This document shows, one piece after another, positions 1 to 64,000 of a stretch of DNA of 64,000 nucleotides (position 1 is its first letter; every line of letters begins with the position of its first letter). The notes beneath the pieces were generated by a model. It did no database searches. It was not told the origin of the DNA and worked only from the letters and a program-made list of their open reading frames with translations. Source of the stretch: Oligoflexales bacterium (GTDB taxonomy: Bacteria > Bdellovibrionota_B > Oligoflexia > Oligoflexales > RGVZ01); NCBI GenBank assembly GCA_947494335.1, contig CANLUT010000002.1, forward strand, positions 248,001 to 312,000. The letters are read 5' to 3'. Both the position numbers and the translations under genes were made by a program.

Positions 1-158
1 CCGCCAAAGCACTGGGACTGAAGGTGCCCCTGATTGTCCGTCTTGAAGGAACTAACGTAGAGCAAGGCAAGGCGATACTCCGCGAGTCCGGGTTGAAAAT
101 TACGCCCGCTGACAACATGGAGGACGGCGCAAGAAAAGCCGTCGCTGCAGCCAAGTAA
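1..158 (+). CDS. sucC: Succinyl-CoA synthetase beta subunit, C-terminal fragment
   Basis: The reading frame is open from the left edge (first full codon at base 3) and stops with TAA at 156-158. The 51 visible residues ([20 protein letters not shown] and onward) match the end of the ATP-grasp-type beta subunit, where the phrase '[11 protein letters not shown]' precedes the last helix. It pairs with SucD, which begins 29 bases downstream, to make succinyl-CoA synthetase of the TCA cycle. The 5' part lies outside the window. The adjacency to sucD is as informative as the sequence itself. Confidence 0.93.
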
Positions 159-187
159 CTAATCAAAGACATCAAGGAGCACTACTC

Positions 188-1069
188 GTGAGTATTATAG
201 TTGGAAAAAACACTAAGGTTATCACCCAAGGCATCACAGGAAAGTCTGGAGAGTTTCACACAAAGTTATCCCAAGAGTATGCGCCTCGTTTTGTAGGCGG
301 AGTAACTCCGGGCAAAGGGGGCACCACTCACATTGGTCTTCCCGTCTTTGATACGGTCAAAGAGGCCAAGGAAAAAACCGACGCCAACGCGACGATGATA
401 TTCGTCCCGCCACCTTTTGCGGCCGACGCAATTCTTGAAGCGATCGCTGCTGAGATTGAAACGATTGTCTGTATTACTGAAGGCATTCCCGTACTCGATA
501 TGATCCCCGTAAAAAAGGCGCTGGAACGAAGCAAGACATCAAAACTAATTGGTCCGAACTGCCCGGGTATTATTACGCCAGGTGAATGCAAAATCGGTAT
601 TATGCCAGGTCATATACATAAACGTGGACGCGTCGGCATCATCAGCAAATCAGGAACCTTGACGTATGAGTCTGTAGGCCAAACAACTGCCTTGGGACTT
701 GGTCAAACCACCTGTATTGGGATTGGCGGAGATCCCATAGGCGGTATGAGCTATATTGAGCTGCTTCAGATGTTTGAGGAAGATCCAGAGACCGAGGGCA
801 TCATCATGATCGGTGAAATTGGTGGCGACCTCGAAATTCGTGCTGCTGAATTCGTAAAATCAAACATCAAAAAACCCGTTGCGGGATTCATCGCTGGCCA
901 AACGGCTCCGAAAGGTAAGCGTATGGGTCACGCAGGCGCTATTATTTCTGGAAGCCACGGTACGGCGGCAGAAAAAATGGACGCCATGAAAGCAGCCGGA
1001 ATCACTGTCGCTGAGGCACCAAGTGATATCGGCAAGGCGATAGCCACTGCGATTAGCCGTAAACGATAG
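188..1069 (+). CDS. sucD: Succinyl-CoA synthetase alpha subunit
   Basis: Cytosolic TCA-cycle enzyme that interconverts succinyl-CoA and succinate with nucleotide phosphorylation. The 293-residue length is normal. An N-terminal CoA-binding Rossmann domain has '[13 protein letters not shown]' near residues 13-25. The '[20 protein letters not shown]' stretch lies mid-protein. The phosphohistidine is His248 in 'GHAGAIISG'. GTG start at 188, preceded by AAGGAGC at 174-180. Co-transcribed with sucC; the macrodomain gene follows after 25 bases. Confidence 0.97.
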
Positions 1070-1094
1070 AAACTCGAAGTAGGTACACTCTGTC

Positions 1095-1664
1095 ATGCTC
1101 GGATTACGACGTTATAAGCGCACGCAAATCGACATCTGGCAGGGTGACATCACCAAATTTGCGGTTGATGCAATTGTCAACGCAGCTGACGCGAGTTTAA
1201 TTGGCGGAGGCGGCGTTGACGGTGACATCCATGCTGCAGGCGGGCCGGAAATACTGGAGCAGTGTCGCCGCATTGGTAAATGTGAGCCTGGATTTTGCGT
1301 CACAACATCGGCAGGCCGTCTGCCTGCGAGGCATATAATTCACGCAGTAGGACCGTTATGGCAGGGCGGTTCTAGTCATGAAACTGCCACGCTCAGACTT
1401 TGTTATGAAAACATATTCAAAACAGCGGCTCAGCTTGATGTCAGGCATATATCTATTCCGGCTATCTCAACTGGTGCGTACAAGTTTCCAGCCACAGCCG
1501 CAGCAGAGATCGCCATGACCGCTACGCGGGCTTACCTGGATGCCGAGCAATCAGCGGCTTTGAAAAGGATCACCTTTGTTGCCTTTGATGGCGATTCATA
1601 CCGAACACTTCAAGAGCAGCTTTTTGAGAGGTTTCCAGATGAAATCGATGAGTTCGATCTGTAA
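1095..1664 (+). CDS. Macrodomain protein, O-acetyl-ADP-ribose deacetylase-like (YmdB/MacroD type)
   Basis: A 189-residue single macrodomain. The adenine-contacting 'GDIT' is at about 17-20. The catalytic-loop asparagine is in 'VNAAD' (N29), followed by the glycine-rich 'GGGGVD' at 37-42, as in MacroD/YmdB enzymes that hydrolyse O-acetyl-ADP-ribose or mono-ADP-ribosyl esters. The second loop 'ISTGAYKFP' binds the distal ribose and diphosphate. The gene lies 25 bases after sucD and its 3' end overlaps dacB by 26 bases, so transcription is probably shared. The family assignment is firm; the substrate is not shown by sequence. Confidence 0.9.
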   Translation: MLGLRRYKRTQIDIWQGDITKFAVDAIVNAADASLIGGGGVDGDIHAAGGPEILEQCRRIGKCEPGFCVTTSAGRLPARHIIHAVGPLWQGGSSHETATLRLCYENIFKTAAQLDVRHISIPAISTGAYKFPATAAAEIAMTATRAYLDAEQSAALKRITFVAFDGDSYRTLQEQLFERFPDEIDEFDL

Positions 1665-3132
1665 GTCGGTCATGTATGGACCGATCTTCGCAAGCCTTAT
1701 CTTTTCATTTTCTTCGATGGGTTTTGCTGGATTAGACGCGTCCTATTTAAGTAAAAAGTTTTCAGCCACCAAAGCGGCCGATCATTCCGTGATCTTTTCC
1801 AGAATTAGCGATGGGAAGACTCTGTTTGAGCTCGGAGCAGACACGCAATTATCCCCGGCATCAGTGACCAAGGTTATTACAAGTGCGGCAGCACTTTATT
1901 ATTTTGGTCCAGCATTCAATTTTAAGACACCAGTCTACTACTCAGGAAAGCTGGATAAAGGCAAAATTACCGGCGATCTTTTCATTAAGGGAAATGGCGA
2001 CCCTTTTTTAGTTTCCGAAATTTTATGGCAAATGGCTGTGGACCTTAGACACCTTGGGGTGCGCGAAATAGCCGGCTCTCTCGTCATCGACAACTCACTT
2101 TTTGATGACGAAAACCGAGATGAAAGTCGACTGAATAGCACCAATAAGTCTAGTCACGCCTACGATGCGCCAGTCTCTGCGTTTGCGGTGAACTTTAACA
2201 CCATCGCTGTCGCAACAGCCGGTACAAAACCTGGAAAACTCGCTTTGGCCGGAGTTTCACCTTTTCCAATGAACAATGCCAAGCTTGTCAGTCGCACCTC
2301 TACAACCAAGGGCGACAGTGCTAGCGGCGTGACTTTGACGAGAAATAGCGCCTCCAACGGTGGAGTGTCTTTGATCAGTGGCGGAACCATAGGCGTAGAC
2401 GCGCCACTTAAGAAAATCTACCGCAGCGTAGGCGATCCTGTGGTCTCCTCCGGTGATTACATCGTCGGTTTTCTTAAAGAAGCAGGCGTTCGAATTCGCG
2501 GAAAAGTTAAAAGCGGCGCGATAGCTGCTGACGCCAAATTAATTTACGAACTGAGTGGCTACGAAATGAGAAAAGTTGCTCAGGGGCTTAATACTTTTTC
2601 CAATAACTTCATTGCAGATATGCTCACCAAAAGACTGGCCGCCGGCTTTTTAAAACCTGAAAGCCCGGACCTACCTGGATCAGGAAGTCTAGCTGGAGGC
2701 GCAAGGGTATTAAGTCAGTTTCTCGAACGGGAAATCGGCGTGAAAGGGGAGTTCAAGATTTTAAATGGTTCTGGGCTCTCGACAGAAAATCGTCTCTCGA
2801 GCCGTCAGGTGTTGTCGGTGCTTAATTGGATGGAGAAACGAGGCGACTTGTTCCCGGATTTTCTGGCAAGCCTTCCTGCAACCGGTTGGGACGGAACTGT
2901 CAAAAAAAGACTCAAACAATCAGAGAGCCTTGCTGGGATTATTAGAGCGAAATCAGGAACATTGACTGAACCCATCACGGTCGCCGCATTAGCGGGCTAC
3001 TTTCGCCACCCGCGAGAGGGTTGGGTTTCGTTTTCAATCATCAGTAACGGCCGCGAAGGCAAGGGGCAGCCTGGGCTCATGGAATTGAGGAACCTGCAAG
3101 ATGACGTTCTAAAAGGGATTTTATCAGAGTAG
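1639..3132 (+). CDS. dacB: D-alanyl-D-alanine carboxypeptidase/endopeptidase (PBP4, peptidase S13)
   Basis: Periplasmic low-molecular-weight PBP that trims or cleaves peptidoglycan cross-links. I choose ATG 1639 because it has GAGAGG upstream and gives a clean signal peptide (hydrophobic core ending near 'MGFAG', residues 28-31). An in-frame ATG at 1576 would add 21 residues inside the macrodomain gene. From 1639 the protein is 497 residues. Active-site motifs are S75-V-T-K78, S321-N-N and K438-S-G. The last is KSG rather than KTG, a tolerated variant. The long insert between SxxK and SxN is typical of S13 enzymes. Confidence 0.95.
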   Translation: MKSMSSICKSVMYGPIFASLIFSFSSMGFAGLDASYLSKKFSATKAADHSVIFSRISDGKTLFELGADTQLSPASVTKVITSAAALYYFGPAFNFKTPVYYSGKLDKGKITGDLFIKGNGDPFLVSEILWQMAVDLRHLGVREIAGSLVIDNSLFDDENRDESRLNSTNKSSHAYDAPVSAFAVNFNTIAVATAGTKPGKLALAGVSPFPMNNAKLVSRTSTTKGDSASGVTLTRNSASNGGVSLISGGTIGVDAPLKKIYRSVGDPVVSSGDYIVGFLKEAGVRIRGKVKSGAIAADAKLIYELSGYEMRKVAQGLNTFSNNFIADMLTKRLAAGFLKPESPDLPGSGSLAGGARVLSQFLEREIGVKGEFKILNGSGLSTENRLSSRQVLSVLNWMEKRGDLFPDFLASLPATGWDGTVKKRLKQSESLAGIIRAKSGTLTEPITVAALAGYFRHPREGWVSFSIISNGREGKGQPGLMELRNLQDDVLKGILSE

Positions 3133-3151
3133 GGGTCTTTCCAGATTTGAC

Positions 3152-3181
3152 TTGACCGCATAGGCTATTGTTATCTATAAG
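3152..3181 (+). promoter_or_regulatory. Candidate sigma-70 promoter of tRNA-Ile
   Basis: TTGACC (3152-3157), an 18-base spacer and TATAAG (3176-3181). Transcription would start about 10 bases before the tRNA 5' end. Called by eye from hexamer similarity. Confidence 0.55.
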
Positions 3182-3197
3182 CTCCATTCCCTAGTTT

Positions 3198-3274
3198 AGG
3201 CCTGTAGCTCAGGTGGTTAGAGCGTTGCCCTGATAAGGCAAAGGTCGGCAGTTCGAGTCTGCCCAGGCCTACCA
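3198..3274 (+). tRNA. tRNA-Ile (GAT anticodon)
   Basis: A 77-base cloverleaf. Acceptor arm AGGCCTG pairs with CAGGCCT, the discriminator is A and CCA is encoded (3272-3274). The anticodon stem TTGCC/GGCAA encloses loop CTGATAA with anticodon GAT at 3232-3234. T-arm is GGCAG-TTCGAGT-CTGCC. It stands alone, not inside an rRNA operon, which is less usual for a GAT tRNA-Ile. Confidence 0.97.
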
Positions 3275-3304
3275 TCGCAAGATGGTAGATGGATCAACAA
3301 AACA

Positions 3305-3337
3305 AAAAAGTCCGCCCCTTAAAGGCGGACTTTTTTT
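3305..3337 (+). terminator. Bidirectional intrinsic terminator
   Basis: A-run, then GTCCGCC / GGCGGAC stem (3310-3316 and 3324-3330) and seven T at 3331-3337. The A-run on the other side makes it usable from both directions, for tRNA-Ile on plus and the Fis-like gene on minus. Confidence 0.9.
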
Positions 3338-3365
3338 ATCAAAATGAAAGAGCACGGAAATTCAT

Positions 3366-3614
3366 TCAAACAGCGCATGCAGCATCATGAAGCGAGCTTT
3401 CAGCAGTCATTTGTTCCTGAGCGTACTGTTTTAATTTGCGCTGAAGTGTTCTGATTCCGATACCGAGGAGTCTGGCTGATTTTGTACGGTTAAAACGCGT
3501 ACGTCGAAGCGTAGCCAGTATTAACTGACGCTCCACATCTTCTAGTTTGGCTTGTCCAGGCTGAACGACCAGGACTTGACTGTCTTGCGTATCAATAACT
3601 CGAATCGATTCCAT
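3366..3614 (-). CDS. Small Fis-type helix-turn-helix protein
   Basis: An 82-residue protein made of a short N-terminal region (about residues 1-22) and a Fis/NtrC C-terminal-type HTH (about 25-65). The HTH reads 'DVERQLILATLRRTRFNRTK' and continues 'SARLLGIGIRTLQRKLKQY'. ATG 3614 is chosen because GGAGGAG sits six bases upstream; a GTG at 3629 would overlap that Shine-Dalgarno. No receiver or AAA+ domain is present, so it resembles the detached DNA-binding end of a sigma-54 activator. It lies next to flagellin 1 and has a sigma-28-like promoter, which suggests a flagellar regulon regulator (inference). Confidence 0.85.
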   Translation of the reverse strand: MESIRVIDTQDSQVLVVQPGQAKLEDVERQLILATLRRTRFNRTKSARLLGIGIRTLQRKLKQYAQEQMTAESSLHDAACAV

Positions 3615-3700
3615 ACTGTGCTCCTCCACGATTGTTTAAGCTTCGGTCGAAACGTTTTCAAATGAAGCGTCAACTGTTGAAGAGCAACTTAAATGCCAAC

Positions 3701-3726
3701 TGATCGGCAATTAAAGAAACCATTTA
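3701..3726 (-). promoter_or_regulatory. Sigma-28-like promoter upstream of the Fis-like gene
   Basis: On the minus strand TAAA (3726-3723) is followed after 14 bases by GCCGATCA (3708-3701). This resembles the FliA consensus TAAA-N15-GCCGATAA with one base less spacing. It lies about 87 bases from the ATG at 3614. Confidence 0.5.
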
Positions 3727-3754
3727 AATTCAGGAACTTAGATTAAGCTCCAAA

Positions 3755-3878
3755 AACAGACGGTATACATTTGATACCGGTCTCAAAGAAAATCTGGTCT
3801 CGAAACTATACCAAAGTGACCACAGTCCCATCCGCAGGTGGGAAACTGTGGTACGGAAAACTGATTTTCCGTACCACA
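3755..3878 (-). other. Hairpin-rich 3' region of flagellin 1
   Basis: The 312-base gap between the Fis-like start and the flagellin stop holds no gene. A 14-bp perfect inverted repeat with a 4-base loop (TGTGGTACGGAAAA at 3847-3860, complement at 3865-3878) lies 48 bases past the flagellin stop. A second, mutually exclusive pairing joins CCACAG and TCCCA (3820-3830) to TGGGA and CTGTGG (3839-3851). A weaker GGTAT/ATACC pair lies near 3761-3778. There is no strong U-run, so RNA stabilisation or processing is as likely as termination. Confidence 0.6.
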
Positions 3879-3926
3879 AAATGGGTCTTTCAAAAGTATT
3901 CAAATACCTGTCTTCTAGCGCCAAAA

Positions 3927-4820
3927 TTAGCGAAGAAGCTGCATAACAATTTCTGGCTCCGAATTCGCCTGAGCAAGGACCGAAGCACCCGCCTGAGACA
4001 AGATTCGGTTTTGAGTAAACTCTGCCGTTGCAGCAGCAAAGTCAACGTCACGGATACGGCTATTGGCAGACTTGTAGTTTTCAACCTGAATACCGAGGTT
4101 GTTAACTGCAGACGTCAAGCGACTCTGCTGTGCACCAAGTGTTGCACGGGTCGAGGCAACCTTGCCGAGAGCAGCATCGATTGTCTTCAACTTGTCAGCA
4201 GCCATCTCACGAGTAAAGGAGTCTCCTTCGTTTTCAGGACCAATTTGGCTTCCTGTTGATTCAAGACCAAGGTCTTCAGAAGGAATCAAACTCATCGAGT
4301 CAATATCCAGCTTGATAGTATCGCGATTTTCAATTGTTCCGTCGCCTGCACCAACATGGATTGTGATGAGGTCTTCACCAAAGTCACTGTTATTTGCAGA
4401 TCCCTGAAGAACCTTTAAACCGTTCCACTCTGTCGTATTTGCAATACGCTGAATTTCATCGACAAGCTTCGTGTATTCACGGTTGGTGTATCCGCGCTCG
4501 ACATTGGAAATCGTGTCGGACGCTGCTTGAGTCGCCAGTTCGCGTAAGCGTGTCAGGATGTTTGTGATTTCATTCATCCCAGACTCGGCGATAGCCACCA
4601 GAGAGACACCGTCATTGGCGTTTCGCGCAGCTTGCTCCAAGGACCTTGTCTTCGCAGTGATGTTGTTGGAGATCGCAAGACCTGCTGCATCGTCAGCTGC
4701 CTTGTTGATGCGGTAGCCGCTGGACAGCTGCTGCATGATCTCGCGCGTTTGGCCATTGGTACGACCAAGGTTGCGCTGCGCATTAATAGAGCTAATATTA
4801 GTTTTAATTCTCAGACCCAT
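3927..4820 (-). CDS. fliC: Flagellin 1
   Basis: A 297-residue flagellar filament subunit, exported by the flagellar type III system. It carries the conserved N-terminal D0/D1 region (MGLRIKTNISSINAQR, then 'LSSGYRINKAADDAAGLAIS') and the C-terminal D1/D0 region ('SRIRDVDFAAATAEFTQNRI' to 'QLLR'). The variable centre (about 165-200) is very short, so the filament surface domain is reduced. ATG 4820 has GGAGG nine bases upstream. A sigma-28-like promoter lies at 4873-4899. It is one of three flagellin genes in this window; the other two are 15 kb away. Confidence 0.96.
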   Translation of the reverse strand: MGLRIKTNISSINAQRNLGRTNGQTREIMQQLSSGYRINKAADDAAGLAISNNITAKTRSLEQAARNANDGVSLVAIAESGMNEITNILTRLRELATQAASDTISNVERGYTNREYTKLVDEIQRIANTTEWNGLKVLQGSANNSDFGEDLITIHVGAGDGTIENRDTIKLDIDSMSLIPSEDLGLESTGSQIGPENEGDSFTREMAADKLKTIDAALGKVASTRATLGAQQSRLTSAVNNLGIQVENYKSANSRIRDVDFAAATAEFTQNRILSQAGASVLAQANSEPEIVMQLLR

Positions 4821-4872
4821 TCTATGCCTCCATAATATAACTATTAAAAACGTTATTGTTTTAACGTTAACG

Positions 4873-4899
4873 CTGTCGGACCATTAAAAATAATCTTAA
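4873..4899 (-). promoter_or_regulatory. Sigma-28-like promoter of flagellin 1
   Basis: On minus, TTAAGATT (4899-4892), an 11-base spacer and TCCGACAG (4880-4873), against the FliA consensus TAAAGTTT-N11-GCCGATAA. The spacing is exact, with about 6/8 and 5/8 matches. The start site would be about 45 bases upstream of the ATG. Confidence 0.5.
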
Positions 4900-4950
4900 A
4901 TATAAATTTTAAATTTTTTTAAAAAAATTTTTATCGGCGTCTGCCGATTA
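4881..4950 (-). terminator. A/T block and inverted repeat between mutM and flagellin 1
   Basis: The inverted repeat TTATCGGC (4931-4938) / GCCGATTA (4943-4950) with one mismatch lies 30 bases after the mutM stop. On minus it is followed by an A-run and then a T-run, so it may terminate mutM. Bases 4881-4934 are almost only A and T, and could act as an UP element or bent DNA for the flagellin promoter. The minus strand reads GCCGATAA at 4938-4931, a perfect FliA -10, but I see no matching -35. Confidence 0.5.
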
Positions 4951-4979
4951 ATGGGATCATTACTGATTTGCTGATTTTT

Positions 4980-5804
4980 TTATTTTTGACAAAATGGGCA
5001 AAAGAACGTGGATCGACCGGCTTGGGTCATTCGGCAAAGCGTTGTGCGACAACGAGGACAAGGCTTTGACTCTTTGCCATAAACAGCCAAATTCGTCTGA
5101 AAATAGCCAGGATTACCGTCCTTATCGCGGTAGTCGCGTAGGGTGGTTCCCCCAGCATCGATCGCCTCACTTAGGACCGATCTAATATGACGAGCTAAAT
5201 TTTTAAACTCGCGCAGCTGTAACGACTTAGACGGTGTTTGGGGATTAATTTTCGCGCGCCACAAAGACTCACTTGCATAGATATTCCCGACACCAACCAC
5301 AACTTCACTATCCATCAAAAAAACTTTTACGCACTGTTTGCGCGATCGTGATGCGTCAAACAAATGACGCGCCAAATCAAAGTCGTCATCAAGAGGCTCC
5401 ACTCCGAGTCGACTCAAGAACGGATGAGTTGTCGTCTCACTTAATTCCACGCTAAATAAGCGACCAAATCGTCTTGGGTCGACAAATCGAAATTCCATTC
5501 CATCTTCAACTTGAAAAACAGCATGCGTGTGCGGAGCCATTTCGTCAGATTGCCGCGAGACGACAAAGCGTCCACTCATGCCAAGATGCACACCAAGCGC
5601 ACCCTCTCTCGTGTGAATCAGCATGTATTTCCCACGACGAACAACATCATTGACTTGCTTACCGCGCAGAATTTCGGTCAAGCGCTTTGTCGGAATTGGT
5701 TCTCGAATATCAGGTCGATAAAAAACGAGATTCGCGATGCGCTTTCCAAGCAGGGCATCGCGAACGCCTCGCACAAGTGACTCAACCTCTGGTAATTCCG
5801 GCAC
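4980..5804 (-). CDS. mutM: Formamidopyrimidine-DNA glycosylase (Fpg)
   Basis: Base-excision repair glycosylase/AP lyase that removes oxidised purines such as 8-oxoguanine. The N-terminus is the invariant PELPEVE after a GTG start at 5804, so Pro2 is the catalytic nucleophile and Glu3 the partner. The 'RRGKYMLIH' segment (about 56-64) carries the conserved lysine. The C-terminal zinc finger uses C249, C252, C269 and C272. The 274-residue length is normal. It starts 19 bases after the OmpA-like gene ends, so the two probably share a transcript. Confidence 0.97.
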   Translation of the reverse strand: MPELPEVESLVRGVRDALLGKRIANLVFYRPDIREPIPTKRLTEILRGKQVNDVVRRGKYMLIHTREGALGVHLGMSGRFVVSRQSDEMAPHTHAVFQVEDGMEFRFVDPRRFGRLFSVELSETTTHPFLSRLGVEPLDDDFDLARHLFDASRSRKQCVKVFLMDSEVVVGVGNIYASESLWRAKINPQTPSKSLQLREFKNLARHIRSVLSEAIDAGGTTLRDYRDKDGNPGYFQTNLAVYGKESKPCPRCRTTLCRMTQAGRSTFFCPFCQK

Positions 5805-5823
5805 GTCCCAATAACTCCAAACA

Positions 5824-6579
5824 CTAGTGAGTGTTTGGCATTGGTACCACCTTTAATACGATTCGTCTAGATTGGTTGGAGTGCCCCGGAAGAATGCGGT
5901 CTGAAAGGGGCTCACTTTCTCCAAGTCCAATGGCAGTAATTCTAGATTCATCAAAACCAAGATCATCAATCAGATATTGTCTGATCGTCAGAGCACGCTG
6001 ATAACTCTCGATTTGATTCTGGTTGAAGTCACCACGCTGATCCGTATGACCTTCGACCATCAACATACCAACTTTCATTTGTCCCAAGCTCTGAACCATT
6101 TCACGAAGTTTAGCCCGACCTCCAAAGGTCAATTCAAAAGTCTCAGGCTGAGCTTTTGGATCCTCAAACAGGCTGCTAAATTTAAGCGAAATCTCAGGAG
6201 TTAAAACCTTTGATGGAGCTATTGTCAGGCGTTGGGCGAGAGCAAGATCTCCTGCCATCACATCGCCGTAAATCCCAAATCTTGCCTCACTATCTGCCGT
6301 ACCTTGCTGAATCACTTCAGCAATCGACTCATGATCATAAACAGCAATAACCTTCAAAAGACCAGTTTCTACGGGTGTAGGCTGGCCAGGACGAGTGGGA
6401 CGAACGGCTCTAAATACTTCTCCAGACGTAATTCCAGCATCGCGTCCGGCCTCTATGGCCACCATTTTCGCGTCGCTTCCAGTTGATAAATAACCGCGGA
6501 CTCGGTGGGCCCCGTTTACACCCAGTGCTCCTTGCGACCACACCATAGCCAATGTCAGCGCGATCATACCTTTGATCAT
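5824..6579 (-). CDS. OmpA-family peptidoglycan-binding outer-membrane-associated protein
   Basis: A 251-residue exported protein. I start at ATG 6579 because a signal peptide follows directly ('MIKGMIALTLAMVWSQGALG'). The middle (about 30-130) resembles a repeat-like envelope domain I cannot name. The C-terminal OmpA domain (about 140-248) has 'VEGHTDQRGD' and 'NQSRRIVLKV', the Asp/Arg signature that binds diaminopimelate in peptidoglycan. No beta-barrel is evident, so it is more like a periplasmic anchor than classical OmpA. It is followed by mutM. A 12-bp palindrome sits just upstream of its start. Confidence 0.85.
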   Translation of the reverse strand: MIKGMIALTLAMVWSQGALGVNGAHRVRGYLSTGSDAKMVAIEAGRDAGITSGEVFRAVRPTRPGQPTPVETGLLKVIAVYDHESIAEVIQQGTADSEARFGIYGDVMAGDLALAQRLTIAPSKVLTPEISLKFSSLFEDPKAQPETFELTFGGRAKLREMVQSLGQMKVGMLMVEGHTDQRGDFNQNQIESYQRALTIRQYLIDDLGFDESRITAIGLGESEPLSDRILPGHSNQSRRIVLKVVPMPNTH

Positions 6580-6590
6580 GGATGGGCCCC

Positions 6591-6613
6591 CTTCACGTGA
6601 AGTCATGCTTCAC
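6591..6613. promoter_or_regulatory. 12-bp palindrome with an extra half-site
   Basis: CTTCACGTGAAG (6591-6602) is a perfect palindrome. After TCATG the half-site CTTCAC recurs at 6608-6613. It lies 12 bases before the OmpA-like ATG, so it could be an operator or a hairpin hiding the ribosome site. The bound protein is unknown. Confidence 0.4.
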
Positions 6614-6830
6614 AAAAGATTTACGATTACCTCACTCATCGCCCTGCCGTAAAAAAGGTTAAATCAATGGTCATAAATCTCTGAAATCAAAAGAAAACAG
6701 GTCTAAATTCGCTAATAGGCAAATTTTTCCCACTATGGTTCTACGCCCTATTTCAAGTCACCTCTGCAGTTGTCGGCAATAAAGCCGTCAGGTATAACCT
6801 GTTAACCTCACTAACCGGGAAGGTCTCCAA

Positions 6831-7859
6831 GTGACCGACGGATCTGACAATCTTTATAAAATCGCCGGCGTCGACACCGCAAAAGGCGACGCCCTTGTCG
6901 ACTGGCTACAAGAAAAAAAGACAACCTTTGTTCACCCGCGAGGAATGGGCCGAGTGCTTGATGGCATCGGTGGATTTGCGGGTCTTTTTTCTGTCGAGTG
7001 GTCGAAATTTAAAAAACCAAGTCTCGTTGCTTCAACGGACGGAGTGGGGACGAAGCTTCTTCTAGGCTTACAAGAAAACATGTGCCAAAACCTCGGCCAA
7101 GACCTCGTCGCCATGTGCGTAAATGATCTTTACACCGTTGGTGCCATACCGCTTTTCTTCCTTGACTACTACGCAACGGGCGCACTGGATGAGACCCAAT
7201 TTCGTGATGTTCTAAGTTCAATTAAAGCGTCTTGTAATAGCTGCTCAATGGCACTTTTAGGTGGTGAAACTGCAGAGATGCCTGGGCTCTATGAACGTGG
7301 TCATTTCGATTTGGCGGGATTTGTCGTAGGCATTGTCGACGATGACGCACGCCTTGGTCCTCACAAGGTCAAAGAAGGCGACAGACTGATTTCCTTTGCC
7401 TCAAGCGGCTTTCACTCAAATGGTTACTCGCTTATTCGCAAGTGGCTGGCAAAACATCCAAGGGCAGATCTTATCGAGCAGCTTCTTGCTCCAACCAAGC
7501 TGTACACTGAAATTCCCGAACTATGTCTTAAGTTTAAAAATGGTTTTCACGCACTCGCTAATATTACAGGAGGCGGCATTTCTGGAAACCTGCCACGCGT
7601 AATTCCAGACCATCTGATCGCCAATATTGACCGAAATCTAATTCCAACGCCCAAATGGATGTCCGAGTTTATTCAAAGTAATGGAGCAAGCTTCGAACAC
7701 GTGGAAGAGGTCTTTAATCTTGGCGTTGGAATGATTGCAATTGTAGCGCAAAATGATGCTGATAGTTTTGTAGCAACGGCCCAGGAATTAGGATTAAAGC
7801 CCCAGATTCTTGGTGATCTTGTCGCGGGACATGGGCCGAGCTGCGTCAGATACGTTTAG
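6831..7859 (+). CDS. purM: Phosphoribosylformylglycinamidine cyclo-ligase (AIR synthase)
   Basis: Step five of purine biosynthesis: ATP-dependent closure of FGAM to aminoimidazole ribonucleotide. The 342-residue length is normal. The family signatures are 'STDGVGTKLLLG' (nucleotide and substrate site, about 68-79), 'GGETAEMPGLY' (about 142-152) and 'NITGGGISGNLPRVIP' near 244-259. GTG start at 6831 with GGGAAGG about ten bases upstream. It heads a plus-strand run with pyrB, an amidase and an MBL protein. No other pur genes are in the window. Confidence 0.96.
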   Translation: MTDGSDNLYKIAGVDTAKGDALVDWLQEKKTTFVHPRGMGRVLDGIGGFAGLFSVEWSKFKKPSLVASTDGVGTKLLLGLQENMCQNLGQDLVAMCVNDLYTVGAIPLFFLDYYATGALDETQFRDVLSSIKASCNSCSMALLGGETAEMPGLYERGHFDLAGFVVGIVDDDARLGPHKVKEGDRLISFASSGFHSNGYSLIRKWLAKHPRADLIEQLLAPTKLYTEIPELCLKFKNGFHALANITGGGISGNLPRVIPDHLIANIDRNLIPTPKWMSEFIQSNGASFEHVEEVFNLGVGMIAIVAQNDADSFVATAQELGLKPQILGDLVAGHGPSCVRYV

Positions 7860-7897
7860 CCTCGAACCGGACCATTTTTGAACGGGAGAATCTGATT

Positions 7898-8887
7898 ATG
7901 ACTCAAATTCGGCATATTCTAAGTGCCTCGCAATTTGATCGTCCGTTCCTTGACCGTATTTATCATCTAACGAATAAAATTCGGCAGTTTGATAAGAGTA
8001 AAGAGGGACTGATGTATCTGCAAAGTCTCCTGCCTCATCAAAGGGCCATGCTGTACTTCACCCAACCCTCAACCCGAACGTTCTTATCATTTCAAAGTGC
8101 CTGCCATATTCTTGGAATAAAAAACTCAGAGATTCGTGACACCTCGACAAGCTCAGAGATGAAGGGTGAATCCATCGAAGATTCTCTGCGCACTTTTAGC
8201 TCATATGTCGATCTCATCATTATGCGATCACCAGTCAGGGGACTGTGTGACCGTATTGCTAATCTTCTTGATCAAAGCGAAAGGCCGGTTCCGATAATTA
8301 ACGCAGGTAGTGGACCCGATGAACACCCGACTCAAGCTTTACTGGATATCTACACCCTGCAACGCAGCTTTAAAGACTTTGGCGGCCTTGAGGGTAAGAC
8401 GATCTGCATGGTTGGTGATCTAAAGCGCGGTCGCACAATTAGAAGCCTCGCTCGCCTATTAACCCTTTTCCCGGGTACCAGGATTATTTTTGCTTCACCC
8501 GAAGCTTTTCGTATTGAAAACGACTTGAGATCTTTTTTGCAGACGTCCAAGTTTGAATTCCTCGAAACAGACCAATTTAGCGATGCGATATATCAAAGTG
8601 ACGCTATCTATATGACGAGGATTCAAGACGAATATGACACCACTGTTGGCGAGTCCTCAAAAGTTGACTCGTCGAAATTTTTCTTGAATGCATCACACCT
8701 GAAACATTTGAAGTCAACGGCAGTCATCATGCATCCACTGCCGCGTCGTAACGAGCTCGATCCCGTCATCGATAAAGATCCGCGCGCAAAATACTGGCGC
8801 CAAGAGCGTAATGGCATGTGGACCAGAGTAGCACTTATGACCACCCTTTTGGGCGTTGATCAAAAAATCTTACTTCCGGAGTTATGA
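7898..8887 (+). CDS. pyrB: Aspartate carbamoyltransferase catalytic subunit
   Basis: Commits carbamoyl phosphate and aspartate to pyrimidine synthesis. The carbamoyl-phosphate motif is S58-T-R-T61 in 'PSTRTFLSF'. 'HPTQALLDIYTL' and 'HPLPRRNELD' are the other ATCase signatures; the latter separates it from ornithine carbamoyltransferase. It is 329 residues, slightly longer than average. ATG 7898 has GGGAGA upstream. The regulatory chain PyrI and dihydroorotase are not nearby. The nitrilase-family gene follows after three bases, so translation is probably coupled. Confidence 0.94.
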   Translation: MTQIRHILSASQFDRPFLDRIYHLTNKIRQFDKSKEGLMYLQSLLPHQRAMLYFTQPSTRTFLSFQSACHILGIKNSEIRDTSTSSEMKGESIEDSLRTFSSYVDLIIMRSPVRGLCDRIANLLDQSERPVPIINAGSGPDEHPTQALLDIYTLQRSFKDFGGLEGKTICMVGDLKRGRTIRSLARLLTLFPGTRIIFASPEAFRIENDLRSFLQTSKFEFLETDQFSDAIYQSDAIYMTRIQDEYDTTVGESSKVDSSKFFLNASHLKHLKSTAVIMHPLPRRNELDPVIDKDPRAKYWRQERNGMWTRVALMTTLLGVDQKILLPEL

Positions 8888-8890
8888 ACT

Positions 8891-9730
8891 GTGAGCACAG
8901 AATCATCAGTAAAAGTTGCTGTTATTAGCGTTACCGCCACACCCGATAAAGAAAGTAACCTTGAAAAGGCATTCCTGCGAGCGAAGGAGGCGGTCAATAG
9001 TGGAGCCAATTGGATCTGCTTGCCGGAGATGTTTGCGTTTCACGGTCCTTACGCCGAGCTCTGGAAAAATGCAGAGTTTGAAGATGGGCCACTCAATCAA
9101 AAGCTGTCTGAATTTGCAAAACGCCACAACGTCGTCATCTTTGCAGGTAGCGTCGGCGAGCGGCCGGAGGGATCAAAGGACGGCAAAGTGTATAACACCC
9201 AGTACGTCTTTGGAAAAGACGGTAACTTGCTGGCAAAGTATCGCAAAACCCACCTATTCAACCTCAAAGATCAAAGCGGCAAGGCTCTCTACTGCGAAAG
9301 TGACGGCTACCTTGCTGGCGATAAGATCGTCACGCTTTCTGTCGATGGCTGGGCTGTCGGTTTAGCCACTTGCTATGACCTACGCTTTCCCGAGATGTTT
9401 AGTGCACTGACTCGATCCAAGCCACTTGATTGTCTCATGATTCCTGCCGCGTTTACGCTACAAACTGGCATGTACCATTGGGAGCTCCTTGTGCGGGCAA
9501 GGGCTGTCGAACATCTCTGTTATGTCGTCGCCGCAAATCAAGTTGGTACCCACAGTCCCGGCAAGCAGAGTTATGGCCACGCTGTCGTCGTGGACCCCTG
9601 GGGGACTGTCATAACTGATACGGGGCACATTCCTGGGTGTTCTCAGGCTGAAATATCGAAGTCCAGGATACAGACATGCAGATCTCAGCTTCCTGCCATT
9701 GACAATAAGCGGCCAGAGATCTATTCCTGA
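8891..9730 (+). CDS. Carbon-nitrogen hydrolase (nitrilase superfamily amidase)
   Basis: A 279-residue single-domain enzyme with the full Glu-Lys-Cys triad: E46 in 'CLPEMFAFHG', K119 in 'YRKTHLF' and C161 in 'ATCYDLRFPEMF'. Length and motif context fit the Nit1/Nit2 branch, which cleaves deaminated glutathione or 2-oxo acid omega-amides. Other amidases of the superfamily cannot be excluded. GTG start at 8891, three bases after pyrB. Placement between pyrB and an RNase Z-like gene gives little functional hint. A metabolite-repair role is an inference. Confidence 0.88.
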   Translation: MSTESSVKVAVISVTATPDKESNLEKAFLRAKEAVNSGANWICLPEMFAFHGPYAELWKNAEFEDGPLNQKLSEFAKRHNVVIFAGSVGERPEGSKDGKVYNTQYVFGKDGNLLAKYRKTHLFNLKDQSGKALYCESDGYLAGDKIVTLSVDGWAVGLATCYDLRFPEMFSALTRSKPLDCLMIPAAFTLQTGMYHWELLVRARAVEHLCYVVAANQVGTHSPGKQSYGHAVVVDPWGTVITDTGHIPGCSQAEISKSRIQTCRSQLPAIDNKRPEIYS

Positions 9731-9736
9731 CCAGCT

Positions 9737-10822
9737 ATGACATCGACTTTTGAGACAACTCTGGTTAATGGTCTCGCCGGAGACCCTGCGGTTTGCGTTT
9801 ACTTCAAGCAAGCCGGCGACAGTCTATTATTTGATGCTGGCAATCTTGAGGCGATGACAAACCGTGAGCTTTTAAAGGTCAAGGTTGTCGCGATCAGTCA
9901 CACACACATGGACCATTTTGTTGGTTTTGATCGACTGATCCGCGTCAACGTACCTCACTTCAGGCGTCTAGAGATCGTGGGACCTGAGGGAATATTAAAA
10001 AACGTTCAAGGTAAGCTGGCAGGCTACACCTGGAATCTTCTGGATCAAGATCAAGTTAGCTTTCTAATTCATGAAGTTAAATATGACGGCTCCATTGAAA
10101 GCTGTGTTCTATCCAATACCAATCAATTTGCTGCCACCGAGGTACAGCGCCTTCCCCCTAAGAGCACAGCCCCGGAGCACGCTGTTTCAATACCGCTTCA
10201 AGGTTCCGTATTTCAGCTAAATGCAGTCTATGTAGACCATGGCATGCCTGTTTTAGCCTACGGTTTATCCATGCCTGCCACCATGGCTGTCATTAAGCAG
10301 GAGCTTCAAGCCAGCGGCTTGCCGCCTGGGGACTGGATCTCGGAAATTCAGAAAAAAGCCACTCAAGGCGTTCTTGAAGGAAGTATCACCATTGCAGGGC
10401 AGATTTATTCGATCACCGAGCTTGCACAAAAACTTCTTCAAAAGCGTCCTGGAGAAAGACTGGTCTACGTAACAGATATGATTTTTAGTCAGCGAAATTT
10501 GAGTCAGCTCATGAAACTTGCTGACGTTCCCCCTGATGTTCTAGTATGTGAAGCCAACTACCGAAGAGAGCATCGAGACCGAGCATTTAGCAAATTTCAT
10601 CTGACAACCACCCAAGCAGCATTCACTGCAGCACTTTTAAGAGCAAAGCGTTTACAAATTTTCCATATTTCCAATGTTTATGGCGGAGATGTCGAAACAA
10701 GCATTAAGGAATCTGACGAAACACTAAGCCAGCTGGCGGGTCTTGACGCCAAAGGCGTACTTGCAGAGGCCTCGAAGGAATTCGTATGTTCTTCACAATC
10801 TGCTGGAAGTATAGAGACTTAA
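9737..10822 (+). CDS. RNase Z-like metallo-beta-lactamase-fold protein
   Basis: A 361-residue MBL-fold protein. The metal motif 'SHTHMDHFVGFDRL' (HxHxDH, about 54-67) is intact. The second-metal aspartate is in 'VYVTDMIF' (about 246), and a C-terminal His lies in 'HISNVYGG' (about 314). 'KFHLTTTQAAFTA' resembles the RNase Z 'HSTAAQAA' motif. RNase Z matures tRNA 3' ends or trims RNA. This protein is longer than short-form RNase Z (about 300), so 'RNase Z-like' is safer than rnz. It begins six bases after the amidase gene. Confidence 0.82.
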   Translation: MTSTFETTLVNGLAGDPAVCVYFKQAGDSLLFDAGNLEAMTNRELLKVKVVAISHTHMDHFVGFDRLIRVNVPHFRRLEIVGPEGILKNVQGKLAGYTWNLLDQDQVSFLIHEVKYDGSIESCVLSNTNQFAATEVQRLPPKSTAPEHAVSIPLQGSVFQLNAVYVDHGMPVLAYGLSMPATMAVIKQELQASGLPPGDWISEIQKKATQGVLEGSITIAGQIYSITELAQKLLQKRPGERLVYVTDMIFSQRNLSQLMKLADVPPDVLVCEANYRREHRDRAFSKFHLTTTQAAFTAALLRAKRLQIFHISNVYGGDVETSIKESDETLSQLAGLDAKGVLAEASKEFVCSSQSAGSIET

Positions 10823-10970
10823 ATCATTTTCATTTTTTGAAATTTACTCCGACCCCCTAAACATTACCTGGTGGATGCCGAAAGACACACACCTGGGGAA
10901 CGGTTGCTAAATCCTTGGCGAGCGCCTCAGAGGTGATAGAACTCCCCCAAAAGGCAGAAAGTCGGTACAA
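10823..10970 (+). other. Structured leader before the coiled-coil gene
   Basis: A 148-base gap without a coding frame. GGGG at 10898-10901 can pair with CCCC near 10943-10947. Inside are a GGCG/CGCC hairpin (about 10917-10926) and ACCTGG repeated near 10866 and 10893. It does not match a riboswitch class I know. It could be a leader or a small RNA. Confidence 0.35.
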
Positions 10971-11249
10971 ATGAGCGTCAAATTAGAACACCTCGAAAGA
11001 ACCATCTTGGAACTCGGAGCAGAAGTATTCCAGATTAAGCATCGCCTTGATGAAGTCGAGAAGGCCAACAGTCAGTATCAGCAGATTTTTTCCAGCCTGA
11101 AAAAGCTCTTAGACGAAAAAGGCATCGTGTCCGTGGACGATTTCGAAGAGGTCGTCGATCTCGATAAGATTCTAAAGGTTCAATCTTCAGGCCAAAACTC
11201 GGAACTGATGAACATCTTAAGTGACGATCTGAAGAAAGTTGTAAACTGA
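10971..11249 (+). CDS. Small coiled-coil protein of unknown function
   Basis: A 92-residue soluble protein. Heptad-like charged helix covers about residues 4-50 ('HLERTILELGAEVFQIKHRL' and onward), then an acidic stretch 'SVDDFEEVVDLDKIL'. No signal peptide, cysteine or known motif is visible. It has its own 148-base leader and is followed within 25 bases by a strong terminator, so it appears to be a short stand-alone transcript or the end of the purM run. AAAGGCAGAAAG upstream offers only a weak ribosome site. Coding is supported by the clean amphipathic pattern. Confidence 0.7.
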   Translation: MSVKLEHLERTILELGAEVFQIKHRLDEVEKANSQYQQIFSSLKKLLDEKGIVSVDDFEEVVDLDKILKVQSSGQNSELMNILSDDLKKVVN

Positions 11250-11265
11250 ACAAGATAAGAACACT

Positions 11266-11293
11266 AAAAAAGCCCGCCGATGGCGGGCTTTTT
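11266..11293 (+). terminator. Bidirectional intrinsic terminator
   Basis: A-run, GCCCGCC (11272-11278), loop GAT, GGCGGGC (11282-11288), then TTTTT. It serves the small coiled-coil gene on plus and the sigma-54 activator on minus. Confidence 0.92.
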
Positions 11294-11301
11294 ATTTGTG
11301 T

Positions 11302-12864
11302 CTACTCGCCGCCGGCCTTATCTAGGCCGTACTTTGAGATTTTGGAAATGAGGCTTGCACGACTCATTCCAAGCTCTTTAGCCAACCGTGAACGGTTATA
11401 GCGATGTTTGACAAGCCCATCGGAAATCATCTGCTTCTCAACTTCTTCCATGGTTCCTTTTAGGCTACCAGCAAACTTGATCTGAGACCCGGAAGATTTA
11501 ACAGTGTTTGTAATGCGCGGAGATAAAAACTCAGGGGTGATTTCCTTTTCGTCTCCCGCTAAGACACAAAGCCGTTCAACCTCATTTTCAAGTTCACGTA
11601 CGTTACCTGGCCAGTCGTAGTTCATAATCACTTCCATACAGTCAGAGGCGATCACCTTTGGCGGTTTGTTGGAATGCTTGGCATAAGCCACCAGAAAATG
11701 ATCTGTCAAAAGCTTGATGTCGTCTTTACGCTCGCGTAGCGGCGGAACCGTCACATTGATCACATTCAAGCGATAGTAAAGGTCTTCACGAAAGGTTCCG
11801 TCTTTTACCATCTTGGCAAGATCTCTGTTGGTCGCTGCAACAACCCTTACATTGGATTTACGAACTTGGCTGCTACCTACCGGAGAGAATGTCCCATCTT
11901 GGAGAACGCGTAGTAATTTCACCTGCATGGCCATACTCGTTTCACCGAGTTCGTCCATAAAAAGTGTCCCACCATCAGCTTCTTCAAATAATCCTTTTTT
12001 ATCCTTCACAGCACCAGTAAAGGAACCTTTGACATGCCCAAACAACTCGCTTTCAAGTAGATTTTCGTTGAATGCGCCGCAGTTAACAGGAATAAATCGA
12101 TTTTTCTTTCGCGGGCTATTGAAGTGGACGGCCTTAGCAATGAGCTCCTTACCCGTTCCATTTTCGCCTTGAACCAAAACCGTTGCATCACTTGCAGCAA
12201 CACGCTCAAGAAGCCGGTAAAGATTCTGCATTGGAGCAGATTTGCCAATCATATTGTGGAAACCGTAACGGTTTGAGAGCTGACTTCTTAGTTCATTTAC
12301 AGTTTCTTCCTGGTCGTTAATAGTTTTATGTGTCATGACGATTTCTTCGACCACAAGATTCACTAGCTCCGTTAAATAATCCAAATCCTTCGCGGACAAT
12401 ACGGGAAGCGCAGCAACCCAGTCTTGAATTTCAGCCCTCTTTTCGGGAAATGCTCGATCCATGTATTGTTTGATTGCAATTTTTTGCTGAGCCGCCGACT
12501 CTTCAATGACAAAGCCGTCACCAAACACGGTTCCAACAAATTGGCCATTGACACGAATGGGTACAGATACGGTCGAAAAGCCAGAGTGACATGATGAAAC
12601 TTTGAATCCTTTTGAGTTTGTCAAAGATGCCGTGGTCGAGCGTGCCGTTCCGCGGCAACCTTCAAAGCCCTTGCTGTTTTCTGTGATGGCTTTGCAGATG
12701 GGATTGAGCGGGTTAAAAAACTTGCCCTCAGGGACACCCCGCAGCAAGCCCTTCTGATCGGTAAAGTTGAGCTGAATCTTCCACCATTTACCCACGATTT
12801 CGCGAAGCTTGCGAATGACGTGGATCTTGTCGAACTCATCCCATCTTACATGCTGCTCAACCAT
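11302..12864 (-). CDS. Sigma-54-dependent activator with N-terminal PocR-type sensor
   Basis: A 520-residue enhancer-binding protein. A PocR-like ligand domain spans about 15-165, with cysteines in 'NPICKAI', 'FEGCRG' and 'SSCHSGF'. A short linker helix leads to the AAA+ domain: Walker A 'GENGTGKE' near 232, sigma-54 loop 'GSFTGA' near 280 and Walker B 'GGTLFMDELGE'. The C-terminus is a Fis-type HTH ('NRSRLAKELGMSRASLISKI'). There is no receiver domain, so a ligand or redox state would be sensed directly. ATG 12864 is preferred (GGGAG upstream); GTG 12909 and ATG 12897 are possible. A near-consensus sigma-28 promoter drives it. Confidence 0.92.
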   Translation of the reverse strand: MVEQHVRWDEFDKIHVIRKLREIVGKWWKIQLNFTDQKGLLRGVPEGKFFNPLNPICKAITENSKGFEGCRGTARSTTASLTNSKGFKVSSCHSGFSTVSVPIRVNGQFVGTVFGDGFVIEESAAQQKIAIKQYMDRAFPEKRAEIQDWVAALPVLSAKDLDYLTELVNLVVEEIVMTHKTINDQEETVNELRSQLSNRYGFHNMIGKSAPMQNLYRLLERVAASDATVLVQGENGTGKELIAKAVHFNSPRKKNRFIPVNCGAFNENLLESELFGHVKGSFTGAVKDKKGLFEEADGGTLFMDELGETSMAMQVKLLRVLQDGTFSPVGSSQVRKSNVRVVAATNRDLAKMVKDGTFREDLYYRLNVINVTVPPLRERKDDIKLLTDHFLVAYAKHSNKPPKVIASDCMEVIMNYDWPGNVRELENEVERLCVLAGDEKEITPEFLSPRITNTVKSSGSQIKFAGSLKGTMEEVEKQMISDGLVKHRYNRSRLAKELGMSRASLISKISKYGLDKAGGE

Positions 12865-12930
12865 GATGACACTCCCTACGTTTGCTGCACTGATCATACA
12901 AACTGTCACTTCCTTCGACAGACTGTAGGG

Positions 12931-12958
12931 ATATCGGCGTTAGTGCAAAAAAACTTTA
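12931..12958 (-). promoter_or_regulatory. Near-consensus sigma-28 promoter of the sigma-54 activator
   Basis: On minus TAAAGTTT (12958-12951), a 12-base spacer and GCCGATAT (12938-12931). Both boxes match the FliA consensus almost exactly; the spacer is one base longer than the usual 11. The transcript would begin near 12924, about 60 bases before the ATG at 12864. Confidence 0.75.
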
Positions 12959-13071
12959 CACCAATAAAATAGTATTATTTTCAGTTGGTTATATTCTATT
13001 TTGTAAAACTGGCGACAGCGTCAAACAAATGACAGCGCTTAGATGAACCCTTCTAGGCTTGGTAAAGGAGA

Positions 13072-13737
13072 CTAAACTCCTTCAACAATTTTCATGGATG
13101 ACGGCACCTCAAATGAAGTGCCTGGCATGTCCTCGGACGAAGGATTTGAAAAAATAAATTCCGAGGTGTTTTTATTTGCAAATGACATTTTCAAAGAGCG
13201 CACATAGTAGTTTTTGTTATCTATATTAATATTGATGACCGACACGGCTCCAGGCTGCTTCGGGTTCAAAGTCAGAATAAGATCCTTATTTAGGCGCGCT
13301 GATTTAACAATTTGGTAGCGCTTTAGCAGTGAGTCAAAATCCATGACAAAATCGATGACCTCTTTGATCTCAGAGGTTCGCTCACCTTGAGTCGAAAACC
13401 TGGTTGCGGCCTTGTCTGTTGGCTTAAAACTGTACAAATTTTTTCCATCAAAAATTAGAATATCAGCCTGAGGCTTTTCAATTTCCCATCTAAATCTTGC
13501 TGGCTTTGCAAAAAGTGCTTTTCCAGATGACTTCGATGGCTTCTTAGGACGAAGTGCGCTTGTACGTAGCTGTAAAAAATCTACCCGTAAGTTTTTCCTT
13601 GAGCTTAATTTAGTTTGAACTTCGCGGAGCTCTTCCGTACTCAGAGCCTCTTCTACAAAATTTTCCGCTGCAGCGGCCTCAACTAAATACGACGCAGAAA
13701 AAAAACTAATTATGACTCTGAAGATAATGCTGTTCAT
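13072..13737 (-). CDS. lolA: Outer-membrane lipoprotein carrier protein LolA
   Basis: Periplasmic chaperone that moves lipoproteins from LolCDE to the outer membrane. The 221-residue protein has a signal peptide ending around 'VEAAAAENF' (residues 18-26). The diagnostic LolA block follows: 'DFLQLRTSALRP', 'KPARFRWEIEKPQADILIFD' and 'GKNLYSFKP' (about 53-105). It is divergent from fadD with a 92-base spacer containing GTGCGCAC at 13758-13765. No LolB is seen here. The upstream neighbour on the same strand is the sigma-54 activator, 207 bases downstream, so it is probably transcribed alone. Confidence 0.9.
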   Translation of the reverse strand: MNSIIFRVIISFFSASYLVEAAAAENFVEEALSTEELREVQTKLSSRKNLRVDFLQLRTSALRPKKPSKSSGKALFAKPARFRWEIEKPQADILIFDGKNLYSFKPTDKAATRFSTQGERTSEIKEVIDFVMDFDSLLKRYQIVKSARLNKDLILTLNPKQPGAVSVININIDNKNYYVRSLKMSFANKNTSEFIFSNPSSEDMPGTSFEVPSSMKIVEGV

Positions 13738-13829
13738 GTAAATTATACCTCAAGGCTGTGCGCACCTATTTTACAGAGGAATTCTATTGTAAGCTAAAAT
13801 GCAACCTACGGCACGAGGATTTTACACCA

Positions 13830-15485
13830 ATGGAACGTATTTGGCTAAAGAACTACTCTCCAGCAGTCCATCCCGACATTAATTTTAGTGATCTCAAATC
13901 AGTATCTCAGTTACTTGATCGCGCCTTTACTAAATACTCGCGCCTGCCAGCTGCAAGTTGCATGGATACAACCATGACCTACGGTGAATTAGCTCTGACC
14001 GTTACTCGATTTGCAAGCTTTCTGCAAAATGGATTGGGAATCATAAAAGGCGACCGCATCGCCATCATGCTTCCGAACACTTTACAGTTTTTAATTGCTG
14101 AACTGGCCGCTCTAAAATTAGGGGCGGTCTGTGTTAATACAAATCCACTTTACACCCCACGCGAAATGAAGCACCAGTTTGTTGATAGCGGGGCCAGAGC
14201 TATAGTCATTTTGGATCTTTTCACTGACAAACTCGAAGAAATTCTCAAAGATACGCCGCTTGAACACGTCATAGTCACATCAATTGGTGATCAACTGCCG
14301 CTATGGAAAGGCTTTGCTGTATCTTCGTTTATGAGACTTAAGGGACTCATCCCTCAGCCGAAAATGTCCATGATCCGCTTAAAGGACGCTTTATCAAAAG
14401 GAGATCCAAAGCAGCTCGTCTTGCCCGACTTGTCTTTGGATGACTTGGCAATACTACAATATACAGGTGGCACCACGGGTGTTTCCAAAGGCGCAATGCT
14501 GACTCAACGCAATGTTCTCGCCAATATGTTACAAATCCAAGAGGTCACCAAGGATGTCTTAGAACCCGGTACTGAAACGGTGTTAACGGCACTACCTCTT
14601 TATCATATCTTTGCGTTAACTGTAAATTTCCTGGCATTTTTTGCTAATGGCCAGCACATGATTTTAGTTCCTAAACCTATCCCTATTGAAAACACCGTTT
14701 CTTTGTTCAGGAAGTACCGCATTAGCGTCATGACTGGAGTGAATACTCTTTTTAATTCGCTTAACAACAGTAAAACCTTTCAGACGACCGCGCCCAGGAC
14801 CCTAAAAGTCGTAGTCGCTGGTGGCATGGCTCTGCAAGAAAGCGTGAGTCGAGCTTTTCAGGCCATCACCGGAACACGCATAACTGAAGGCTTTGGCTTG
14901 ACCGAGGCCTCTCCAGTTACTCACGTAAACCCATTATCTCCCAGTAATCCTGTAGGCTCTATTGGCATACCGTTGCCTTCAACGTTTGCAAAAGTTGTCG
15001 GTGACGATGGTCGCGACCTTCTACCTGGTGAGACTGGCGAATTAGTGGTGAGGGGACCTCAGGTTATGAAAGGTTATTGGAAGCACGACGACGAGACAGC
15101 TAAGACCTTGCGAGATGGTTGGCTATTTACCGGCGATATAGCTCGTATGAATGAAGATGGATTTTTTTTCATTGTCGATCGCAAAAAGGACATGATCCTT
15201 GTAAGCGGATTTAACGTTTATCCCAATGAGGTTGAGGACGTTTTAGCAGGCCACCCGAAAGTTTTGGAGGCCGCTGTGGTTGGAGTCCCGGATAAGACAA
15301 GCGGCGAGGCTGTCAAGGCTTTTGTTGTTGCAAAAGATAAGTCTTTGACCCTTGAGGAGCTTAGGGCCTACTGCAAAGAAAATCTAACTGGTTATAAAAT
15401 TCCACGTCATTTCGAGTTTCGAGACCAGCTGCCCAAGTCTAACATAGGGAAAATTCTAAGGCGCGAACTACGAGACGAGCGCTAA
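13830..15485 (+). CDS. fadD: Long-chain-fatty-acid-CoA ligase
   Basis: Activates free fatty acids to acyl-CoA with ATP for beta-oxidation or lipid synthesis. ATG 13830 is chosen because the N-terminus 'MERIWLKNYSPAVHPDINF' aligns with that of FadD; an upstream in-frame ATG at 13758 would add 24 unrelated residues. From 13830 it is 551 residues. The AMP-binding P-loop is 'YTGGTTGVSKGAMLT' (about 211-225). 'GFGLTEASPV', 'GWLFTGDIARMNEDG' and 'DRKKDMILVSGFNVYP' are the A5, A7 and A8 core motifs. The catalytic lysine is in 'KSNIGKILRREL'. Confidence 0.94.
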   Translation: MERIWLKNYSPAVHPDINFSDLKSVSQLLDRAFTKYSRLPAASCMDTTMTYGELALTVTRFASFLQNGLGIIKGDRIAIMLPNTLQFLIAELAALKLGAVCVNTNPLYTPREMKHQFVDSGARAIVILDLFTDKLEEILKDTPLEHVIVTSIGDQLPLWKGFAVSSFMRLKGLIPQPKMSMIRLKDALSKGDPKQLVLPDLSLDDLAILQYTGGTTGVSKGAMLTQRNVLANMLQIQEVTKDVLEPGTETVLTALPLYHIFALTVNFLAFFANGQHMILVPKPIPIENTVSLFRKYRISVMTGVNTLFNSLNNSKTFQTTAPRTLKVVVAGGMALQESVSRAFQAITGTRITEGFGLTEASPVTHVNPLSPSNPVGSIGIPLPSTFAKVVGDDGRDLLPGETGELVVRGPQVMKGYWKHDDETAKTLRDGWLFTGDIARMNEDGFFFIVDRKKDMILVSGFNVYPNEVEDVLAGHPKVLEAAVVGVPDKTSGEAVKAFVVAKDKSLTLEELRAYCKENLTGYKIPRHFEFRDQLPKSNIGKILRRELRDER

Positions 15486-15586
15486 AGCCTAGTTAACAGC
15501 CGCTCCATTTGCACACCCATCAAGGTGTCGTTGCCTTAAAATTAATGGACCACAAACCGGGAGACCTTGTGCTAAACTTCCGGTAA

Positions 15587-16183
15587 ATGAAAACTACAGA
15601 TTTTCGTACATTGTTGCCTATGGAAGGGCCTTTGGCATGCGCTTTCATGACGCTTTTGGGCTCACTGCTCTTGACTAGTCATGCACTGGCCGCAGCCCTT
15701 CGTCCAAGTATTGTGACAGGACTGATGCAGCAACCTTCGTCGCAGTATTATCATGCTGTGTACGGTGGGCAGGTGGATATCGCGCGCAAAGACGACATTG
15801 CCTATATGCGACTGCAGTATCTTGAACGCCCTGCATTTCAAAGTTCTGGATTTGTTGACCAGGATTTTTCTTCAGCAGTCTTTTTTGGAAAAAGTGTTTA
15901 CAAAAAAGGATCCCTCGGGCTCGGAGCCCTCATTGGAGCTGGCTATAACTGGGGGTATATCAAAGAGACTAATGTCGAAAATCCCATCCGCGAGGCCTAC
16001 CGAATGCCCGGCGTTGGGACTGGTATTGAAGGCCGATGGTCCACAAAAAAGGTGGATCTGCGCTTTTCTTATCAAACGATTATCTGCCAAAATGATCGCG
16101 ATCTTTTCAATTACTATGTGGCCTGGCCTTTTAGTTGGTTTCTTCTGTCAGCGTCCACTCCTATCGAACTTGGAGGACGCTGA
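15587..16183 (+). CDS. Exported envelope protein, probable small outer-membrane protein (1 of 3 in operon)
   Basis: A 198-residue protein I do not recognise. A long N-terminal signal region (hydrophobic about 15-36, ending 'SHALAAALRP') is followed by alternating polar/aromatic stretches ('IAYMRLQYLERP', 'VDLRFSYQTI', 'YYVAWPFSWFLLSAST') that look like transmembrane beta-strands. No ribosome site is clear; ATG 15620 is an alternative. Its TGA overlaps the next ATG (TGATG), so the two genes are translationally coupled. This and the following two genes form a compact operon with a matrixin. Confidence 0.65.
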   Translation: MKTTDFRTLLPMEGPLACAFMTLLGSLLLTSHALAAALRPSIVTGLMQQPSSQYYHAVYGGQVDIARKDDIAYMRLQYLERPAFQSSGFVDQDFSSAVFFGKSVYKKGSLGLGALIGAGYNWGYIKETNVENPIREAYRMPGVGTGIEGRWSTKKVDLRFSYQTIICQNDRDLFNYYVAWPFSWFLLSASTPIELGGR

Positions 16184-16680
16184 TGCCAAGAGTCCTCAAA
16201 GCATTTATTTTTTTTATTTTCCTTGCTCTGCCCGAATGGGCAATGGCTGCAAATAGAAATGATATCTACACAATAACGGGTCAGGCCTTAGCATTAGCCC
16301 CAAACGCTGGCGGCCAAAAAGCGTACCGTCTCGAACTTCATCGGCGTGGTCACGCACTTTACGGTTTTAACAATCGATCACTTCTTGTTGAGAACACCAC
16401 ACTGTTTGGTGTCGGTTATGACTACAGACTTCCAGTCTGTGATGAATCCTGCTTTTGGCAGTTTTTTGTTCAAATTGGTGGCGGGCTTACGAATGCAGGC
16501 GGATTTGCTGAAGTGGCCTGGGGTACTATGATTCCGCTGCTGCCGCTCTGGCTCCCGATTCCATCGCCGCGATTTATACCAATGCTACGAGTTGATATTA
16601 CGTCACAATTCTTTGCAACCACTGAACGCGTTATCACATGGAGCTATCCGCTATGGATTGGTTTGTCTTTTGCATTTTAA
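16183..16680 (+). CDS. Exported envelope protein (2 of 3 in operon)
   Basis: A 165-residue protein starting at ATG 16183, with TTGGAGGA nine bases upstream. The signal peptide is 'MPRVLKAFIFFIFLALPEWA' with cleavage after 'AMA'. The rest is rich in glycine and aromatic residues and ends in Phe ('WIGLSFAF'), as many outer-membrane beta-barrels do. It also has two nearby cysteines (CDESC). It overlaps the matrixin gene by 28 bases. A small barrel is the best guess; no named family is recognised. Confidence 0.7.
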   Translation: MPRVLKAFIFFIFLALPEWAMAANRNDIYTITGQALALAPNAGGQKAYRLELHRRGHALYGFNNRSLLVENTTLFGVGYDYRLPVCDESCFWQFFVQIGGGLTNAGGFAEVAWGTMIPLLPLWLPIPSPRFIPMLRVDITSQFFATTERVITWSYPLWIGLSFAF

Positions 16681-17351
16681 TGGCGTCCTTCGCAACAACG
16701 GGGTGGTCATACCCAACCCCAGTCGACCTGGACGGTAAGTTGCACAAGTGGCCTATAACTTCAGATAATCCGTTTGTTTATTTTGAAGTGAACGGCGACG
16801 AAGCTCTTTCATCTATGCTTGAGGAAATCTCGGATCAAGGCGCCTCAACTTGGAGTAATGTTGATCAATCGCTGCTAAAATTGAGGCGCGCGGAAATGGG
16901 TGATACCGCTCAGATAACTATAAATTTTCAAACCTCCATCACTGGAGGAGACATGGCCGCCGGCTACTCAATTTTTGATGATGTCGTCGACGGAGTGCCG
17001 CGCCACTGCAGCATCACCATCGCAGCAGACGCTGGCGCAGACACTTACAACTTGATAAAGACAACCACTCATGAAATTGGGCACTGCCTTGGCCTCGGCC
17101 ATAGTCTGATCCCAGAATCAATCATGAGCTATAGGCTCGATAAAAATTCACTTAATTTGTCTGCTGATGACAGGGCCGTGTTGTCGAGGCTATACCCCAT
17201 AGACGGGTCAGATGCCAGGCTTGCACCGGGCTGCTCTGTCTCAGGGCACAGCCCTTGGCACAGCACGCTTTGGTTGTTTTTCCTTGTCATTTCAGTGCCT
17301 TTTTTAAGCCTAGGCCTCAAAGGAATCATGACGCATTTAGTCAAGAATTAG
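16653..17351 (+). CDS. Matrixin-type zinc metalloprotease with C-terminal membrane anchor
   Basis: A 232-residue secreted or periplasmic metzincin. ATG 16653 has GGAG eight bases upstream and gives a signal peptide ('MDWFVFCILMASFATTGWS'). The catalytic zinc motif HEIGHCLGLGH begins at about residue 140, and the methionine-turn is 'SIMSYRLD'. An N-terminal extension (about 20-60) could act as a propeptide, but I see no clear cysteine switch. Near the end 'STLWLFFLVISVPFLSLGLK' is a transmembrane helix followed by a short basic tail, so the protease is membrane-tethered. Downstream of two small envelope proteins, its likely partners or substrates (inference). Confidence 0.88.
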   Translation: MDWFVFCILMASFATTGWSYPTPVDLDGKLHKWPITSDNPFVYFEVNGDEALSSMLEEISDQGASTWSNVDQSLLKLRRAEMGDTAQITINFQTSITGGDMAAGYSIFDDVVDGVPRHCSITIAADAGADTYNLIKTTTHEIGHCLGLGHSLIPESIMSYRLDKNSLNLSADDRAVLSRLYPIDGSDARLAPGCSVSGHSPWHSTLWLFFLVISVPFLSLGLKGIMTHLVKN

Positions 17352-17424
17352 CTTGCCCGGCACCGATGCCCTCAGATAAAACACGATGCGCCAACCATGG
17401 TGTTAAGACATCGTTTTTAGGGGG

Positions 17425-18519
17425 TTGCCTTTGCTGCAACAAGAGCCAATACCAAGTCAAATTGCCGACATGAGTGATGCAGAGGCTCACGCCTATGTTC
17501 GCAGGCTTAAAGCCGAGCTGGGTGACGACACCATCATTTTGGGGCATCACTATCAACGAGACGAGGTCATCGAACACGCTGACTATACCGGAGATAGTTT
17601 AAAGCTTGCTCGCATTGCCCGAGATTCAAAAGCTAAAAATATCATTTTTTGTGGCGTCCACTTTATGGCTGAGACGGCTGACATCCTCACAGGGGGCGAA
17701 CGTTTTGTGTCGTTGCCTGACTTAGGTGCTGGCTGTGACATGGCCGACATGGCTGAAGCCAGAGATGTGACCGACAGCTGGCGTGAGGCGACAAGAGCTG
17801 GCGCTTCGGACATCATACCTGTCACCTACATCAATTCGTCTGCCGCTCTAAAAGCTTTCGTGGGTAAGCACGGTGGAGTTATATGCACATCTTCCAACGC
17901 AAAAGCGGTCATCACATGGGCTCTCAGCAAGGGAAAGCATGTATTCTTTTTCCCAGACCAACATCTTGGACGAAATATTGCCAAGGGCCTTGGCTTTGAC
18001 CCAACAAAAGATATGCTGCTTTGGGATCCCAAAAAACCCCTGGGCGGCCACTCTACAGACGTTATTCACTCTCGAAAAATCTGGCTTTGGAAGGGGCACT
18101 GTCCCGTTCATGCTCTGTTTACTGTTCATCAGGTCAAAAAGATTCGCGAGACATCACCTGAGACAAAAATCCTTGTTCACCCAGAGTGCGCAATGGAGAT
18201 CGTCGATGTTTCTGACCTATCAGGATCGACAGACTACATAATTAAAACCGTTGAAGCTTCGAGTCCAGGGAGCAAATGGGCGATTGGCACAGAAAAACAT
18301 CTGGTCGAAAGACTTGCAGCTCAGCACCCAGATAAAACAATTACCAGTCTTAATCCTTTTACATGCCTCTGCGGCACGATGAATCGTATCTCGTTACGCA
18401 ATCTTGCATGGGTCCTTGATGGTCTAAAGGCTGGACGAAAATTTAATCAAATTCGCGTCACCAAAGACATTGCGCAGGACTCCATGGCAGCCCTCGACAG
18501 GATGTTTGCCTTAAGCTAA
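17425..18519 (+). CDS. nadA: Quinolinate synthase
   Basis: [4Fe-4S] enzyme that condenses iminoaspartate with dihydroxyacetone phosphate in de novo NAD synthesis. Motifs include 'ILGHHYQRDEV', 'FCGVHFMAETADIL', 'HPECAMEIV' and 'FTCLCGTMNR', whose cysteines supply the cluster ligands. It is about 364 residues if TTG 17425 is used; TTG 17431 sits better relative to AGGGGG at 17419-17424, and ATG 17470 is possible without a ribosome site. A cysteine desulfurase follows after 13 bases and may supply sulfur for the cluster. No nadB or nadC is in the window. Confidence 0.95.
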   Translation: MPLLQQEPIPSQIADMSDAEAHAYVRRLKAELGDDTIILGHHYQRDEVIEHADYTGDSLKLARIARDSKAKNIIFCGVHFMAETADILTGGERFVSLPDLGAGCDMADMAEARDVTDSWREATRAGASDIIPVTYINSSAALKAFVGKHGGVICTSSNAKAVITWALSKGKHVFFFPDQHLGRNIAKGLGFDPTKDMLLWDPKKPLGGHSTDVIHSRKIWLWKGHCPVHALFTVHQVKKIRETSPETKILVHPECAMEIVDVSDLSGSTDYIIKTVEASSPGSKWAIGTEKHLVERLAAQHPDKTITSLNPFTCLCGTMNRISLRNLAWVLDGLKAGRKFNQIRVTKDIAQDSMAALDRMFALS

Positions 18520-18532
18520 GGACCTACTTCGC

Positions 18533-19696
18533 ATGCTGTACCTCGATCACTGCGGAACAACGCCTATTTCCTCTGACGTTTCTTCCGTCATGATCGACTT
18601 CATCAAGTCTGGCAACTTCGGCAACCCCTCAGCCGAGCACCACAACCGCGGTCACGCTGCCTTTGAAATCGTGGAATCTGCGCGGCAGAATGTTGCTTTA
18701 GCTCTCGGCGCAAAGACTAGCGAGATTGTATTTACCTCTGGCGCAGCAGAAGCCAACAACATGGTTCTTTGGGGTTTTGCTCTGAGATACCGTAGTCGAG
18801 GCTGCCGCGTCTTATACGGAGCGACTGAGCACAAAAGTATATTTGATACTGCCCAAACCCTCACTGAATTAGAGGGTGTGACCAGCGAAGAAATACCAGC
18901 TCTATCGGACGGCTCAACAAATCTGGAAGCCTTAGAAAAACTTCTTTCCGAAGGCAAAAATACGCCCACTCTTGTCTGCATCATGCACGTCAATAATGAA
19001 GTGCCGGCTAGGCATCAAGTTGAAGAGATCGCTAAACTCTGTAAGTCGTATGAAGCCTTTTTTCACTGTGACGGTGTTCAAGGCTTCGTTCGCGAAAGTG
19101 TTAATTTTGCATCAGGATTATTTGGCAGTTATGTCATATCAGCCCACAAGGTATATGGGCCCAAAGGTCTTGGCGTCCTTGTGCTTGGGGATAACGACCT
19201 ATCAACCCGAATAACGCCTCCTTATCACGGCGGAAGCCAAGAACGGGGACTTCGCCCTGGTACGGTGAATATGCTTGGCATCGTCGGCGCAGCTAAAGCC
19301 ATTTCTTTGCACAATGGTTGTCGGGATTCACGCGTCCGTCACATGGATCTCTGCGCGACGTCCTTCGTGGAAGCTTTACGGGACAGGGGGCTTGATTTTC
19401 GCCTTACGGTTCCTCTGAATAACAATGCTCCGGGAATTGTTAATTTTTACATTCCAGACCTAGACGCCCCCACAGTTTTAACTGCAGCACCAGATCTTTG
19501 TATTAATCGCGGCTCTTCTTGCATAGGCGCAGGTGGCGAGCGTTTTAGTCACGTGCCGAAAGCACTGGGCCTGCCTGTCGAAGTCCAAGCCAACGTATTG
19601 CGCGCAAGCTTTGGCGACGCCATTACAGTTTCAGAGGCTAGTGAGGCAGGTCGTCTATTAGCAGATCGCATCGATAAATTAAAAAACCCACGCTGA
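18533..19696 (+). CDS. Cysteine desulfurase (NifS/IscS family)
   Basis: PLP enzyme that takes sulfur from cysteine for Fe-S clusters or tRNA thiolation. The 387-residue protein begins 'MLYLDHCGTTPIS' and binds PLP through K206 in 'SAHKVYGPKG'. The persulfide cysteine lies in 'NRGSSCIGAGG' (about 326), in the short loop typical of group II or NifS-like proteins. 'GGSQERGLRPGT' is the family fingerprint. It is directly behind nadA, a pairing that suggests a dedicated role in NadA maturation (inference). Its stop codon lies inside the minus-strand flagellin terminator. Confidence 0.92.
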   Translation: MLYLDHCGTTPISSDVSSVMIDFIKSGNFGNPSAEHHNRGHAAFEIVESARQNVALALGAKTSEIVFTSGAAEANNMVLWGFALRYRSRGCRVLYGATEHKSIFDTAQTLTELEGVTSEEIPALSDGSTNLEALEKLLSEGKNTPTLVCIMHVNNEVPARHQVEEIAKLCKSYEAFFHCDGVQGFVRESVNFASGLFGSYVISAHKVYGPKGLGVLVLGDNDLSTRITPPYHGGSQERGLRPGTVNMLGIVGAAKAISLHNGCRDSRVRHMDLCATSFVEALRDRGLDFRLTVPLNNNAPGIVNFYIPDLDAPTVLTAAPDLCINRGSSCIGAGGERFSHVPKALGLPVEVQANVLRASFGDAITVSEASEAGRLLADRIDKLKNPR

Positions 19697-19710
19697 GATC
19701 CAGCGTGGGT
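19681..19710 (-). terminator. Intrinsic terminator of flagellin 2
   Basis: ACCCACGCTG (19686-19695) and CAGCGTGGGT (19701-19710) form a 10-bp perfect stem. On minus it is followed by TTTTTT. On plus it has no T-run and contains the stop codon of the desulfurase gene. Confidence 0.88.
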
Positions 19711-19734
19711 CTATAGAGGTAAACACTTAACCGA

Positions 19735-20658
19735 TTAGCCGCGAAGCAGTTGCAGCGCAAAGTCGCTGTTCATGTTCGCTTGAGTCAACACAGAGACACC
19801 TGCTTGAGTCAGGATTCTGTTTGTGGCTAGCTTAGCTGTTTCCGCTGCGTAGTCTACGTCACGGATTCGGCTTTGAGCAGCTTGCAAGTTTTCGTTTGTG
19901 ACTTCAATATTTGTGATACTTGAGTTCAAACGAGACTGAACAGAACCGAGAACGGCGCGGTAGGACGCCATCGAGTCAAGAGCTGTGTCCAAACGGTTAA
20001 AGATATCGTTTGTACCGGATGGACCGAGGTCAGCAGCGCCACCGTCGGCATCTGGCGATACAATCGAAAGCTCTGGATCAAGGATCGAATCCATTGCCTC
20101 TCTAAATGTAGCCAAATCCTTCAGGTCGACCGTAAGGATGTCTGGGTCATTCTCAGGATCAATGTCTGGGGCATTGCCGTCAGAGTCATTTCCTCGGTAG
20201 TTTGCGCCAACAAAGATGCGCATTGGCTTTTGGTCATCAACCTGCAAGACCTTAGTACCGTTGAACTCAGTTGAGTCCATAATACGGCCCACTTCAGTGC
20301 GCAACTGTGTAAACTCCTTATTAAGGAACTCACGCTCGCGGTTACCAATGGTATCAGACGCCGCCTGTGCTGCAAGCTCACGCATACGAACAACGATATT
20401 GGTCGTCTCGTTAAGGCCGCCTTCCGCTACTTGGATATAGGAGATACCGTCGTTGGCATTTCGCTTGGCAACTTCCAAGCTTCTTGCCTTCGCGCGGATG
20501 CGCTCACTAACTGCAAGTCCGGCGGCGTCGTCAGCCGATTTGTTAACGCGCTGACCACTCGCCAGTTTTTCATACGAGTCTCCGAGAGCTCGGCGGCTTT
20601 CGCTGACCCGCCTTTGCGCGACCAACGACTCTATATTGGTCTTAATTCTGATTCCCAT
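19735..20658 (-). CDS. fliC: Flagellin 2
   Basis: A 307-residue flagellin. ATG 20658 has AAGGAGG nine bases upstream, and an upstream in-frame ATG at 20706 lies inside the intergenic hairpin. The N-terminal D0/D1 block reads 'MGIRIKTNIESLVAQRRVS' and 'LASGQRVNKSADDAAGLAVS'. The C-terminal block is 'QSRIRDVDYAAETAKLATNR' to 'ALQLLRG'. The centre is the most acidic of the three, with 'PDIDPENDPDIL' and 'VSPDADGGAADLG'. It lies 84 bases downstream of flagellin 3 and could be read through from it. The C-terminal glycine after QLLR is unusual among the three copies. Confidence 0.96.
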   Translation of the reverse strand: MGIRIKTNIESLVAQRRVSESRRALGDSYEKLASGQRVNKSADDAAGLAVSERIRAKARSLEVAKRNANDGISYIQVAEGGLNETTNIVVRMRELAAQAASDTIGNREREFLNKEFTQLRTEVGRIMDSTEFNGTKVLQVDDQKPMRIFVGANYRGNDSDGNAPDIDPENDPDILTVDLKDLATFREAMDSILDPELSIVSPDADGGAADLGPSGTNDIFNRLDTALDSMASYRAVLGSVQSRLNSSITNIEVTNENLQAAQSRIRDVDYAAETAKLATNRILTQAGVSVLTQANMNSDFALQLLRG

Positions 20659-20682
20659 GACAAAAACCTCCTTGGTGTTGGG

Positions 20683-20710
20683 ACAGACGGGTCCACCATG
20701 GCCCATCTGT
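20683..20710 (-). other. Hairpin between flagellin 3 and flagellin 2
   Basis: ACAGACGGG (20683-20691) pairs with CCCATCTGT (20702-20710) with one G-U pair in RNA. No T-run follows. It could stabilise or process the bicistronic flagellin mRNA or attenuate read-through. Confidence 0.5.
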
Positions 20711-20742
20711 TCGTGGACAATTCAACTCAAAAACCAAATCAA

Positions 20743-21618
20743 TTAACGAAGCAGTGCAAGTGCTTGCTCAGGAGCAACGTTTGCTTGTTGGAGAACGGCT
20801 GTTGTGGACTGAGTCAAAATACGACTCTGGGTCAGTTCAGCGGTTTCCGAAGCAAAGTCTACGTCTTTGATACGGCTCTTCGCAGTTTCCATGTTTTCAA
20901 CGTTGATCGAGAGGTTTGACAGAGCGCTACCTAGACGGCTCTGAACTGAACCCAGCGTCGCGCGCTCGCTTGCGATCTTGTTGAGTGCTTCGTCAATTGT
21001 GTTTAGTTTGGAAGAAATGTTTTCCAAGGATGGGCTGTCATCGCCGTCAATACCACCAATTTCAGAACCTTTGCCAAGACCGAGATCTTCGGTGTTGAAC
21101 TTAAGCCCTGCAAGGCTGATGGCGATCGTATCGGTGTTCTGCTCTGGAAGTGTTCCGTTGGTACCAACTTGGATAACAAATTGATCACGATCGGAATCCT
21201 TATCGAAGATCTTGATGCCGTTAAACTCAGTAGAGTTTCCGATACGATCAATTTCATCTGCAAGCTGAACAAATTCCCGGTTTAGGAATGAGCGCTCACG
21301 ATCACCGAGAGTATCGGTAGAAGACTGCACGGTGAGTTCGCGAAGACGAATCAAGATGTTTGTCATCTCGTTCATACTTCCTTCGGCAACCTGCACCATC
21401 GAAACTGCATCGTTGGCATTTCTTTTTGCCACGTTTAGTCCGCGGATCTTACCTCTGAGGCTTTCAGAGATGGCGAGACCTGCAGCGTCATCTGCAGACT
21501 TGTTGATTCGGTAACCCGACGAGAGTCGTTCCATGCTCTTGTTTAATGCCTCTTTGTTGTCAGACATGAAACGTTGAGCGGTTAAGGCAGGCACGTTAGT
21601 TCTAATACGCATTCCCAT
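20743..21618 (-). CDS. fliC: Flagellin 3
   Basis: A 291-residue flagellin with N-terminal block 'MGMRIRTNVPALTAQRFMS', 'LSSGYRINKSADDAAGLAIS' and C-terminal block 'KSRIKDVDFASETAELTQSR' ending 'QALALLR'. The hypervariable domain is nearly absent (about 160-195). ATG 21618 has AAGGAGG upstream. A sigma-28-like promoter lies at 21700-21726. The last residues (EQALALLR) differ from EIVMQLLR and FALQLLRG in the other copies, so the three are not recent duplicates. Confidence 0.96.
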   Translation of the reverse strand: MGMRIRTNVPALTAQRFMSDNKEALNKSMERLSSGYRINKSADDAAGLAISESLRGKIRGLNVAKRNANDAVSMVQVAEGSMNEMTNILIRLRELTVQSSTDTLGDRERSFLNREFVQLADEIDRIGNSTEFNGIKIFDKDSDRDQFVIQVGTNGTLPEQNTDTIAISLAGLKFNTEDLGLGKGSEIGGIDGDDSPSLENISSKLNTIDEALNKIASERATLGSVQSRLGSALSNLSINVENMETAKSRIKDVDFASETAELTQSRILTQSTTAVLQQANVAPEQALALLR

Positions 21619-21699
21619 GATAAATCCTCCTTGAATTCATTTTTTTTACTGGGCACTCTGTGCACAGCATCAAGCTCCACCGTGGATCTTGCAGGGGGC

Positions 21700-21726
21700 T
21701 GATCGAGGGATTTGGTAAAAACTTTA
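21700..21726 (-). promoter_or_regulatory. Sigma-28-like promoter of flagellin 3
   Basis: On minus TAAAGTTT (21726-21719) is an exact FliA -35. After 11 bases comes CTCGATCA (21707-21700), a 5/8 match to GCCGATAA. About 82 bases lie between the -10 and the ATG. It probably serves flagellins 3 and 2. Confidence 0.65.
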
Positions 21727-21780
21727 AAAAATTTTTTGCTTTTGACAAAAATCGGGAAACTTCCCTGAGAGGTCTTAGGA

Positions 21781-22740
21781 TTGGCCAGTTTTTCAAATAA
21801 TTTTGAAGGGTTGTGGTCTATAGCAGAACACAAATTAAGAGGCTTTTCGCTGGAAAATCAGAGGTTTGCGCTGGGTGTGTCCGGAGGCGCTGATTCTATT
21901 GGTCTTTTTCATGTTTTTTCGTCTTTTCTCAAACAAAAAAAAATATCTCATTTGGTTATTTTCCATATCAATTTCGGCCTGCGTGGGGATGAAAGTGCAG
22001 GTGACGAGGCATTTGTTCGATCGATTTGTGCTGCGGAGAATATCGCGCTAGACGTCTACCACGCTCAACTTGAAAAAGGCGCTGGAGTGCAAGAAAAGGC
22101 GCGGGATTTTCGCCGCAACATTCAATCTGACTACATTGATAAGGGCTTTATTGTCGCACTCGCCCATAATGCTGATGACCTGGCTGAAAACGTTTTGATG
22201 CGATTGGCTCGCGGTACGTCTCTTGAAAATGCCGCAGGAATGGGCTTTTTTGGGAGTAAGGTGTTTAGACCTTGGCTAGAGGTATCTAGAAATTTGATCC
22301 GCCAAAGCCTGAAAGACGTGGGCTACACTTGGCGCGAGGACTCTTCAAATGAGCTCGATATTTACGCTAGAAATCAGATTCGGCAGACGATTTTGCCTCA
22401 CCTTGAGGCATTGTTTCCTGGAGCTTCCAAGAGGCTTGGGGCGAGCTTTCTTGCGATCAAAAAGACGGAGCAGCCAGGTGGCGCAGAGGTTCAAGACGCT
22501 ATCTCAATGACTCAATTAGCGGAATCTGTAAGAGAGGCATTGTGCAAGCAAGTGCACGATTTTATCAGCTCCCACTACGGCGCCCGTTCACCGGTGCCAC
22601 GGCAGGTTGTTTATCAAATTGCCGAGGCAATTTACCGCATGTCTAGTGGCCTGGACGGGGAAAGCCGTACGTTTCAGTTGCCAGAAAATAAAAATCTTAG
22701 CCTTTCCCGTGCAGAAATGCGCATCAGCTACCGCAAATAG
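21781..22740 (+). CDS. tilS: tRNA(Ile)-lysidine synthase
   Basis: Modifies C34 of the CAU-anticodon tRNA-Ile to lysidine so that AUA is read as isoleucine. The PP-loop ATP motif is S34GGADS39, followed by 'HINFGLRGDES' and 'AHNADDLAENVLMRLARGTS', both TilS signatures. It has only about 319 residues, so the C-terminal tRNA-binding domain of the E. coli-type enzyme (about 430) is reduced. TTG start at 21781; AGGA ends right before it, so the true start is uncertain. It is divergent from flagellin 3 and upstream of ftsH. Confidence 0.9.
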   Translation: MASFSNNFEGLWSIAEHKLRGFSLENQRFALGVSGGADSIGLFHVFSSFLKQKKISHLVIFHINFGLRGDESAGDEAFVRSICAAENIALDVYHAQLEKGAGVQEKARDFRRNIQSDYIDKGFIVALAHNADDLAENVLMRLARGTSLENAAGMGFFGSKVFRPWLEVSRNLIRQSLKDVGYTWREDSSNELDIYARNQIRQTILPHLEALFPGASKRLGASFLAIKKTEQPGGAEVQDAISMTQLAESVREALCKQVHDFISSHYGARSPVPRQVVYQIAEAIYRMSSGLDGESRTFQLPENKNLSLSRAEMRISYRK

Positions 22741-22867
22741 TATTTTTTCATCGAAAAATCATGTATTTTTCAGATTCTACTAGGGAATTTTTGCCGAGTA
22801 GCACTTCAAAGAATTTGTGACAAAATATCTTAGAAGAGGATTGGCTCGATATCAGGAGATGATGGAC

Positions 22868-24850
22868 ATGGCGAAATTGAATCCCAAACAACCAACACAA
22901 AGAATGACGGTCGTTTTACTCGTACTGGTGTTTGGATTTTTCTTGATGCATTTACTTTTCAAACCGGTTGAGGAAGAGAAGTTCATAAAATTTTCTGAAT
23001 TTTCAGAAGCGGTAAAACTACCAGCTGGCGATCCAAACAAAGTCGTCGAGGTGACGTTTCGCGAAAATATGATTTCCGGCGTTCGTACCGATAAAAGCAC
23101 TTTTAGAACATTTGGACCAGCAGACTCTGATTTGCGAAAAGACCTTCAAGCATCTGGCATCAGCGTCAACTATGAGCCAACGGAAGAAAGTAGCTGGTGG
23201 AAAGCTCTTCTCATCAACAGCATTCCAATGCTGCTGCTTCTTCTTCTATTTATTTTCCTCATGCGTCAGGTACAAGCGGGAGGCGGCAAGGCCATGAGCT
23301 TTGGAAAAAGCCGCGCCAAGATGTTAACGGACAGCCAACCGAAAATTACTTTCAAAGACATCTCGGGCATTGATGAAGCCAAGCAAGAGCTCGAGGAAAT
23401 TATTGACTTTCTGAAGGATCCAAAAAAATTCACGCGACTTGGTGGACGTATTCCGAAAGGCGTGCTTTTGATCGGCTCTCCTGGCACAGGTAAAACTATC
23501 CTGGCCAAAGCCATTGCAGGCGAAGCAGGTGTGCCATTCTTTAGTATTTCCGGATCAGACTTCGTCGAAATGTTCGTGGGCGTTGGAGCTAGCCGCGTTC
23601 GTGACCTGTTTGAACAAGCCAAGCGTCATGCGCCATGCATCGTCTTTATTGATGAGATTGATGCTGTCGGACGCCATCGCGGAGCTGGGCTTGGAGGTGG
23701 TCACGATGAACGGGAGCAAACCCTTAATCAGTTACTTGTTGAAATGGACGGGTTTGAAGGAAATGACGGCGTTATTATCATTGCCGCAACAAACCGCCCA
23801 GACGTGTTGGATCCGGCTCTTCTAAGACCTGGTCGCTTTGATCGTCGCGTCGTTGTACCAAAGCCAGACGTCCGCGGCCGCGAGGGAATTCTTGCTGTTC
23901 ACACAAAGAAAGTCCCACTTGCACCAGACGTCAAGCTTTCGATTATCGCGCAAGGCACCCCTGGCTTCTCAGGTGCAGATCTTGAGAATCTCGTCAATGA
24001 GGCCGCTCTTATCGCTGCGCGTGGCGACTGCAAGGAAGTGCGCATGGAGCATTTTGAGCTTGCTAAAGACAAAGTACTCATGGGGCCAGAGCGACGCAGT
24101 CTAATCATGAATGAAGAGGAAAAGCGCAACACGGCTTATCATGAGGCTGGACACGCTCTGGTCGGAATGCTCGTAGGTCATGTCGATCCAGTTCACAAGA
24201 TCAGCATAATTCCGCGCGGTCAAGCCCTTGGCGTAACGATCATGTTGCCTGTTGAGGACCGCCTGACCATCTCAAAAGAGTACGCTGAAGGGATGATTGC
24301 CTACGCAATGGGCGGGAGAGCCGCTGAAGAGCTTATCTTTAATCGCCTAACCACAGGTGCTGGGGATGACATTAATAAGGCGACTGATATTGCCAGAAAG
24401 ATGGTATGCAACTGGGGAATGAGCGAAAAGCTTGGGCCTTTGGCGCTTGGCAAAAAGGGAAATGATGAAGTGTTCCTCGGGCGCGAGATAAGTCAGTCGA
24501 GAAATTTCTCTGAGCGAGTTGCAGAAGAGGTTGATAATGAAATTCATCGCCTCGTAACTGGCGGTGCAAAGCAGGCATTCAGAATTCTCAAAGATCACCG
24601 CGAACAGCTAGAGGTCTTAGCAGAAGCATTACTCATTAAAGAAACCATAGACGGGGACGAAATCCGTCGCATTTTGAAGGGCGAAAGCATTATCACGGCT
24701 GACGACCGTGCACGCTACGAAGAGTCCCGAAGAAAGGCTCGAGAGGCACTTGCCAACAAGCCTTCTGAGATAGCCAAAGACAGCCAGGCAAAAAATCCGG
24801 ACTCTTCTTCTGGCGGGCTTTTAAGCGCCCCTCAGCCAGCTGGCACCTAA
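22868..24850 (+). CDS. ftsH: ATP-dependent zinc metalloprotease FtsH
   Basis: Inner-membrane AAA+ protease that degrades membrane and regulatory proteins. ATG 22868 is chosen (CAGGAG 9 bases upstream); a GTG at 22817 would add 17 residues. Two transmembrane helices flank the periplasmic loop (about 13-32 and 100-125). Walker A is 'GSPGTGKT' near 204, with Ser in place of the common first Pro, and Walker B is '[12 protein letters not shown]'. The second region of homology is '[20 protein letters not shown]'. The zinc site is H425EAGH429. It heads the folP-cdaA-ybbR run, with folP eight bases away. Confidence 0.97.
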
Positions 24851-24858
24851 GGACGGTT

Positions 24859-25674
24859 ATGGTTTCGTCAGAAAAGAAATTTCTGACCTTGGGCATTCTA
24901 AATGTAACCCCGGACTCCTTCTCCGATGGTGGCTGTTTTACATCCCCAGACGAGGCATTGGAGCGGGCCGTTAAACTGCTAGAAGATGGTGCTGATTTTG
25001 TCGACGTAGGCGCCGAATCGACGAGACCTGGAGCTTTAGAGGTGTCGCTAGACGAGGAATGGAGCCGACTGGATCCGATCCTTAAGTTAGCGAAGTCGCG
25101 AAATATCTTAGATCGCATGAGTGTAGACACCAGGAAATTCCCAATCATGGAGCGCGTGGCTAAGGTGGGTGTTTCATTTATAAACTGCGTTGGGCCCCTT
25201 CCCACGGAAGTTGAGCTTAGCGTGCTTAATAAAATAAATTCTCACCTTGGATTTATTGTCACGCACATGCACGGCACCCCTGAAAATATGCAGCTGGCAC
25301 CGCTCAGTCCCAGCGCAGCAAAGAAACGCGTCTTGAGTTTTTTTGAGAACTCATTAGACGAACTTGTAAGCTCTGGTTTTTCAAAAAAAAGCCTTTTCTT
25401 GGACCCAGGCATCGGTTTTGGCAAATCAGATGCAGCGAATCTTGCTCTGCTTGCATCCGTGGGCGACTGGGCGAAAAACTTTAACATTGCGATCGGGATA
25501 TCTCGAAAGGGATTTATTTCTAGGCTTTTTGGCAGTGAAAACCTTTCGCAGCGAGATAGCTTATCAAAAGCCCTCGAATCATCTGCAATTTTGCAAGGGG
25601 CACATCTCATTCGCACCCACGACGTTAGTGCGTTGGTTAGATTGAGGAAGACTCTTCAGGAGGCAGCCACATGA
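24859..25674 (+). CDS. folP: Dihydropteroate synthase
   Basis: Joins p-aminobenzoate to dihydropterin pyrophosphate in folate synthesis; target of sulfonamides. The 271-residue protein has 'GILNVTPDSFSDGG' (about 12-25), 'VDVGAESTRPGA' (about 52-63) and 'DPGIGFGKS' near the middle; the last signature is 'AIGISRKGFISRLFG'. It sits eight bases after ftsH and overlaps cdaA by four bases (ATGA), so translation is probably coupled. The ftsH-folP-cdaA order is the conserved arrangement in several Gram-negative lineages that make c-di-AMP. Confidence 0.96.
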   Translation: MVSSEKKFLTLGILNVTPDSFSDGGCFTSPDEALERAVKLLEDGADFVDVGAESTRPGALEVSLDEEWSRLDPILKLAKSRNILDRMSVDTRKFPIMERVAKVGVSFINCVGPLPTEVELSVLNKINSHLGFIVTHMHGTPENMQLAPLSPSAAKKRVLSFFENSLDELVSSGFSKKSLFLDPGIGFGKSDAANLALLASVGDWAKNFNIAIGISRKGFISRLFGSENLSQRDSLSKALESSAILQGAHLIRTHDVSALVRLRKTLQEAAT

Positions 25675-26507
25675 TGGATGTCTTCAATCAGTTTACGGCG
25701 TGGTCCGCACTAGACATCTTGGTTATGGCGATCATCTTCTATCAAGTGCTGCTGCTTATTCGCGGCACTCGAGCCGCACAGATATTGACGGGCATGTTAC
25801 TCGTCGTTGGACTTTTCATAGTTTCAAATATTTTCCCCTTAACTACCGTTAACTGGATGATGAACAAATTTTACAGCTCGTTCATCATCATTCTTATCAT
25901 CATTTTCCAAGACGACATTCGTCACGTCTTGAGTACAATGGGTCGGCGAAAATTCTTCGTCGGCCAAGACTCGTCGACGTCACTTCTGATTTTGGACGAA
26001 ATAAGTCGCGCAGCCTCTTCGTTGGCTGCCAAACGGATCGGTGCATTAATAGTCATTGAACGCCAAATCATCTTAAGTCGCTACGTTGACATCGGAGTGC
26101 AAATTGATTCGAGAGTTTCGAAAGAGTTGCTCATGTCGATTTTTCACCCGAGCTCTCCCATTCACGACGGCGCTGTCATATTGCAGCGAGGACGGATTGC
26201 GGCCGCAGGCTGCTTTCTTCCACTGACAAGAGATGAGGGCATAGACCCCAACTTGGGAACACGGCACCGCGCCGCTATTGGAATTAGCGAGGAAACTGAC
26301 GCATTAGTGATTGTTGTCAGCGAGGAGGGCGCCAGTGTTGCGCTTGTTGAGAGCGGAAAGATCATGCGCAAGGCGGACGGAAAAAGTCTTCGTGATGAAC
26401 TAGCTCTCAGACTTCTATCGGAACGTGACTCCACACCGACAGCAACTGGACTTCAAAGTCGTCTTAGAACACTGGTCGGCGATTATTTCAGCAGGAAGAA
26501 GGTTTAA
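25671..26507 (+). CDS. cdaA: Diadenylate cyclase CdaA
   Basis: Makes the second messenger c-di-AMP from two ATP. Three predicted transmembrane helices cover residues 12-30, 38-56 and 62-83 ('LDILVMAIIFYQVLLLI' and onward). The DAC domain follows, with D166-G-A in 'IHDGAVILQRG' and R198-H-R200 in 'GTRHRAAIGISEETDA', the catalytic motifs. The 278-residue length fits CdaA. It overlaps folP and is followed two bases later by ybbR (cdaR), its membrane regulator. c-di-AMP controls potassium and wall homeostasis; GlmM, a known CdaA partner, is encoded convergently. Confidence 0.97.
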   Translation: MMDVFNQFTAWSALDILVMAIIFYQVLLLIRGTRAAQILTGMLLVVGLFIVSNIFPLTTVNWMMNKFYSSFIIILIIIFQDDIRHVLSTMGRRKFFVGQDSSTSLLILDEISRAASSLAAKRIGALIVIERQIILSRYVDIGVQIDSRVSKELLMSIFHPSSPIHDGAVILQRGRIAAAGCFLPLTRDEGIDPNLGTRHRAAIGISEETDALVIVVSEEGASVALVESGKIMRKADGKSLRDELALRLLSERDSTPTATGLQSRLRTLVGDYFSRKKV

Positions 26508-26509
26508 GC

Positions 26510-27445
26510 ATGCCGAAAACCAGAATTCTTGGACGCTTATTCTCAAACATGGGCTACAAATTTGCAGCTCTAGGTCTGGCGACTTTAGTCTGGTACATCG
26601 TACAGGGCGAAGAAATCCTCGAAGTTAATGCAAAAATCGATGTTAAAGTCGAAGTCGCATTCGGATATGCCGTGCGTGATATGAATATTGTATCTCGTGA
26701 TGTGACGCTGCGTGGGCCGAGAGCTCTTGTTGGCACCATGCAGGGAAAACCAATTTTAGCCATTATTCGGGTCCCCCCTGATAAAACCGGTAATCTTCGG
26801 TACCGACTGGATAAGGAATTTATTCCGCGTTGGGATAATAGGATAAAAATCACAATCCACGATCCGTACATCAATATCGTTGTTGAAGAGAAGATGACTA
26901 AAAGACTGCCTGTACGCCCGATGCTTCTTGGCGAGGTCGATCCACTTCTTATGGTTGAAGAATCAAAGGCCACTCCAGATGAAATCGAAGTCTCCGGCGC
27001 CAAGTCAGACATTCAAAAACTCACTGAAATCGGCACGGAGCCAATAGATATTTCTGGTTTGAAGGAGACAAAATCATTTGCCTCGTCGATTGCCCGGGCA
27101 AACCTTCCAGATATTAATTTTGGCGTTAAGGACATCTCTGTGATGGTGCAACTTGGTCCCAAAAAACTGAGCAAGGATTTCCAGGTGGTTCCAATCGAGA
27201 TTATAAATTCAGACAAGGTCAGTTCCGCAAAGCCAGCCAGCGTTGCCATCACGGTTAGCGCGCCGCAGGATCAGTTCGAAAAGGTTTCAGCCAAGGTGCT
27301 TCGCGCTTTTGTTGACGTCGCCGGCAAAGGACCCGGGCGATATGAGGCGCCGGTGACCGCTACAGCGCCGGACGGCGTAACCATTCAGTTGATTACACCA
27401 AAAGTGGTGACGGTTGAAATTTATAACCAGCGAAAACTTAAATAA
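26510..27445 (+). CDS. cdaR: YbbR-domain protein, CdaA regulator (CdaR)
   Basis: A 311-residue membrane-anchored protein. One N-terminal transmembrane segment (about 8-28, 'KFAALGLATLVWYIVQG') precedes tandem YbbR repeats. A typical repeat body reads 'EVSGAKSDIQKLTEIGTEPI' in the middle; a later copy holds 'VTVSAPQDQFEKVSAKVLRA'-like text near 250. YbbR domains in CdaR bind and tune CdaA at the membrane. It lies directly behind cdaA. It ends at 27445 and the opposing tsaE ends at 27446, so the two genes abut tail to tail with no spacer. Confidence 0.9.
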   Translation: MPKTRILGRLFSNMGYKFAALGLATLVWYIVQGEEILEVNAKIDVKVEVAFGYAVRDMNIVSRDVTLRGPRALVGTMQGKPILAIIRVPPDKTGNLRYRLDKEFIPRWDNRIKITIHDPYINIVVEEKMTKRLPVRPMLLGEVDPLLMVEESKATPDEIEVSGAKSDIQKLTEIGTEPIDISGLKETKSFASSIARANLPDINFGVKDISVMVQLGPKKLSKDFQVVPIEIINSDKVSSAKPASVAITVSAPQDQFEKVSAKVLRAFVDVAGKGPGRYEAPVTATAPDGVTIQLITPKVVTVEIYNQRKLK

Positions 27446-27910
27446 TCAGACAAATGATTCTGCAGTTAGGACTCTAACATCCTCAGAGGTGGAGAAGTCA
27501 AAATGAAGCTGATGAGTCTTCGCGATTAATGGCGATAGTGCCGCCCTCATCGGCCACTCAACGATAAGACCTGAATATTGCCTTCCGGATAACAAAGACT
27601 CAAGCGAATCAAAATCACCCTCGACAAGGCGGTATAAGTCAAGATGAGCGCACAGCCCAAGTACTGTTTGGTACTCTGTCATATATGTATAGGTAGGGGA
27701 AAGGACCGGGACAGAGGAATCTAGTCCCAGCGCATGAAGAAATGCGCCAGTGAAAGTGGTTTTCCCGGCACCAAGATCGCCTTGAAGCCAAAGTACAAAT
27801 GGTTTTACAGATGAAGCACTCACAACACCGGCCATTTGTTTGGCCACAGAGTCTATCTCATCAAGACCAACCGTTTTTTTAAACAAAACGTTCTTATCAA
27901 GTGTCGTCAT
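27446..27910 (-). CDS. tsaE: tRNA threonylcarbamoyladenosine biosynthesis ATPase TsaE
   Basis: ATPase that drives the TsaB-TsaD-TsaE complex making t6A37 in ANN-decoding tRNAs. ATG 27910 is used: it overlaps the last base of the pdxJ stop (TAATG) and the protein of 154 residues is family size. The P-loop is 'GDLGAGKTTF' (about 42-51), followed by 'LSPTYTYMTEY' and 'HLDLYRL', both typical. An in-frame codon at 28000 would read back into pdxJ. It ends one base from ybbR's stop on the other strand. Confidence 0.92.
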   Translation of the reverse strand: MTTLDKNVLFKKTVGLDEIDSVAKQMAGVVSASSVKPFVLWLQGDLGAGKTTFTGAFLHALGLDSSVPVLSPTYTYMTEYQTVLGLCAHLDLYRLVEGDFDSLESLLSGRQYSGLIVEWPMRAALSPLIAKTHQLHFDFSTSEDVRVLTAESFV

Positions 27911-28677
27911 TATTTTTGGTAACGCTCTCCAGGTACAGGAAAGTTTTTTGGGTCGTTCAATAAGCTTTTCATCTCTCGAACGGCCTGCTCTAGCCCACAA
28001 AAAATCGCTCGACCAACAATTGCATGCCCGATGTTAGCCTCCTCTGCAAAAGGGACCATCTGCAGCCAATTGGCATTGCCATAATGAAGCCCGTGGCCAA
28101 AATGGCTTTGCAGGCTGGCGCTGGCGGCTGCCTTGCTCGCCTTCACTAGTGAAGATAAAACATTCAACTTATCGAGTGTTGAGCCAGCCGCATCGATTGC
28201 ATGACAAAATTTTCCAGTATGGAACTCAACAGCTTTAGCTCCTGTTTTTGCAGAAATTTCGACCGCTTCCTCAGTTGGCTCCACAAACAACGACACAAGG
28301 ATTCCCCGAGACTGCAGCGTGTCAACAGCCGCTTTAAGGCCCTGAAAAGCCGACTTCAAATCTAGTCCACCTTCAGTTGTACGCTCTTGTCTTTTTTCGG
28401 GGACGAGCGTCACCGCGTGAGGTCTAATTTTGATGGCAAAGGCGACCATTTCAGGGGTGCAAGCCATTTCAAAATTAAGTGGAATTTTTATCGTCTGCTT
28501 TAATAACTCAATATCGCGGTCTTGCACATGTCGGCGATCTTCTCGCAAGTGCGCTGTAATATTATCTGCGCCACCTAATTCTGCGAATACCGCCGCCTGC
28601 ACAGGGTCTGGATAAGACTCTCCTCGCGCCTGCCTGACCGTCGCAACATGATCGATATTTACACCAAGCCTGATCAT
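27910..28677 (-). CDS. pdxJ: Pyridoxine 5'-phosphate synthase
   Basis: Condenses 3-amino-2-oxopropyl phosphate with deoxyxylulose 5-phosphate to form pyridoxine phosphate in DXP-dependent vitamin B6 synthesis. The 255-residue protein starts 'MIRLGVNIDHVATVRQARG', the diagnostic N-terminus. 'NFEMACTPEMVAFA' and 'TGAKAVEFHTG' hold conserved active-site residues. It is 14 bases after glmM and overlaps tsaE, forming a glmM-pdxJ-tsaE unit. Confidence 0.97.
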   Translation of the reverse strand: MIRLGVNIDHVATVRQARGESYPDPVQAAVFAELGGADNITAHLREDRRHVQDRDIELLKQTIKIPLNFEMACTPEMVAFAIKIRPHAVTLVPEKRQERTTEGGLDLKSAFQGLKAAVDTLQSRGILVSLFVEPTEEAVEISAKTGAKAVEFHTGKFCHAIDAAGSTLDKLNVLSSLVKASKAAASASLQSHFGHGLHYGNANWLQMVPFAEEANIGHAIVGRAIFCGLEQAVREMKSLLNDPKNFPVPGERYQK

Positions 28678-28691
28678 TTAAATCCTCTTTT

Positions 28692-30053
28692 TTATTTTGC
28701 AGCTTTATCGATCGCCGATGTCAGTTCATGACATAAGTCATGCGCATGCTTCTCGATTTCGTCACGAGACTCACCCTCAACCATAACTCGAGCTAAACTT
28801 TCCGTTCCTGAGTAGCGAACAAGGACGCGCCCCTTGCCAGCCAGTTTCGCTTCAACTCCCTTAAGGGCTTTTTGAAATTCTGCTAGATGCTCCAAAGGTA
28901 CTTTTTCACGAACTTTTACATTTTTTACAAGCTGTGGAAATCTTTCCATGGTTTGTCTTAGTTCCGAGGCGCGGCGTCCACTATCCACCATAATTTCAAG
29001 AAATTTAAGTCCTGCTAAAATTCCATCTCCTGTTGTCGAAGAATCACGAAAAATCAGGTGCCCCGACTGCTCTCCTCCCAGGATATGATCTCCTTGACGC
29101 ATTGCCTCCATAACGTAACGATCGCCAACTTTTGACCTGATGAGCTTTCCGCCGTGCTTGGCCAGTGCGACATCAAGCCCCATATTGCTCATCACAGTTG
29201 ATACAATGGTGTTATTTTTCAGTCTCTGCCTCTGAAGCATAAATACACCACAGGCCGCAAGCATTTCATCGCCGTCGATCACCTCACCCTTTTCGTCAAC
29301 TGCTACGATGCGATCTGCATCACCGTCAAGGGCAATGCCAATGTCTGCCTTATAAAGGAGAACCTTCTCGCGAAGCGTTTGTGGATAGAGGGCGCCACAG
29401 TGCTCGTTGATATTAAGTCCGTTTGGCTCATCGCCAATGACAAAAGTTTCCGCGCCCAACTCTTCAAATACCTTGGGGGCAACTCTGTATCCAGCGCCAT
29501 TAGCACAATCAATAACAATGCGCAGACCATCAAGCTTCAGATTTTTTGGGAACTGTTCTTTGAGAAAAACCGCATATTGACCAATGGCATCTTCAATTCT
29601 TTTGGCCGTACCGATACCAGACCCCGTTGGCACATTATCGGCAAGTCCAGGATCCTGAACAAGCCTCTCAAGCTCATCTTCTACGTCATCTGGCAACTTA
29701 TAACCGTCAGAGGAAAAAATTTTGATGCCGTTATCATGAAATGGATTGTGTGAGGCTGAGATAACTATCCCGGCACTTGCTCGCATACCTCTGGTCAGAT
29801 ATGCAATTCCCGGCGTCGGTAGAGGCCCGAGAAAAAACGCGTCCACGCCAACGCTACAAATTCCCGAGCAAAGCGCTTGCTCGAGCATGTAGCCACTTCG
29901 CCTCGTGTCTTTACCGATCAAAATCCTGGCCTTACTCTGGCGCGTCCCAAAATAGATGCCAATGGCCTGGCCAAGTCGAAGGACCATATCTGGGGACATC
30001 GGATATATATTTGCAAGTCCACGAATTCCATCGGTTCCAAATAGTCTAGCCAA
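28692..30053 (-). CDS. glmM: Phosphoglucosamine mutase
   Basis: Converts glucosamine-6-phosphate to the 1-phosphate for peptidoglycan and LPS precursors. The 453-residue enzyme begins 'MARLFGTDGIRGLAN'. The phosphoserine is S101 in 'ISASHNPFHDNG'; the metal loop is 'ALDGDADRIVAVDEKG', the sugar-binding loop 'GGEQSGH', and the phosphate loop 'VRYSGTESLARVMVEG'. It heads the glmM-pdxJ-tsaE operon. In some bacteria GlmM binds and inhibits CdaA; the two genes lie back to back here. Confidence 0.98.
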   Translation of the reverse strand: MARLFGTDGIRGLANIYPMSPDMVLRLGQAIGIYFGTRQSKARILIGKDTRRSGYMLEQALCSGICSVGVDAFFLGPLPTPGIAYLTRGMRASAGIVISASHNPFHDNGIKIFSSDGYKLPDDVEDELERLVQDPGLADNVPTGSGIGTAKRIEDAIGQYAVFLKEQFPKNLKLDGLRIVIDCANGAGYRVAPKVFEELGAETFVIGDEPNGLNINEHCGALYPQTLREKVLLYKADIGIALDGDADRIVAVDEKGEVIDGDEMLAACGVFMLQRQRLKNNTIVSTVMSNMGLDVALAKHGGKLIRSKVGDRYVMEAMRQGDHILGGEQSGHLIFRDSSTTGDGILAGLKFLEIMVDSGRRASELRQTMERFPQLVKNVKVREKVPLEHLAEFQKALKGVEAKLAGKGRVLVRYSGTESLARVMVEGESRDEIEKHAHDLCHELTSAIDKAAK

Positions 30054-30170
30054 CTTAAGCCTCCTTTATACAAAGGTCAAAGACGCATTTAAGGTAGCAC
30101 ATGCCCTGTAAGACGGCATCTTTATCTCGGAATAATCGGTGGCTCAAGGTGTTTTCAAGGTCGCAACGGA

Positions 30171-32348
30171 TCATGCTACAGAATCTTTTCCATTTTGTTG
30201 CTTCGAGTACTTTTTTACGCCAAATACAAGGATTGACTGGTCATCTTTTTCATGGCGTCCGCGTCGATTGACGACTTTCAAGATGATGCCCTTTACAGTC
30301 TCAGCCGATGGCGCTGAGACCCCGGATAAAACCGTTTCGATCTCTTTTCTGATGGCCAGCGTGAGGCGACTGCCCTCAAAAATTCCATCTGAGGCAAAAA
30401 CGACAAACTCTCCCTCGGCAAGCTGGCTTTTATGCCGCGTTCTTTCCGACACCGAGGTTACCGTCCATTGGCCAGGCCCAAGGCTTTTGATCACTAATGC
30501 AAACGGAAAATTCGATCGGAAAATCGAGGTGAGCCCGGTTGATACGTCAATTTCGGCGGCGATAAAAGTCGGAACTTCGTTGGGACCCCACGCTTCCGCA
30601 AATAATTGGCCCAGCGACTGATAATAGCCTTCAAATCGCGCCCCCACTTCTGGGTTGGAGCGCCTTTTGCCTCTGAAAAAAGATCTCGCGACCGTCTGCA
30701 TGGAGGTAGACTTAAGGGCCGCTTGAACGCCGTGACCCGTCATATCTCCAAGAATAACGACCAATCGATTACGGTCCTCGTCCCACTCAATATAATAAGC
30801 ATCGCCTGAGACATAGAAGGCCGCTTCAAAGAAGTGCGCCAAATCTATGTTCTCTGGTAGCTCTGGCACTCTCATAAAGGCGCTCTGCACCAAACGCCCA
30901 AGCTCCAGTTCCTTTTCGATTTGATCACTTCGCGTCTGCAGACTGCTTAAGGTTCGAACGCGATTTTCAAGACTTGAGATATTTATAAATGCGCTGGCCG
31001 CCAAAAGGTATGTCGACAGTGGCAAAAATACAGAGCGAATTTGATAATAGGATTTGTACGCCCCTAAATCTGGTATCAGTACGTCTAGCCCCCCCAATGA
31101 CTGCATAAGGCAAGCCAATGCAGCCGTCATAAGGGCCCACTGCCTCCAAGCAAGGTTTTTGCCCCGAAGAAAGTAGGCTGTTGAAAGCAGTAAAACAACG
31201 CCAGCAATCGATAAAATCAAATTAAGGGACGCCGAGATAATCTCAGAGTAATCCTCCGTAAACTCTATTCCCGATTGTCTTAACCATGATCCGGCACTAA
31301 TCAACAGACCGTAGCCAAGCGACCCTAGTATCCAGCGCCGCGGACTGGGCGGTCCAAGGCGACAAAGTTGTATGACGTAATAAACACGCATGGCGTGAGA
31401 AGCTCCCGATAAAAAGACCTCTAGCGCATACGTTCTTGAAATCGGCAGCCATCCGTAATCCAAAGATCGACTGAGAGCTTCAAAACCCATGAAAAGACCA
31501 AGACCCAGAACTTCCGGCGAGCTGTCGACAAATAAGAAAATCATCAAAAAAAGGGCGGCCATGACAATAAAAGACATATCGGTAAGCCAGGATCCTTGTC
31601 GCGCATCCTGCATGATCAGCATACGAATCCAGCCTCTATATTCGCTTGTCTTTGTCAGGAGAAGGGGCTCTTCATCATCTACCAAAAACAAGGCCGCTCC
31701 GGAGCCGTCTGACTCATAGAGAACGTCAACAGTTATGTCGTCATTATTTTCCTTGGGCAAATAAAAATTAATGCCCACACGGGAGCTAAGCAGGTATGTC
31801 CCGGCAAATTTGCCATTAACGAATGAATAAGCTTTTTCGAAGTTAGCGTTTGGCATTCCCACCGCAAGATAGTCCGAACTAATCTCACTGCGTTCAACAT
31901 TGGAAATACGTGTGCGGACTAAATACATTGTGGGCTCGTGATAGTTTTTATCCGCCGAGCGCGCTGGGTCCGTTAGATGTTTAAAGGGCTGCTCTTTAAA
32001 CTCATTATTGCGTAGTTGTTCGTAGCAGCTTTCTACCGTCAAACACTTTGATAACGGCATATGGCTTACAAACCACGTCCTCTTATCTGAATCAAACGAG
32101 ACAATATTTTTTTTCGTCAGCAGATAGGCGTCGGTGTGCTCTCGCTGCCAGCCAATTAAAACAAGGTATACGGCGATTGCTGCAAAGACCGATGCCGTTA
32201 CAGCCAGCGAAAATCTATCTCGACTCTGAAAGCTCTCAGCATCAAAAATCCGTTTTTTTTGAAGTTGAGAAAAAAGCTCCGCCGTTGAACGAAGCCTTCG
32301 TAAGAGGCTCGTTAACCAAAAGCCAGATTTTCGCGCTGAATCAGTCAA
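30171..32348 (-). CDS. Membrane-bound SpoIIE-type serine phosphatase with 7TM sensor
   Basis: A 725-residue receptor-like protein. One N-terminal transmembrane helix (about 46-66), an extracytoplasmic beta-rich domain (about 75-235) and about seven transmembrane helices (about 245-455) resemble the 7TMR-DISM architecture. After a coiled-coil linker ('LENRVRTLSSLQTRSDQIEK') comes a PP2C/SpoIIE domain (about 510-720). Its metal ligands are visible in 'SGDAYYIEWDED', 'GDMTGHG' and 'FASDGIFEG'. It probably dephosphorylates an anti-anti-sigma factor, but none is encoded nearby. TTG start at 32348 with GGAG seven bases upstream. Confidence 0.87.
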   Translation of the reverse strand: MTDSARKSGFWLTSLLRRLRSTAELFSQLQKKRIFDAESFQSRDRFSLAVTASVFAAIAVYLVLIGWQREHTDAYLLTKKNIVSFDSDKRTWFVSHMPLSKCLTVESCYEQLRNNEFKEQPFKHLTDPARSADKNYHEPTMYLVRTRISNVERSEISSDYLAVGMPNANFEKAYSFVNGKFAGTYLLSSRVGINFYLPKENNDDITVDVLYESDGSGAALFLVDDEEPLLLTKTSEYRGWIRMLIMQDARQGSWLTDMSFIVMAALFLMIFLFVDSSPEVLGLGLFMGFEALSRSLDYGWLPISRTYALEVFLSGASHAMRVYYVIQLCRLGPPSPRRWILGSLGYGLLISAGSWLRQSGIEFTEDYSEIISASLNLILSIAGVVLLLSTAYFLRGKNLAWRQWALMTAALACLMQSLGGLDVLIPDLGAYKSYYQIRSVFLPLSTYLLAASAFINISSLENRVRTLSSLQTRSDQIEKELELGRLVQSAFMRVPELPENIDLAHFFEAAFYVSGDAYYIEWDEDRNRLVVILGDMTGHGVQAALKSTSMQTVARSFFRGKRRSNPEVGARFEGYYQSLGQLFAEAWGPNEVPTFIAAEIDVSTGLTSIFRSNFPFALVIKSLGPGQWTVTSVSERTRHKSQLAEGEFVVFASDGIFEGSRLTLAIRKEIETVLSGVSAPSAETVKGIILKVVNRRGRHEKDDQSILVFGVKKYSKQQNGKDSVA

Positions 32349-32491
32349 TATCGTCTCCGTGTTTTGCCTGTGATTATCGACAAAAAATCACGTAACATTA
32401 GAGACTTGGCTTAAAAGATGCGCTTAGAAGGCCGGCTTGGCCAAAATACGATTAGTTTTTTTGAAAAATACCTGGCGATTTGCCAGAGAAA

Positions 32492-32568
32492 TGGCGCACC
32501 CGGAAGGATTCGAACCTCCGACCCCCAGATTCGTAGTCTGGTATTCTATCCAACTGAACTACGGGTGC
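32492..32568 (-). tRNA. tRNA-Arg (ACG anticodon)
   Basis: A 77-base minus-strand tRNA. The acceptor 5' strand GCACCCG pairs with CGGGTGC, and CCA is encoded (32494-32492). The anticodon stem CCAGA/TCTGG holds loop CTACGAA with ACG at 32534-32532. The anticodon A would be read as inosine after TadA editing. It is last in a three-tRNA minus cluster. Confidence 0.96.
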
Positions 32569-32595
32569 AGACTGATGAGAGGGGCTATATACAAA

Positions 32596-32632
32596 CCCCC
32601 TCCCAGAATTGCAAGTTAATTCCTGGAGGGGG
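32596..32632 (-). terminator. Strong hairpin between tRNA-Ser(GCU) and tRNA-Arg
   Basis: On minus the stem CCCCCTCC... / ...GGGAGGGGG pairs over about 15 bp with one mismatch and one wobble, around loop AACTTGC. It is followed by TTTGTAT. It looks like a terminator, or a processing hairpin, for tRNA-Ser(GCU). Confidence 0.7.
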
Positions 32633-32644
32633 ATCTGAGAATTG

Positions 32645-32734
32645 TGGCGGAAAGGGAGGGATTCGAACCCTCGATACAGTTTCCCGTATGCGTCCTTAGC
32701 AAGGACGTGCCTTCAGCCACTCGGCCACCTTTCC
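32645..32734 (-). tRNA. tRNA-Ser (GCT anticodon)
   Basis: A 90-base class II tRNA with a long variable arm. The acceptor GGAAAGG pairs with CCTTTCC, the discriminator is G and CCA is encoded (32647-32645). The anticodon loop TTGCTAA is closed by GTCCT-type pairs; the anticodon GCT reads AGC/AGU. Confidence 0.96.
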
Positions 32735-32744
32735 AAACCCTTGT

Positions 32745-32765
32745 AAAAATCCCGATCAATTCGGG
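32745..32765 (-). terminator. Short intrinsic terminator after tRNA-Ser(UGA)
   Basis: On minus CCCGA (32765-32761), loop, TCGGG (32755-32751), then ATTTTT. It lies between the two tRNA-Ser genes. Confidence 0.65.
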
Positions 32766-32844
32766 CTCTTCCAAGATAAAACTAAACTTTTCAGCACCTT
32801 ATCTCAGTGGCTTTCTGAAATAACCTGAAATTGTGGGGTCGCCA

Positions 32845-32932
32845 CGGAGAGAGAGGGATTCGAACCCCCGGTGGGATGCAATCCCACAACGGTTTTCAAG
32901 ACCGCCGCCTTAAACCACTCGGCCATCTCTCC
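32845..32932 (-). tRNA. tRNA-Ser (TGA anticodon)
   Basis: An 88-base class II tRNA. The acceptor GGAGAGA pairs with TCTCTCC, with discriminator G at 32845. The anticodon loop CTTGAAA gives TGA for UCA/UCG. A long variable arm (GTGGGATTGC... region, 32870-32890) is present. CCA is not encoded: the bases past the discriminator read GGC-like, so CCA must be added enzymatically, unlike its two neighbours. Confidence 0.95.
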
Positions 32933-32989
32933 ACAAACTTCGCGGGCAAAAGGCAAAAGCCCCATAATCCCACAATAACAAGGACGGCA

Positions 32990-33018
32990 AATATACATAG
33001 GAATACTGCGCGCCTCAA
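32990..33018 (-). promoter_or_regulatory. Sigma-70 promoter of the tRNA cluster
   Basis: On minus TTGAGG (33018-33013), a 17-base spacer and TATATT (32995-32990). The start site falls about 50 bases upstream of tRNA-Ser(UGA). Confidence 0.65.
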
Positions 33019-33044
33019 GCAAAACTAGTGCTCAAAGGCGCGCA
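33007..33044 (-). terminator. GC-rich hairpin after htpX
   Basis: TGCGCGCCT (33007-33015) pairs with AGGCGCGCA (33036-33044), extended inward by AAGCA/TGCT-type pairs. It begins about 15 bases past the htpX stop on minus. There is no T-run on minus but TTTT follows on plus. It overlaps the -35 of the tRNA promoter. Confidence 0.6.
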
Positions 33045-33059
33045 TTTTCTAACATTCGC

Positions 33060-33974
33060 TTACAGCTGGGCTGCCTTCAAAGCAGCGATTCGATCATCAA
33101 GATCCGGATGGGTGGATAGAAGAGACAAGAAGCCCCCACGACGCGATGAAATTTTAAAGGCCGCTATCGCCTCTTGATTTTCTGGCTCGTGGGCTGGGCC
33201 GATGTTATGCAGTGCCTTTAAAGACTCCAGCGCAGCAATCATCTTGCCCTTGCCAGCTAACGTGGCGCCACCGCGATCGGCTCGGAACTCGCGCCAACGA
33301 CTGAACCAGGCAACAACGATGCTTCCAAGGATGCTAAGCAAAATATCCAAAACAAAGACAACCATGCTTTGCACAAAATAGCTGGGGCGCTCCTCATCAT
33401 TTGAGCGTAAAGCATTGGCGACAAAGTAACCAATCACGCGAGCAAAGAACATCACAAATGCGTTAATGATGCCTTGCAACAGAGTCATCGTCACCATGTC
33501 TCCATTTGCAACGTGAGCCACCTCATGGCCTATAACGCCCTCGACTTCATCGCGATTCATTCGATTCAGAAGTCCTGTTGAAACAGCTACCAGCGAATTT
33601 GATTTTGATGGGCCTGTTGCAAATGCATTAACCTCTGGGCTCTCATAAACGCCGACCTCAGGGCGCGCCGAAAGACCAGCCTGATCGGAAAGGCGGTAAA
33701 CCATCGACACGAGTTCTCTCAAGCGTGGATCTGAGACGGTAGGGTCGATAATTTGCACGCCCATCATCCACTTGGCCATCACCTTAGACAACATAAGGGA
33801 AATGAACGATCCCGCCATACCCCAAATCAAACAGAATGCCATCAACTGCCCATAGTCGATGCCATACGGCGTCAAATAGCCACGCAGCCCGAGCATACTG
33901 GTCACGAAAGAGATGGTAACCATCACTAGAACGTTAACGATCAAAAATAATCCGATGCGTTTCATCCAAACCAC
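33060..33974 (-). CDS. htpX: Membrane zinc protease HtpX
   Basis: Inner-membrane M48 metalloprotease in membrane-protein quality control, complementary to FtsH. The zinc motif is H150EVAH154. Hydrophobic segments lie at 6-27, 40-60, 164-184 and 198-222. 'NAFATGPSKSNSLVAVSTGL' and 'REFRADRGGATLAGK' are family hallmarks; the latter supplies the third zinc ligand. GTG 33974 has AAGGAG seven bases upstream; ATG 33965 is another option. It is 304 residues. Confidence 0.96.
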   Translation of the reverse strand: MVWMKRIGLFLIVNVLVMVTISFVTSMLGLRGYLTPYGIDYGQLMAFCLIWGMAGSFISLMLSKVMAKWMMGVQIIDPTVSDPRLRELVSMVYRLSDQAGLSARPEVGVYESPEVNAFATGPSKSNSLVAVSTGLLNRMNRDEVEGVIGHEVAHVANGDMVTMTLLQGIINAFVMFFARVIGYFVANALRSNDEERPSYFVQSMVVFVLDILLSILGSIVVAWFSRWREFRADRGGATLAGKGKMIAALESLKALHNIGPAHEPENQEAIAAFKISSRRGGFLSLLSTHPDLDDRIAALKAAQL

Positions 33975-34029
33975 GGTAAAACTCCTTTGTCACACGCAAT
34001 GGTGACTAATTATATATACTAAAGATAAA

Positions 34030-34058
34030 CACCCCACCTGGTATGTCAAGGTGGGGTG
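34030..34058 (-). terminator. Intrinsic terminator of mdh
   Basis: CACCCCACCT (34030-34039) and AGGTGGGGTG (34049-34058) form a 10-bp perfect stem. On minus it is followed by TTTATCTTT, 27 bases after the mdh stop. Confidence 0.82.
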
Positions 34059-34085
34059 AATCTTTGAAAAAATAAATGCTTTCGA

Positions 34086-35075
34086 TCACTTAATAAGAAG
34101 ATCCTTAACCACTTCTCGCTCCGCTAACAGCTCTTTTGTGGTCTCTTCAATTTTTTTCTTGCCGTAGTCAGAGATCGGAAGGCCCTTTACAATCTCGTAC
34201 TTTCCATCACCCAGGGAGCGAACGGGGAACGAGAAGATAAGCCCTGCTGGGACTCCGTAGGAATTACCGTCACTTGGAATGGCGCAGGAGAAATACTTAC
34301 CATCGGGAGTTCTCTCCATCAATCGTTTCACGTGATCGATACAAGCAGAAGCTGCAGAGGCCGCCGAAGACTTGCCACGTGCTGCTATGATCGCTGCGCC
34401 ACGCTGCTGTACAGTTTTCATGAAGTCACCTTCGAGCCATTGGCGCTCTTTGATAACATCAGTAATTTTCTTGCCAGAGATTGTGCCGTTTTCAAAGTCA
34501 GGGTACATGGTCGAACTGTGATTACCCCAGATGGCAACATTCACATCGCCAACATTACAGCCTGCCTTTGTTGCGAGTTGAGCCTTAGCTCTATTCTCAT
34601 CAAGCATCGTCATAGCAGTAAATCTTGTGGCAGGTATATCGCGACAGTTATGCTGCGCAATCAAAGCATTCGTATTGCAAGGATTACCCACTGTGACAAT
34701 TCTTACATCTTGGGATGCTCGCGCAAGAGCTTTACCCTGCTCGACGAAAATCGGGCCGTTGTCGCGAATCAAGTCGTTACGCTCCATGCCTGGTCCGCGC
34801 GGCTTTGAGCCTACAAATAAAGCCCAGTTGATTCCATTGAAGGCTGTAACGGCAGAGTCAGAAATGTTAATTCCCGCTAAGGTTGGGAAGCCGCAATCTT
34901 CCAGCTCCATCGCAGTGCCCTCGGCAGCTTTGATGGCTGGTGGCAACTCAAGAAGATGAAGTTGAACGGGAGTGTCTTTTCCGAACACCTCTCCCGATGC
35001 AATGCGGAAAAGTAAACTATATCCGATTTGACCTGCCGCACCGGTAACTGCAACTTTAACAACTGGTTTAGCCAT
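34086..35075 (-). CDS. mdh: Malate dehydrogenase
   Basis: NAD-dependent oxidation of malate to oxaloacetate in the TCA cycle. The 329-residue protein opens with the Rossmann motif '[20 protein letters not shown]' (about 8-27). '[19 protein letters not shown]', '[12 protein letters not shown]', '[13 protein letters not shown]' and '[13 protein letters not shown]' carry the substrate-binding arginines and the catalytic Asp/His pair. It is the cytoplasmic-type (LDH-like group without deletion) MDH. It appears monocistronic, with its own terminator. Confidence 0.97.
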
Positions 35076-35141
35076 GACCCATCACTCCAAAATTTAGATT
35101 AGTCGGTATCTACTCAGATAACACGTCTCACATAATGTTTG

Positions 35142-35897
35142 CTAAGACTCTTTATCAGATTCAGATTTCCGGATGTGAGATACATTGCTGTAAATCAGCT
35201 CCAAATGGGGAGTCTTAACACCATCGCCATGATCTTCCCGATTGATATTCCAATACTCTGGCGAAGGTGTCCACGATTTTGCTTTGGACCAATGAACTTG
35301 TTCGCCATCTTCATGAAAGAAAAGAATTCTGGCCTTTCTTGTGGTCAGCAACTTCTGTCGACAAAATACGCACGCGGCGACTTCCTGACTGGCGGCATCA
35401 ATCTTGACTCGCACTTTCCCGAAGAGCTGGGCCTCAAATGGGCGTGAACAGAAATGGCAGCCGATCACGGTTTGGGCCATAGAGGGCGCAGCCCTCATAA
35501 ACTCGTGGGGCTTGCCCACAAGCCCGCGCATCATGGCTGTTTCAATACGCGACAGTCTTTCGGTAATATCGCGACATAAGAAGCGGGGGGCGGTTAAGAC
35601 GTCAGAATTTTCATCGTAGGCCCGCAGTTTTTTTACGGCTTCTAGCAAAGTTTCGATCATTTTGAGAGCCGAGTGGTAGTGATCGAGTAATGAAGAGTCC
35701 TTGATGTTTGAAGCTTGAGCATAAAGCCGGTTGGCTTTAGTAACCATGGCCTCAAGATCAAAAAGAAGCCTTTCAAACTCGTCGCGGTAGGAGGCCGTTC
35801 TTGAACGGCTTCCTTGCTCGTGAAGTTGACTCAAAACCCAGATGGTCAAAAGAGCAACTGCGGCAATGATAGTCAGCGCTATCCAAGGCTCAAGCAT
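35142..35897 (-). CDS. Membrane-anchored protein with a CxxC-pair domain, function unknown
   Basis: A 251-residue protein I do not recognise. It starts with one transmembrane helix ('MLEPWIALTIIAAVALLTIW', residues 1-23), then a helical cytoplasmic region (about 30-135) with many charged residues. A C-terminal domain has two CxxC pairs, in 'GCHFCSRPF' (about 168) and 'ACVFCRQKL' (about 196), which look like a zinc ribbon. 'WSKAKSWTPSPEYWNI' near 220 is rich in Trp. It is alone on minus between mdh and an intergenic stretch with a DnaA box. No known fold is claimed beyond the zinc-ribbon guess. Confidence 0.75.
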   Translation of the reverse strand: MLEPWIALTIIAAVALLTIWVLSQLHEQGSRSRTASYRDEFERLLFDLEAMVTKANRLYAQASNIKDSSLLDHYHSALKMIETLLEAVKKLRAYDENSDVLTAPRFLCRDITERLSRIETAMMRGLVGKPHEFMRAAPSMAQTVIGCHFCSRPFEAQLFGKVRVKIDAASQEVAACVFCRQKLLTTRKARILFFHEDGEQVHWSKAKSWTPSPEYWNINREDHGDGVKTPHLELIYSNVSHIRKSESDKES

Positions 35898-35937
35898 TCA
35901 TGCACATCCTGGATCAATTAGGCTCGTGTTGAAAAAC

Positions 35938-36064
35938 TGTGGATAAAAACCCTAGACCACTAGAATATCACCTTCCATAAAAACCCAACACGCTGAAATT
36001 ATTAGATCTATTTGGTTATTGCTCAATTTTAGGAAAATTCTTCCGAAATTTCCCCTAGCTAGGG
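35938..36064. promoter_or_regulatory. Perfect DnaA box and a 12-bp palindrome in an intergenic stretch
   Basis: The 223-base gap before the 61-residue gene holds TGTGGATAA at 35938-35946, the exact complement of the DnaA box TTATCCACA. An A/T-rich stretch follows, then the perfect palindrome CCCTAGCTAGGG at 36053-36064. A single box does not make an origin. DnaA-controlled transcription is possible. Confidence 0.4.
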
Positions 36065-36120
36065 CGGGATCGGTCTCTTGTTTGGCTGAGGCTACCGCGT
36101 GGCAAGTGAGGAGTTGTGCC

Positions 36121-36306
36121 ATGGCACTCTATGAAAACCGACGAGAAAACTTTGACCTTGTTTTAAAAAAATACAAGGAATACATAGAGTTATATCGCGT
36201 CATCAACAACGGCAGCATTGCCGGCGCCACAGCCTTTGACCAATTTTACTGGGACTACACCTATTACTCGAAGCACTCTTCGAAGACTGCTGGACCCCGC
36301 TTTTAG
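36121..36306 (+). CDS. Small 61-residue protein of unknown function
   Basis: ATG 36121 has GAGGAG seven bases upstream, a good ribosome site. The protein is basic and rich in Tyr (9 of 61) and Asn: 'MALYENRRENFDLVLKKYKE' then 'YIELYRVINNGSIAGA' and 'FDQFYWDYTYYSKHSS'. No signal peptide or transmembrane segment is present. The in-frame extension upstream to 36019 lacks a ribosome site and is not used. A 12-bp palindrome lies 57 bases before the start. I do not recognise it. Confidence 0.6.
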   Translation: MALYENRRENFDLVLKKYKEYIELYRVINNGSIAGATAFDQFYWDYTYYSKHSSKTAGPRF

Positions 36307-36339
36307 CGCAAAAAATACGAGTTTTCTTGACCATATACC

Positions 36340-36394
36340 CCAAATAAAACTAATCTTAATTTAGATAGTTAGGCTTTTACCAAGTTTTATTTGG
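36340..36394 (+). promoter_or_regulatory. 12-bp perfect inverted repeat before the MBL-like gene
   Basis: CCAAATAAAACT (36340-36351) and AGTTTTATTTGG (36383-36394) are exact complements, 31 bases apart. A smaller ATCT/AGAT pair is nested inside (about 36353-36366). The right arm ends 9 bases before the ATG at 36404, which has no visible ribosome site. It could be an operator or a translation-controlling RNA stem. Confidence 0.55.
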
Positions 36395-36403
36395 TTACAA
36401 AAA

Positions 36404-37402
36404 ATGTCGCGGGAATTGATTAAATTGAAATCAACAGAGGATGGTCTGCACATTGCAGATTCAATTCTTTGGCTGGACTCACAGTTGTCTGGCGATCTTT
36501 CTTTTTTGTCATCAGCGTCAGCTCTTTCTCAGACGCGCGTTCCACAAGTCATCGCCACTGAAGAGACCGTGAAAATTTTAGAGGCCTGCAGAAAAAAACC
36601 TCACGCTCTTGTGTGTCAGTACAATCGACCATTCTCCATTGGTCGACTAAAAATGGAGCTTCTTCCATCGGGAAGTGTTCTTGGTGGCGCAAGCCTTTAC
36701 GTGGAAACGGACAAAGGGCGTGTTCTCTATGCGCCTTGCTTGCAACCAAACTCAATTGCAACCGTTCGTAAAATGCAGGTCAAAAAAGCAAACGTATTGA
36801 TATTGGGCGCGTTTCACCCAGATCCCAACCAATCACTTCCGAATCGTCGGAAGGAAAAGGATCGTCTAGCCTCCTACGTGAAAGACAAAATAGCTCAAGG
36901 TCGCACCCCTACAATTCTGTGTGATCCTATCTCCACCGCTCAAGAAATCACCAAGCTGTTAAACGAACAGGGTATTGCGGTTGCCGTTCATCCAACGATT
37001 TACAGAATTAATCGTGTTTATGAATCTTTTGGCTCAGTTTTGGGGTCTTACGCTGTTGTTGGCAAGCGACATTCAGGCAACCGGGTCCTTATTTTACCGA
37101 AGTCGCGCCGCGCTCATAGCATCTTGCCCGTAAAAGAGAATGAAGGGCCTTTCATCACGATTGAAGACGCTCTTCCGCAGTTCCGCCGTGACACGAGCGA
37201 CGCATTTCAAACCACGGTGACCGATACGTTCTATCTATCTAGCCATTGCGACGGGCCAGAGTTGAAGGCCATCATCCAGATGGTTGCTCCAAAGGAGCTT
37301 TACTTCTTCGGACCCTACGCTAAGCGGTATGTTTCGGAGATGGAAGACATGGCCTCTAAAGTTAGGCCACTCTACGTAAACGACCAACCCACACTGTTTT
37401 GA
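36404..37402 (+). CDS. Degenerate metallo-beta-lactamase/beta-CASP-like protein
   Basis: A 332-residue protein. 'KMELLPSGSVLGGASLYVET' (about 85-104) matches the beta-CASP nuclease segment 'DAGHxLGSA'. A core such as 'KANVLILGAFHPDP' follows, and 'TFYLSSHCDGPELKAII' (about 282-298) resembles motif C with its aspartate. The HxHxDH metal cluster expected near residue 50 is missing, and histidines there are replaced. It is therefore probably not a nuclease. It is followed by ftsK after 115 bases. An ATG with no Shine-Dalgarno and a long inverted repeat just upstream suggest special control. Confidence 0.7.
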   Translation: MSRELIKLKSTEDGLHIADSILWLDSQLSGDLSFLSSASALSQTRVPQVIATEETVKILEACRKKPHALVCQYNRPFSIGRLKMELLPSGSVLGGASLYVETDKGRVLYAPCLQPNSIATVRKMQVKKANVLILGAFHPDPNQSLPNRRKEKDRLASYVKDKIAQGRTPTILCDPISTAQEITKLLNEQGIAVAVHPTIYRINRVYESFGSVLGSYAVVGKRHSGNRVLILPKSRRAHSILPVKENEGPFITIEDALPQFRRDTSDAFQTTVTDTFYLSSHCDGPELKAIIQMVAPKELYFFGPYAKRYVSEMEDMASKVRPLYVNDQPTLF

Positions 37403-37451
37403 TTCAATAATCTCATTTTCATTCGCCGGTAGTTCCCAAAGCCTCCAAGGT

Positions 37452-37481
37452 TTGGCTGCATCATCTGTTACAGGCTATAAT
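37452..37481 (+). promoter_or_regulatory. Candidate sigma-70 promoter of ftsK
   Basis: TTGGCT (37452-37457), an 18-base spacer and a perfect TATAAT (37476-37481), 36 bases before the ATG. Confidence 0.55.
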
Positions 37482-37517
37482 TAGTTGTGCAGCTAATAAA
37501 TTCATGAGGGATTCCGA

Positions 37518-39812
37518 ATGGCAGAAATGACTCAACTGGCCAGCTCCGCCGCCGAGCGCATTGGTCGATGGATGAATATCGATTCCAGGCATCAGTTTGA
37601 GCGTGACGCGGCTTTTGTTGGAACTTTGGGTGCCAGTCTTTTTTTAATCATTGCTCTTTTTTCATTTCAGCCTCTCGACAATTGGATCTATAGCTCGGCT
37701 TCCAATGAACTATCCCATAACTTGGCAGGGCCATCGGGTAATGCCATTGCTGGGATGCTTATTTTCTACATGGGGCTGACCGCTCTCACGTTGCCCGCAC
37801 TATTGATCCAATTAGGTTGGCATATGCGGATTGGAATTTTACGTCAATCCATCACGCCAACGATCACAGGCTGGCTCACGCTTCTTATGTCTCTGATGCC
37901 AATTCTAAGTTCCATTCACCCGATATTTTCGATGCGAGGTGTTGGATTTGCAACGGGAGGCGCTCTCGGTATTTCTTTCTTCTCGGCGCTTAAAGATACC
38001 GCAGGACCCATAGGTTCCCATGTTATTTTATGGAGTGCTCTAGCGACCTCCCTGATCCTGATCAGCCGCTTTGAGTTGGCAGACCTAGCAAGACTTTTTA
38101 GGGGACAACCAACAAAGACAAGGGTGGCAAGTCGAAGTGAGGCTGCAAATAATAAAACTGATGACGAACCTCAAGTCTCAATGGCGCCATCTGTTGATGA
38201 GGGTCCTGTTCAAGAGCTAGCTCCGTCCGACGAAAAGATAGCCGCCTTCGCAGAGAGTATAGAAATTGAGGAGGTGCCTGAGTCAACCGGCGTTTCAGAC
38301 ACCTCAAGTTATCCTGAGGAGTTTGCGCCAAGAAGGCCTTATACAACGCCATCCATCGAAACATTTAAGCGAGCAGATGAAAGAAACTCTTTTGCACTCA
38401 GTCAGAAAGAACTTGAAGCTACCGGCGCTGTCTTGACAAAAACTTTGTCAGAATTTGGCGTAGATGGAAAAATCGTTGGCTGGCAGCCTGGCCCTGTAGT
38501 CACGGTATACGAATACCAGCCGGATGCCGGAATAAAGCAATCCAAAATTTTATCTTTGATGGATGATTTAGCGCTCTCGCTAAAAGTCGATAGTATTTTC
38601 ATTAATCCAGTTCCTGGTAAACGCGCGCTGGGCATTCAAGTACCAAATCAGCGAAGAGAAACGGTGTTTTTGGGAGATATTATTGCCAGTGAATCATTTC
38701 AAAAAAACCCGTCTCCCATGACATTTGCGATGGGCAAAACCATCAGTGGCCAGCCGTTCACTGCAGATCTCACAACAATGCCGCATCTTCTTGCCGCCGG
38801 TGCCACAGGTACCGGAAAATCGGTTGGCATAAATAGCCTCCTTTGCAGCGTCATTATGAAATCATCGCCTGAAGACGTTCGCATGATTTTAGTTGATCCT
38901 AAAATGCTTGAACTAAGTGTTTACGACGGAATTCCACACCTTTTAATGCCCGTCATTACAGAACCTGACAGAGCTTCATCTGCGCTAAAATGGGCCGCCA
39001 ACGAGATGGAGCGGCGCTACAAGATCATGCAATACGCACAGGTAAGAAACATTGGTGGATTTAATGCCTTTTGGGAATCAGCTACCGAGACTAGAAAAGA
39101 TCAAATCAAGGGTCTTATGAATGACCCTCACATTGCGCGCTTACCATATATCCTGCTGGTGATCGATGAATTGGCAGACCTCATGTTAACGGCTCCAAAG
39201 GATGTTGAATCCAGCATTCAGCGACTAGCTCAAAAGGCTCGAGCATCAGGAATTCATATGGTACTTGCAACCCAAAGACCATCAGTGGACGTGATCACTG
39301 GTGTGATCAAGGCAAACCTTCCATGCCGTCTCTCTTTCCAGGTTGTCAGTAAACACGATAGCCGCACCATCCTTGACCAAATGGGGGCAGAAAAGCTTCT
39401 CGGACGTGGTGACCTTCTTTTGCAAAGACCTGGTGTTGGTCGTCTTGAGAGACTGCAGGGAGCTCTCGTAAGTGACGAAGAAGTTTTGGCTCTAGTTGCA
39501 GAAACAAAAAAGAACTACGATGTCGTCTATGACGAGCGGGCCATGAGCTGGATTGACGAAGAAGTGACCAGAAGTGTGGGGGCTGACGACGTTGCTGATG
39601 GTGTCGGTGCCGCCGCCGCCGCAAACGATCCTAAGTGGGAAGATGCTATGAACATTGCGCGTACCCATGGAGTCGTCAGCGCAAGCTTCCTGCAAAGGCA
39701 TTTGCAAATCGGTTATAACCGCGCTGCGCGGATCGTTGAGGGAATGGAACTCAAAGGACTTGTGGCGAAGGCCGAAGGTTCCAAGCCAAGAAAGTGGCTT
39801 GGGGGCCTTTGA
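37518..39812 (+). CDS. ftsK: DNA translocase FtsK
   Basis: Septal DNA pump that segregates chromosome ends and activates XerCD/dif. The 764-residue protein has four N-terminal transmembrane helices (about 28-45, 70-100, 110-132, 165-190), a short acidic linker (about 200-285) and an alpha/beta motor (about 310-660). Walker A is G428ATGTGKS435, and 'ILLVIDELADLM' is Walker B. The C-terminal winged-helix gamma domain (about 700-760, 'SFLQRHLQIGYNRAARIVEG') reads KOPS. The linker is short compared with E. coli. It ends at 39812, next to the stop of the opposing glycosyltransferase. Confidence 0.97.
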   Translation: MAEMTQLASSAAERIGRWMNIDSRHQFERDAAFVGTLGASLFLIIALFSFQPLDNWIYSSASNELSHNLAGPSGNAIAGMLIFYMGLTALTLPALLIQLGWHMRIGILRQSITPTITGWLTLLMSLMPILSSIHPIFSMRGVGFATGGALGISFFSALKDTAGPIGSHVILWSALATSLILISRFELADLARLFRGQPTKTRVASRSEAANNKTDDEPQVSMAPSVDEGPVQELAPSDEKIAAFAESIEIEEVPESTGVSDTSSYPEEFAPRRPYTTPSIETFKRADERNSFALSQKELEATGAVLTKTLSEFGVDGKIVGWQPGPVVTVYEYQPDAGIKQSKILSLMDDLALSLKVDSIFINPVPGKRALGIQVPNQRRETVFLGDIIASESFQKNPSPMTFAMGKTISGQPFTADLTTMPHLLAAGATGTGKSVGINSLLCSVIMKSSPEDVRMILVDPKMLELSVYDGIPHLLMPVITEPDRASSALKWAANEMERRYKIMQYAQVRNIGGFNAFWESATETRKDQIKGLMNDPHIARLPYILLVIDELADLMLTAPKDVESSIQRLAQKARASGIHMVLATQRPSVDVITGVIKANLPCRLSFQVVSKHDSRTILDQMGAEKLLGRGDLLLQRPGVGRLERLQGALVSDEEVLALVAETKKNYDVVYDERAMSWIDEEVTRSVGADDVADGVGAAAAANDPKWEDAMNIARTHGVVSASFLQRHLQIGYNRAARIVEGMELKGLVAKAEGSKPRKWLGGL

Positions 39813-40895
39813 TTATTGCTGGTGATTACCACCACTAATAATTGACCGAAGACGCTCGCTCATTGCCTCGATTGAAAACTCTGCTTTTGCCGCAAGCGCT
39901 CGCGACTGACGAGTCGTTGAGGTTTCCTCATGAGACGCCGTGAGCACATCAAATATAATCTTTGCTGCGCCAGGAGTTTCATGACTGATGTAAGAGGCCC
40001 CAAATTCAGGTCGAACGAAGACCTCTGGAAGAGATCCAACAGCCGTTGCAACTACCGGCGTTCCGCATAACAGAAACTCCTCGGCGACCCTGCATATAAG
40101 TTCGCTGCCCAAACTCGACACGACGCCCAGAGAAACCTTTGACATGAGTTCTGCAGTATTGCTGATTCGATCACACTGGATATTGAAATCATCCTGGGAG
40201 AGGCCGATCGTTTTGGCGTGTTCGATCAAATGTGTTTTAGAAAGGTTTGCAGGTAATCCAAGAATACGCAGGCGTGGTCTCGCACCACCGTGGAGATCTG
40301 AGAGTGCCAAGATTTTCGTAAAAAGCGACATAAACTCTCGGTGGCCTTTAACGGGGTCTAGCCGCCCAAAAATCAAAAGCTCCGGTCGCTCTGCTCGCTG
40401 TAAATTCTTAAACTCATAGAGGGAGGAATCAATACCCAAGGTGACGGCCTCTACAGAACAACCGACATCACCCATGAGTCCAGCGGCAAGTGCCCGCGAA
40501 GGCGTCAAAACAGTATCGACATGCAGATGTCCAATTTTTCGTGTTGTGCGCTGCAAGGATCCTGCGGAGTGAATTCCGTGGCCATGGAATCGAACCAGCT
40601 TTGATTTTCCTTTGAAAAAAAAGGCGGCCGTCGTTTCCGGACCTCCGTAGGTCATGATCACGTCGGGAGCAAACTCTTTATTAATAGCCGCAAGTCTCGA
40701 AAAGCGTCCCGGTCCAAAACCGTCGATCGACTTCAAAGCAAATCCTGCGACTTTAAATCTTGTCTCTATTGGGCTTTCAGCTAAGCATGTTATTAAAGAC
40801 TCGGCCCCCAAAAGCCGCATGGCCTTAGCGGCACTCAACGCATACTCACTGATGGCGCTATTCCATCTGTTTGATATGAGGTGCCAGACCTTCAT
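39813..40895 (-). CDS. Glycosyltransferase family 4 (GT-B)
   Basis: A 360-residue GT-B enzyme, probably of lipopolysaccharide or capsule synthesis. The C-terminal half has the family fingerprints 'LLIFGRLDPVKGHREFM' (nucleotide-sugar loop, about 174-190) and 'SELICRVAEEFLLCGTPVVA' (E-x7-E-type region, about 270-289). The N-terminal half ('TYGGPETTAAFFFKGKSKLV') is the acceptor domain. It overlaps the GT2 gene by four bases (ATGA), indicating coupling. It ends immediately beside ftsK on the opposite strand. Confidence 0.85.
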   Translation of the reverse strand: MKVWHLISNRWNSAISEYALSAAKAMRLLGAESLITCLAESPIETRFKVAGFALKSIDGFGPGRFSRLAAINKEFAPDVIMTYGGPETTAAFFFKGKSKLVRFHGHGIHSAGSLQRTTRKIGHLHVDTVLTPSRALAAGLMGDVGCSVEAVTLGIDSSLYEFKNLQRAERPELLIFGRLDPVKGHREFMSLFTKILALSDLHGGARPRLRILGLPANLSKTHLIEHAKTIGLSQDDFNIQCDRISNTAELMSKVSLGVVSSLGSELICRVAEEFLLCGTPVVATAVGSLPEVFVRPEFGASYISHETPGAAKIIFDVLTASHEETSTTRQSRALAAKAEFSIEAMSERLRSIISGGNHQQ

Positions 40896-41704
40896 TTTCC
40901 ACCTGAAGCATCACGGTAAAGTTCGCGCAGTTTTGCGTATTTAACAAAGCCGTAAAAGCTTCCAAATAGTGCCCAAAGAAATCCTGGCCACCCGTCAAGA
41001 AACCCAAGCTTGATGATATAGCGCGAAAGAAAATCAACCGGCAACCGCAACGCAAGCAATAATTCTGGCGGGCATGGTCTTGAAGCATCAAAGCGCGCTT
41101 TTGCCATCATGGATGTATACCGATTAAATCGCGCAAAATAGTCATCAAGATCATAATAACTCCAATGCCAAAGCGTGCCGGGAAGCAACTCGATTGTGGC
41201 ATTTGGATGCGGAACTAGTTTTTCGTGGATTTCATTTTGATACTTGGATGAGCCGGTCTTGAATAGACGAACGACGCGGTCCATGGAGCGCCCATGGGTT
41301 AGGGGCTTACCCTGAAAGACAAGGCGCCTACGCAAGGAGTAAACCTTGAGATCAGTTGCCTCTTGCGCAGTGACGGCTGAGATCTTTTGCCACAAGTCGG
41401 CATCTGGCCTTTCGTCAGCGTCTAAGCAAAGCGTCCAGGTTCTAGTTGCCTGTGCGATGGCAAAGTTTTTTTGGGATGCATAGCCGTCAAAGTCACGCTT
41501 AAAAACTTTGGCCCCAAAGGACTCTGCAATAGCGCAAGTATCATCAGCACTGCCACTATCGACCAAAACAATTTCAGCCCCCTTCGGAATATCCGGAAGG
41601 AGGCTTTTAAGGTTTCGTGATTCGTTTAGAGTAATGATGACAACCGAAAGGTTATCACCTAACGCTTTCGAGTTTAATCTTGATTGGAGAACGACGCCGC
41701 CCAT
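40892..41704 (-). CDS. Glycosyltransferase family 2, LPS-core type (WaaE-like)
   Basis: A 270-residue GT-A enzyme. The nucleotide-binding start 'NLSVVIITLNESRNLKSLLP' (about 18-37), 'VLVDSGSADDTCAIAESFGA' and the metal motif 'CLDADERPD' (DxD, about 95) are clear. 'HEKLVPHPNATIELLPG' and the 'WSYYDLDDYFARFNRYTS' region resemble core glucosyltransferases such as WaaE. It overlaps the downstream GT4 gene and the upstream small exported protein gene (31 bases). The ATG at 41704 has a weak ribosome site. It is probably part of an LPS-core pair. Confidence 0.85.
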   Translation of the reverse strand: MGGVVLQSRLNSKALGDNLSVVIITLNESRNLKSLLPDIPKGAEIVLVDSGSADDTCAIAESFGAKVFKRDFDGYASQKNFAIAQATRTWTLCLDADERPDADLWQKISAVTAQEATDLKVYSLRRRLVFQGKPLTHGRSMDRVVRLFKTGSSKYQNEIHEKLVPHPNATIELLPGTLWHWSYYDLDDYFARFNRYTSMMAKARFDASRPCPPELLLALRLPVDFLSRYIIKLGFLDGWPGFLWALFGSFYGFVKYAKLRELYRDASGGK

Positions 41705-42027
41705 TGAAGACTACTTGAGCGACTGTCGATGTTTACAATGACCGGATAACCTTTGCGAACCGTTTGGGTTGCATTAGTCACCGAGATGACGGCGAAGTTT
41801 CCGCGTCTCTTAACAATACGACCAGCCGCTATCGGTCTAGCTTTTTCATCAAGTATACGAACGTGGTCACCAACAATTCCATCTTCAAGCTTGACAACAC
41901 AGCGCTCTCCGTTGCCAGCACAGCTGTAAACAGTAGCCGCTTGCGCCGCGCCTGCCAACATGAAACCTGCCACAAACAAGAAAGCCCAAGCTTTCAATTT
42001 TGCATTTTTGAACCACAAGCTTTTCAT
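41674..42027 (-). CDS. Small exported protein with a conserved-looking beta-rich domain
   Basis: A 117-residue protein starting at ATG 42027, with CGGGAG seven bases upstream. The signal peptide 'WAFLFVAGFMLAGAAQAA' ends at about residue 30. The mature part has two cysteines ('YSCAGNGERC'), so one disulfide is likely, and a beta-barrel-like stretch 'GIVGDHVRILDEKARPIAAG' then 'RIVKRRGNFAVISVT'. I cannot name a family. It overlaps the GT2 gene by 31 bases, so it may be the first gene of that operon. Confidence 0.75.
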   Translation of the reverse strand: MKSLWFKNAKLKAWAFLFVAGFMLAGAAQAATVYSCAGNGERCVVKLEDGIVGDHVRILDEKARPIAAGRIVKRRGNFAVISVTNATQTVRKGYPVIVNIDSRSSSLQWAASFSNQD

Positions 42028-42211
42028 AAACAACTCCCGAATCAACATTCCGCTTAATTCATTCCAGCAACAGCTACTTAATCCTCTATCAAGCCCCCAC
42101 AGGAGCTCTCAAGAGGCGCAATTGCAATGCCCGTACCAGGTGTTTTTTCAAGTTATTACAGGTATTTATAAAAAACCTGCTGTCCTGCCACGAGTCAAAC
42201 TGTCTGCTTCA

Positions 42212-42240
42212 TTGACAGTGGGGGGGGCCTAGCCTAAAGT
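42212..42240 (+). promoter_or_regulatory. Candidate sigma-70 promoter of gcvTH
   Basis: Perfect TTGACA (42212-42217), a 17-base spacer and TAAAGT (42235-42240), about 49 bases before the GTG of gcvT. A CAGGT/ACCTG hairpin with a T/A stem lies just upstream (about 42136-42180). Confidence 0.6.
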
Positions 42241-42288
42241 CCTGTATTGCCAAATATTTTCTTAGATTCAACCGGAGGCAACACCCCC

Positions 42289-43410
42289 GTGACAGATACC
42301 AAAACCGAAAATCGCAAGACCCCACTTTATGACGCCCATGTGGCCCTCAAAGCAAAGATGATCCCTTTTGGTGGGTGGGTGATGCCAGTTAGTTATGAGG
42401 GAGTTTTAGCGGAGCACAAAACCGTCCGCGAGGCTTGCGGCATATTCGACGTTAGTCATATGGGGGAGGTTCGGTGTAAAGGACCAGATGCCGTCAAGTT
42501 TTTGCAGTGGCTAACGATCAACGACATCAACAAGCTAAAAATCGGCGGCGGTCAATATAGCGCAATCTTAAATAATCAAGCCGGAATGATTGATGATCTC
42601 ATCATCTACCGGTTGGCAGAAGACGAGTTCTTTATCTGCATCAACGCTTCCAATCGCGATAAAGATTTTTCTTGGATCAAAGAAAAATCAAAGGAATTTA
42701 ATGTCACCGTCACCAACGAGTCTGATGACTGGGCCCAGATCGCCATCCAAGGCCCAAAATCGACTGATGTATTAGCCGCCGTTCTTTCGGCGTCCGATGC
42801 AAACGCTATGCGCGCCTTGCCTTACACCAACATCATGACAGCAACGATTTCTGGAAAGCCTTCATTACTTGCGCGAACAGGCTACACAGGAGAGATGGGC
42901 TACGAAATCTATATCCCCAAAGCTGTCGCGCACAATACATGGATGGCCCTTCTCGAGCACTCTCCTAAGTTTGGAGTAAAGCCGATCGGCCTTGGGGCGA
43001 GGGATACACTTCGACTTGAAGCGTGTTACCTACTTTACGGCAATGACATGAACGATCACGTTACGCCTTTAGAGGCAGGAATTTCCTGGGCTACCAAAAT
43101 TGATAAAGGTGACTTCATTGGTAGGGACTTACTGGCAAAACAAAAATCAGCCGGTGTTAAGCGACAGATTCAAGCCTTTAAGATGATGGACGACGGCATT
43201 CCTCGCCATGGCATGAAAGTTTTTGTCGGAGATAGCGAAGCAGGAGAGGTCACAAGTGGCTCTGTTCTGCCAACCGTTGGCGGATCAGGAGGAATGGCTC
43301 TTGTGTCTACAAGCCTCAAAGAAGGCGATGAATTCTTTGTGGATATCCGAGGAGCAAAAAAACGCGCCAAGATCGTTAAACGTCCGCTTTACGCGGCACG
43401 AACAAAATAA
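42289..43410 (+). CDS. gcvT: Glycine cleavage system T protein (aminomethyltransferase)
   Basis: Transfers the methylene unit from the aminomethyl lipoyl arm of GcvH to tetrahydrofolate, releasing ammonia. I use GTG 42289 (GGAGG ten bases upstream); a TTG at 42247 would start inside the ribosome site and is rejected. From 42289 it is 373 residues. 'LYDAHVALKAKMIPFGGWVM', 'FDVSHMGEVRCKGPDA' and 'GYTGEMGYEIYIP' are the family fingerprints. 'GLGARDTLRLEACYLLYGND' is the folate-site region. GcvH follows after 32 bases. Confidence 0.96.
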   Translation: MTDTKTENRKTPLYDAHVALKAKMIPFGGWVMPVSYEGVLAEHKTVREACGIFDVSHMGEVRCKGPDAVKFLQWLTINDINKLKIGGGQYSAILNNQAGMIDDLIIYRLAEDEFFICINASNRDKDFSWIKEKSKEFNVTVTNESDDWAQIAIQGPKSTDVLAAVLSASDANAMRALPYTNIMTATISGKPSLLARTGYTGEMGYEIYIPKAVAHNTWMALLEHSPKFGVKPIGLGARDTLRLEACYLLYGNDMNDHVTPLEAGISWATKIDKGDFIGRDLLAKQKSAGVKRQIQAFKMMDDGIPRHGMKVFVGDSEAGEVTSGSVLPTVGGSGGMALVSTSLKEGDEFFVDIRGAKKRAKIVKRPLYAARTK

Positions 43411-43442
43411 TATCAAAAGCCTTACTTTAGGAGACAGGTGAC

Positions 43443-43823
43443 ATGGATTTTCCAAAAAACTTTAAGTACACAAAAGATCACGAATGGATCGACGTCCAAG
43501 GAAACAGCGGTACCGTTGGCGTGACAGCTTACGCCGTAGAACAACTTGGAGATATCGTTCACATCGATTTACCAGAAGCAGGGAAAACTTATAAGGCAGG
43601 CGACTCGTTTGGAACAATTGAGTCCACAAAGACGGTCAGTGATCTCTACATGCCCGTAGCCGGAAAAGTTACTGCTGTGAACTCGGCACTAAAATCTGCG
43701 CCTGAAAGCCTACAAGCCGATTCCTATAAAAATGGCTGGCTTGTAAAAATCGAAATGGCCAGCGCTGCTGATGCAGCAAAGCTTCTTGATGCCGCTGCGT
43801 ACGAGGCGTTTATTAAGGAATAA
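43443..43823 (+). CDS. gcvH: Glycine cleavage system H protein
   Basis: Lipoyl shuttle of the glycine cleavage complex. The 126-residue protein has 'FKYTKDHEWIDVQG' at its start and the lipoylation site K63 in 'IESTKTVSDLYMP'. The flanking strands 'VGVTAYAVEQLGDIVHIDLP' fit the hammerhead fold. ATG 43443 has AGGAGA upstream. A strong terminator follows 31 bases past the stop, so gcvT-gcvH is a two-gene transcript. gcvP is on the other strand, beyond an accessory segment. Confidence 0.97.
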   Translation: MDFPKNFKYTKDHEWIDVQGNSGTVGVTAYAVEQLGDIVHIDLPEAGKTYKAGDSFGTIESTKTVSDLYMPVAGKVTAVNSALKSAPESLQADSYKNGWLVKIEMASAADAAKLLDAAAYEAFIKE

Positions 43824-43854
43824 CTTTTTCCGCGAATAGCAATTAAGAAAAAGG

Positions 43855-43884
43855 CCCTCTGAAGGAAACTTCGGGGGGTTTTTT
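43855..43884 (+). terminator. Intrinsic terminator of gcvTH
   Basis: CCCTCTGAAG (43855-43864), GAAA tetraloop, CTTCGGGGGG (43869-43878), then TTTTTT. The stem includes two G-U pairs. Confidence 0.9.
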
Positions 43885-44016
43885 ATCCGGTCACTCTACA
43901 TATTAAAGATATTCGCAGTAAGTATTCGTTTTGATTCATAAGTAACTGTTACCGCAGCCCTATGTTGCTTTTTAGGCTACACCACAAGTTTACCCCATTC
44001 CTGTATTCTGGTGCCT

Positions 44017-44271
44017 CTAAATCCATAAAGGAAGGCTACGAGGCTCCTGTCGCCTTCGCAGTAAACGTACAGCAGACTTGCGATGTATTCCCAAATTGCG
44101 GAAAACCTCGTCTAAAATTTGAGATTTAAGCTTTCTAGATGCGTTTTTGTATTGCGCCCATACATGGGCAAGATAGTCTCGTTTTGCCTGAATGGTAACG
44201 AGGGCATCCTCCGGAATAGATTCGATTTTGTAGCTAAAATCTAATATCCCGCACTCAGGCACATTCCTCAA
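44017..44271 (-). pseudogene. Transposase/integrase N-terminal remnant
   Basis: An 84-codon frame that matches the helical N-terminal of an IS-family integrase: 'YLAHVWAQYKNASRKLKSQI' then 'LDEVFRNLGIHRKSAVRLLR', a pattern seen before the HTH of such enzymes. The frame breaks at 'RRRQEPRSLPLWI' and no DDE catalytic domain is found on either side. The start is only a TTG. I take it as a decayed insertion element near the 3' end of gcvTH. No terminal inverted repeats or target duplication are visible. Confidence 0.6.
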
Positions 44272-44454
44272 GTTTTGGACGCTATTCTCCTTACCTCCCG
44301 TTATGCCGGGCTCGGTAACACTTCAAATGAATCACATCGGACACATCAGACTCAATCATCCAATTTCCTTGGATTTTATGAATTTTCCTTAAGTAATCTG
44401 ATTCGTGGCCGATGGCCATCTGAAGTTACTGTTCTCAAAATAAAGGGTGATTCA

Positions 44455-45093
44455 GTGAGATTTATGGTGGCTCTATTTATGTTCGTTTCGTTGCAAGGAA
44501 TTGCGTTTGGTCAAGAACGACCCCCAAGTTCGGAATGCTACAAGGCGGGAAATTGCCCACCCAGCCCCAGCCCTGCTACCCCTCCGCCCAGTTCAGGTCA
44601 GTACAATACTCAGTTTGGTCAAAAAGGACTTCCTAGTTCGGAATGCCACAAGGCGGGAAATTGCCCGCCAAGCCCTGGCCCTGCTGCCCCTCCGCCCAGT
44701 TCAGGTCAGTACAATACTCAGGATCCACGATGCAGTACGCCGCCTCCCAAACAGACCTCAACTCAATGTTTGAGTGATTGCGCCGATAAGCGAACAGAAT
44801 GCCTTAAAAACTCAAATATTACTGGGGAGCAGGACGGTTATGGGGGATACAAAGGGTGTCTAAAACTGGCGGAGGAGGCTTATCAAAGGTGCAATAAGGC
44901 CAAGCCTGCGTCATGGGCATGCTTTAGCCAGTTAACTTATGATAACGCGTCATGTAATACTTTATGGTTAGGACAAGGCGTCGTTAGCGGTAAATGCGCT
45001 TTACAGGCATTGGAATGCGCAACTAAATGCGCTGACATTCCTGAGATTAAAAGATGTGTAAAATCATTCAAAGATCAGTTCTATGGACCTTAA
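44455..45093 (+). CDS. Secreted Cys/Pro-rich repeat protein
   Basis: A 212-residue protein I do not recognise. GTG 44455 has AAAGGG about nine bases upstream; the longer in-frame ATG at 44275 would put 60 extra residues before the signal peptide. The signal peptide ends near 'LQGIAFGQ'. Two 36-residue tandem repeats follow ('PSSEC(Y/H)KAGNCPPSP...'). The C-terminal half is cysteine-rich (about 12 cysteines; 'CLSDCADKRTEC', 'ALECATKCADIP'), so it is probably disulfide-bonded and extracytoplasmic. The accessory location and lack of homology suggest horizontal gain. Confidence 0.75.
   Translation: MRFMVALFMFVSLQGIAFGQERPPSSECYKAGNCPPSPSPATPPPSSGQYNTQFGQKGLPSSECHKAGNCPPSPGPAAPPPSSGQYNTQDPRCSTPPPKQTSTQCLSDCADKRTECLKNSNITGEQDGYGGYKGCLKLAEEAYQRCNKAKPASWACFSQLTYDNASCNTLWLGQGVVSGKCALQALECATKCADIPEIKRCVKSFKDQFYGP
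44527..44721 (+). repeat. Tandem 108-bp repeat inside the Cys/Pro-rich gene
   Basis: Bases 44527-44613 and 44635-44721 are nearly identical (87 bp each) at a period of 108 bp, or 36 codons. Both start AGTTCGGAATGC and end CAATACTCAG. The period keeps the reading frame. Confidence 0.9.
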
Positions 45094-45163
45094 AAATTTG
45101 ATAGCGGTCTAAGAAATAAATTAGTGCCACCCGGCTGACTCTTTGATCATGCAGATTAGAGCG

Positions 45164-46129
45164 CTAATTTTTTTGAAAACTGGAGCGCCATATAGACACC
45201 ATGTCGTTAATGGCATTTTGATTGAGATAGTGACCTGCCAAATAGTATCGAACGGAAAGCTTCAGTGGTGGAGACTTTCCCTTGCGGTCGGTATCTCGTT
45301 TTTGCCGAATATCATTCCAACGCTCGAATTCGATCACCGGCTCGTGTGGAGTATTTCCATCTTCGAGACCCTGAAAAATCGCAAAATCGGCATTAGGTTT
45401 TTGAAGAGCGAGCGTCTCCAAGACCTTTCTGAGTGACGGTTTTGTGACAGCGCGAGCCCAATAAGGAACCCCCATATTTAGTAATTCTCGCATTAGCTTG
45501 TCATCTTTTGTTTCGAGCGCTTTCCAAAAATTCGCTAGCCGAGCCTTTCCAAACTGAGTGCCAATGATGGAATCCATTCCCTCCAAAGGCACGCCAGAGA
45601 GCATAACCAATTTCAAATGCGAAACCCAATTGGCGTTCGCTTTTAAAGCATCGCGATAGAGTTCAACAAGTACTATAGCGCCCTCAGAATGACCGCTGAA
45701 AGTTATGCCGCGTTTGATTGAAACTGCAGAGGACTGACTTGCCCACTTTATCGCCTTATCAACACATGACACTAGATCGTCTGTGGTATACCGATAATAC
45801 GGTTGTTCCACTCGGACACCGCCCTCTTTGTTAGATGAATCTGGGACGATTCCCGGTTTATCAATTGTGAGAACAGCCGCCAAATTATGAGTCAGAAGCT
45901 CACGAGTCGTTGGGTCAAGATCATCAGGGTTTGAGTTCGTGTAGACCCCAGTACCCGCTTGCGAAACATACAGTGGCAAGTCAGAAGAATTATTTTTGCC
46001 AGTATGCAAAAAAGCCGTGCAGGATAGATCTCCAAGACCCTTAACCTGTATGCTGCTAGTTTTGGCCGTAGCGTTTGAGCCGGCGAAAAGCATAAAAAAA
46101 CAAGCCAAAACAATAAGTGATGGTTTCAT
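45164..46129 (-). CDS. Secreted alpha/beta-hydrolase (serine esterase-like)
   Basis: A 321-residue exported protein. The signal peptide is 'MKPSLIVLACFFMLFAGSNA'. The nucleophile elbow G-H-S148-E-G lies in 'ITFSGHSEGAIVL', and a late His in 'YLAGHYLNQ' (about 305) completes the likely triad. A mid-protein Asp is not assigned. ATG 46129 has GGAGAGGG upstream. It lies just downstream of gcvP (on the same strand) in the accessory stretch. Substrate unknown; a periplasmic esterase or peptidase-like role is plausible. Confidence 0.8.
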   Translation of the reverse strand: MKPSLIVLACFFMLFAGSNATAKTSSIQVKGLGDLSCTAFLHTGKNNSSDLPLYVSQAGTGVYTNSNPDDLDPTTRELLTHNLAAVLTIDKPGIVPDSSNKEGGVRVEQPYYRYTTDDLVSCVDKAIKWASQSSAVSIKRGITFSGHSEGAIVLVELYRDALKANANWVSHLKLVMLSGVPLEGMDSIIGTQFGKARLANFWKALETKDDKLMRELLNMGVPYWARAVTKPSLRKVLETLALQKPNADFAIFQGLEDGNTPHEPVIEFERWNDIRQKRDTDRKGKSPPLKLSVRYYLAGHYLNQNAINDMVSIWRSSFQKN

Positions 46130-46217
46130 TGATCCCTCTCCTTTGTTTCTAGGATTGTTAAATCGTTGCCCTAACTGCGAAATTAGGGGGGAATAATTGC
46201 CCTTCTAATTCTGATGC

Positions 46218-49085
46218 TTAAGCGTAGCTACTGATATCCGGACACGTGCACACCAGATTTCTATCGCCATACGCGTTATCAATTCGTGCCACAGACGGCC
46301 AGAATTTCCTGTCCTTGGTCCACGGCGCAGGGAACGCAGCCTCTTCCCTCGAGTATGGTAAGTCCCATGACGTCGCCGTCACAAGACTTGCCGTATGGGG
46401 AGCAAGCTTCAGGGGATTCGTTTGTTTGTCCCATGTGCCAGCAGCAATCTTGTCGATTTCTTTTTTAATGGAAATCATCGCGTCGCAGAAGCGGTCCAGT
46501 TCTGCTTTGCTTTCACTTTCAGTCGGCTCAATCATAACTGTGCCAGCGACTGGGAACGACACCGTGGGCGCATGAAATCCGTAGTCCATAAGCCTCTTTG
46601 CAATGTCTTCTACTTCAATACCCGCCGTAGCTTTAAAGCCTCTGATGTCAACAATGCACTCGTGAGCTACAAGTCCTGACTGGCCTTTGTAAAGAATTGG
46701 GAAATGAGGATCAAGGCGCTTAGCAATATAGTTTGCATTCATGATCGCTGTCTCTGTTGCCAGTCTTAGACCCTCTTCACCCATCATACGAATGTACATC
46801 CAAGAGATCGGAAGAATGCTAGCACTTCCCCAGGGCGCCGCAGAAACGGCTGTCGCTGCCTGTGCACCGCCGGTTTTTATGACCGGATGTCCGGGAAGAA
46901 ATGGAGCTAAGTGTTTTGCGACACCAATAGGTCCCATGCCAGGGCCGCCGCCACCGTGTGGAATGCAGAATGTCTTGTGAAGATTAAGGTGACAAACGTC
47001 AGGACCAAAATCTCCCGGGCGGCAAAGACCAACCTGTGCGTTCATGTTAGCGCCGTCCATATAAACCTGGCCGCCATGTTTATGGATAATGTCACACACC
47101 TCGCGAATACCTTCTTCAAATACGCCGTGAGTTGAGGGGTAGGTGACCATCAGAGCGGCAAGATCACTCGCATGCTCCTCTGCCTTTTTCTGAAGATCGG
47201 CGATATCGATATTGCCATCTTTGTCACACCCAATGATGACGATTTTCATCCCCGCGAGAGCGGCACTCGCTGGGTTGGTGCCGTGAGCTGATTGTGGAAT
47301 CAAGCAAGTCTTTCTGTGCCCCTGGCCTTTTGACTTTAGATAGGCCCTAATTGTGAGAAGACCAGCGTATTCGCCTTGGCTTCCGCTATTTGGTTGAAGG
47401 CTAATGGCGCTAAATCCAGTTATTTCACATAGCCAATTTTCAAGAAGCGTAAACATTTCCGTATAACCAGCCGCCTGATCACGAGGCACAAAGGGATGCA
47501 GAGCACCAAATTCTGGCCACGTAATAGGATAAAGCTCTGCGGCTGCATTTAGCTTCATCGTACATGAGCCCAAAGGAATCATACTGGTCGTTAGCGACAA
47601 ATCTTTTGCCTCTAGCCCTCTGATATAGCGCATCAAGTCCGTTTCGCTTTTGTGCTTTGAGAAGATCGCGTGGGTTAGGGGCTTTGATTTGCGGACAAGG
47701 TCTGTGGGAATGGCTCGCTTAGCGTTTACTGCCAATGCCTCAATTGAATCAGAAATTCCAAATACGTCCAAAAGATCCTTAAGATCTTGGCTCGTAACTG
47801 TCTCATCAAACGAAACCGAGACCTGGCCATTCAGGTCTGCACGCAGATTTATTTCTTTTGCGGATGCAGCTTTGATGATCGCTTGTTTTCTTGTGTCATC
47901 GACGATGACTGACACTGTGTCAAAAAACGCCTCGCTAGCTAATTTGAGCCCAGCTTTCTTCAGTCCGGCTGCAAAAATCGTAGCACCCGCATGGGTTCGC
48001 TCTGCAATTTCTTTAAGACCCTCAGGTCCATGGTAGCAGGCATACATGCTAGCCATGATGGCAAGAAGCACTTGGGCTGTACAAATGTTGCTGGTCGCCT
48101 TTTCACGGCGAATGTGCTGCTCTCTGGTTTGTAATGCTAAGCGAATCGCATTGCGGCCCTCTTTGTCTTTAGAGACACCAACCAGTCGTCCCGGAAGTCT
48201 TCGTTTGTGCTCGTCGGTCGTCGCCATAAATCCTGCGTGAGGTCCACCGTAACCCATTGGCACGCCAAAACGCTGTGAACTTCCCACGGCAATGTCTGCA
48301 CCAAGGGCGCCCGGAGACTCCATTAAAACCAATCCCAAAATGTCACACGACAAAGTCACAAGCAGTGACTTTGCTTTTGATTTGCCAATCAGTGACTTGT
48401 AATCAATGAGGCCGCCATTGGTGCAAGGGTATTGAAATAAAACCCCAAAGTAGTCTTCAGACGGTGTAAATTTTTGCGGATCCCCTACGATCACGGTCAC
48501 ACCAACTGGTTCAGCGCGTGTTTGCACAAGTTCGATTACCTGCGGATGACAAGAATCGGCAACAAAGTATTTTGTCGCGTCTGCGTTGGCTTTTCCGGCA
48601 AAGCTCATCATCATCGCCTCTGCGGCGGCCGTTGCTTCATCAAGAAGGCTTGAGTTTGAAACGGGAAGCCCTGTGAGTTCACAGATCATCGTTTGAAAAT
48701 TTAAGAGAGCTTCAAGACGACCCTGACTAATCTCCGCTTGATATGGCGTGTACTGCGTATACCATCCAGGATTTTCTAGGATATTACGTTGAATGACGGG
48801 AGGCACTATTGTTCCGCTGTAGCCGCATCCAATATAGCTTCGCCAAATTTTATTTTTTCGAGCGATGGACTTGAGATGTGTTAGGGCTTCTTGTTCTGTT
48901 GCGGCCTTCGGCAATTCAAGTGGCTTTGCAATGCGAATGGCTTTCGGCACGGCTTTATTTGCCAACTCATTTAGACTTGTCACACCAAGCGCCGATAGGA
49001 GCTCTTTTGTCTCAGAGGCGGTCGGGCCTAGATGACGGTCTGAAAATTTTCTAGTGCGCAAAAAACTGGAAAAAGCTTCGCTCAT
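46218..49085 (-). CDS. gcvP: Glycine dehydrogenase (decarboxylating), P protein
   Basis: PLP enzyme that decarboxylates glycine and passes the aminomethyl group to GcvH. The 955-residue single chain is the full-length (not split) form. '[19 protein letters not shown]' opens it; '[20 protein letters not shown]' and '[20 protein letters not shown]' are family marks. PLP binds the lysine of '[17 protein letters not shown]' (about 702). ATG 49085 with GGAG nine bases upstream is preferred to the upstream in-frame 49103. It is convergent with gcvTH, separated by an accessory segment. Usually the three lie in one operon. Confidence 0.97.
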
Positions 49086-49153
49086 GACATCGGCTCCAAG
49101 CAAATAATTAGAGCCAAATATTATCGTTTTTTTAGCTTGATTTCAGCGAAAAA

Positions 49154-50032
49154 TCATTTTCTGATGTCGCGGTGGACGACCGATACGGAAACACCGTTTA
49201 TCGGATTTTCCTTTAAGTCACGGCTTAGTTTTTCGACAAACGTAACGCTTCGATGCTGGCCGCCAGTGCATCCAATGCCAACCCGTAAAAAATGGCGACC
49301 TTCGGCGAAATATCTGGGTAGGCTATAGCGGTATAGATCTCTGATTTTGTTATAGGTTTCCTGTGCATCGCTGGATTTCATGACATAGTCTTGAACGTCT
49401 CGATCGAGGCCTGTCTTATCTTTTAGTTTTGGATCAAAGAAGGGGTTTTGCAAAAATCTGACGTCATGGAGCCCCTCGATAGGCCAGAGGGGGGAGTTTT
49501 TAAAACCGAAACTAACGAGTACAAGCTGAAGGGTCCGAAGCGGTTCACCGTTTTGGCTATAACGCTGTTCAATAGCCTGTCTAAGTTGCTGCGGTTTTAG
49601 GTGAGTTGTGTCCAAAATGGCGTCGGCTGCCTTTTCCACCGGAGCCAGTAACTCGACTTCCTGTAAAATTTGATCTTTGAGGGATGATGCCAGGCGTGAC
49701 AGAGGGTGGCGCCTTCTGGCTGTGCCAAAGCGCTCCTCGAGAATGCTGGGCTCTGCTCGCACAAACACCACATCAAGATCAACTCTGTTTGATAGCTCTT
49801 GTTTGATTTTTGGAAAACGCTCTGCAAATTGGCTATTTCGAATATCCATGCCAAACGCATAGCCGCGCTCAGCGGTTATTTCCGCACCGTCGATAAGAGC
49901 CACCGTGTCCCACAAGAGTTCGATGGGGAGATTATCGATGCAATAAAATCCGTTATCTTGAAGCGTATGGATGGCCGTAGAAAGGCCTGCTCCGGATAAA
50001 CCCGTGATGATTACAACTCTGGGTTTTGCCAT
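49154..50032 (-). CDS. rapZ: RapZ-family RNase adapter / nucleotide-binding protein, altered P-loop
   Basis: A 292-residue member of the RapZ (YvcJ) family. The N-terminal P-loop reads 'GLSGAGLST' (residues 11-19): Leu17 replaces the Walker-A lysine. The other marks are intact: 'FYCIDNLPIELL', 'DIRNSQFA', 'RRRHPLSRLAS', and the C-terminal 'VGIGCTGGQHRSVTFVEKLS' and 'NPFFDPKLK'. In E. coli RapZ senses glucosamine-6-P and guides RNase E to GlmZ sRNA. The gene is last in the rpoN run and abuts rpoN. Confidence 0.9.
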   Translation of the reverse strand: MAKPRVVIITGLSGAGLSTAIHTLQDNGFYCIDNLPIELLWDTVALIDGAEITAERGYAFGMDIRNSQFAERFPKIKQELSNRVDLDVVFVRAEPSILEERFGTARRRHPLSRLASSLKDQILQEVELLAPVEKAADAILDTTHLKPQQLRQAIEQRYSQNGEPLRTLQLVLVSFGFKNSPLWPIEGLHDVRFLQNPFFDPKLKDKTGLDRDVQDYVMKSSDAQETYNKIRDLYRYSLPRYFAEGRHFLRVGIGCTGGQHRSVTFVEKLSRDLKENPINGVSVSVVHRDIRK

Positions 50033-51511
50033 TTAAAAAGGCTTTCGTCTCTTGCTACTAGGAAGAATCCCCGCCTGCTCGCGGTATTTGGCAATGGTTC
50101 GACGGCTGATATCAATATTTTCTTTGGCCAGCATTTCCATGATTTGCTGATCTGACAGCGGCTTGTTGACGTCTTCTGCCTTGACGATCTCGTTGATGCG
50201 ACTTTTCACGGCCTCGTTGGCAACACTCTCACCATCACTTCGGCCAATCGCACTGTTGAAGAAAAATTTAAGTTCGAAAATACCTCGCGGGGTATGTACA
50301 TATTTATTTGTAGTGACCCGGCTGATTGTAGACTCATGAAGCTCAAGAGCGTCGGCGATATCCCGAAGCACCATGGGTTTCAAATATTGAATCCCATATT
50401 CGAAAAAGTCCTTTTGACGCTCAAGAATTTTTTCCATGACGCGGTGAATGGTCCGCTGCCGCTGCTCCATGCTTTTAATGATCCAGCGTGCACTTTTAAT
50501 CTTGTCATCAAGATAGTCTTTACCTTCACTCTTCTTTACTGCCTGCGCCTTTTGATCCTTAAGCATGTCTTTATAGAACGGGCTAACCTTAAGTCGCGGT
50601 AGTCCGTCTTCATTCATACTGACCGCCCACTCACCGCCAAGCTTAAAGACATAAACATCGGGGATAATGTACTGTGGTGCGTCTGGACCAAACTGACGTC
50701 CAGGAATCGGATCAAGGCCGGCGATAACCGCTACATTTGAGTACACTTGCTCCAGGGGAACGCCGAGGGCCTTGGCGACGGCTGAATAATTTCGATTTTC
50801 CAAATCATGGAGGTGGTTGCTTACAATGCGCTCGACGATGCCATTTCGAAGCTTGAAGTGTCTGATTTGAATTAATAGACACTCTCTCAAATCACGTGCA
50901 CCAACTCCGGGCGGGTCGAAATGTTGAATGGTATCTAATACGCCTTCGGCAGTTTCAAGATCAAAACTCTCTTTTTCGGCAAGCTCCTCAATAGACATAA
51001 CAAGATAGCCGCGGTCATCGATATTCCCAGAAATCTGCTCTGCAATGGCTCTTTCGCGATCCGAAAAATCAATCTCGCGAGACTGATCAAGGACATACTC
51101 TTGTAGCGTGGCCGCCTTGGTTACAATGTTTTCGTAATTGGGGGACTCATCGTCGGAGTTATTCTTAGAGCCGCCACTTGATGCCTGATGTCTTGACTCT
51201 TCGTAATTGGATAGCCTCTCCCAATCAACCTCGTTTTCCTTATTTTTGCTCACCTGGTCGACAATGGAAGACGCTTCTTCAAGACGTCCTTTTACAGCTT
51301 CCGTCTCGGTAAACTCGCGCTCCATCGATGTGTAGTCGTCGGTGGACTCTGCCGAAACTTCTTCCAAGACCGGGTTTTCCGCCATCTGAGTTTCAACAAA
51401 TTGCTCAAGCTCAAGCCTGGACAGCTGCAAAAGTTTGATGGCTTGCTGCAGCTGCGGGGTCATCGTCAATGATTGACCGAGACCTATCGTTTGACCAATT
51501 TTTATTGCCAT
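50033..51511 (-). CDS. rpoN: RNA polymerase sigma-54 factor
   Basis: Alternative sigma factor that needs AAA+ activators, one of which is encoded at 11302-12864. The 492-residue protein has the Gln/Leu-rich region I ('GLGQSLTMTPQLQQAIKLLQ'), an acidic region II (about 50-130), a core-binding region III, and the RpoN box 'SRRTIAKYRE' at about 469-478 for -24 recognition. ATG 51511. The gap to lptB is 156 bases and no hpf gene follows; rapZ starts directly after the stop. Confidence 0.97.
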   Translation of the reverse strand: MAIKIGQTIGLGQSLTMTPQLQQAIKLLQLSRLELEQFVETQMAENPVLEEVSAESTDDYTSMEREFTETEAVKGRLEEASSIVDQVSKNKENEVDWERLSNYEESRHQASSGGSKNNSDDESPNYENIVTKAATLQEYVLDQSREIDFSDRERAIAEQISGNIDDRGYLVMSIEELAEKESFDLETAEGVLDTIQHFDPPGVGARDLRECLLIQIRHFKLRNGIVERIVSNHLHDLENRNYSAVAKALGVPLEQVYSNVAVIAGLDPIPGRQFGPDAPQYIIPDVYVFKLGGEWAVSMNEDGLPRLKVSPFYKDMLKDQKAQAVKKSEGKDYLDDKIKSARWIIKSMEQRQRTIHRVMEKILERQKDFFEYGIQYLKPMVLRDIADALELHESTISRVTTNKYVHTPRGIFELKFFFNSAIGRSDGESVANEAVKSRINEIVKAEDVNKPLSDQQIMEMLAKENIDISRRTIAKYREQAGILPSSKRRKPF

Positions 51512-51667
51512 GTCTATTCCGATCCAAAATCACCAGGTACCACAATGATCTATGACATTATAACATCACAATTCGCCAAGACAAATCGACTTCGGCGCCT
51601 TACGGGTAATATAACCAATCCAGGCCGTGACGGCGCGGCGTCTTCTGACACAGAAGGGGGTATTTCA

Positions 51668-52420
51668 TTAAAATTTGAAGTTTTCACCCAAGTAGCTCTC
51701 GCGCACAGCGCGATTACTTGCCACCTCGTCTGGAAGACCATGAGCAATAATCTGTCCGCTAGCTAGAATGTAAGCCCGGTCACAGCTACCCAAGGTTTCA
51801 CGAACGTTATGATCGGTGATTAAAACACCCAGACCATCATTTTTGAGAGAAAGAATGATTTGCTGAATTTCATGGACTGTTACCGGATCTATACCAGCAA
51901 ACGGCTCGTCCAAAAGAAGGAACCTTGGTTCAATAATCAATGCTCTAGCGATTTCAACCCTTCTTCGCTCGCCGCCAGAGAGGGCTGCGCCCATTGACTT
52001 GGCTATGTGAGTAACTTGAAACTTGGTTAAAAGCTCTTCAAGGCGCTCCGGACGTTTTGCCCTAGGTATGCCGCAGACCTCCATAACAGCCAGGAGATTA
52101 TCTTCGACTGTCATACGGCGAAAGATGCTCATGTTCTGGGGAAGATATGAGATGCCTTTTTTTGCCCGCATATGCATTGGCAAATCCGTAATCTCTGTAT
52201 CATTCATAAGTATTCTTCCAGTTTGCGGCTTTAGCAAACCAACAACCATATAGAAACTGGTTGTCTTCCCAGCTCCGTTTGGCCCCAGAAGACCTACGAC
52301 TTCGCCCATACGCACCCTGAAACTAACAGATTTCACGACCTGTCTTGTTTTAAACGACTTTGAAATCTGATCGGCCACAAGTTCTGGGCGATTTCCTAGA
52401 TCCGAGATCTCGCGCTCCAT
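51668..52420 (-). CDS. lptB: LPS export ABC transporter ATPase
   Basis: ATPase of the LptB2FG pump that extracts lipopolysaccharide from the inner membrane. The 250-residue protein has Walker A 'GPNGAGKTTSF' (about 44-54), ABC signature 'LSGGERRRVEIARAL' and Walker B 'FLLLDEPFAGID'. The H-loop is 'LITDHNVRETL'. Its ATG shares one base with the lptA stop (TAATG), so LptA and LptB are coupled. LptF and LptG are not encoded in this window. Confidence 0.96.
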   Translation of the reverse strand: MEREISDLGNRPELVADQISKSFKTRQVVKSVSFRVRMGEVVGLLGPNGAGKTTSFYMVVGLLKPQTGRILMNDTEITDLPMHMRAKKGISYLPQNMSIFRRMTVEDNLLAVMEVCGIPRAKRPERLEELLTKFQVTHIAKSMGAALSGGERRRVEIARALIIEPRFLLLDEPFAGIDPVTVHEIQQIILSLKNDGLGVLITDHNVRETLGSCDRAYILASGQIIAHGLPDEVASNRAVRESYLGENFKF

Positions 52421-53082
52421 TATTTTGATCCCGCTTTTTTATTTGATGGTTGAACAACGCCCTCGACACGGTCTGCCTTCACCCATCCATTTTTCAAATC
52501 GTAATAAATGGCTTTGCCTCGCACGGTATCACTTCCACGATGTAGAACAGGCTCACCCTTCAAAACCACACTTCTCTTAGCGTTACTAAAAAAGGCTTCT
52601 CGGCCCTCAGCCTTGATGGGGTCTCCAGTGTCCGGGTCAACTCGTGAAAACTTTACAGATCCGACGGCATGAACTTCGCGAACATCCTTGCCGCCCTGGT
52701 CAAAATAAATCGTAGCTTTGTCAGCCTCCAGGCGAATGTCATCTTGTGTGACGACAACATCCTCCTCCAAAATCACTGATCCTTTGTCACGAAATCCCGA
52801 CAGGCTTTTACTCCAAAACTTTACAACACCAACGCGCCCAGCCCCGGACTTGGTGCGGGTGGGCGCTCGGTTTTCAAGACCAGTTTTTGCACTCGGCTGC
52901 TTCGGAGCAACCTGCTTGGGTTTGTCACCTTCCACTCCTTCGAGCGATGTAGGTGGTCCTGCCTTTTCAGTTGGCTTTGCGTCTTCTTCGGCGTCATCCA
53001 GAAGATCGGCAGTGGCTTGCGACCCAAGTACTAGCCAGATTAAAGCCAGTGAAAACAGCGGTCGTTTCAAAAGAGAAAACAT
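52420..53082 (-). CDS. lptA: LPS transport periplasmic protein LptA
   Basis: A 220-residue OstA-family bridge protein. The signal peptide 'RPLFSLALIWLVLGSQATA' is at the start, then a Pro/Lys-rich linker (about 30-80), then the beta-jellyroll OstA domain: 'EEDVVVTQDDIRLEADKATI' and 'VRGKAIYYDLKNGWVKADRV'. The extended linker is long for LptA. It lies between lptC (3-base gap) and lptB. Periplasmic oligomers would carry LPS to LptDE. Confidence 0.9.
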   Translation of the reverse strand: MFSLLKRPLFSLALIWLVLGSQATADLLDDAEEDAKPTEKAGPPTSLEGVEGDKPKQVAPKQPSAKTGLENRAPTRTKSGAGRVGVVKFWSKSLSGFRDKGSVILEEDVVVTQDDIRLEADKATIYFDQGGKDVREVHAVGSVKFSRVDPDTGDPIKAEGREAFFSNAKRSVVLKGEPVLHRGSDTVRGKAIYYDLKNGWVKADRVEGVVQPSNKKAGSK

Positions 53083-53085
53083 ACT

Positions 53086-53694
53086 CTATTTAGACCTTTT
53101 ACGATCGGAAGTGTTACGCATAATGTCTGTTCTAATACTTCCGACCACGCCACCGCGTAGCCGCAAAGCTTCGTTGCGAATATTATAGATCATTCCACCC
53201 TCTGCGGCTATAAATTGGCCTGAAGACTCCATTCTAACGGGTTTTTCGGTGGAAGCTTCGCCTGTTTTTTCAGAATAAAATAGCCATTCGGTTAAAAATT
53301 GATTTTGTGCACGATGAAACTCAACATCGCCATCGAGCTCGATCGTATCGACTACAGACTCTTTTTGATTAAAAAGTGACTCTCCCGCAAATGCGATGGT
53401 GGCTTTCTTAGCGGATGCTTGCTCACGAAGCTTTCCATCCATACGAAGCCCCACAATGTCATCTTGGCAGATAAGAATAGACGGTTCCTTCAAAAGCGCG
53501 CTCTGACCTGAAACCCGCGCCCGCAATTCGTCACCCTTATAGCGAAATAGCTCGTACCCAACGAGCCTAGCCTTGAGCTCAGAATCTCCATTTACTTTTC
53601 GCGCTCTGGTAGATCCCTGACCTAAATAGAGGAATATCGCAGCAACGATCACGCCAAGGGATGCTAAAATAAAAATCGCTTTGCTTTTTGTCAT
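53086..53694 (-). CDS. lptC: LPS export inner-membrane protein LptC
   Basis: A 202-residue single-pass membrane protein. The N-terminal helix ('KAIFILASLGVIVAAIFLYL', about 4-23) anchors it, and the rest is a periplasmic beta-jellyroll (e.g. 'VVDTIELDGDVEFHRA', 'FIAAEGGMIYNIRNEALRLR'). It receives LPS from LptB2FG and passes it to LptA. ATG 53694 is used; an upstream TTG/GTG pair at 53703-53698 is possible. A perfect AGAGAAA/TTTCTCT inverted repeat sits at 53704-53722. Placement before lptA supports the call. Confidence 0.88.
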   Translation of the reverse strand: MTKSKAIFILASLGVIVAAIFLYLGQGSTRARKVNGDSELKARLVGYELFRYKGDELRARVSGQSALLKEPSILICQDDIVGLRMDGKLREQASAKKATIAFAGESLFNQKESVVDTIELDGDVEFHRAQNQFLTEWLFYSEKTGEASTEKPVRMESSGQFIAAEGGMIYNIRNEALRLRGGVVGSIRTDIMRNTSDRKRSK

Positions 53695-53703
53695 GTGCAC
53701 CAA

Positions 53704-53722
53704 AGAGAAATAACATTTCTCT
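53704..53722 (-). other. Small perfect inverted repeat between kdsD and lptC
   Basis: AGAGAAA (53704-53710), TAACA, TTTCTCT (53716-53722). It lies immediately before the lptC start, where it could shape the translation start. No GC-rich stem or U-run makes it a terminator. Confidence 0.4.
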
Positions 53723-53724
53723 TA

Positions 53725-56366
<2,642 letters not shown>

Positions 56367-56489
56367 CTAAATGAAGATTTTGGCGGGGCTTGCGGGACCC
56401 GAACGATAGAAAAAACTCTCTCGCTGGACCCACATCCTAACGAAAACGATTGCTCGCGGTCAAGAACGTTCACCATGCAAGAGAGGGCT

Positions 56490-57158
56490 TCAGAAAACAA
56501 GCTGCTCTGCTAACACCCTAATAAAATTGACATAGACCATTGTGAAGGTGCCAATCCAATTCAAAAGTCCCGCAAATGCAAGCATCAAAAAGATTATAAA
56601 TCCATAAGGTCCAATGGTGGTCTCATAACGATCCCAAAAGTCTCGACTGACGAAAGCCCTCATGATGGTCGCCCCATCCAATGGTGGCAAGGGAATCAAA
56701 TTCAAAAAGGCAAGCATGCCATTAACCGAAGTCATCGCTGCAATGATCTTTAGTGCCGGTGCAAAAAAGCTGCCCGCTGCAAACAAGGACCATTCATAAC
56801 GGCTATTTAGGGCCAAAAATAGCATACAGAGGAACCCGAGAATCAAGTTTGAAAAAGGGCCTGCCGCCGCCGTGAGCATGGCGTCTCGAATTGGTTTTTT
56901 GAAGTTCCTTTCATCGTAAGGAACTGGCTTGGCCCACCCAATAAATGGTGCGCCAATAACCGAACATGCGAGTGGAAATACGAGCGTTCCAATCGGATCT
57001 GCATGGACAGCCGGATTCAAACTAAGGCGTCCCTCGCGTTTTGCTAGGTCGTCGCCCAGCAGGAAAGAGGCGAAAGCATGGGCTGCCTCGTGAAAAGTAA
57101 GCGCAAAAACCATGGCAAGAAAGTAGGTTAGGGCCTGAGTGACGTTATTGATCGACAT
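56490..57158 (-). CDS. Site-2-protease-family zinc protease (M50)
   Basis: A 222-residue polytopic intramembrane metalloprotease. The zinc motif H23-E-A-A-H27 is in the first helix ('LTFHEAAHAFASFLLG'), and the third ligand is in 'PLPPLDGATIM' (about 148), with Ala after DG in place of the usual Gly. Six hydrophobic segments are visible; no PDZ domain is present, as in the compact YwhC-like branch. ATG 57158 has AGGAG upstream. Its substrate is unknown. It is first in the minus run that includes pyrG, but 138 bases separate them. Confidence 0.88.
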   Translation of the reverse strand: MSINNVTQALTYFLAMVFALTFHEAAHAFASFLLGDDLAKREGRLSLNPAVHADPIGTLVFPLACSVIGAPFIGWAKPVPYDERNFKKPIRDAMLTAAAGPFSNLILGFLCMLFLALNSRYEWSLFAAGSFFAPALKIIAAMTSVNGMLAFLNLIPLPPLDGATIMRAFVSRDFWDRYETTIGPYGFIIFLMLAFAGLLNWIGTFTMVYVNFIRVLAEQLVF

Positions 57159-57259
57159 CCTACCTGCTCCTTATCGCAAAAAAATCGTCTCAAAATTATA
57201 TGTCACCGGCCGAATTTGATAAAATGTATTCCAGCCTTTGGAGCAGATTTTGAGGAATT

Positions 57260-58393
57260 ATGTTTAAAACAAGAACATTTTTGGTTTTTGCTCTGCTTTT
57301 TGTGGTTGAGCTTGTCTCTTGCAGGTTGGTGGCGCCCATCAAAGCTCCTCGCCGTCTTGGATCAAAAGATAATGGGATTGTCATACAGGATTCCATAAGT
57401 CTTGAACGGGGAGACGATGGCACCTCCATAATCTTAAGTTTCGACACCAGGGAAGCGGCTAGTTGTAAATTAGGTTTTTTTGTTCCGGCTTCCGGGCGAA
57501 GATCAAGCGAGACGCCCAATCCTTGTGCAAACAGTTCCGCCACGAAATTCTCGGAAACCATTAACGGGTTACCAAAAGATCAGCTTGTGACGATCATTCT
57601 TCGTATTTGGCCTGCAAAGCAGTCCGAGACAAGCGCGACCGTGATGCTTTTACCTGAAGCCCTTCCTTCTGCCGGCGCGAATGCCGTCAATATGGTTTTT
57701 GTCGATATGGGCGCTGCCAGGATGGACCTCGTGTCGGTCACATCAAGTGCTCAGCCATCAGAACTGGTCGCAAAAAGCATTTCTTCTAATGGACAACAGT
57801 GCGCTCTTAGCGACGCAAACACGCAAGTCAACCCTATGACCAAGGGCGCACTTGTATTGCAAAGTGCAACTAGCCGCGGATTTATTCACGCGACTACATC
57901 CAGAGTTTCACCAAATGCTCTCGGAGGAACCTTCTCCTCGGTACAGCGACAAAGCAGCGAATGGAACATCACGGCAAGGTCGACGGAGGGTTTTGGACGG
58001 ATCAGACTAACAAAGCCCACCCTGATAGCGTCTTCAATATTTTCGGGACGTGAACAAGCCGAAGCAAATGACGACGTCCTGGAAGACATTGACCCCCCAG
58101 CTATTAAAGTTAGTGGGGGGTCTACTATGGTGGCCTCCTGGACTCTTGCGGGCGACGCCAAAAACTCTGTTGCCACTCTCACCATCGCTCCAATGGGAAC
58201 TTTTCCCGGAATTACTTGCACCGCCCCGGCAGCGTCGATGAAAATTACGGTTCCATCTGATTTGGTCGCTAAAATTCCGGGGAACAATAGAATCTGGGGA
58301 ACTATTAGGATCGACTCTTGGCAGGCTATGGATCGAGAGCGCTGGGCCGTCAGAGTTAGTGACTGGAAGAGTATGGGTGTCCAGAGATTATAG
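57260..58393 (+). CDS. Predicted lipoprotein of unknown function
   Basis: A 377-residue exported protein. The signal peptide ends in a lipobox, L-V-S-C21 ('FVVELVSCRLV'), so it should be lipidated. The rest is beta-rich with no recognised domain: segments such as 'TSIILSFDTREAASCKLGFF' and 'IWGTIRIDSWQAMDRERWAV' alternate polar and apolar residues. Four further cysteines are scattered. TGAGGAATT precedes the ATG. The last 38 bases overlap the opposing FAD-oxidoreductase gene. It has a stand-alone plus-strand position. Confidence 0.75.
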   Translation: MFKTRTFLVFALLFVVELVSCRLVAPIKAPRRLGSKDNGIVIQDSISLERGDDGTSIILSFDTREAASCKLGFFVPASGRRSSETPNPCANSSATKFSETINGLPKDQLVTIILRIWPAKQSETSATVMLLPEALPSAGANAVNMVFVDMGAARMDLVSVTSSAQPSELVAKSISSNGQQCALSDANTQVNPMTKGALVLQSATSRGFIHATTSRVSPNALGGTFSSVQRQSSEWNITARSTEGFGRIRLTKPTLIASSIFSGREQAEANDDVLEDIDPPAIKVSGGSTMVASWTLAGDAKNSVATLTIAPMGTFPGITCTAPAASMKITVPSDLVAKIPGNNRIWGTIRIDSWQAMDRERWAVRVSDWKSMGVQRL

Positions 58394-59465
58394 CTTCGGC
58401 TAATTTTTCGGCCATAAGCCAAGATAAAATTATTCCGCTTTTATAGTAGCCAGTATTGACCCAAATTGATCCTGCGTGGTTTTTTGCAACCCGCTCGACA
58501 AGTGGTGAACGATGTCTGGTTCGAGTCCTCACGCCCCATTTTACAGAAAATTCAGTCAATGTGTCGCAAGCCGCTACAGGAAAAATCTCATGAAGAGTTT
58601 TATCTCCTAGTTCTCGACACTTAATTGCATCCTGCTTGGGACTTGGCAACACGGAATCATCAATCAAAAAAGCAGAGTCACTCGTTGAACCCCAAAAAAT
58701 TTCTCGACCAATCTGTGTGACTCCAGACGTCCCTTTCACTCGTACAGTTTGACGATGAATATTTGTTACAGCATCAAAGGTAAACCCTGAAACGCCGTAC
58801 AATTTCTCTGTTGTCTCTAGGTTTGATATCTCGAGCAATGACGGAACTCCCGCGCCAGCACAGATAACCGCTACCTGAAAAGATAATTTGTCGTCTAACA
58901 GTCGTGCGCTCACACCGTCAGCCCCGAGGACCACGCTCTGGACATTGGCGGAGATTTTCTTAACCCGCAAATGTGTAAGTCCTTCATGTAAGGTACCTAA
59001 TAAATACCTAGGATTGATCCACCAATCACCGGGGTATTTGACGGATGCAAAAAAGTCATCTTCTTTGCGAAGCCACTGCACCTGTTTTGCTCCGATAAAA
59101 TCTTTTCGATATATCCGACCAAATTCTTTAGTGAACAAATAAGTCGAAGGAAAATTTTCTTCGACGCCCTTTTGCCAAACATCACGGGGCCGTTTTTTCC
59201 CAATTTCTTGCTCCAATTTTGAAAGCCAAGCATCAAATCCTCGGTGCCCCTGAAGTTTGAGAGCAAAAAGCTTTGAGTCACTTTCAAGTATTCCTTTGAT
59301 GGTAGAAATTCCGTGAGCCGCATTCGAAGCGCAAACTGGATCCTCTGTAGGCGAAACCAGAGTAACGTCAGCCCCCCGTCGCGCAAGCTCCAACGCCAGG
59401 GTGAGACCAGCAAGGCCTGCGCCGATAATTAGGCAGCTCTGGCCCTTGTCGGAGTGGGCTAGCAT
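58356..59465 (-). CDS. FAD-dependent oxidoreductase (DAO family)
   Basis: A 369-residue flavoprotein. The dinucleotide motif GAGLAG lies at residues 15-20 in 'SCLIIGAGLAGLTLALELAR'. The DAO-type end 'WVNTGYYKSGIILSWLMAEK' resembles amino-acid oxidase or glycine oxidase folds, but no substrate residues are diagnostic. ATG 59465 is used; TTG 59483 is an alternative. It overlaps the upstream serine hydrolase gene by seven bases and the convergent lipoprotein gene by 38 bases. Confidence 0.82.
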   Translation of the reverse strand: MLAHSDKGQSCLIIGAGLAGLTLALELARRGADVTLVSPTEDPVCASNAAHGISTIKGILESDSKLFALKLQGHRGFDAWLSKLEQEIGKKRPRDVWQKGVEENFPSTYLFTKEFGRIYRKDFIGAKQVQWLRKEDDFFASVKYPGDWWINPRYLLGTLHEGLTHLRVKKISANVQSVVLGADGVSARLLDDKLSFQVAVICAGAGVPSLLEISNLETTEKLYGVSGFTFDAVTNIHRQTVRVKGTSGVTQIGREIFWGSTSDSAFLIDDSVLPSPKQDAIKCRELGDKTLHEIFPVAACDTLTEFSVKWGVRTRTRHRSPLVERVAKNHAGSIWVNTGYYKSGIILSWLMAEKLAEAIISGHPYSSSH

Positions 59466-60502
59466 GTCTTTAAATTTTCCCAAAGCGCGCCGAACGCTTC
59501 AGAGCGAAATGACTTTATGAGGGGAGAAATTCGTCCAGAGATAACTCTGTTTGTCAAAACAATCGCGTAAGATTCCGTTTTAGGGTCGACCCAGAACGCT
59601 GTGCCTGTAAAACCCATATGGCCACAGCCTCGTCCCTCGCAAAAGGTTCGCGCTGATTCGTCGCGCCCTTTTCGCCAACCCATTAAAGACTCTCCAGATG
59701 AAGACGCCTCACTGAAGTTGAGCGTAAAGACTCGACGACCACGAGGACTCCGCCAAAGGCCATGCAGAAACTCCTCGATTCCTTCACCTGTTCCAAAAAG
59801 CCCGGCGTGGCCGGCAAATCCACCCAAAGCCCAACAGTTCTCATCGTGAACATCACCCAAAAGATTACGTCTGCGGACCGGACAAAACCCAGTTGAGATC
59901 AAAATCTCCGACGCGAAAGCAGAACCTAGCCCCAAGGCGCCGCGGGCGGTTATTCCAAGCTCCTCACAATAATTAAACCAGATATCGATCAACTTTTTTT
60001 GTCGATGCGACTCGATTAATTGGCCTAAAAAAATAAATCCGACGTCGCTATATACATCAGACAAACTTGCTCGATCGGGACTAGGCCGTGCTCGTAATAA
60101 AACGTCCGGCAGCGATTGACGCTTGCCCTCACATTCAACATAGAAATTTCTCCACGCTGGCAAACCAGACTCGTGGCGAAGCAGGGTAGAAACCTTGGTA
60201 TCTAAAAATAAATCAAACCCAGGTCTATTGACTGAGCCGTCCCCGAAGGCTTGCAAAACGCTAGCCTCATGCGGGTCTTTCTTAATCTCATCACAGCTTA
60301 AAATTGCTAGGGGCGTTGTGACCAGAGCCTTGGTTAAGCTTGCCAGATCAAAAACACTACGTCCGTCGGGTAACTTGGACCATTTGAATCTTGGCTTTGC
60401 TTCATTTAAAAAGCCGCAGGAGGCGTACACATGGGTGTACAATCCTGCGGCTTCATAGCGCCTGCTGATTTCTTCGAGGTTAGCCAACTTCCTCGCCTTC
60501 AA
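59459..60502 (-). CDS. Beta-lactamase-fold serine hydrolase
   Basis: A 347-residue protein of the class C beta-lactamase/PBP-like family. The nucleophile motif S55-L-T-K58 is in '[10 protein letters not shown]', the second motif is 'YSDVGFIF' (Y-S-D for Y-x-N), and HMGFTGT (about 290) takes the place of KTG. No signal peptide is apparent, so it is probably cytoplasmic and may be an esterase. The start is uncertain: TTG 60502 or TTG 60487, since neither has a good ribosome site. It overlaps gyrA by 23 bases and follows it in one transcript. Confidence 0.83.
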
Positions 60503-62930
60503 ATTTGACGACTTTACAAACGCCGATCACTTTTTCGCCCTCATCAACGTTAATCAAGCGAACGCCTTGGGTATGTCGACTGATGACGCCAAGCTCTTGA
60601 ACGTTAAATCGTACGATCTTGCCGCCGGTTGTCATGATCATCACGTCATCGGCATCGGCGACTTGCAAGATGCTGACAACGAATCCATTTCGATCACTTA
60701 GCTTAATGGTGTAGATCCCTTTACCACCACGAGTCTGCTGGCGATATTCATCGAGTGGGCTGCGTTTGCCGTAGCCATTTTCACATACTGTTAAAATTGT
60801 TGACTCAGCATCGATGACCTCTAGGCCGATCACATGATCATCCTCTTCACCAAAACGAATTCCCGTCACGCCGCGAGCACTTCTACCCATGGGGCGAATT
60901 TCATCTTCGTTAAAGCGAATCGCTTTGCCTTGTTTAGTCGCCATGACAACATCGTTCTTACCGGTTGAAATCGCACAACCAATGAGTTCGTCTTTATCTT
61001 CAAGTTTGAGACCGATAATTCCAGTCGTGCGAATATTGTCATATGCCATTAGCTCAGTTTTCTTAACATAGCCCTGAGCCGTCGCACTGATAATGAATTT
61101 GCCATCCGAGAATTCCTTGACTGGCAATACACTTACAACTCGCTCGCCCTCATCAAGTTTGATGAGGTTTGCGAAATGTTTGCCTTTGCTGCGTAAAGGG
61201 AGCTCTGGAACTTGGTATACTTTTATGTCGTAGACTCGACCAGTATTCGTAAAACAAAGGAGAGACTGGTGGTTGCTGGTCATAAACAGACTTTTCACCA
61301 TATCTTCTTCTTTGGTGAGCATTCCGCTCTTGCCTTTGCCACCTCTTTTTTGTGCGCGGATCTCCACAATCGGAGTGCGCTTTATATAACCAGCTTGAGA
61401 AATGGTCACCGCGACTTCCTCATCGGCGACGAGGCTTTCCATCGTTAGCTCATCTGCTGCATCGGCGATGATTTCCGTCTTACGCTCATCGGCAAATCGC
61501 GTGCGAAGATCTTCAAAGTCATCTTTGATGATGTTGGTAACACGCGCTGGAGAAGCCAAGATGTCTTGCAAGTCGGCTATGAGTGCCATGGTCTCGTTGT
61601 ATTCGGCAATTATTTTGTCGCGCTCAAGGCCCGTAAGTTTTGCAAGTCTCATCTCCAAGATAGCTTTGGCCTGAGTGTCAGAAAGCTTGAATCTCGCAAC
61701 CAAATCTTGATGAGCTGCATCGGTATCAGTTGCGCCGCGGATCGTTCGGACCACTTCGTCGATATTTTCGACCGCGATTTTTAAGCCAAGCAAAATATGC
61801 CCGCGAGCCTCGGCCTGACGAAGCTCGTAGGCCGTCTTGCGAACGATCACTTCGCGGCGATGGAGATAAAATTGCTCCAGCATCTGTTTGAGGTTTAAAA
61901 TCTTTGGCGCCCCGTTGACGAGTGCAACGGCATTCACACCAAAGCTAGTTTGCATCGGCGTAAGCTTATAAAGATTATTTAAGACGATATCAGGGATTTC
62001 TCCCTTTTTTAGCTCAATCACGACGCGAATGTCGTCTTCAGCAGATTCATCACGAAGATCGGAAATTCCTTCGATTTTCTTTTCACGAACCAGGTCTGCA
62101 ATTCTTTCGATAAGACGTGCCTTGTTCACCTGATATGGGATTTCCGTAACTATGATTTGTTCCTTGCCCTGAGACTTGGGCACAGGCTCCACGTGGGATT
62201 TGGACCTCATGATGACCGATCCGCGACCCGTCATAAACGCTTCGCGAATTCCAGCAATGCCAACAATCTGGCCCTTTGTCGGAAAGTCTGGGCCTTTGAC
62301 ATAAGTCATGAGCTCTTCGATGCGCAGGGAGGGATTTTCTATTAGGGCAAGCAAAGCATCCAGCACCTCACCTAAATTGTGAGGAGGAATATTCGTCGCC
62401 ATACCTACGGCAATCCCGGACGCTCCATTCACCAACAGTTGCGGCAGCCTTGTGGGAAGAACGAGTGGTTCTTCCTCCTTGTTGTCGTAGTTTGGACCGA
62501 AATCAACCGTTTCCTTATCAATGTCACTCAGTAGCAATTCCGCTACTTCTTCCAAACGACACTCGGTGTAACGCATAGCGGCCGCTGAATCACCGTCGAT
62601 AGATCCGAAGTTTCCTTGACCATCGATCAGCGTGTACCGCATCGCAAAATTTTGAGCCAATCGAACCATCGCCTCATACACAGGACTATCGCCATGCGGA
62701 TGGAACCGGCCGATAACTTCCCCGACAACACGGGCGCTTTTAAGGTATGGGCGGTTGTGAAAGTTTTTTAAATTATGCATCGCAAACAAGATGCGGCGGT
62801 GAACGGGCTTTAAGCCATCGCGGACGTCTGGAAGTGCGCGCGAAACGATAACCGACATCGAGTAATCGAGAAACGCGGTGCGCATCTCTTCTTCGATTTT
62901 AATTGGAATAACACTATTTGCTTGATCCAT
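60480..62930 (-). CDS. gyrA: DNA gyrase subunit A
   Basis: Breakage-reunion subunit of DNA gyrase, which introduces negative supercoils. The 816-residue protein opens '[20 protein letters not shown]'. The catalytic tyrosine lies in '[18 protein letters not shown]' (about 123). The C-terminal pinwheel contains the GyrA-box-like '[10 protein letters not shown]', which marks it as gyrase rather than topoisomerase IV. In the quinolone loop '[17 protein letters not shown]' the serine is present; the position equal to E. coli Asp87 is Glu. ATG 62930 has AAAGGAA upstream, 30 bases after gyrB. Confidence 0.98.
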
Positions 62931-62960
62931 GATTTATTCCTTTAAGCGAGTGGTAACCGC

Positions 62961-64000
62961 TTAGATGTCTAGATTTCTAACATTGAGAGCATTTTGCTGG
63001 ATAAACTCACGCCGTGGATCGACATCATCTCCCATCAAAGTTGAGAATAGAGAATCGGCTTCCATGGCATCCTCAATTTCAACTTGAAGAAGTGTTCGGT
63101 GGTCGTGTTTCATTGTTGTATCAGCCAGTTGATCAGGATTCATTTCGCCTAGACCTTTATATCGCTGTACGTAGGCGCCTTTTCTTCCCTCGAGAACTAT
63201 GAACTCTTTAAGATCGGCAAGTGTGCGAAGTACGGCAGGCGTCGATGAATCTGAATCTGTCTCTGCAACGTCCTCGCCATCATCTTTTTTGGATTTTTTA
63301 AGACTAACCCAAGAAAACGGCGCCTGAGCGATTTCATCCATCTGCTTACGCAAACGTTTTAGTTCGACGATTTCGCCGCTTGCAAAAAATCCTGCATCAA
63401 TCTGACTTGTTTGCGGAATGTCTCGCTCGCGAGTTTCAATCATCAGTCTGTAACGACTATACTCTTGATCAAAAATAATCTGGGTATTTGTAAACGCTTT
63501 CGGGTTGTGAGATTTGATCTCATCTGTTACGCGCTTGCCTAAGGCGGCCGCTAATTCCTCACTGGAAAGACTTTGCGGACCAATATCATCATGCTGAATA
63601 ATGTAATCAACCACCCCTCGTGCGCGGCGGCGGCAAGCCATATCCATCAACTGAAGGTACCTTTGAAGCTTTGACATCAGTGACTTTAAGACATTTCTAT
63701 CAATGACTCGTCCTTGCGCATCTTTGACTTCAACGTTACTGATTCCGGCGTCACTCAAAAAATCTAAAAGTGCAGAATCATCTTTTAAATAACGCTCTAA
63801 CTTGCCCTTTTTGTATTTATAGAGTGGCGGTTGAGCGATGTATAAGTATCCGCGTTCAATAATTTGTGGCATCTGGCGAAAGAAAAATGTCAGAAGCAGC
63901 GTTCTGATGTGAGCACCGTCAACGTCGGCATCGGTCATTAGAATGACCTTATTATAGCGTAATTTTGTAATATCAAAATCATCTTTGCCAATACCAGTTC
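62961..64000 (-). CDS. gyrB: DNA gyrase subunit B, 3' part
   Basis: The frame is open to the right edge; the 5' end is outside the window. The visible part is the TOPRIM and C-terminal region, with 'MTDADVDGAHIRTLLLTFF' (the DxD metal motif) and 'IAQPPLYKYKKGK', then the family end 'QRYKGLGEMNPDQLADTTM' and 'RREFIQQNALNVRNLDI'. A GyrB-specific insert (about 150 residues between 'LLDFLSDAG' and 'TLADLKEF') contains acidic 'DDGEDVAETDSDSS'. gyrA follows 30 bases later. Because dnaA-dnaN-recF-gyrB is a common origin-side order, oriC may lie to the right (inference). Confidence 0.97.
   Translation of the reverse strand, partial: TGIGKDDFDITKLRYNKVILMTDADVDGAHIRTLLLTFFFRQMPQIIERGYLYIAQPPLYKYKKGKLERYLKDDSALLDFLSDAGISNVEVKDAQGRVIDRNVLKSLMSKLQRYLQLMDMACRRRARGVVDYIIQHDDIGPQSLSSEELAAALGKRVTDEIKSHNPKAFTNTQIIFDQEYSRYRLMIETRERDIPQTSQIDAGFFASGEIVELKRLRKQMDEIAQAPFSWVSLKKSKKDDGEDVAETDSDSSTPAVLRTLADLKEFIVLEGRKGAYVQRYKGLGEMNPDQLADTTMKHDHRTLLQVEIEDAMEADSLFSTLMGDDVDPRREFIQQNALNVRNLDI

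Follow-up and report, generated by a model that had tools for sequence, protein, structure and literature searches.

The 64,000-nucleotide stretch of DNA that we analysed, in the following called the window, carries on its minus strand the gene of a sigma-54 activator, which is preceded by a promoter of the FliA (sigma-28) type and by a palindrome. The following features were found at this locus, together with the gene of the partner sigma factor:

11266..11290, minus: hairpin AAGCCCGCCATCGGCGGGCTTTTTT resembling an intrinsic terminator, behind the activator gene, read from the sequence
11302..12864, minus: activator gene, encoding a PocR - AAA+ sigma-54 activator - Fis-type HTH protein (bEBP) of 520 aa, from Pfam domains and conserved motifs
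12904..12920, minus: palindrome TGTCGAAGGAAGTGACA (TGTC-N9-GACA), putative operator over the 5' end of the activator transcript, conserved in the genus and also present near the gene elsewhere
12924..12926, minus: predicted transcription start, about 5-7 nt past the -10 element, from sigma-28 promoter geometry
12931..12958, minus: FliA (sigma-28)-type promoter TAAAGTTT-N12-GCCGATAT, from sequence and conservation upstream of orthologues
13019..13034, minus: second palindrome, half-conserved, TGTC-N8-GAC, upstream of the promoter, shared by about 4 of the 6 genus members, with weaker evidence
50033..51511, minus: RpoN (sigma-54), one in the genome, from a family search

The encoded protein contains four Pfam domains (PF10114, PF00158, PF25601 and PF02954), among them the PocR domain PF10114 with 53.8 bits against a curated cut-off of 23.9, the AAA+ sigma-54 interaction domain PF00158 (E 1.7e-71) and the Fis-type DNA-binding domain PF02954. 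Walker A (GENGTGKE), Walker B (LFMDE) and a GSFTGA loop are present, and Walker A and the loop are kept in 17 orthologues. All NCBIfam equivalog cut-offs are missed, FlbD/FlgR being among those far below, and the solved structures nearest by sequence are NifA, ZraR and FleQ. The protein shows no family signature of a flagellar master activator of the FleQ/FlrC type, and its promoter would place it below FliA. The start codon ATG 12864 is backed by a ribosome-binding-site-like GGGAG that is kept in the genus; alternative in-frame starts upstream are GTG 12909 and an ATG. In most of the order, the gene immediately preceding that of the activator is lolA-like (13072-13737 in the window), and read-through from lolA could be another source of activator transcription.

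The promoter before the activator gene

The original prediction had placed near-perfect sigma-28 boxes, 12 bases apart on the minus strand, before the ATG of the activator gene, and this is what the sequence contains: TAAAGTTT (12958-12951) is followed by the 12-nt spacer TTTTGCACTAAC (12950-12939) and by GCCGATAT (12938-12931), with 66 nt between the -10 box and ATG 12864. The -35 has the form TAAAG(TTT), the -10 is GCCGATAA-like, and the spacing is proper for such a promoter. The spacer exceeds the 11 nt of E. coli and the enterics by one base and agrees exactly with the Bdellovibrio consensus. This consensus, TTAAG-N16-CCGATA, is reported for 92 of the 140 attack-phase promoters mapped in B. 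bacteriovorus and ascribed there to FliA (PMC3627812).

A promoter-like sequence of this kind might arise by chance, and loose forms of the motif indeed occur at background frequency in this genome. TAAA-N14-17-GCCGATA gave 16 matches compared to 15 in the reversed control; genome-wide enrichment of the loose motif was thus rejected, and only extended matches are meaningful. Because the loose motif is not enriched, the FliA regulon of this genome looks small. A full 15/15 match with a spacer of 11 or 12, however, is expected only about 0.012 times by chance in the whole genome on both strands. The activator site is by far the best FliA-type match within the window (15/15, runner-up 12/15), and the 3.34-Mb genome contains only one other TAAAGTTT..GCCGATA site, C5:34243, both having the 12-nt spacer.

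The site at C5:34243 (L013) stands before a lipoprotein gene. Further FliA-type sites with a 12-nt spacer are located directly before lipoprotein or secreted-protein genes at C1:1194050 (L004), C3:27827 (L008) and C3:30723 (L009), which suggests a non-flagellar FliA regulon here too.

The activator is present in 52 of the 56 genomes searched, and the FliA-type site is found at a conserved position before the orthologous genes. It is retained down to 48% protein identity, with the surrounding intergenic DNA not conserved, and in the alignment of the genus, conservation is concentrated in the boxes, the palindrome and the ribosome-binding site, within DNA that is otherwise poorly conserved. Nearly every family of the order has such a site upstream of the activator (for example TGTAAAGTTTTTGGCCGCTCCTGCCGATAG), another family of the class has it with a GCCGAAA -10 box, and outgroup sites with variant -10 elements were found in Bdellovibrio sp. 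MAG_58 (TAAAGTTTGTCTACTTTGTTGACGATAA), Halobacteriovorax marinus (TAAAGATTTCCTTTTAAGTGCCGAAAA) and Bacteriovoracaceae SI034 (TCAAGTTTTACGAAATAAGTGCCGAAAA). The mean score of the FliA site in 54 upstream regions was 12.5, compared to 9.2 for the reversed sequences and 9.5 for the other strand. When each upstream region was compared to its dinucleotide shuffles, the site reached p<0.05 at 40 of 54 loci and p<0.01 at 37 of 54; since the loci are mutually related, they amount to fewer than 54 independent tests, but the result is shared by many families and by the three named outgroups. Many of the remaining loci have degenerate forms at the same place, are located at a contig edge or belong to genomes without a flagellum. 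Comparison between genomes therefore establishes the FliA-type site and its deep conservation as sequence features, and conservation at the same place over the whole class and beyond refutes a chance match in practice, leaving it a negligible probability.

A wider search of the phylum returned matches from the same class only. The gene bd0931 of B. bacteriovorus was considered as an orthologue of the activator and rejected, as it is annotated as MerR.

The genome encodes a single FliA above the family cut-off (273 bits, cut-off 189.6), and the other matches of this search are, by length and score, an RpoD-like protein, an RpoH-like protein and a fragment. The fliA gene is found in the usual arrangement flhA-flhF-flhG-fliA-cheY (names other than fliA and flhA were read from the sequence). 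One clear FliA and a site that persists before the orthologous gene even in very distant relatives give strong comparative support to the proposal that FliA feeds a sigma-54 activator. Transcription of the activator gene by FliA is very likely on these grounds, and we infer that the promoter is used in vivo.

The flagellin genes can serve as a weak positive control only, since most of those examined in this genome have no clear FliA site. The main flagellin gene (20743-21618, minus) has a FliA-like site at 21726 with a perfect -35 TAAAGTTT and a degraded -10 CTCGATCA; this weak -10 form is conserved across the order and contrasts with the strong activator site. That the main flagellin, the best-known FliA target, is without the strong -10 of the activator promoter counts against the FliA reading.

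Eight relatives have neither flagellin nor FlhA yet encode clear FliA and RpoN proteins (G011, G012, G015, G019, G020, G021, G028 and G040). Seven of them retain the activator, and the upstream site is significant in one of these seven, whereas among the other loci it is significant in 35 of 43 (Fisher p about 0.001, without correction for kinship). Since the site is mostly lost in the flagellum-less relatives, the coupling of FliA to the activator seems to be useful mainly in flagellated lineages.

It might also be that the promoter is real and serves another sigma factor of the sigma-70 family, with the likeness to FliA confined to the boxes. The -10 of the flagellin promoters, weaker than at the activator site, and the loss of the activator site in relatives with FliA but without flagella would both fit this explanation. 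However, no other protein of the genome passes the FliA family cut-off, the motif is identical to that mapped for FliA in Bdellovibrio (PMC3627812), and the region 12800-13150 contains no sigma-70-type match. A different sigma factor is thus distinctly improbable, and FliA is preferred.

A palindrome at the activator gene and at sigma-54 promoters

In 6 of 6 genus members TGTC-N9-GACA is located just past the predicted start, in the window at about +5 to +21 of the predicted FliA transcript. Other lineages have it near the activator gene at differing positions and several lineages are without it there; among the genomes with TGTC-N5-12-GACA near the gene, the spacing is N9 in nearly all. By chance, TGTC-N9-GACA is expected about 0.005 times per 300 nt. 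In part of one family (f8, L027-L032), the place behind the start site is taken not by TGTC-N9-GACA but by a TAGTCA..TGACTA-like palindrome, which looks like a change of operator.

A palindrome located behind a transcription start might act in the RNA, as a 5' stem or attenuator, instead of being a DNA operator. A terminator-like stem of 6 pairs was scored at the palindrome (CTGTCGAAGGAAGTGACAG then TTTGTATG), but the predicted structure is no more stable than that of shuffled sequences (z -0.63) and the same palindrome is found upstream of sigma-54 promoters, outside the transcript. The RNA hairpin was rejected on its stability, and we consider it very improbable.

Throughout the genome, TGTC-N9-GACA occurs 69 times compared to 37 times for the reversed pattern. 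A sigma-54 promoter scoring at least 10/11 lies 30-150 nt after the palindrome at 7 of 49 sites, where about 0.1 would be expected from a background of 0.24% of random window places (binomial p about 4e-11); these statistics cover 49 of the 69 palindrome sites in one genome. Palindromes are thus paired more often than by chance with strong -24/-12 promoters, which they precede by about 70-130 nt, and this layout, as far as it can be read from the DNA, is that of a sigma-54 activator enhancer. Several of these enhancers share the extended form CTGTC-N9-GACAgTTTGT with the operator at the activator gene. The association of the palindrome with sigma-54 promoters, like the palindrome itself, is established by sequence comparison.

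The genes behind the paired promoters encode a lipoprotein-type DNA/RNA endonuclease (PF01223), lipoproteins, small exported proteins, glycosyltransferases and some products of unrecognised type. Starting from the promoters instead of the palindromes led to an M14 carboxypeptidase gene, which is likewise preceded by the palindrome. One of the predicted target loci is located in the window:

42201..42217, minus: TGTC-N9-GACA enhancer TGTCAATGAAGCAGACA, from the palindrome scan
42123..42138, minus: sigma-54 promoter TGGTACGGGCATTGCA, matching the consensus at 10/11 positions, at a distance of 79 nt from the enhancer start, from the sequence score
41674..42048, minus: predicted target, small exported protein of 124 aa, downstream of enhancer and sigma-54 promoter
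40892-41704 and 39813-40895, minus: two glycosyltransferase genes after the small exported protein, predicted target operon

At the orthologous locus of a congener, the enhancer is found 100 nt before a perfect TGGCACATACCTTGCT. A further sigma-54-like promoter of the window, TGGCATTTAAGTTGCT (3698-3683, minus), stands before an ORF of 87 codons and is without a TGTC-N9-GACA enhancer.

Since the palindrome is found both at the gene of the PocR activator and in front of sigma-54 promoters, the simplest reading is that the PocR activator binds to it. This assignment is likely, and it is from the sequence pattern that we infer binding by this protein and not by another bEBP. In a different arrangement, FliA would still drive the activator gene, whereas the palindrome would be the enhancer of a different bEBP that runs the sigma-54 regulon and also regulates the PocR gene, the PocR regulon being separate. 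Several bEBP-like ORFs are probably present in the genome (a loose first look gave 23 candidates), and a comparison of recognition helices assigned the palindrome to no particular bEBP. Nevertheless, recurrence at the activator gene in separate lineages at a shifted position is typical of autoregulation, and a bEBP motif was found at only one other palindrome site, in coding sequence (flanks were scanned short, 400 to 1500 nt). A different bEBP is therefore unlikely, and the PocR activator is kept as the probable owner of the palindrome.

No -24/-12 promoter was seen over the activator's own gene. With the palindrome at +5 to +21 and no such promoter, binding should repress, giving negative feedback. 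Repression of its own FliA promoter by the activator is plausible, and we lean slightly towards it. The suggestion that this locus is part of a relay or feedback gains support from the operator/enhancer that the activator gene shares with sigma-54 promoters.

A proposed relay and its counterparts in other bacteria

We propose that RNA polymerase with FliA uses the promoter at 12958..12931 to transcribe the gene of the PocR-type sigma-54 activator, which would thus be produced while the cell is motile and FliA active. Probably controlled by a small ligand of its PocR domain, the activator would bind TGTC-N9-GACA sites located about 70-130 nt before -24/-12 promoters and, together with RpoN, open these promoters. 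This step would turn on exported and envelope proteins, namely the lipoprotein nuclease, lipoproteins, the glycosyltransferase operon and possibly the carboxypeptidase, and the copy of the operator that overlaps the start of the activator transcript would block FliA transcription as negative feedback. For this model as a whole, from FliA through the PocR activator to the sigma-54 regulon, with autorepression, we estimate a probability of about two in three.

The textbook order, in which sigma-54 activators lead to FliA, thus appears to be reversed here, and the reversed arrangement is kept over a class and predatory relatives. Secreted enzymes and surface proteins are the probable targets of the regulator, so that motility may prime the next stage of life. 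More tentatively, and at slightly less than even odds, we suggest a conserved relay from motility to sigma-54 in Bdellovibrio-like bacteria, in which a ligand-sensing, self-repressing activator would translate a cue into secreted degradative enzymes and envelope proteins, leaving swimming cells pre-armed for the next stage. With a named promoter, an operator sequence and a list of targets, the passage from swimming to the next stage in Bdellovibrio-like cells, a long-open question, becomes directly testable.

The closest counterpart is the attack-phase FliA regulon of B. bacteriovorus, which has the same promoter consensus and spacing as the activator site. Bdellovibrio FliA controls non-flagellar exported proteins and some transcription factors (PMC3627812, PMC5430801), bd0931 and bd1891 being named as FliA-driven regulators (PMC3627812); it could not be deleted and is held to be essential, and in an E. 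coli reporter assay it switched on the promoters of flagellin and flp1 (PMC5430801). Non-flagellar regulators under FliA are not new, being known in Bdellovibrio (PMC3627812). Unlike here, the passages and papers that we covered describe no sigma-54 activator or relay in the regulon. The limited literature that we covered contained no paper on a sigma-54 activator below FliA in this group or on a TGTC-N9-GACA-type enhancer.

A precedent for FliA without flagella is Legionella oakridgensis (PMC5655016), which resembles the eight flagellum-less relatives that keep FliA; unlike in this comparison, flagellar loss here is mostly accompanied by loss of the activator's FliA-type site.

The activator shares with bEBPs of the NifA/NtrC/ZraR type the AAA+ core, the Fis-type HTH and the use of a palindromic enhancer some 100 nt before the -24/-12 promoter. 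It differs in its PocR sensory domain, in GSFTGA instead of GAFTGA in most orthologues, in missing the NCBIfam equivalogs and in its TGTC-N9-GACA enhancer. The enhancer of NifA is TGT-N10-ACA.

In the polar flagellar cascades of Pseudomonas, Vibrio and Legionella, the sigma-54 activators FleQ/FlrA and FlrC/FleR are located above FliA (PMC5655016). These cascades and the system described here have in common that sigma-54 activators and FliA are part of one network; unlike in the FleQ/FlrC cascades, the PocR-type activator would act below FliA and its predicted targets are non-flagellar.
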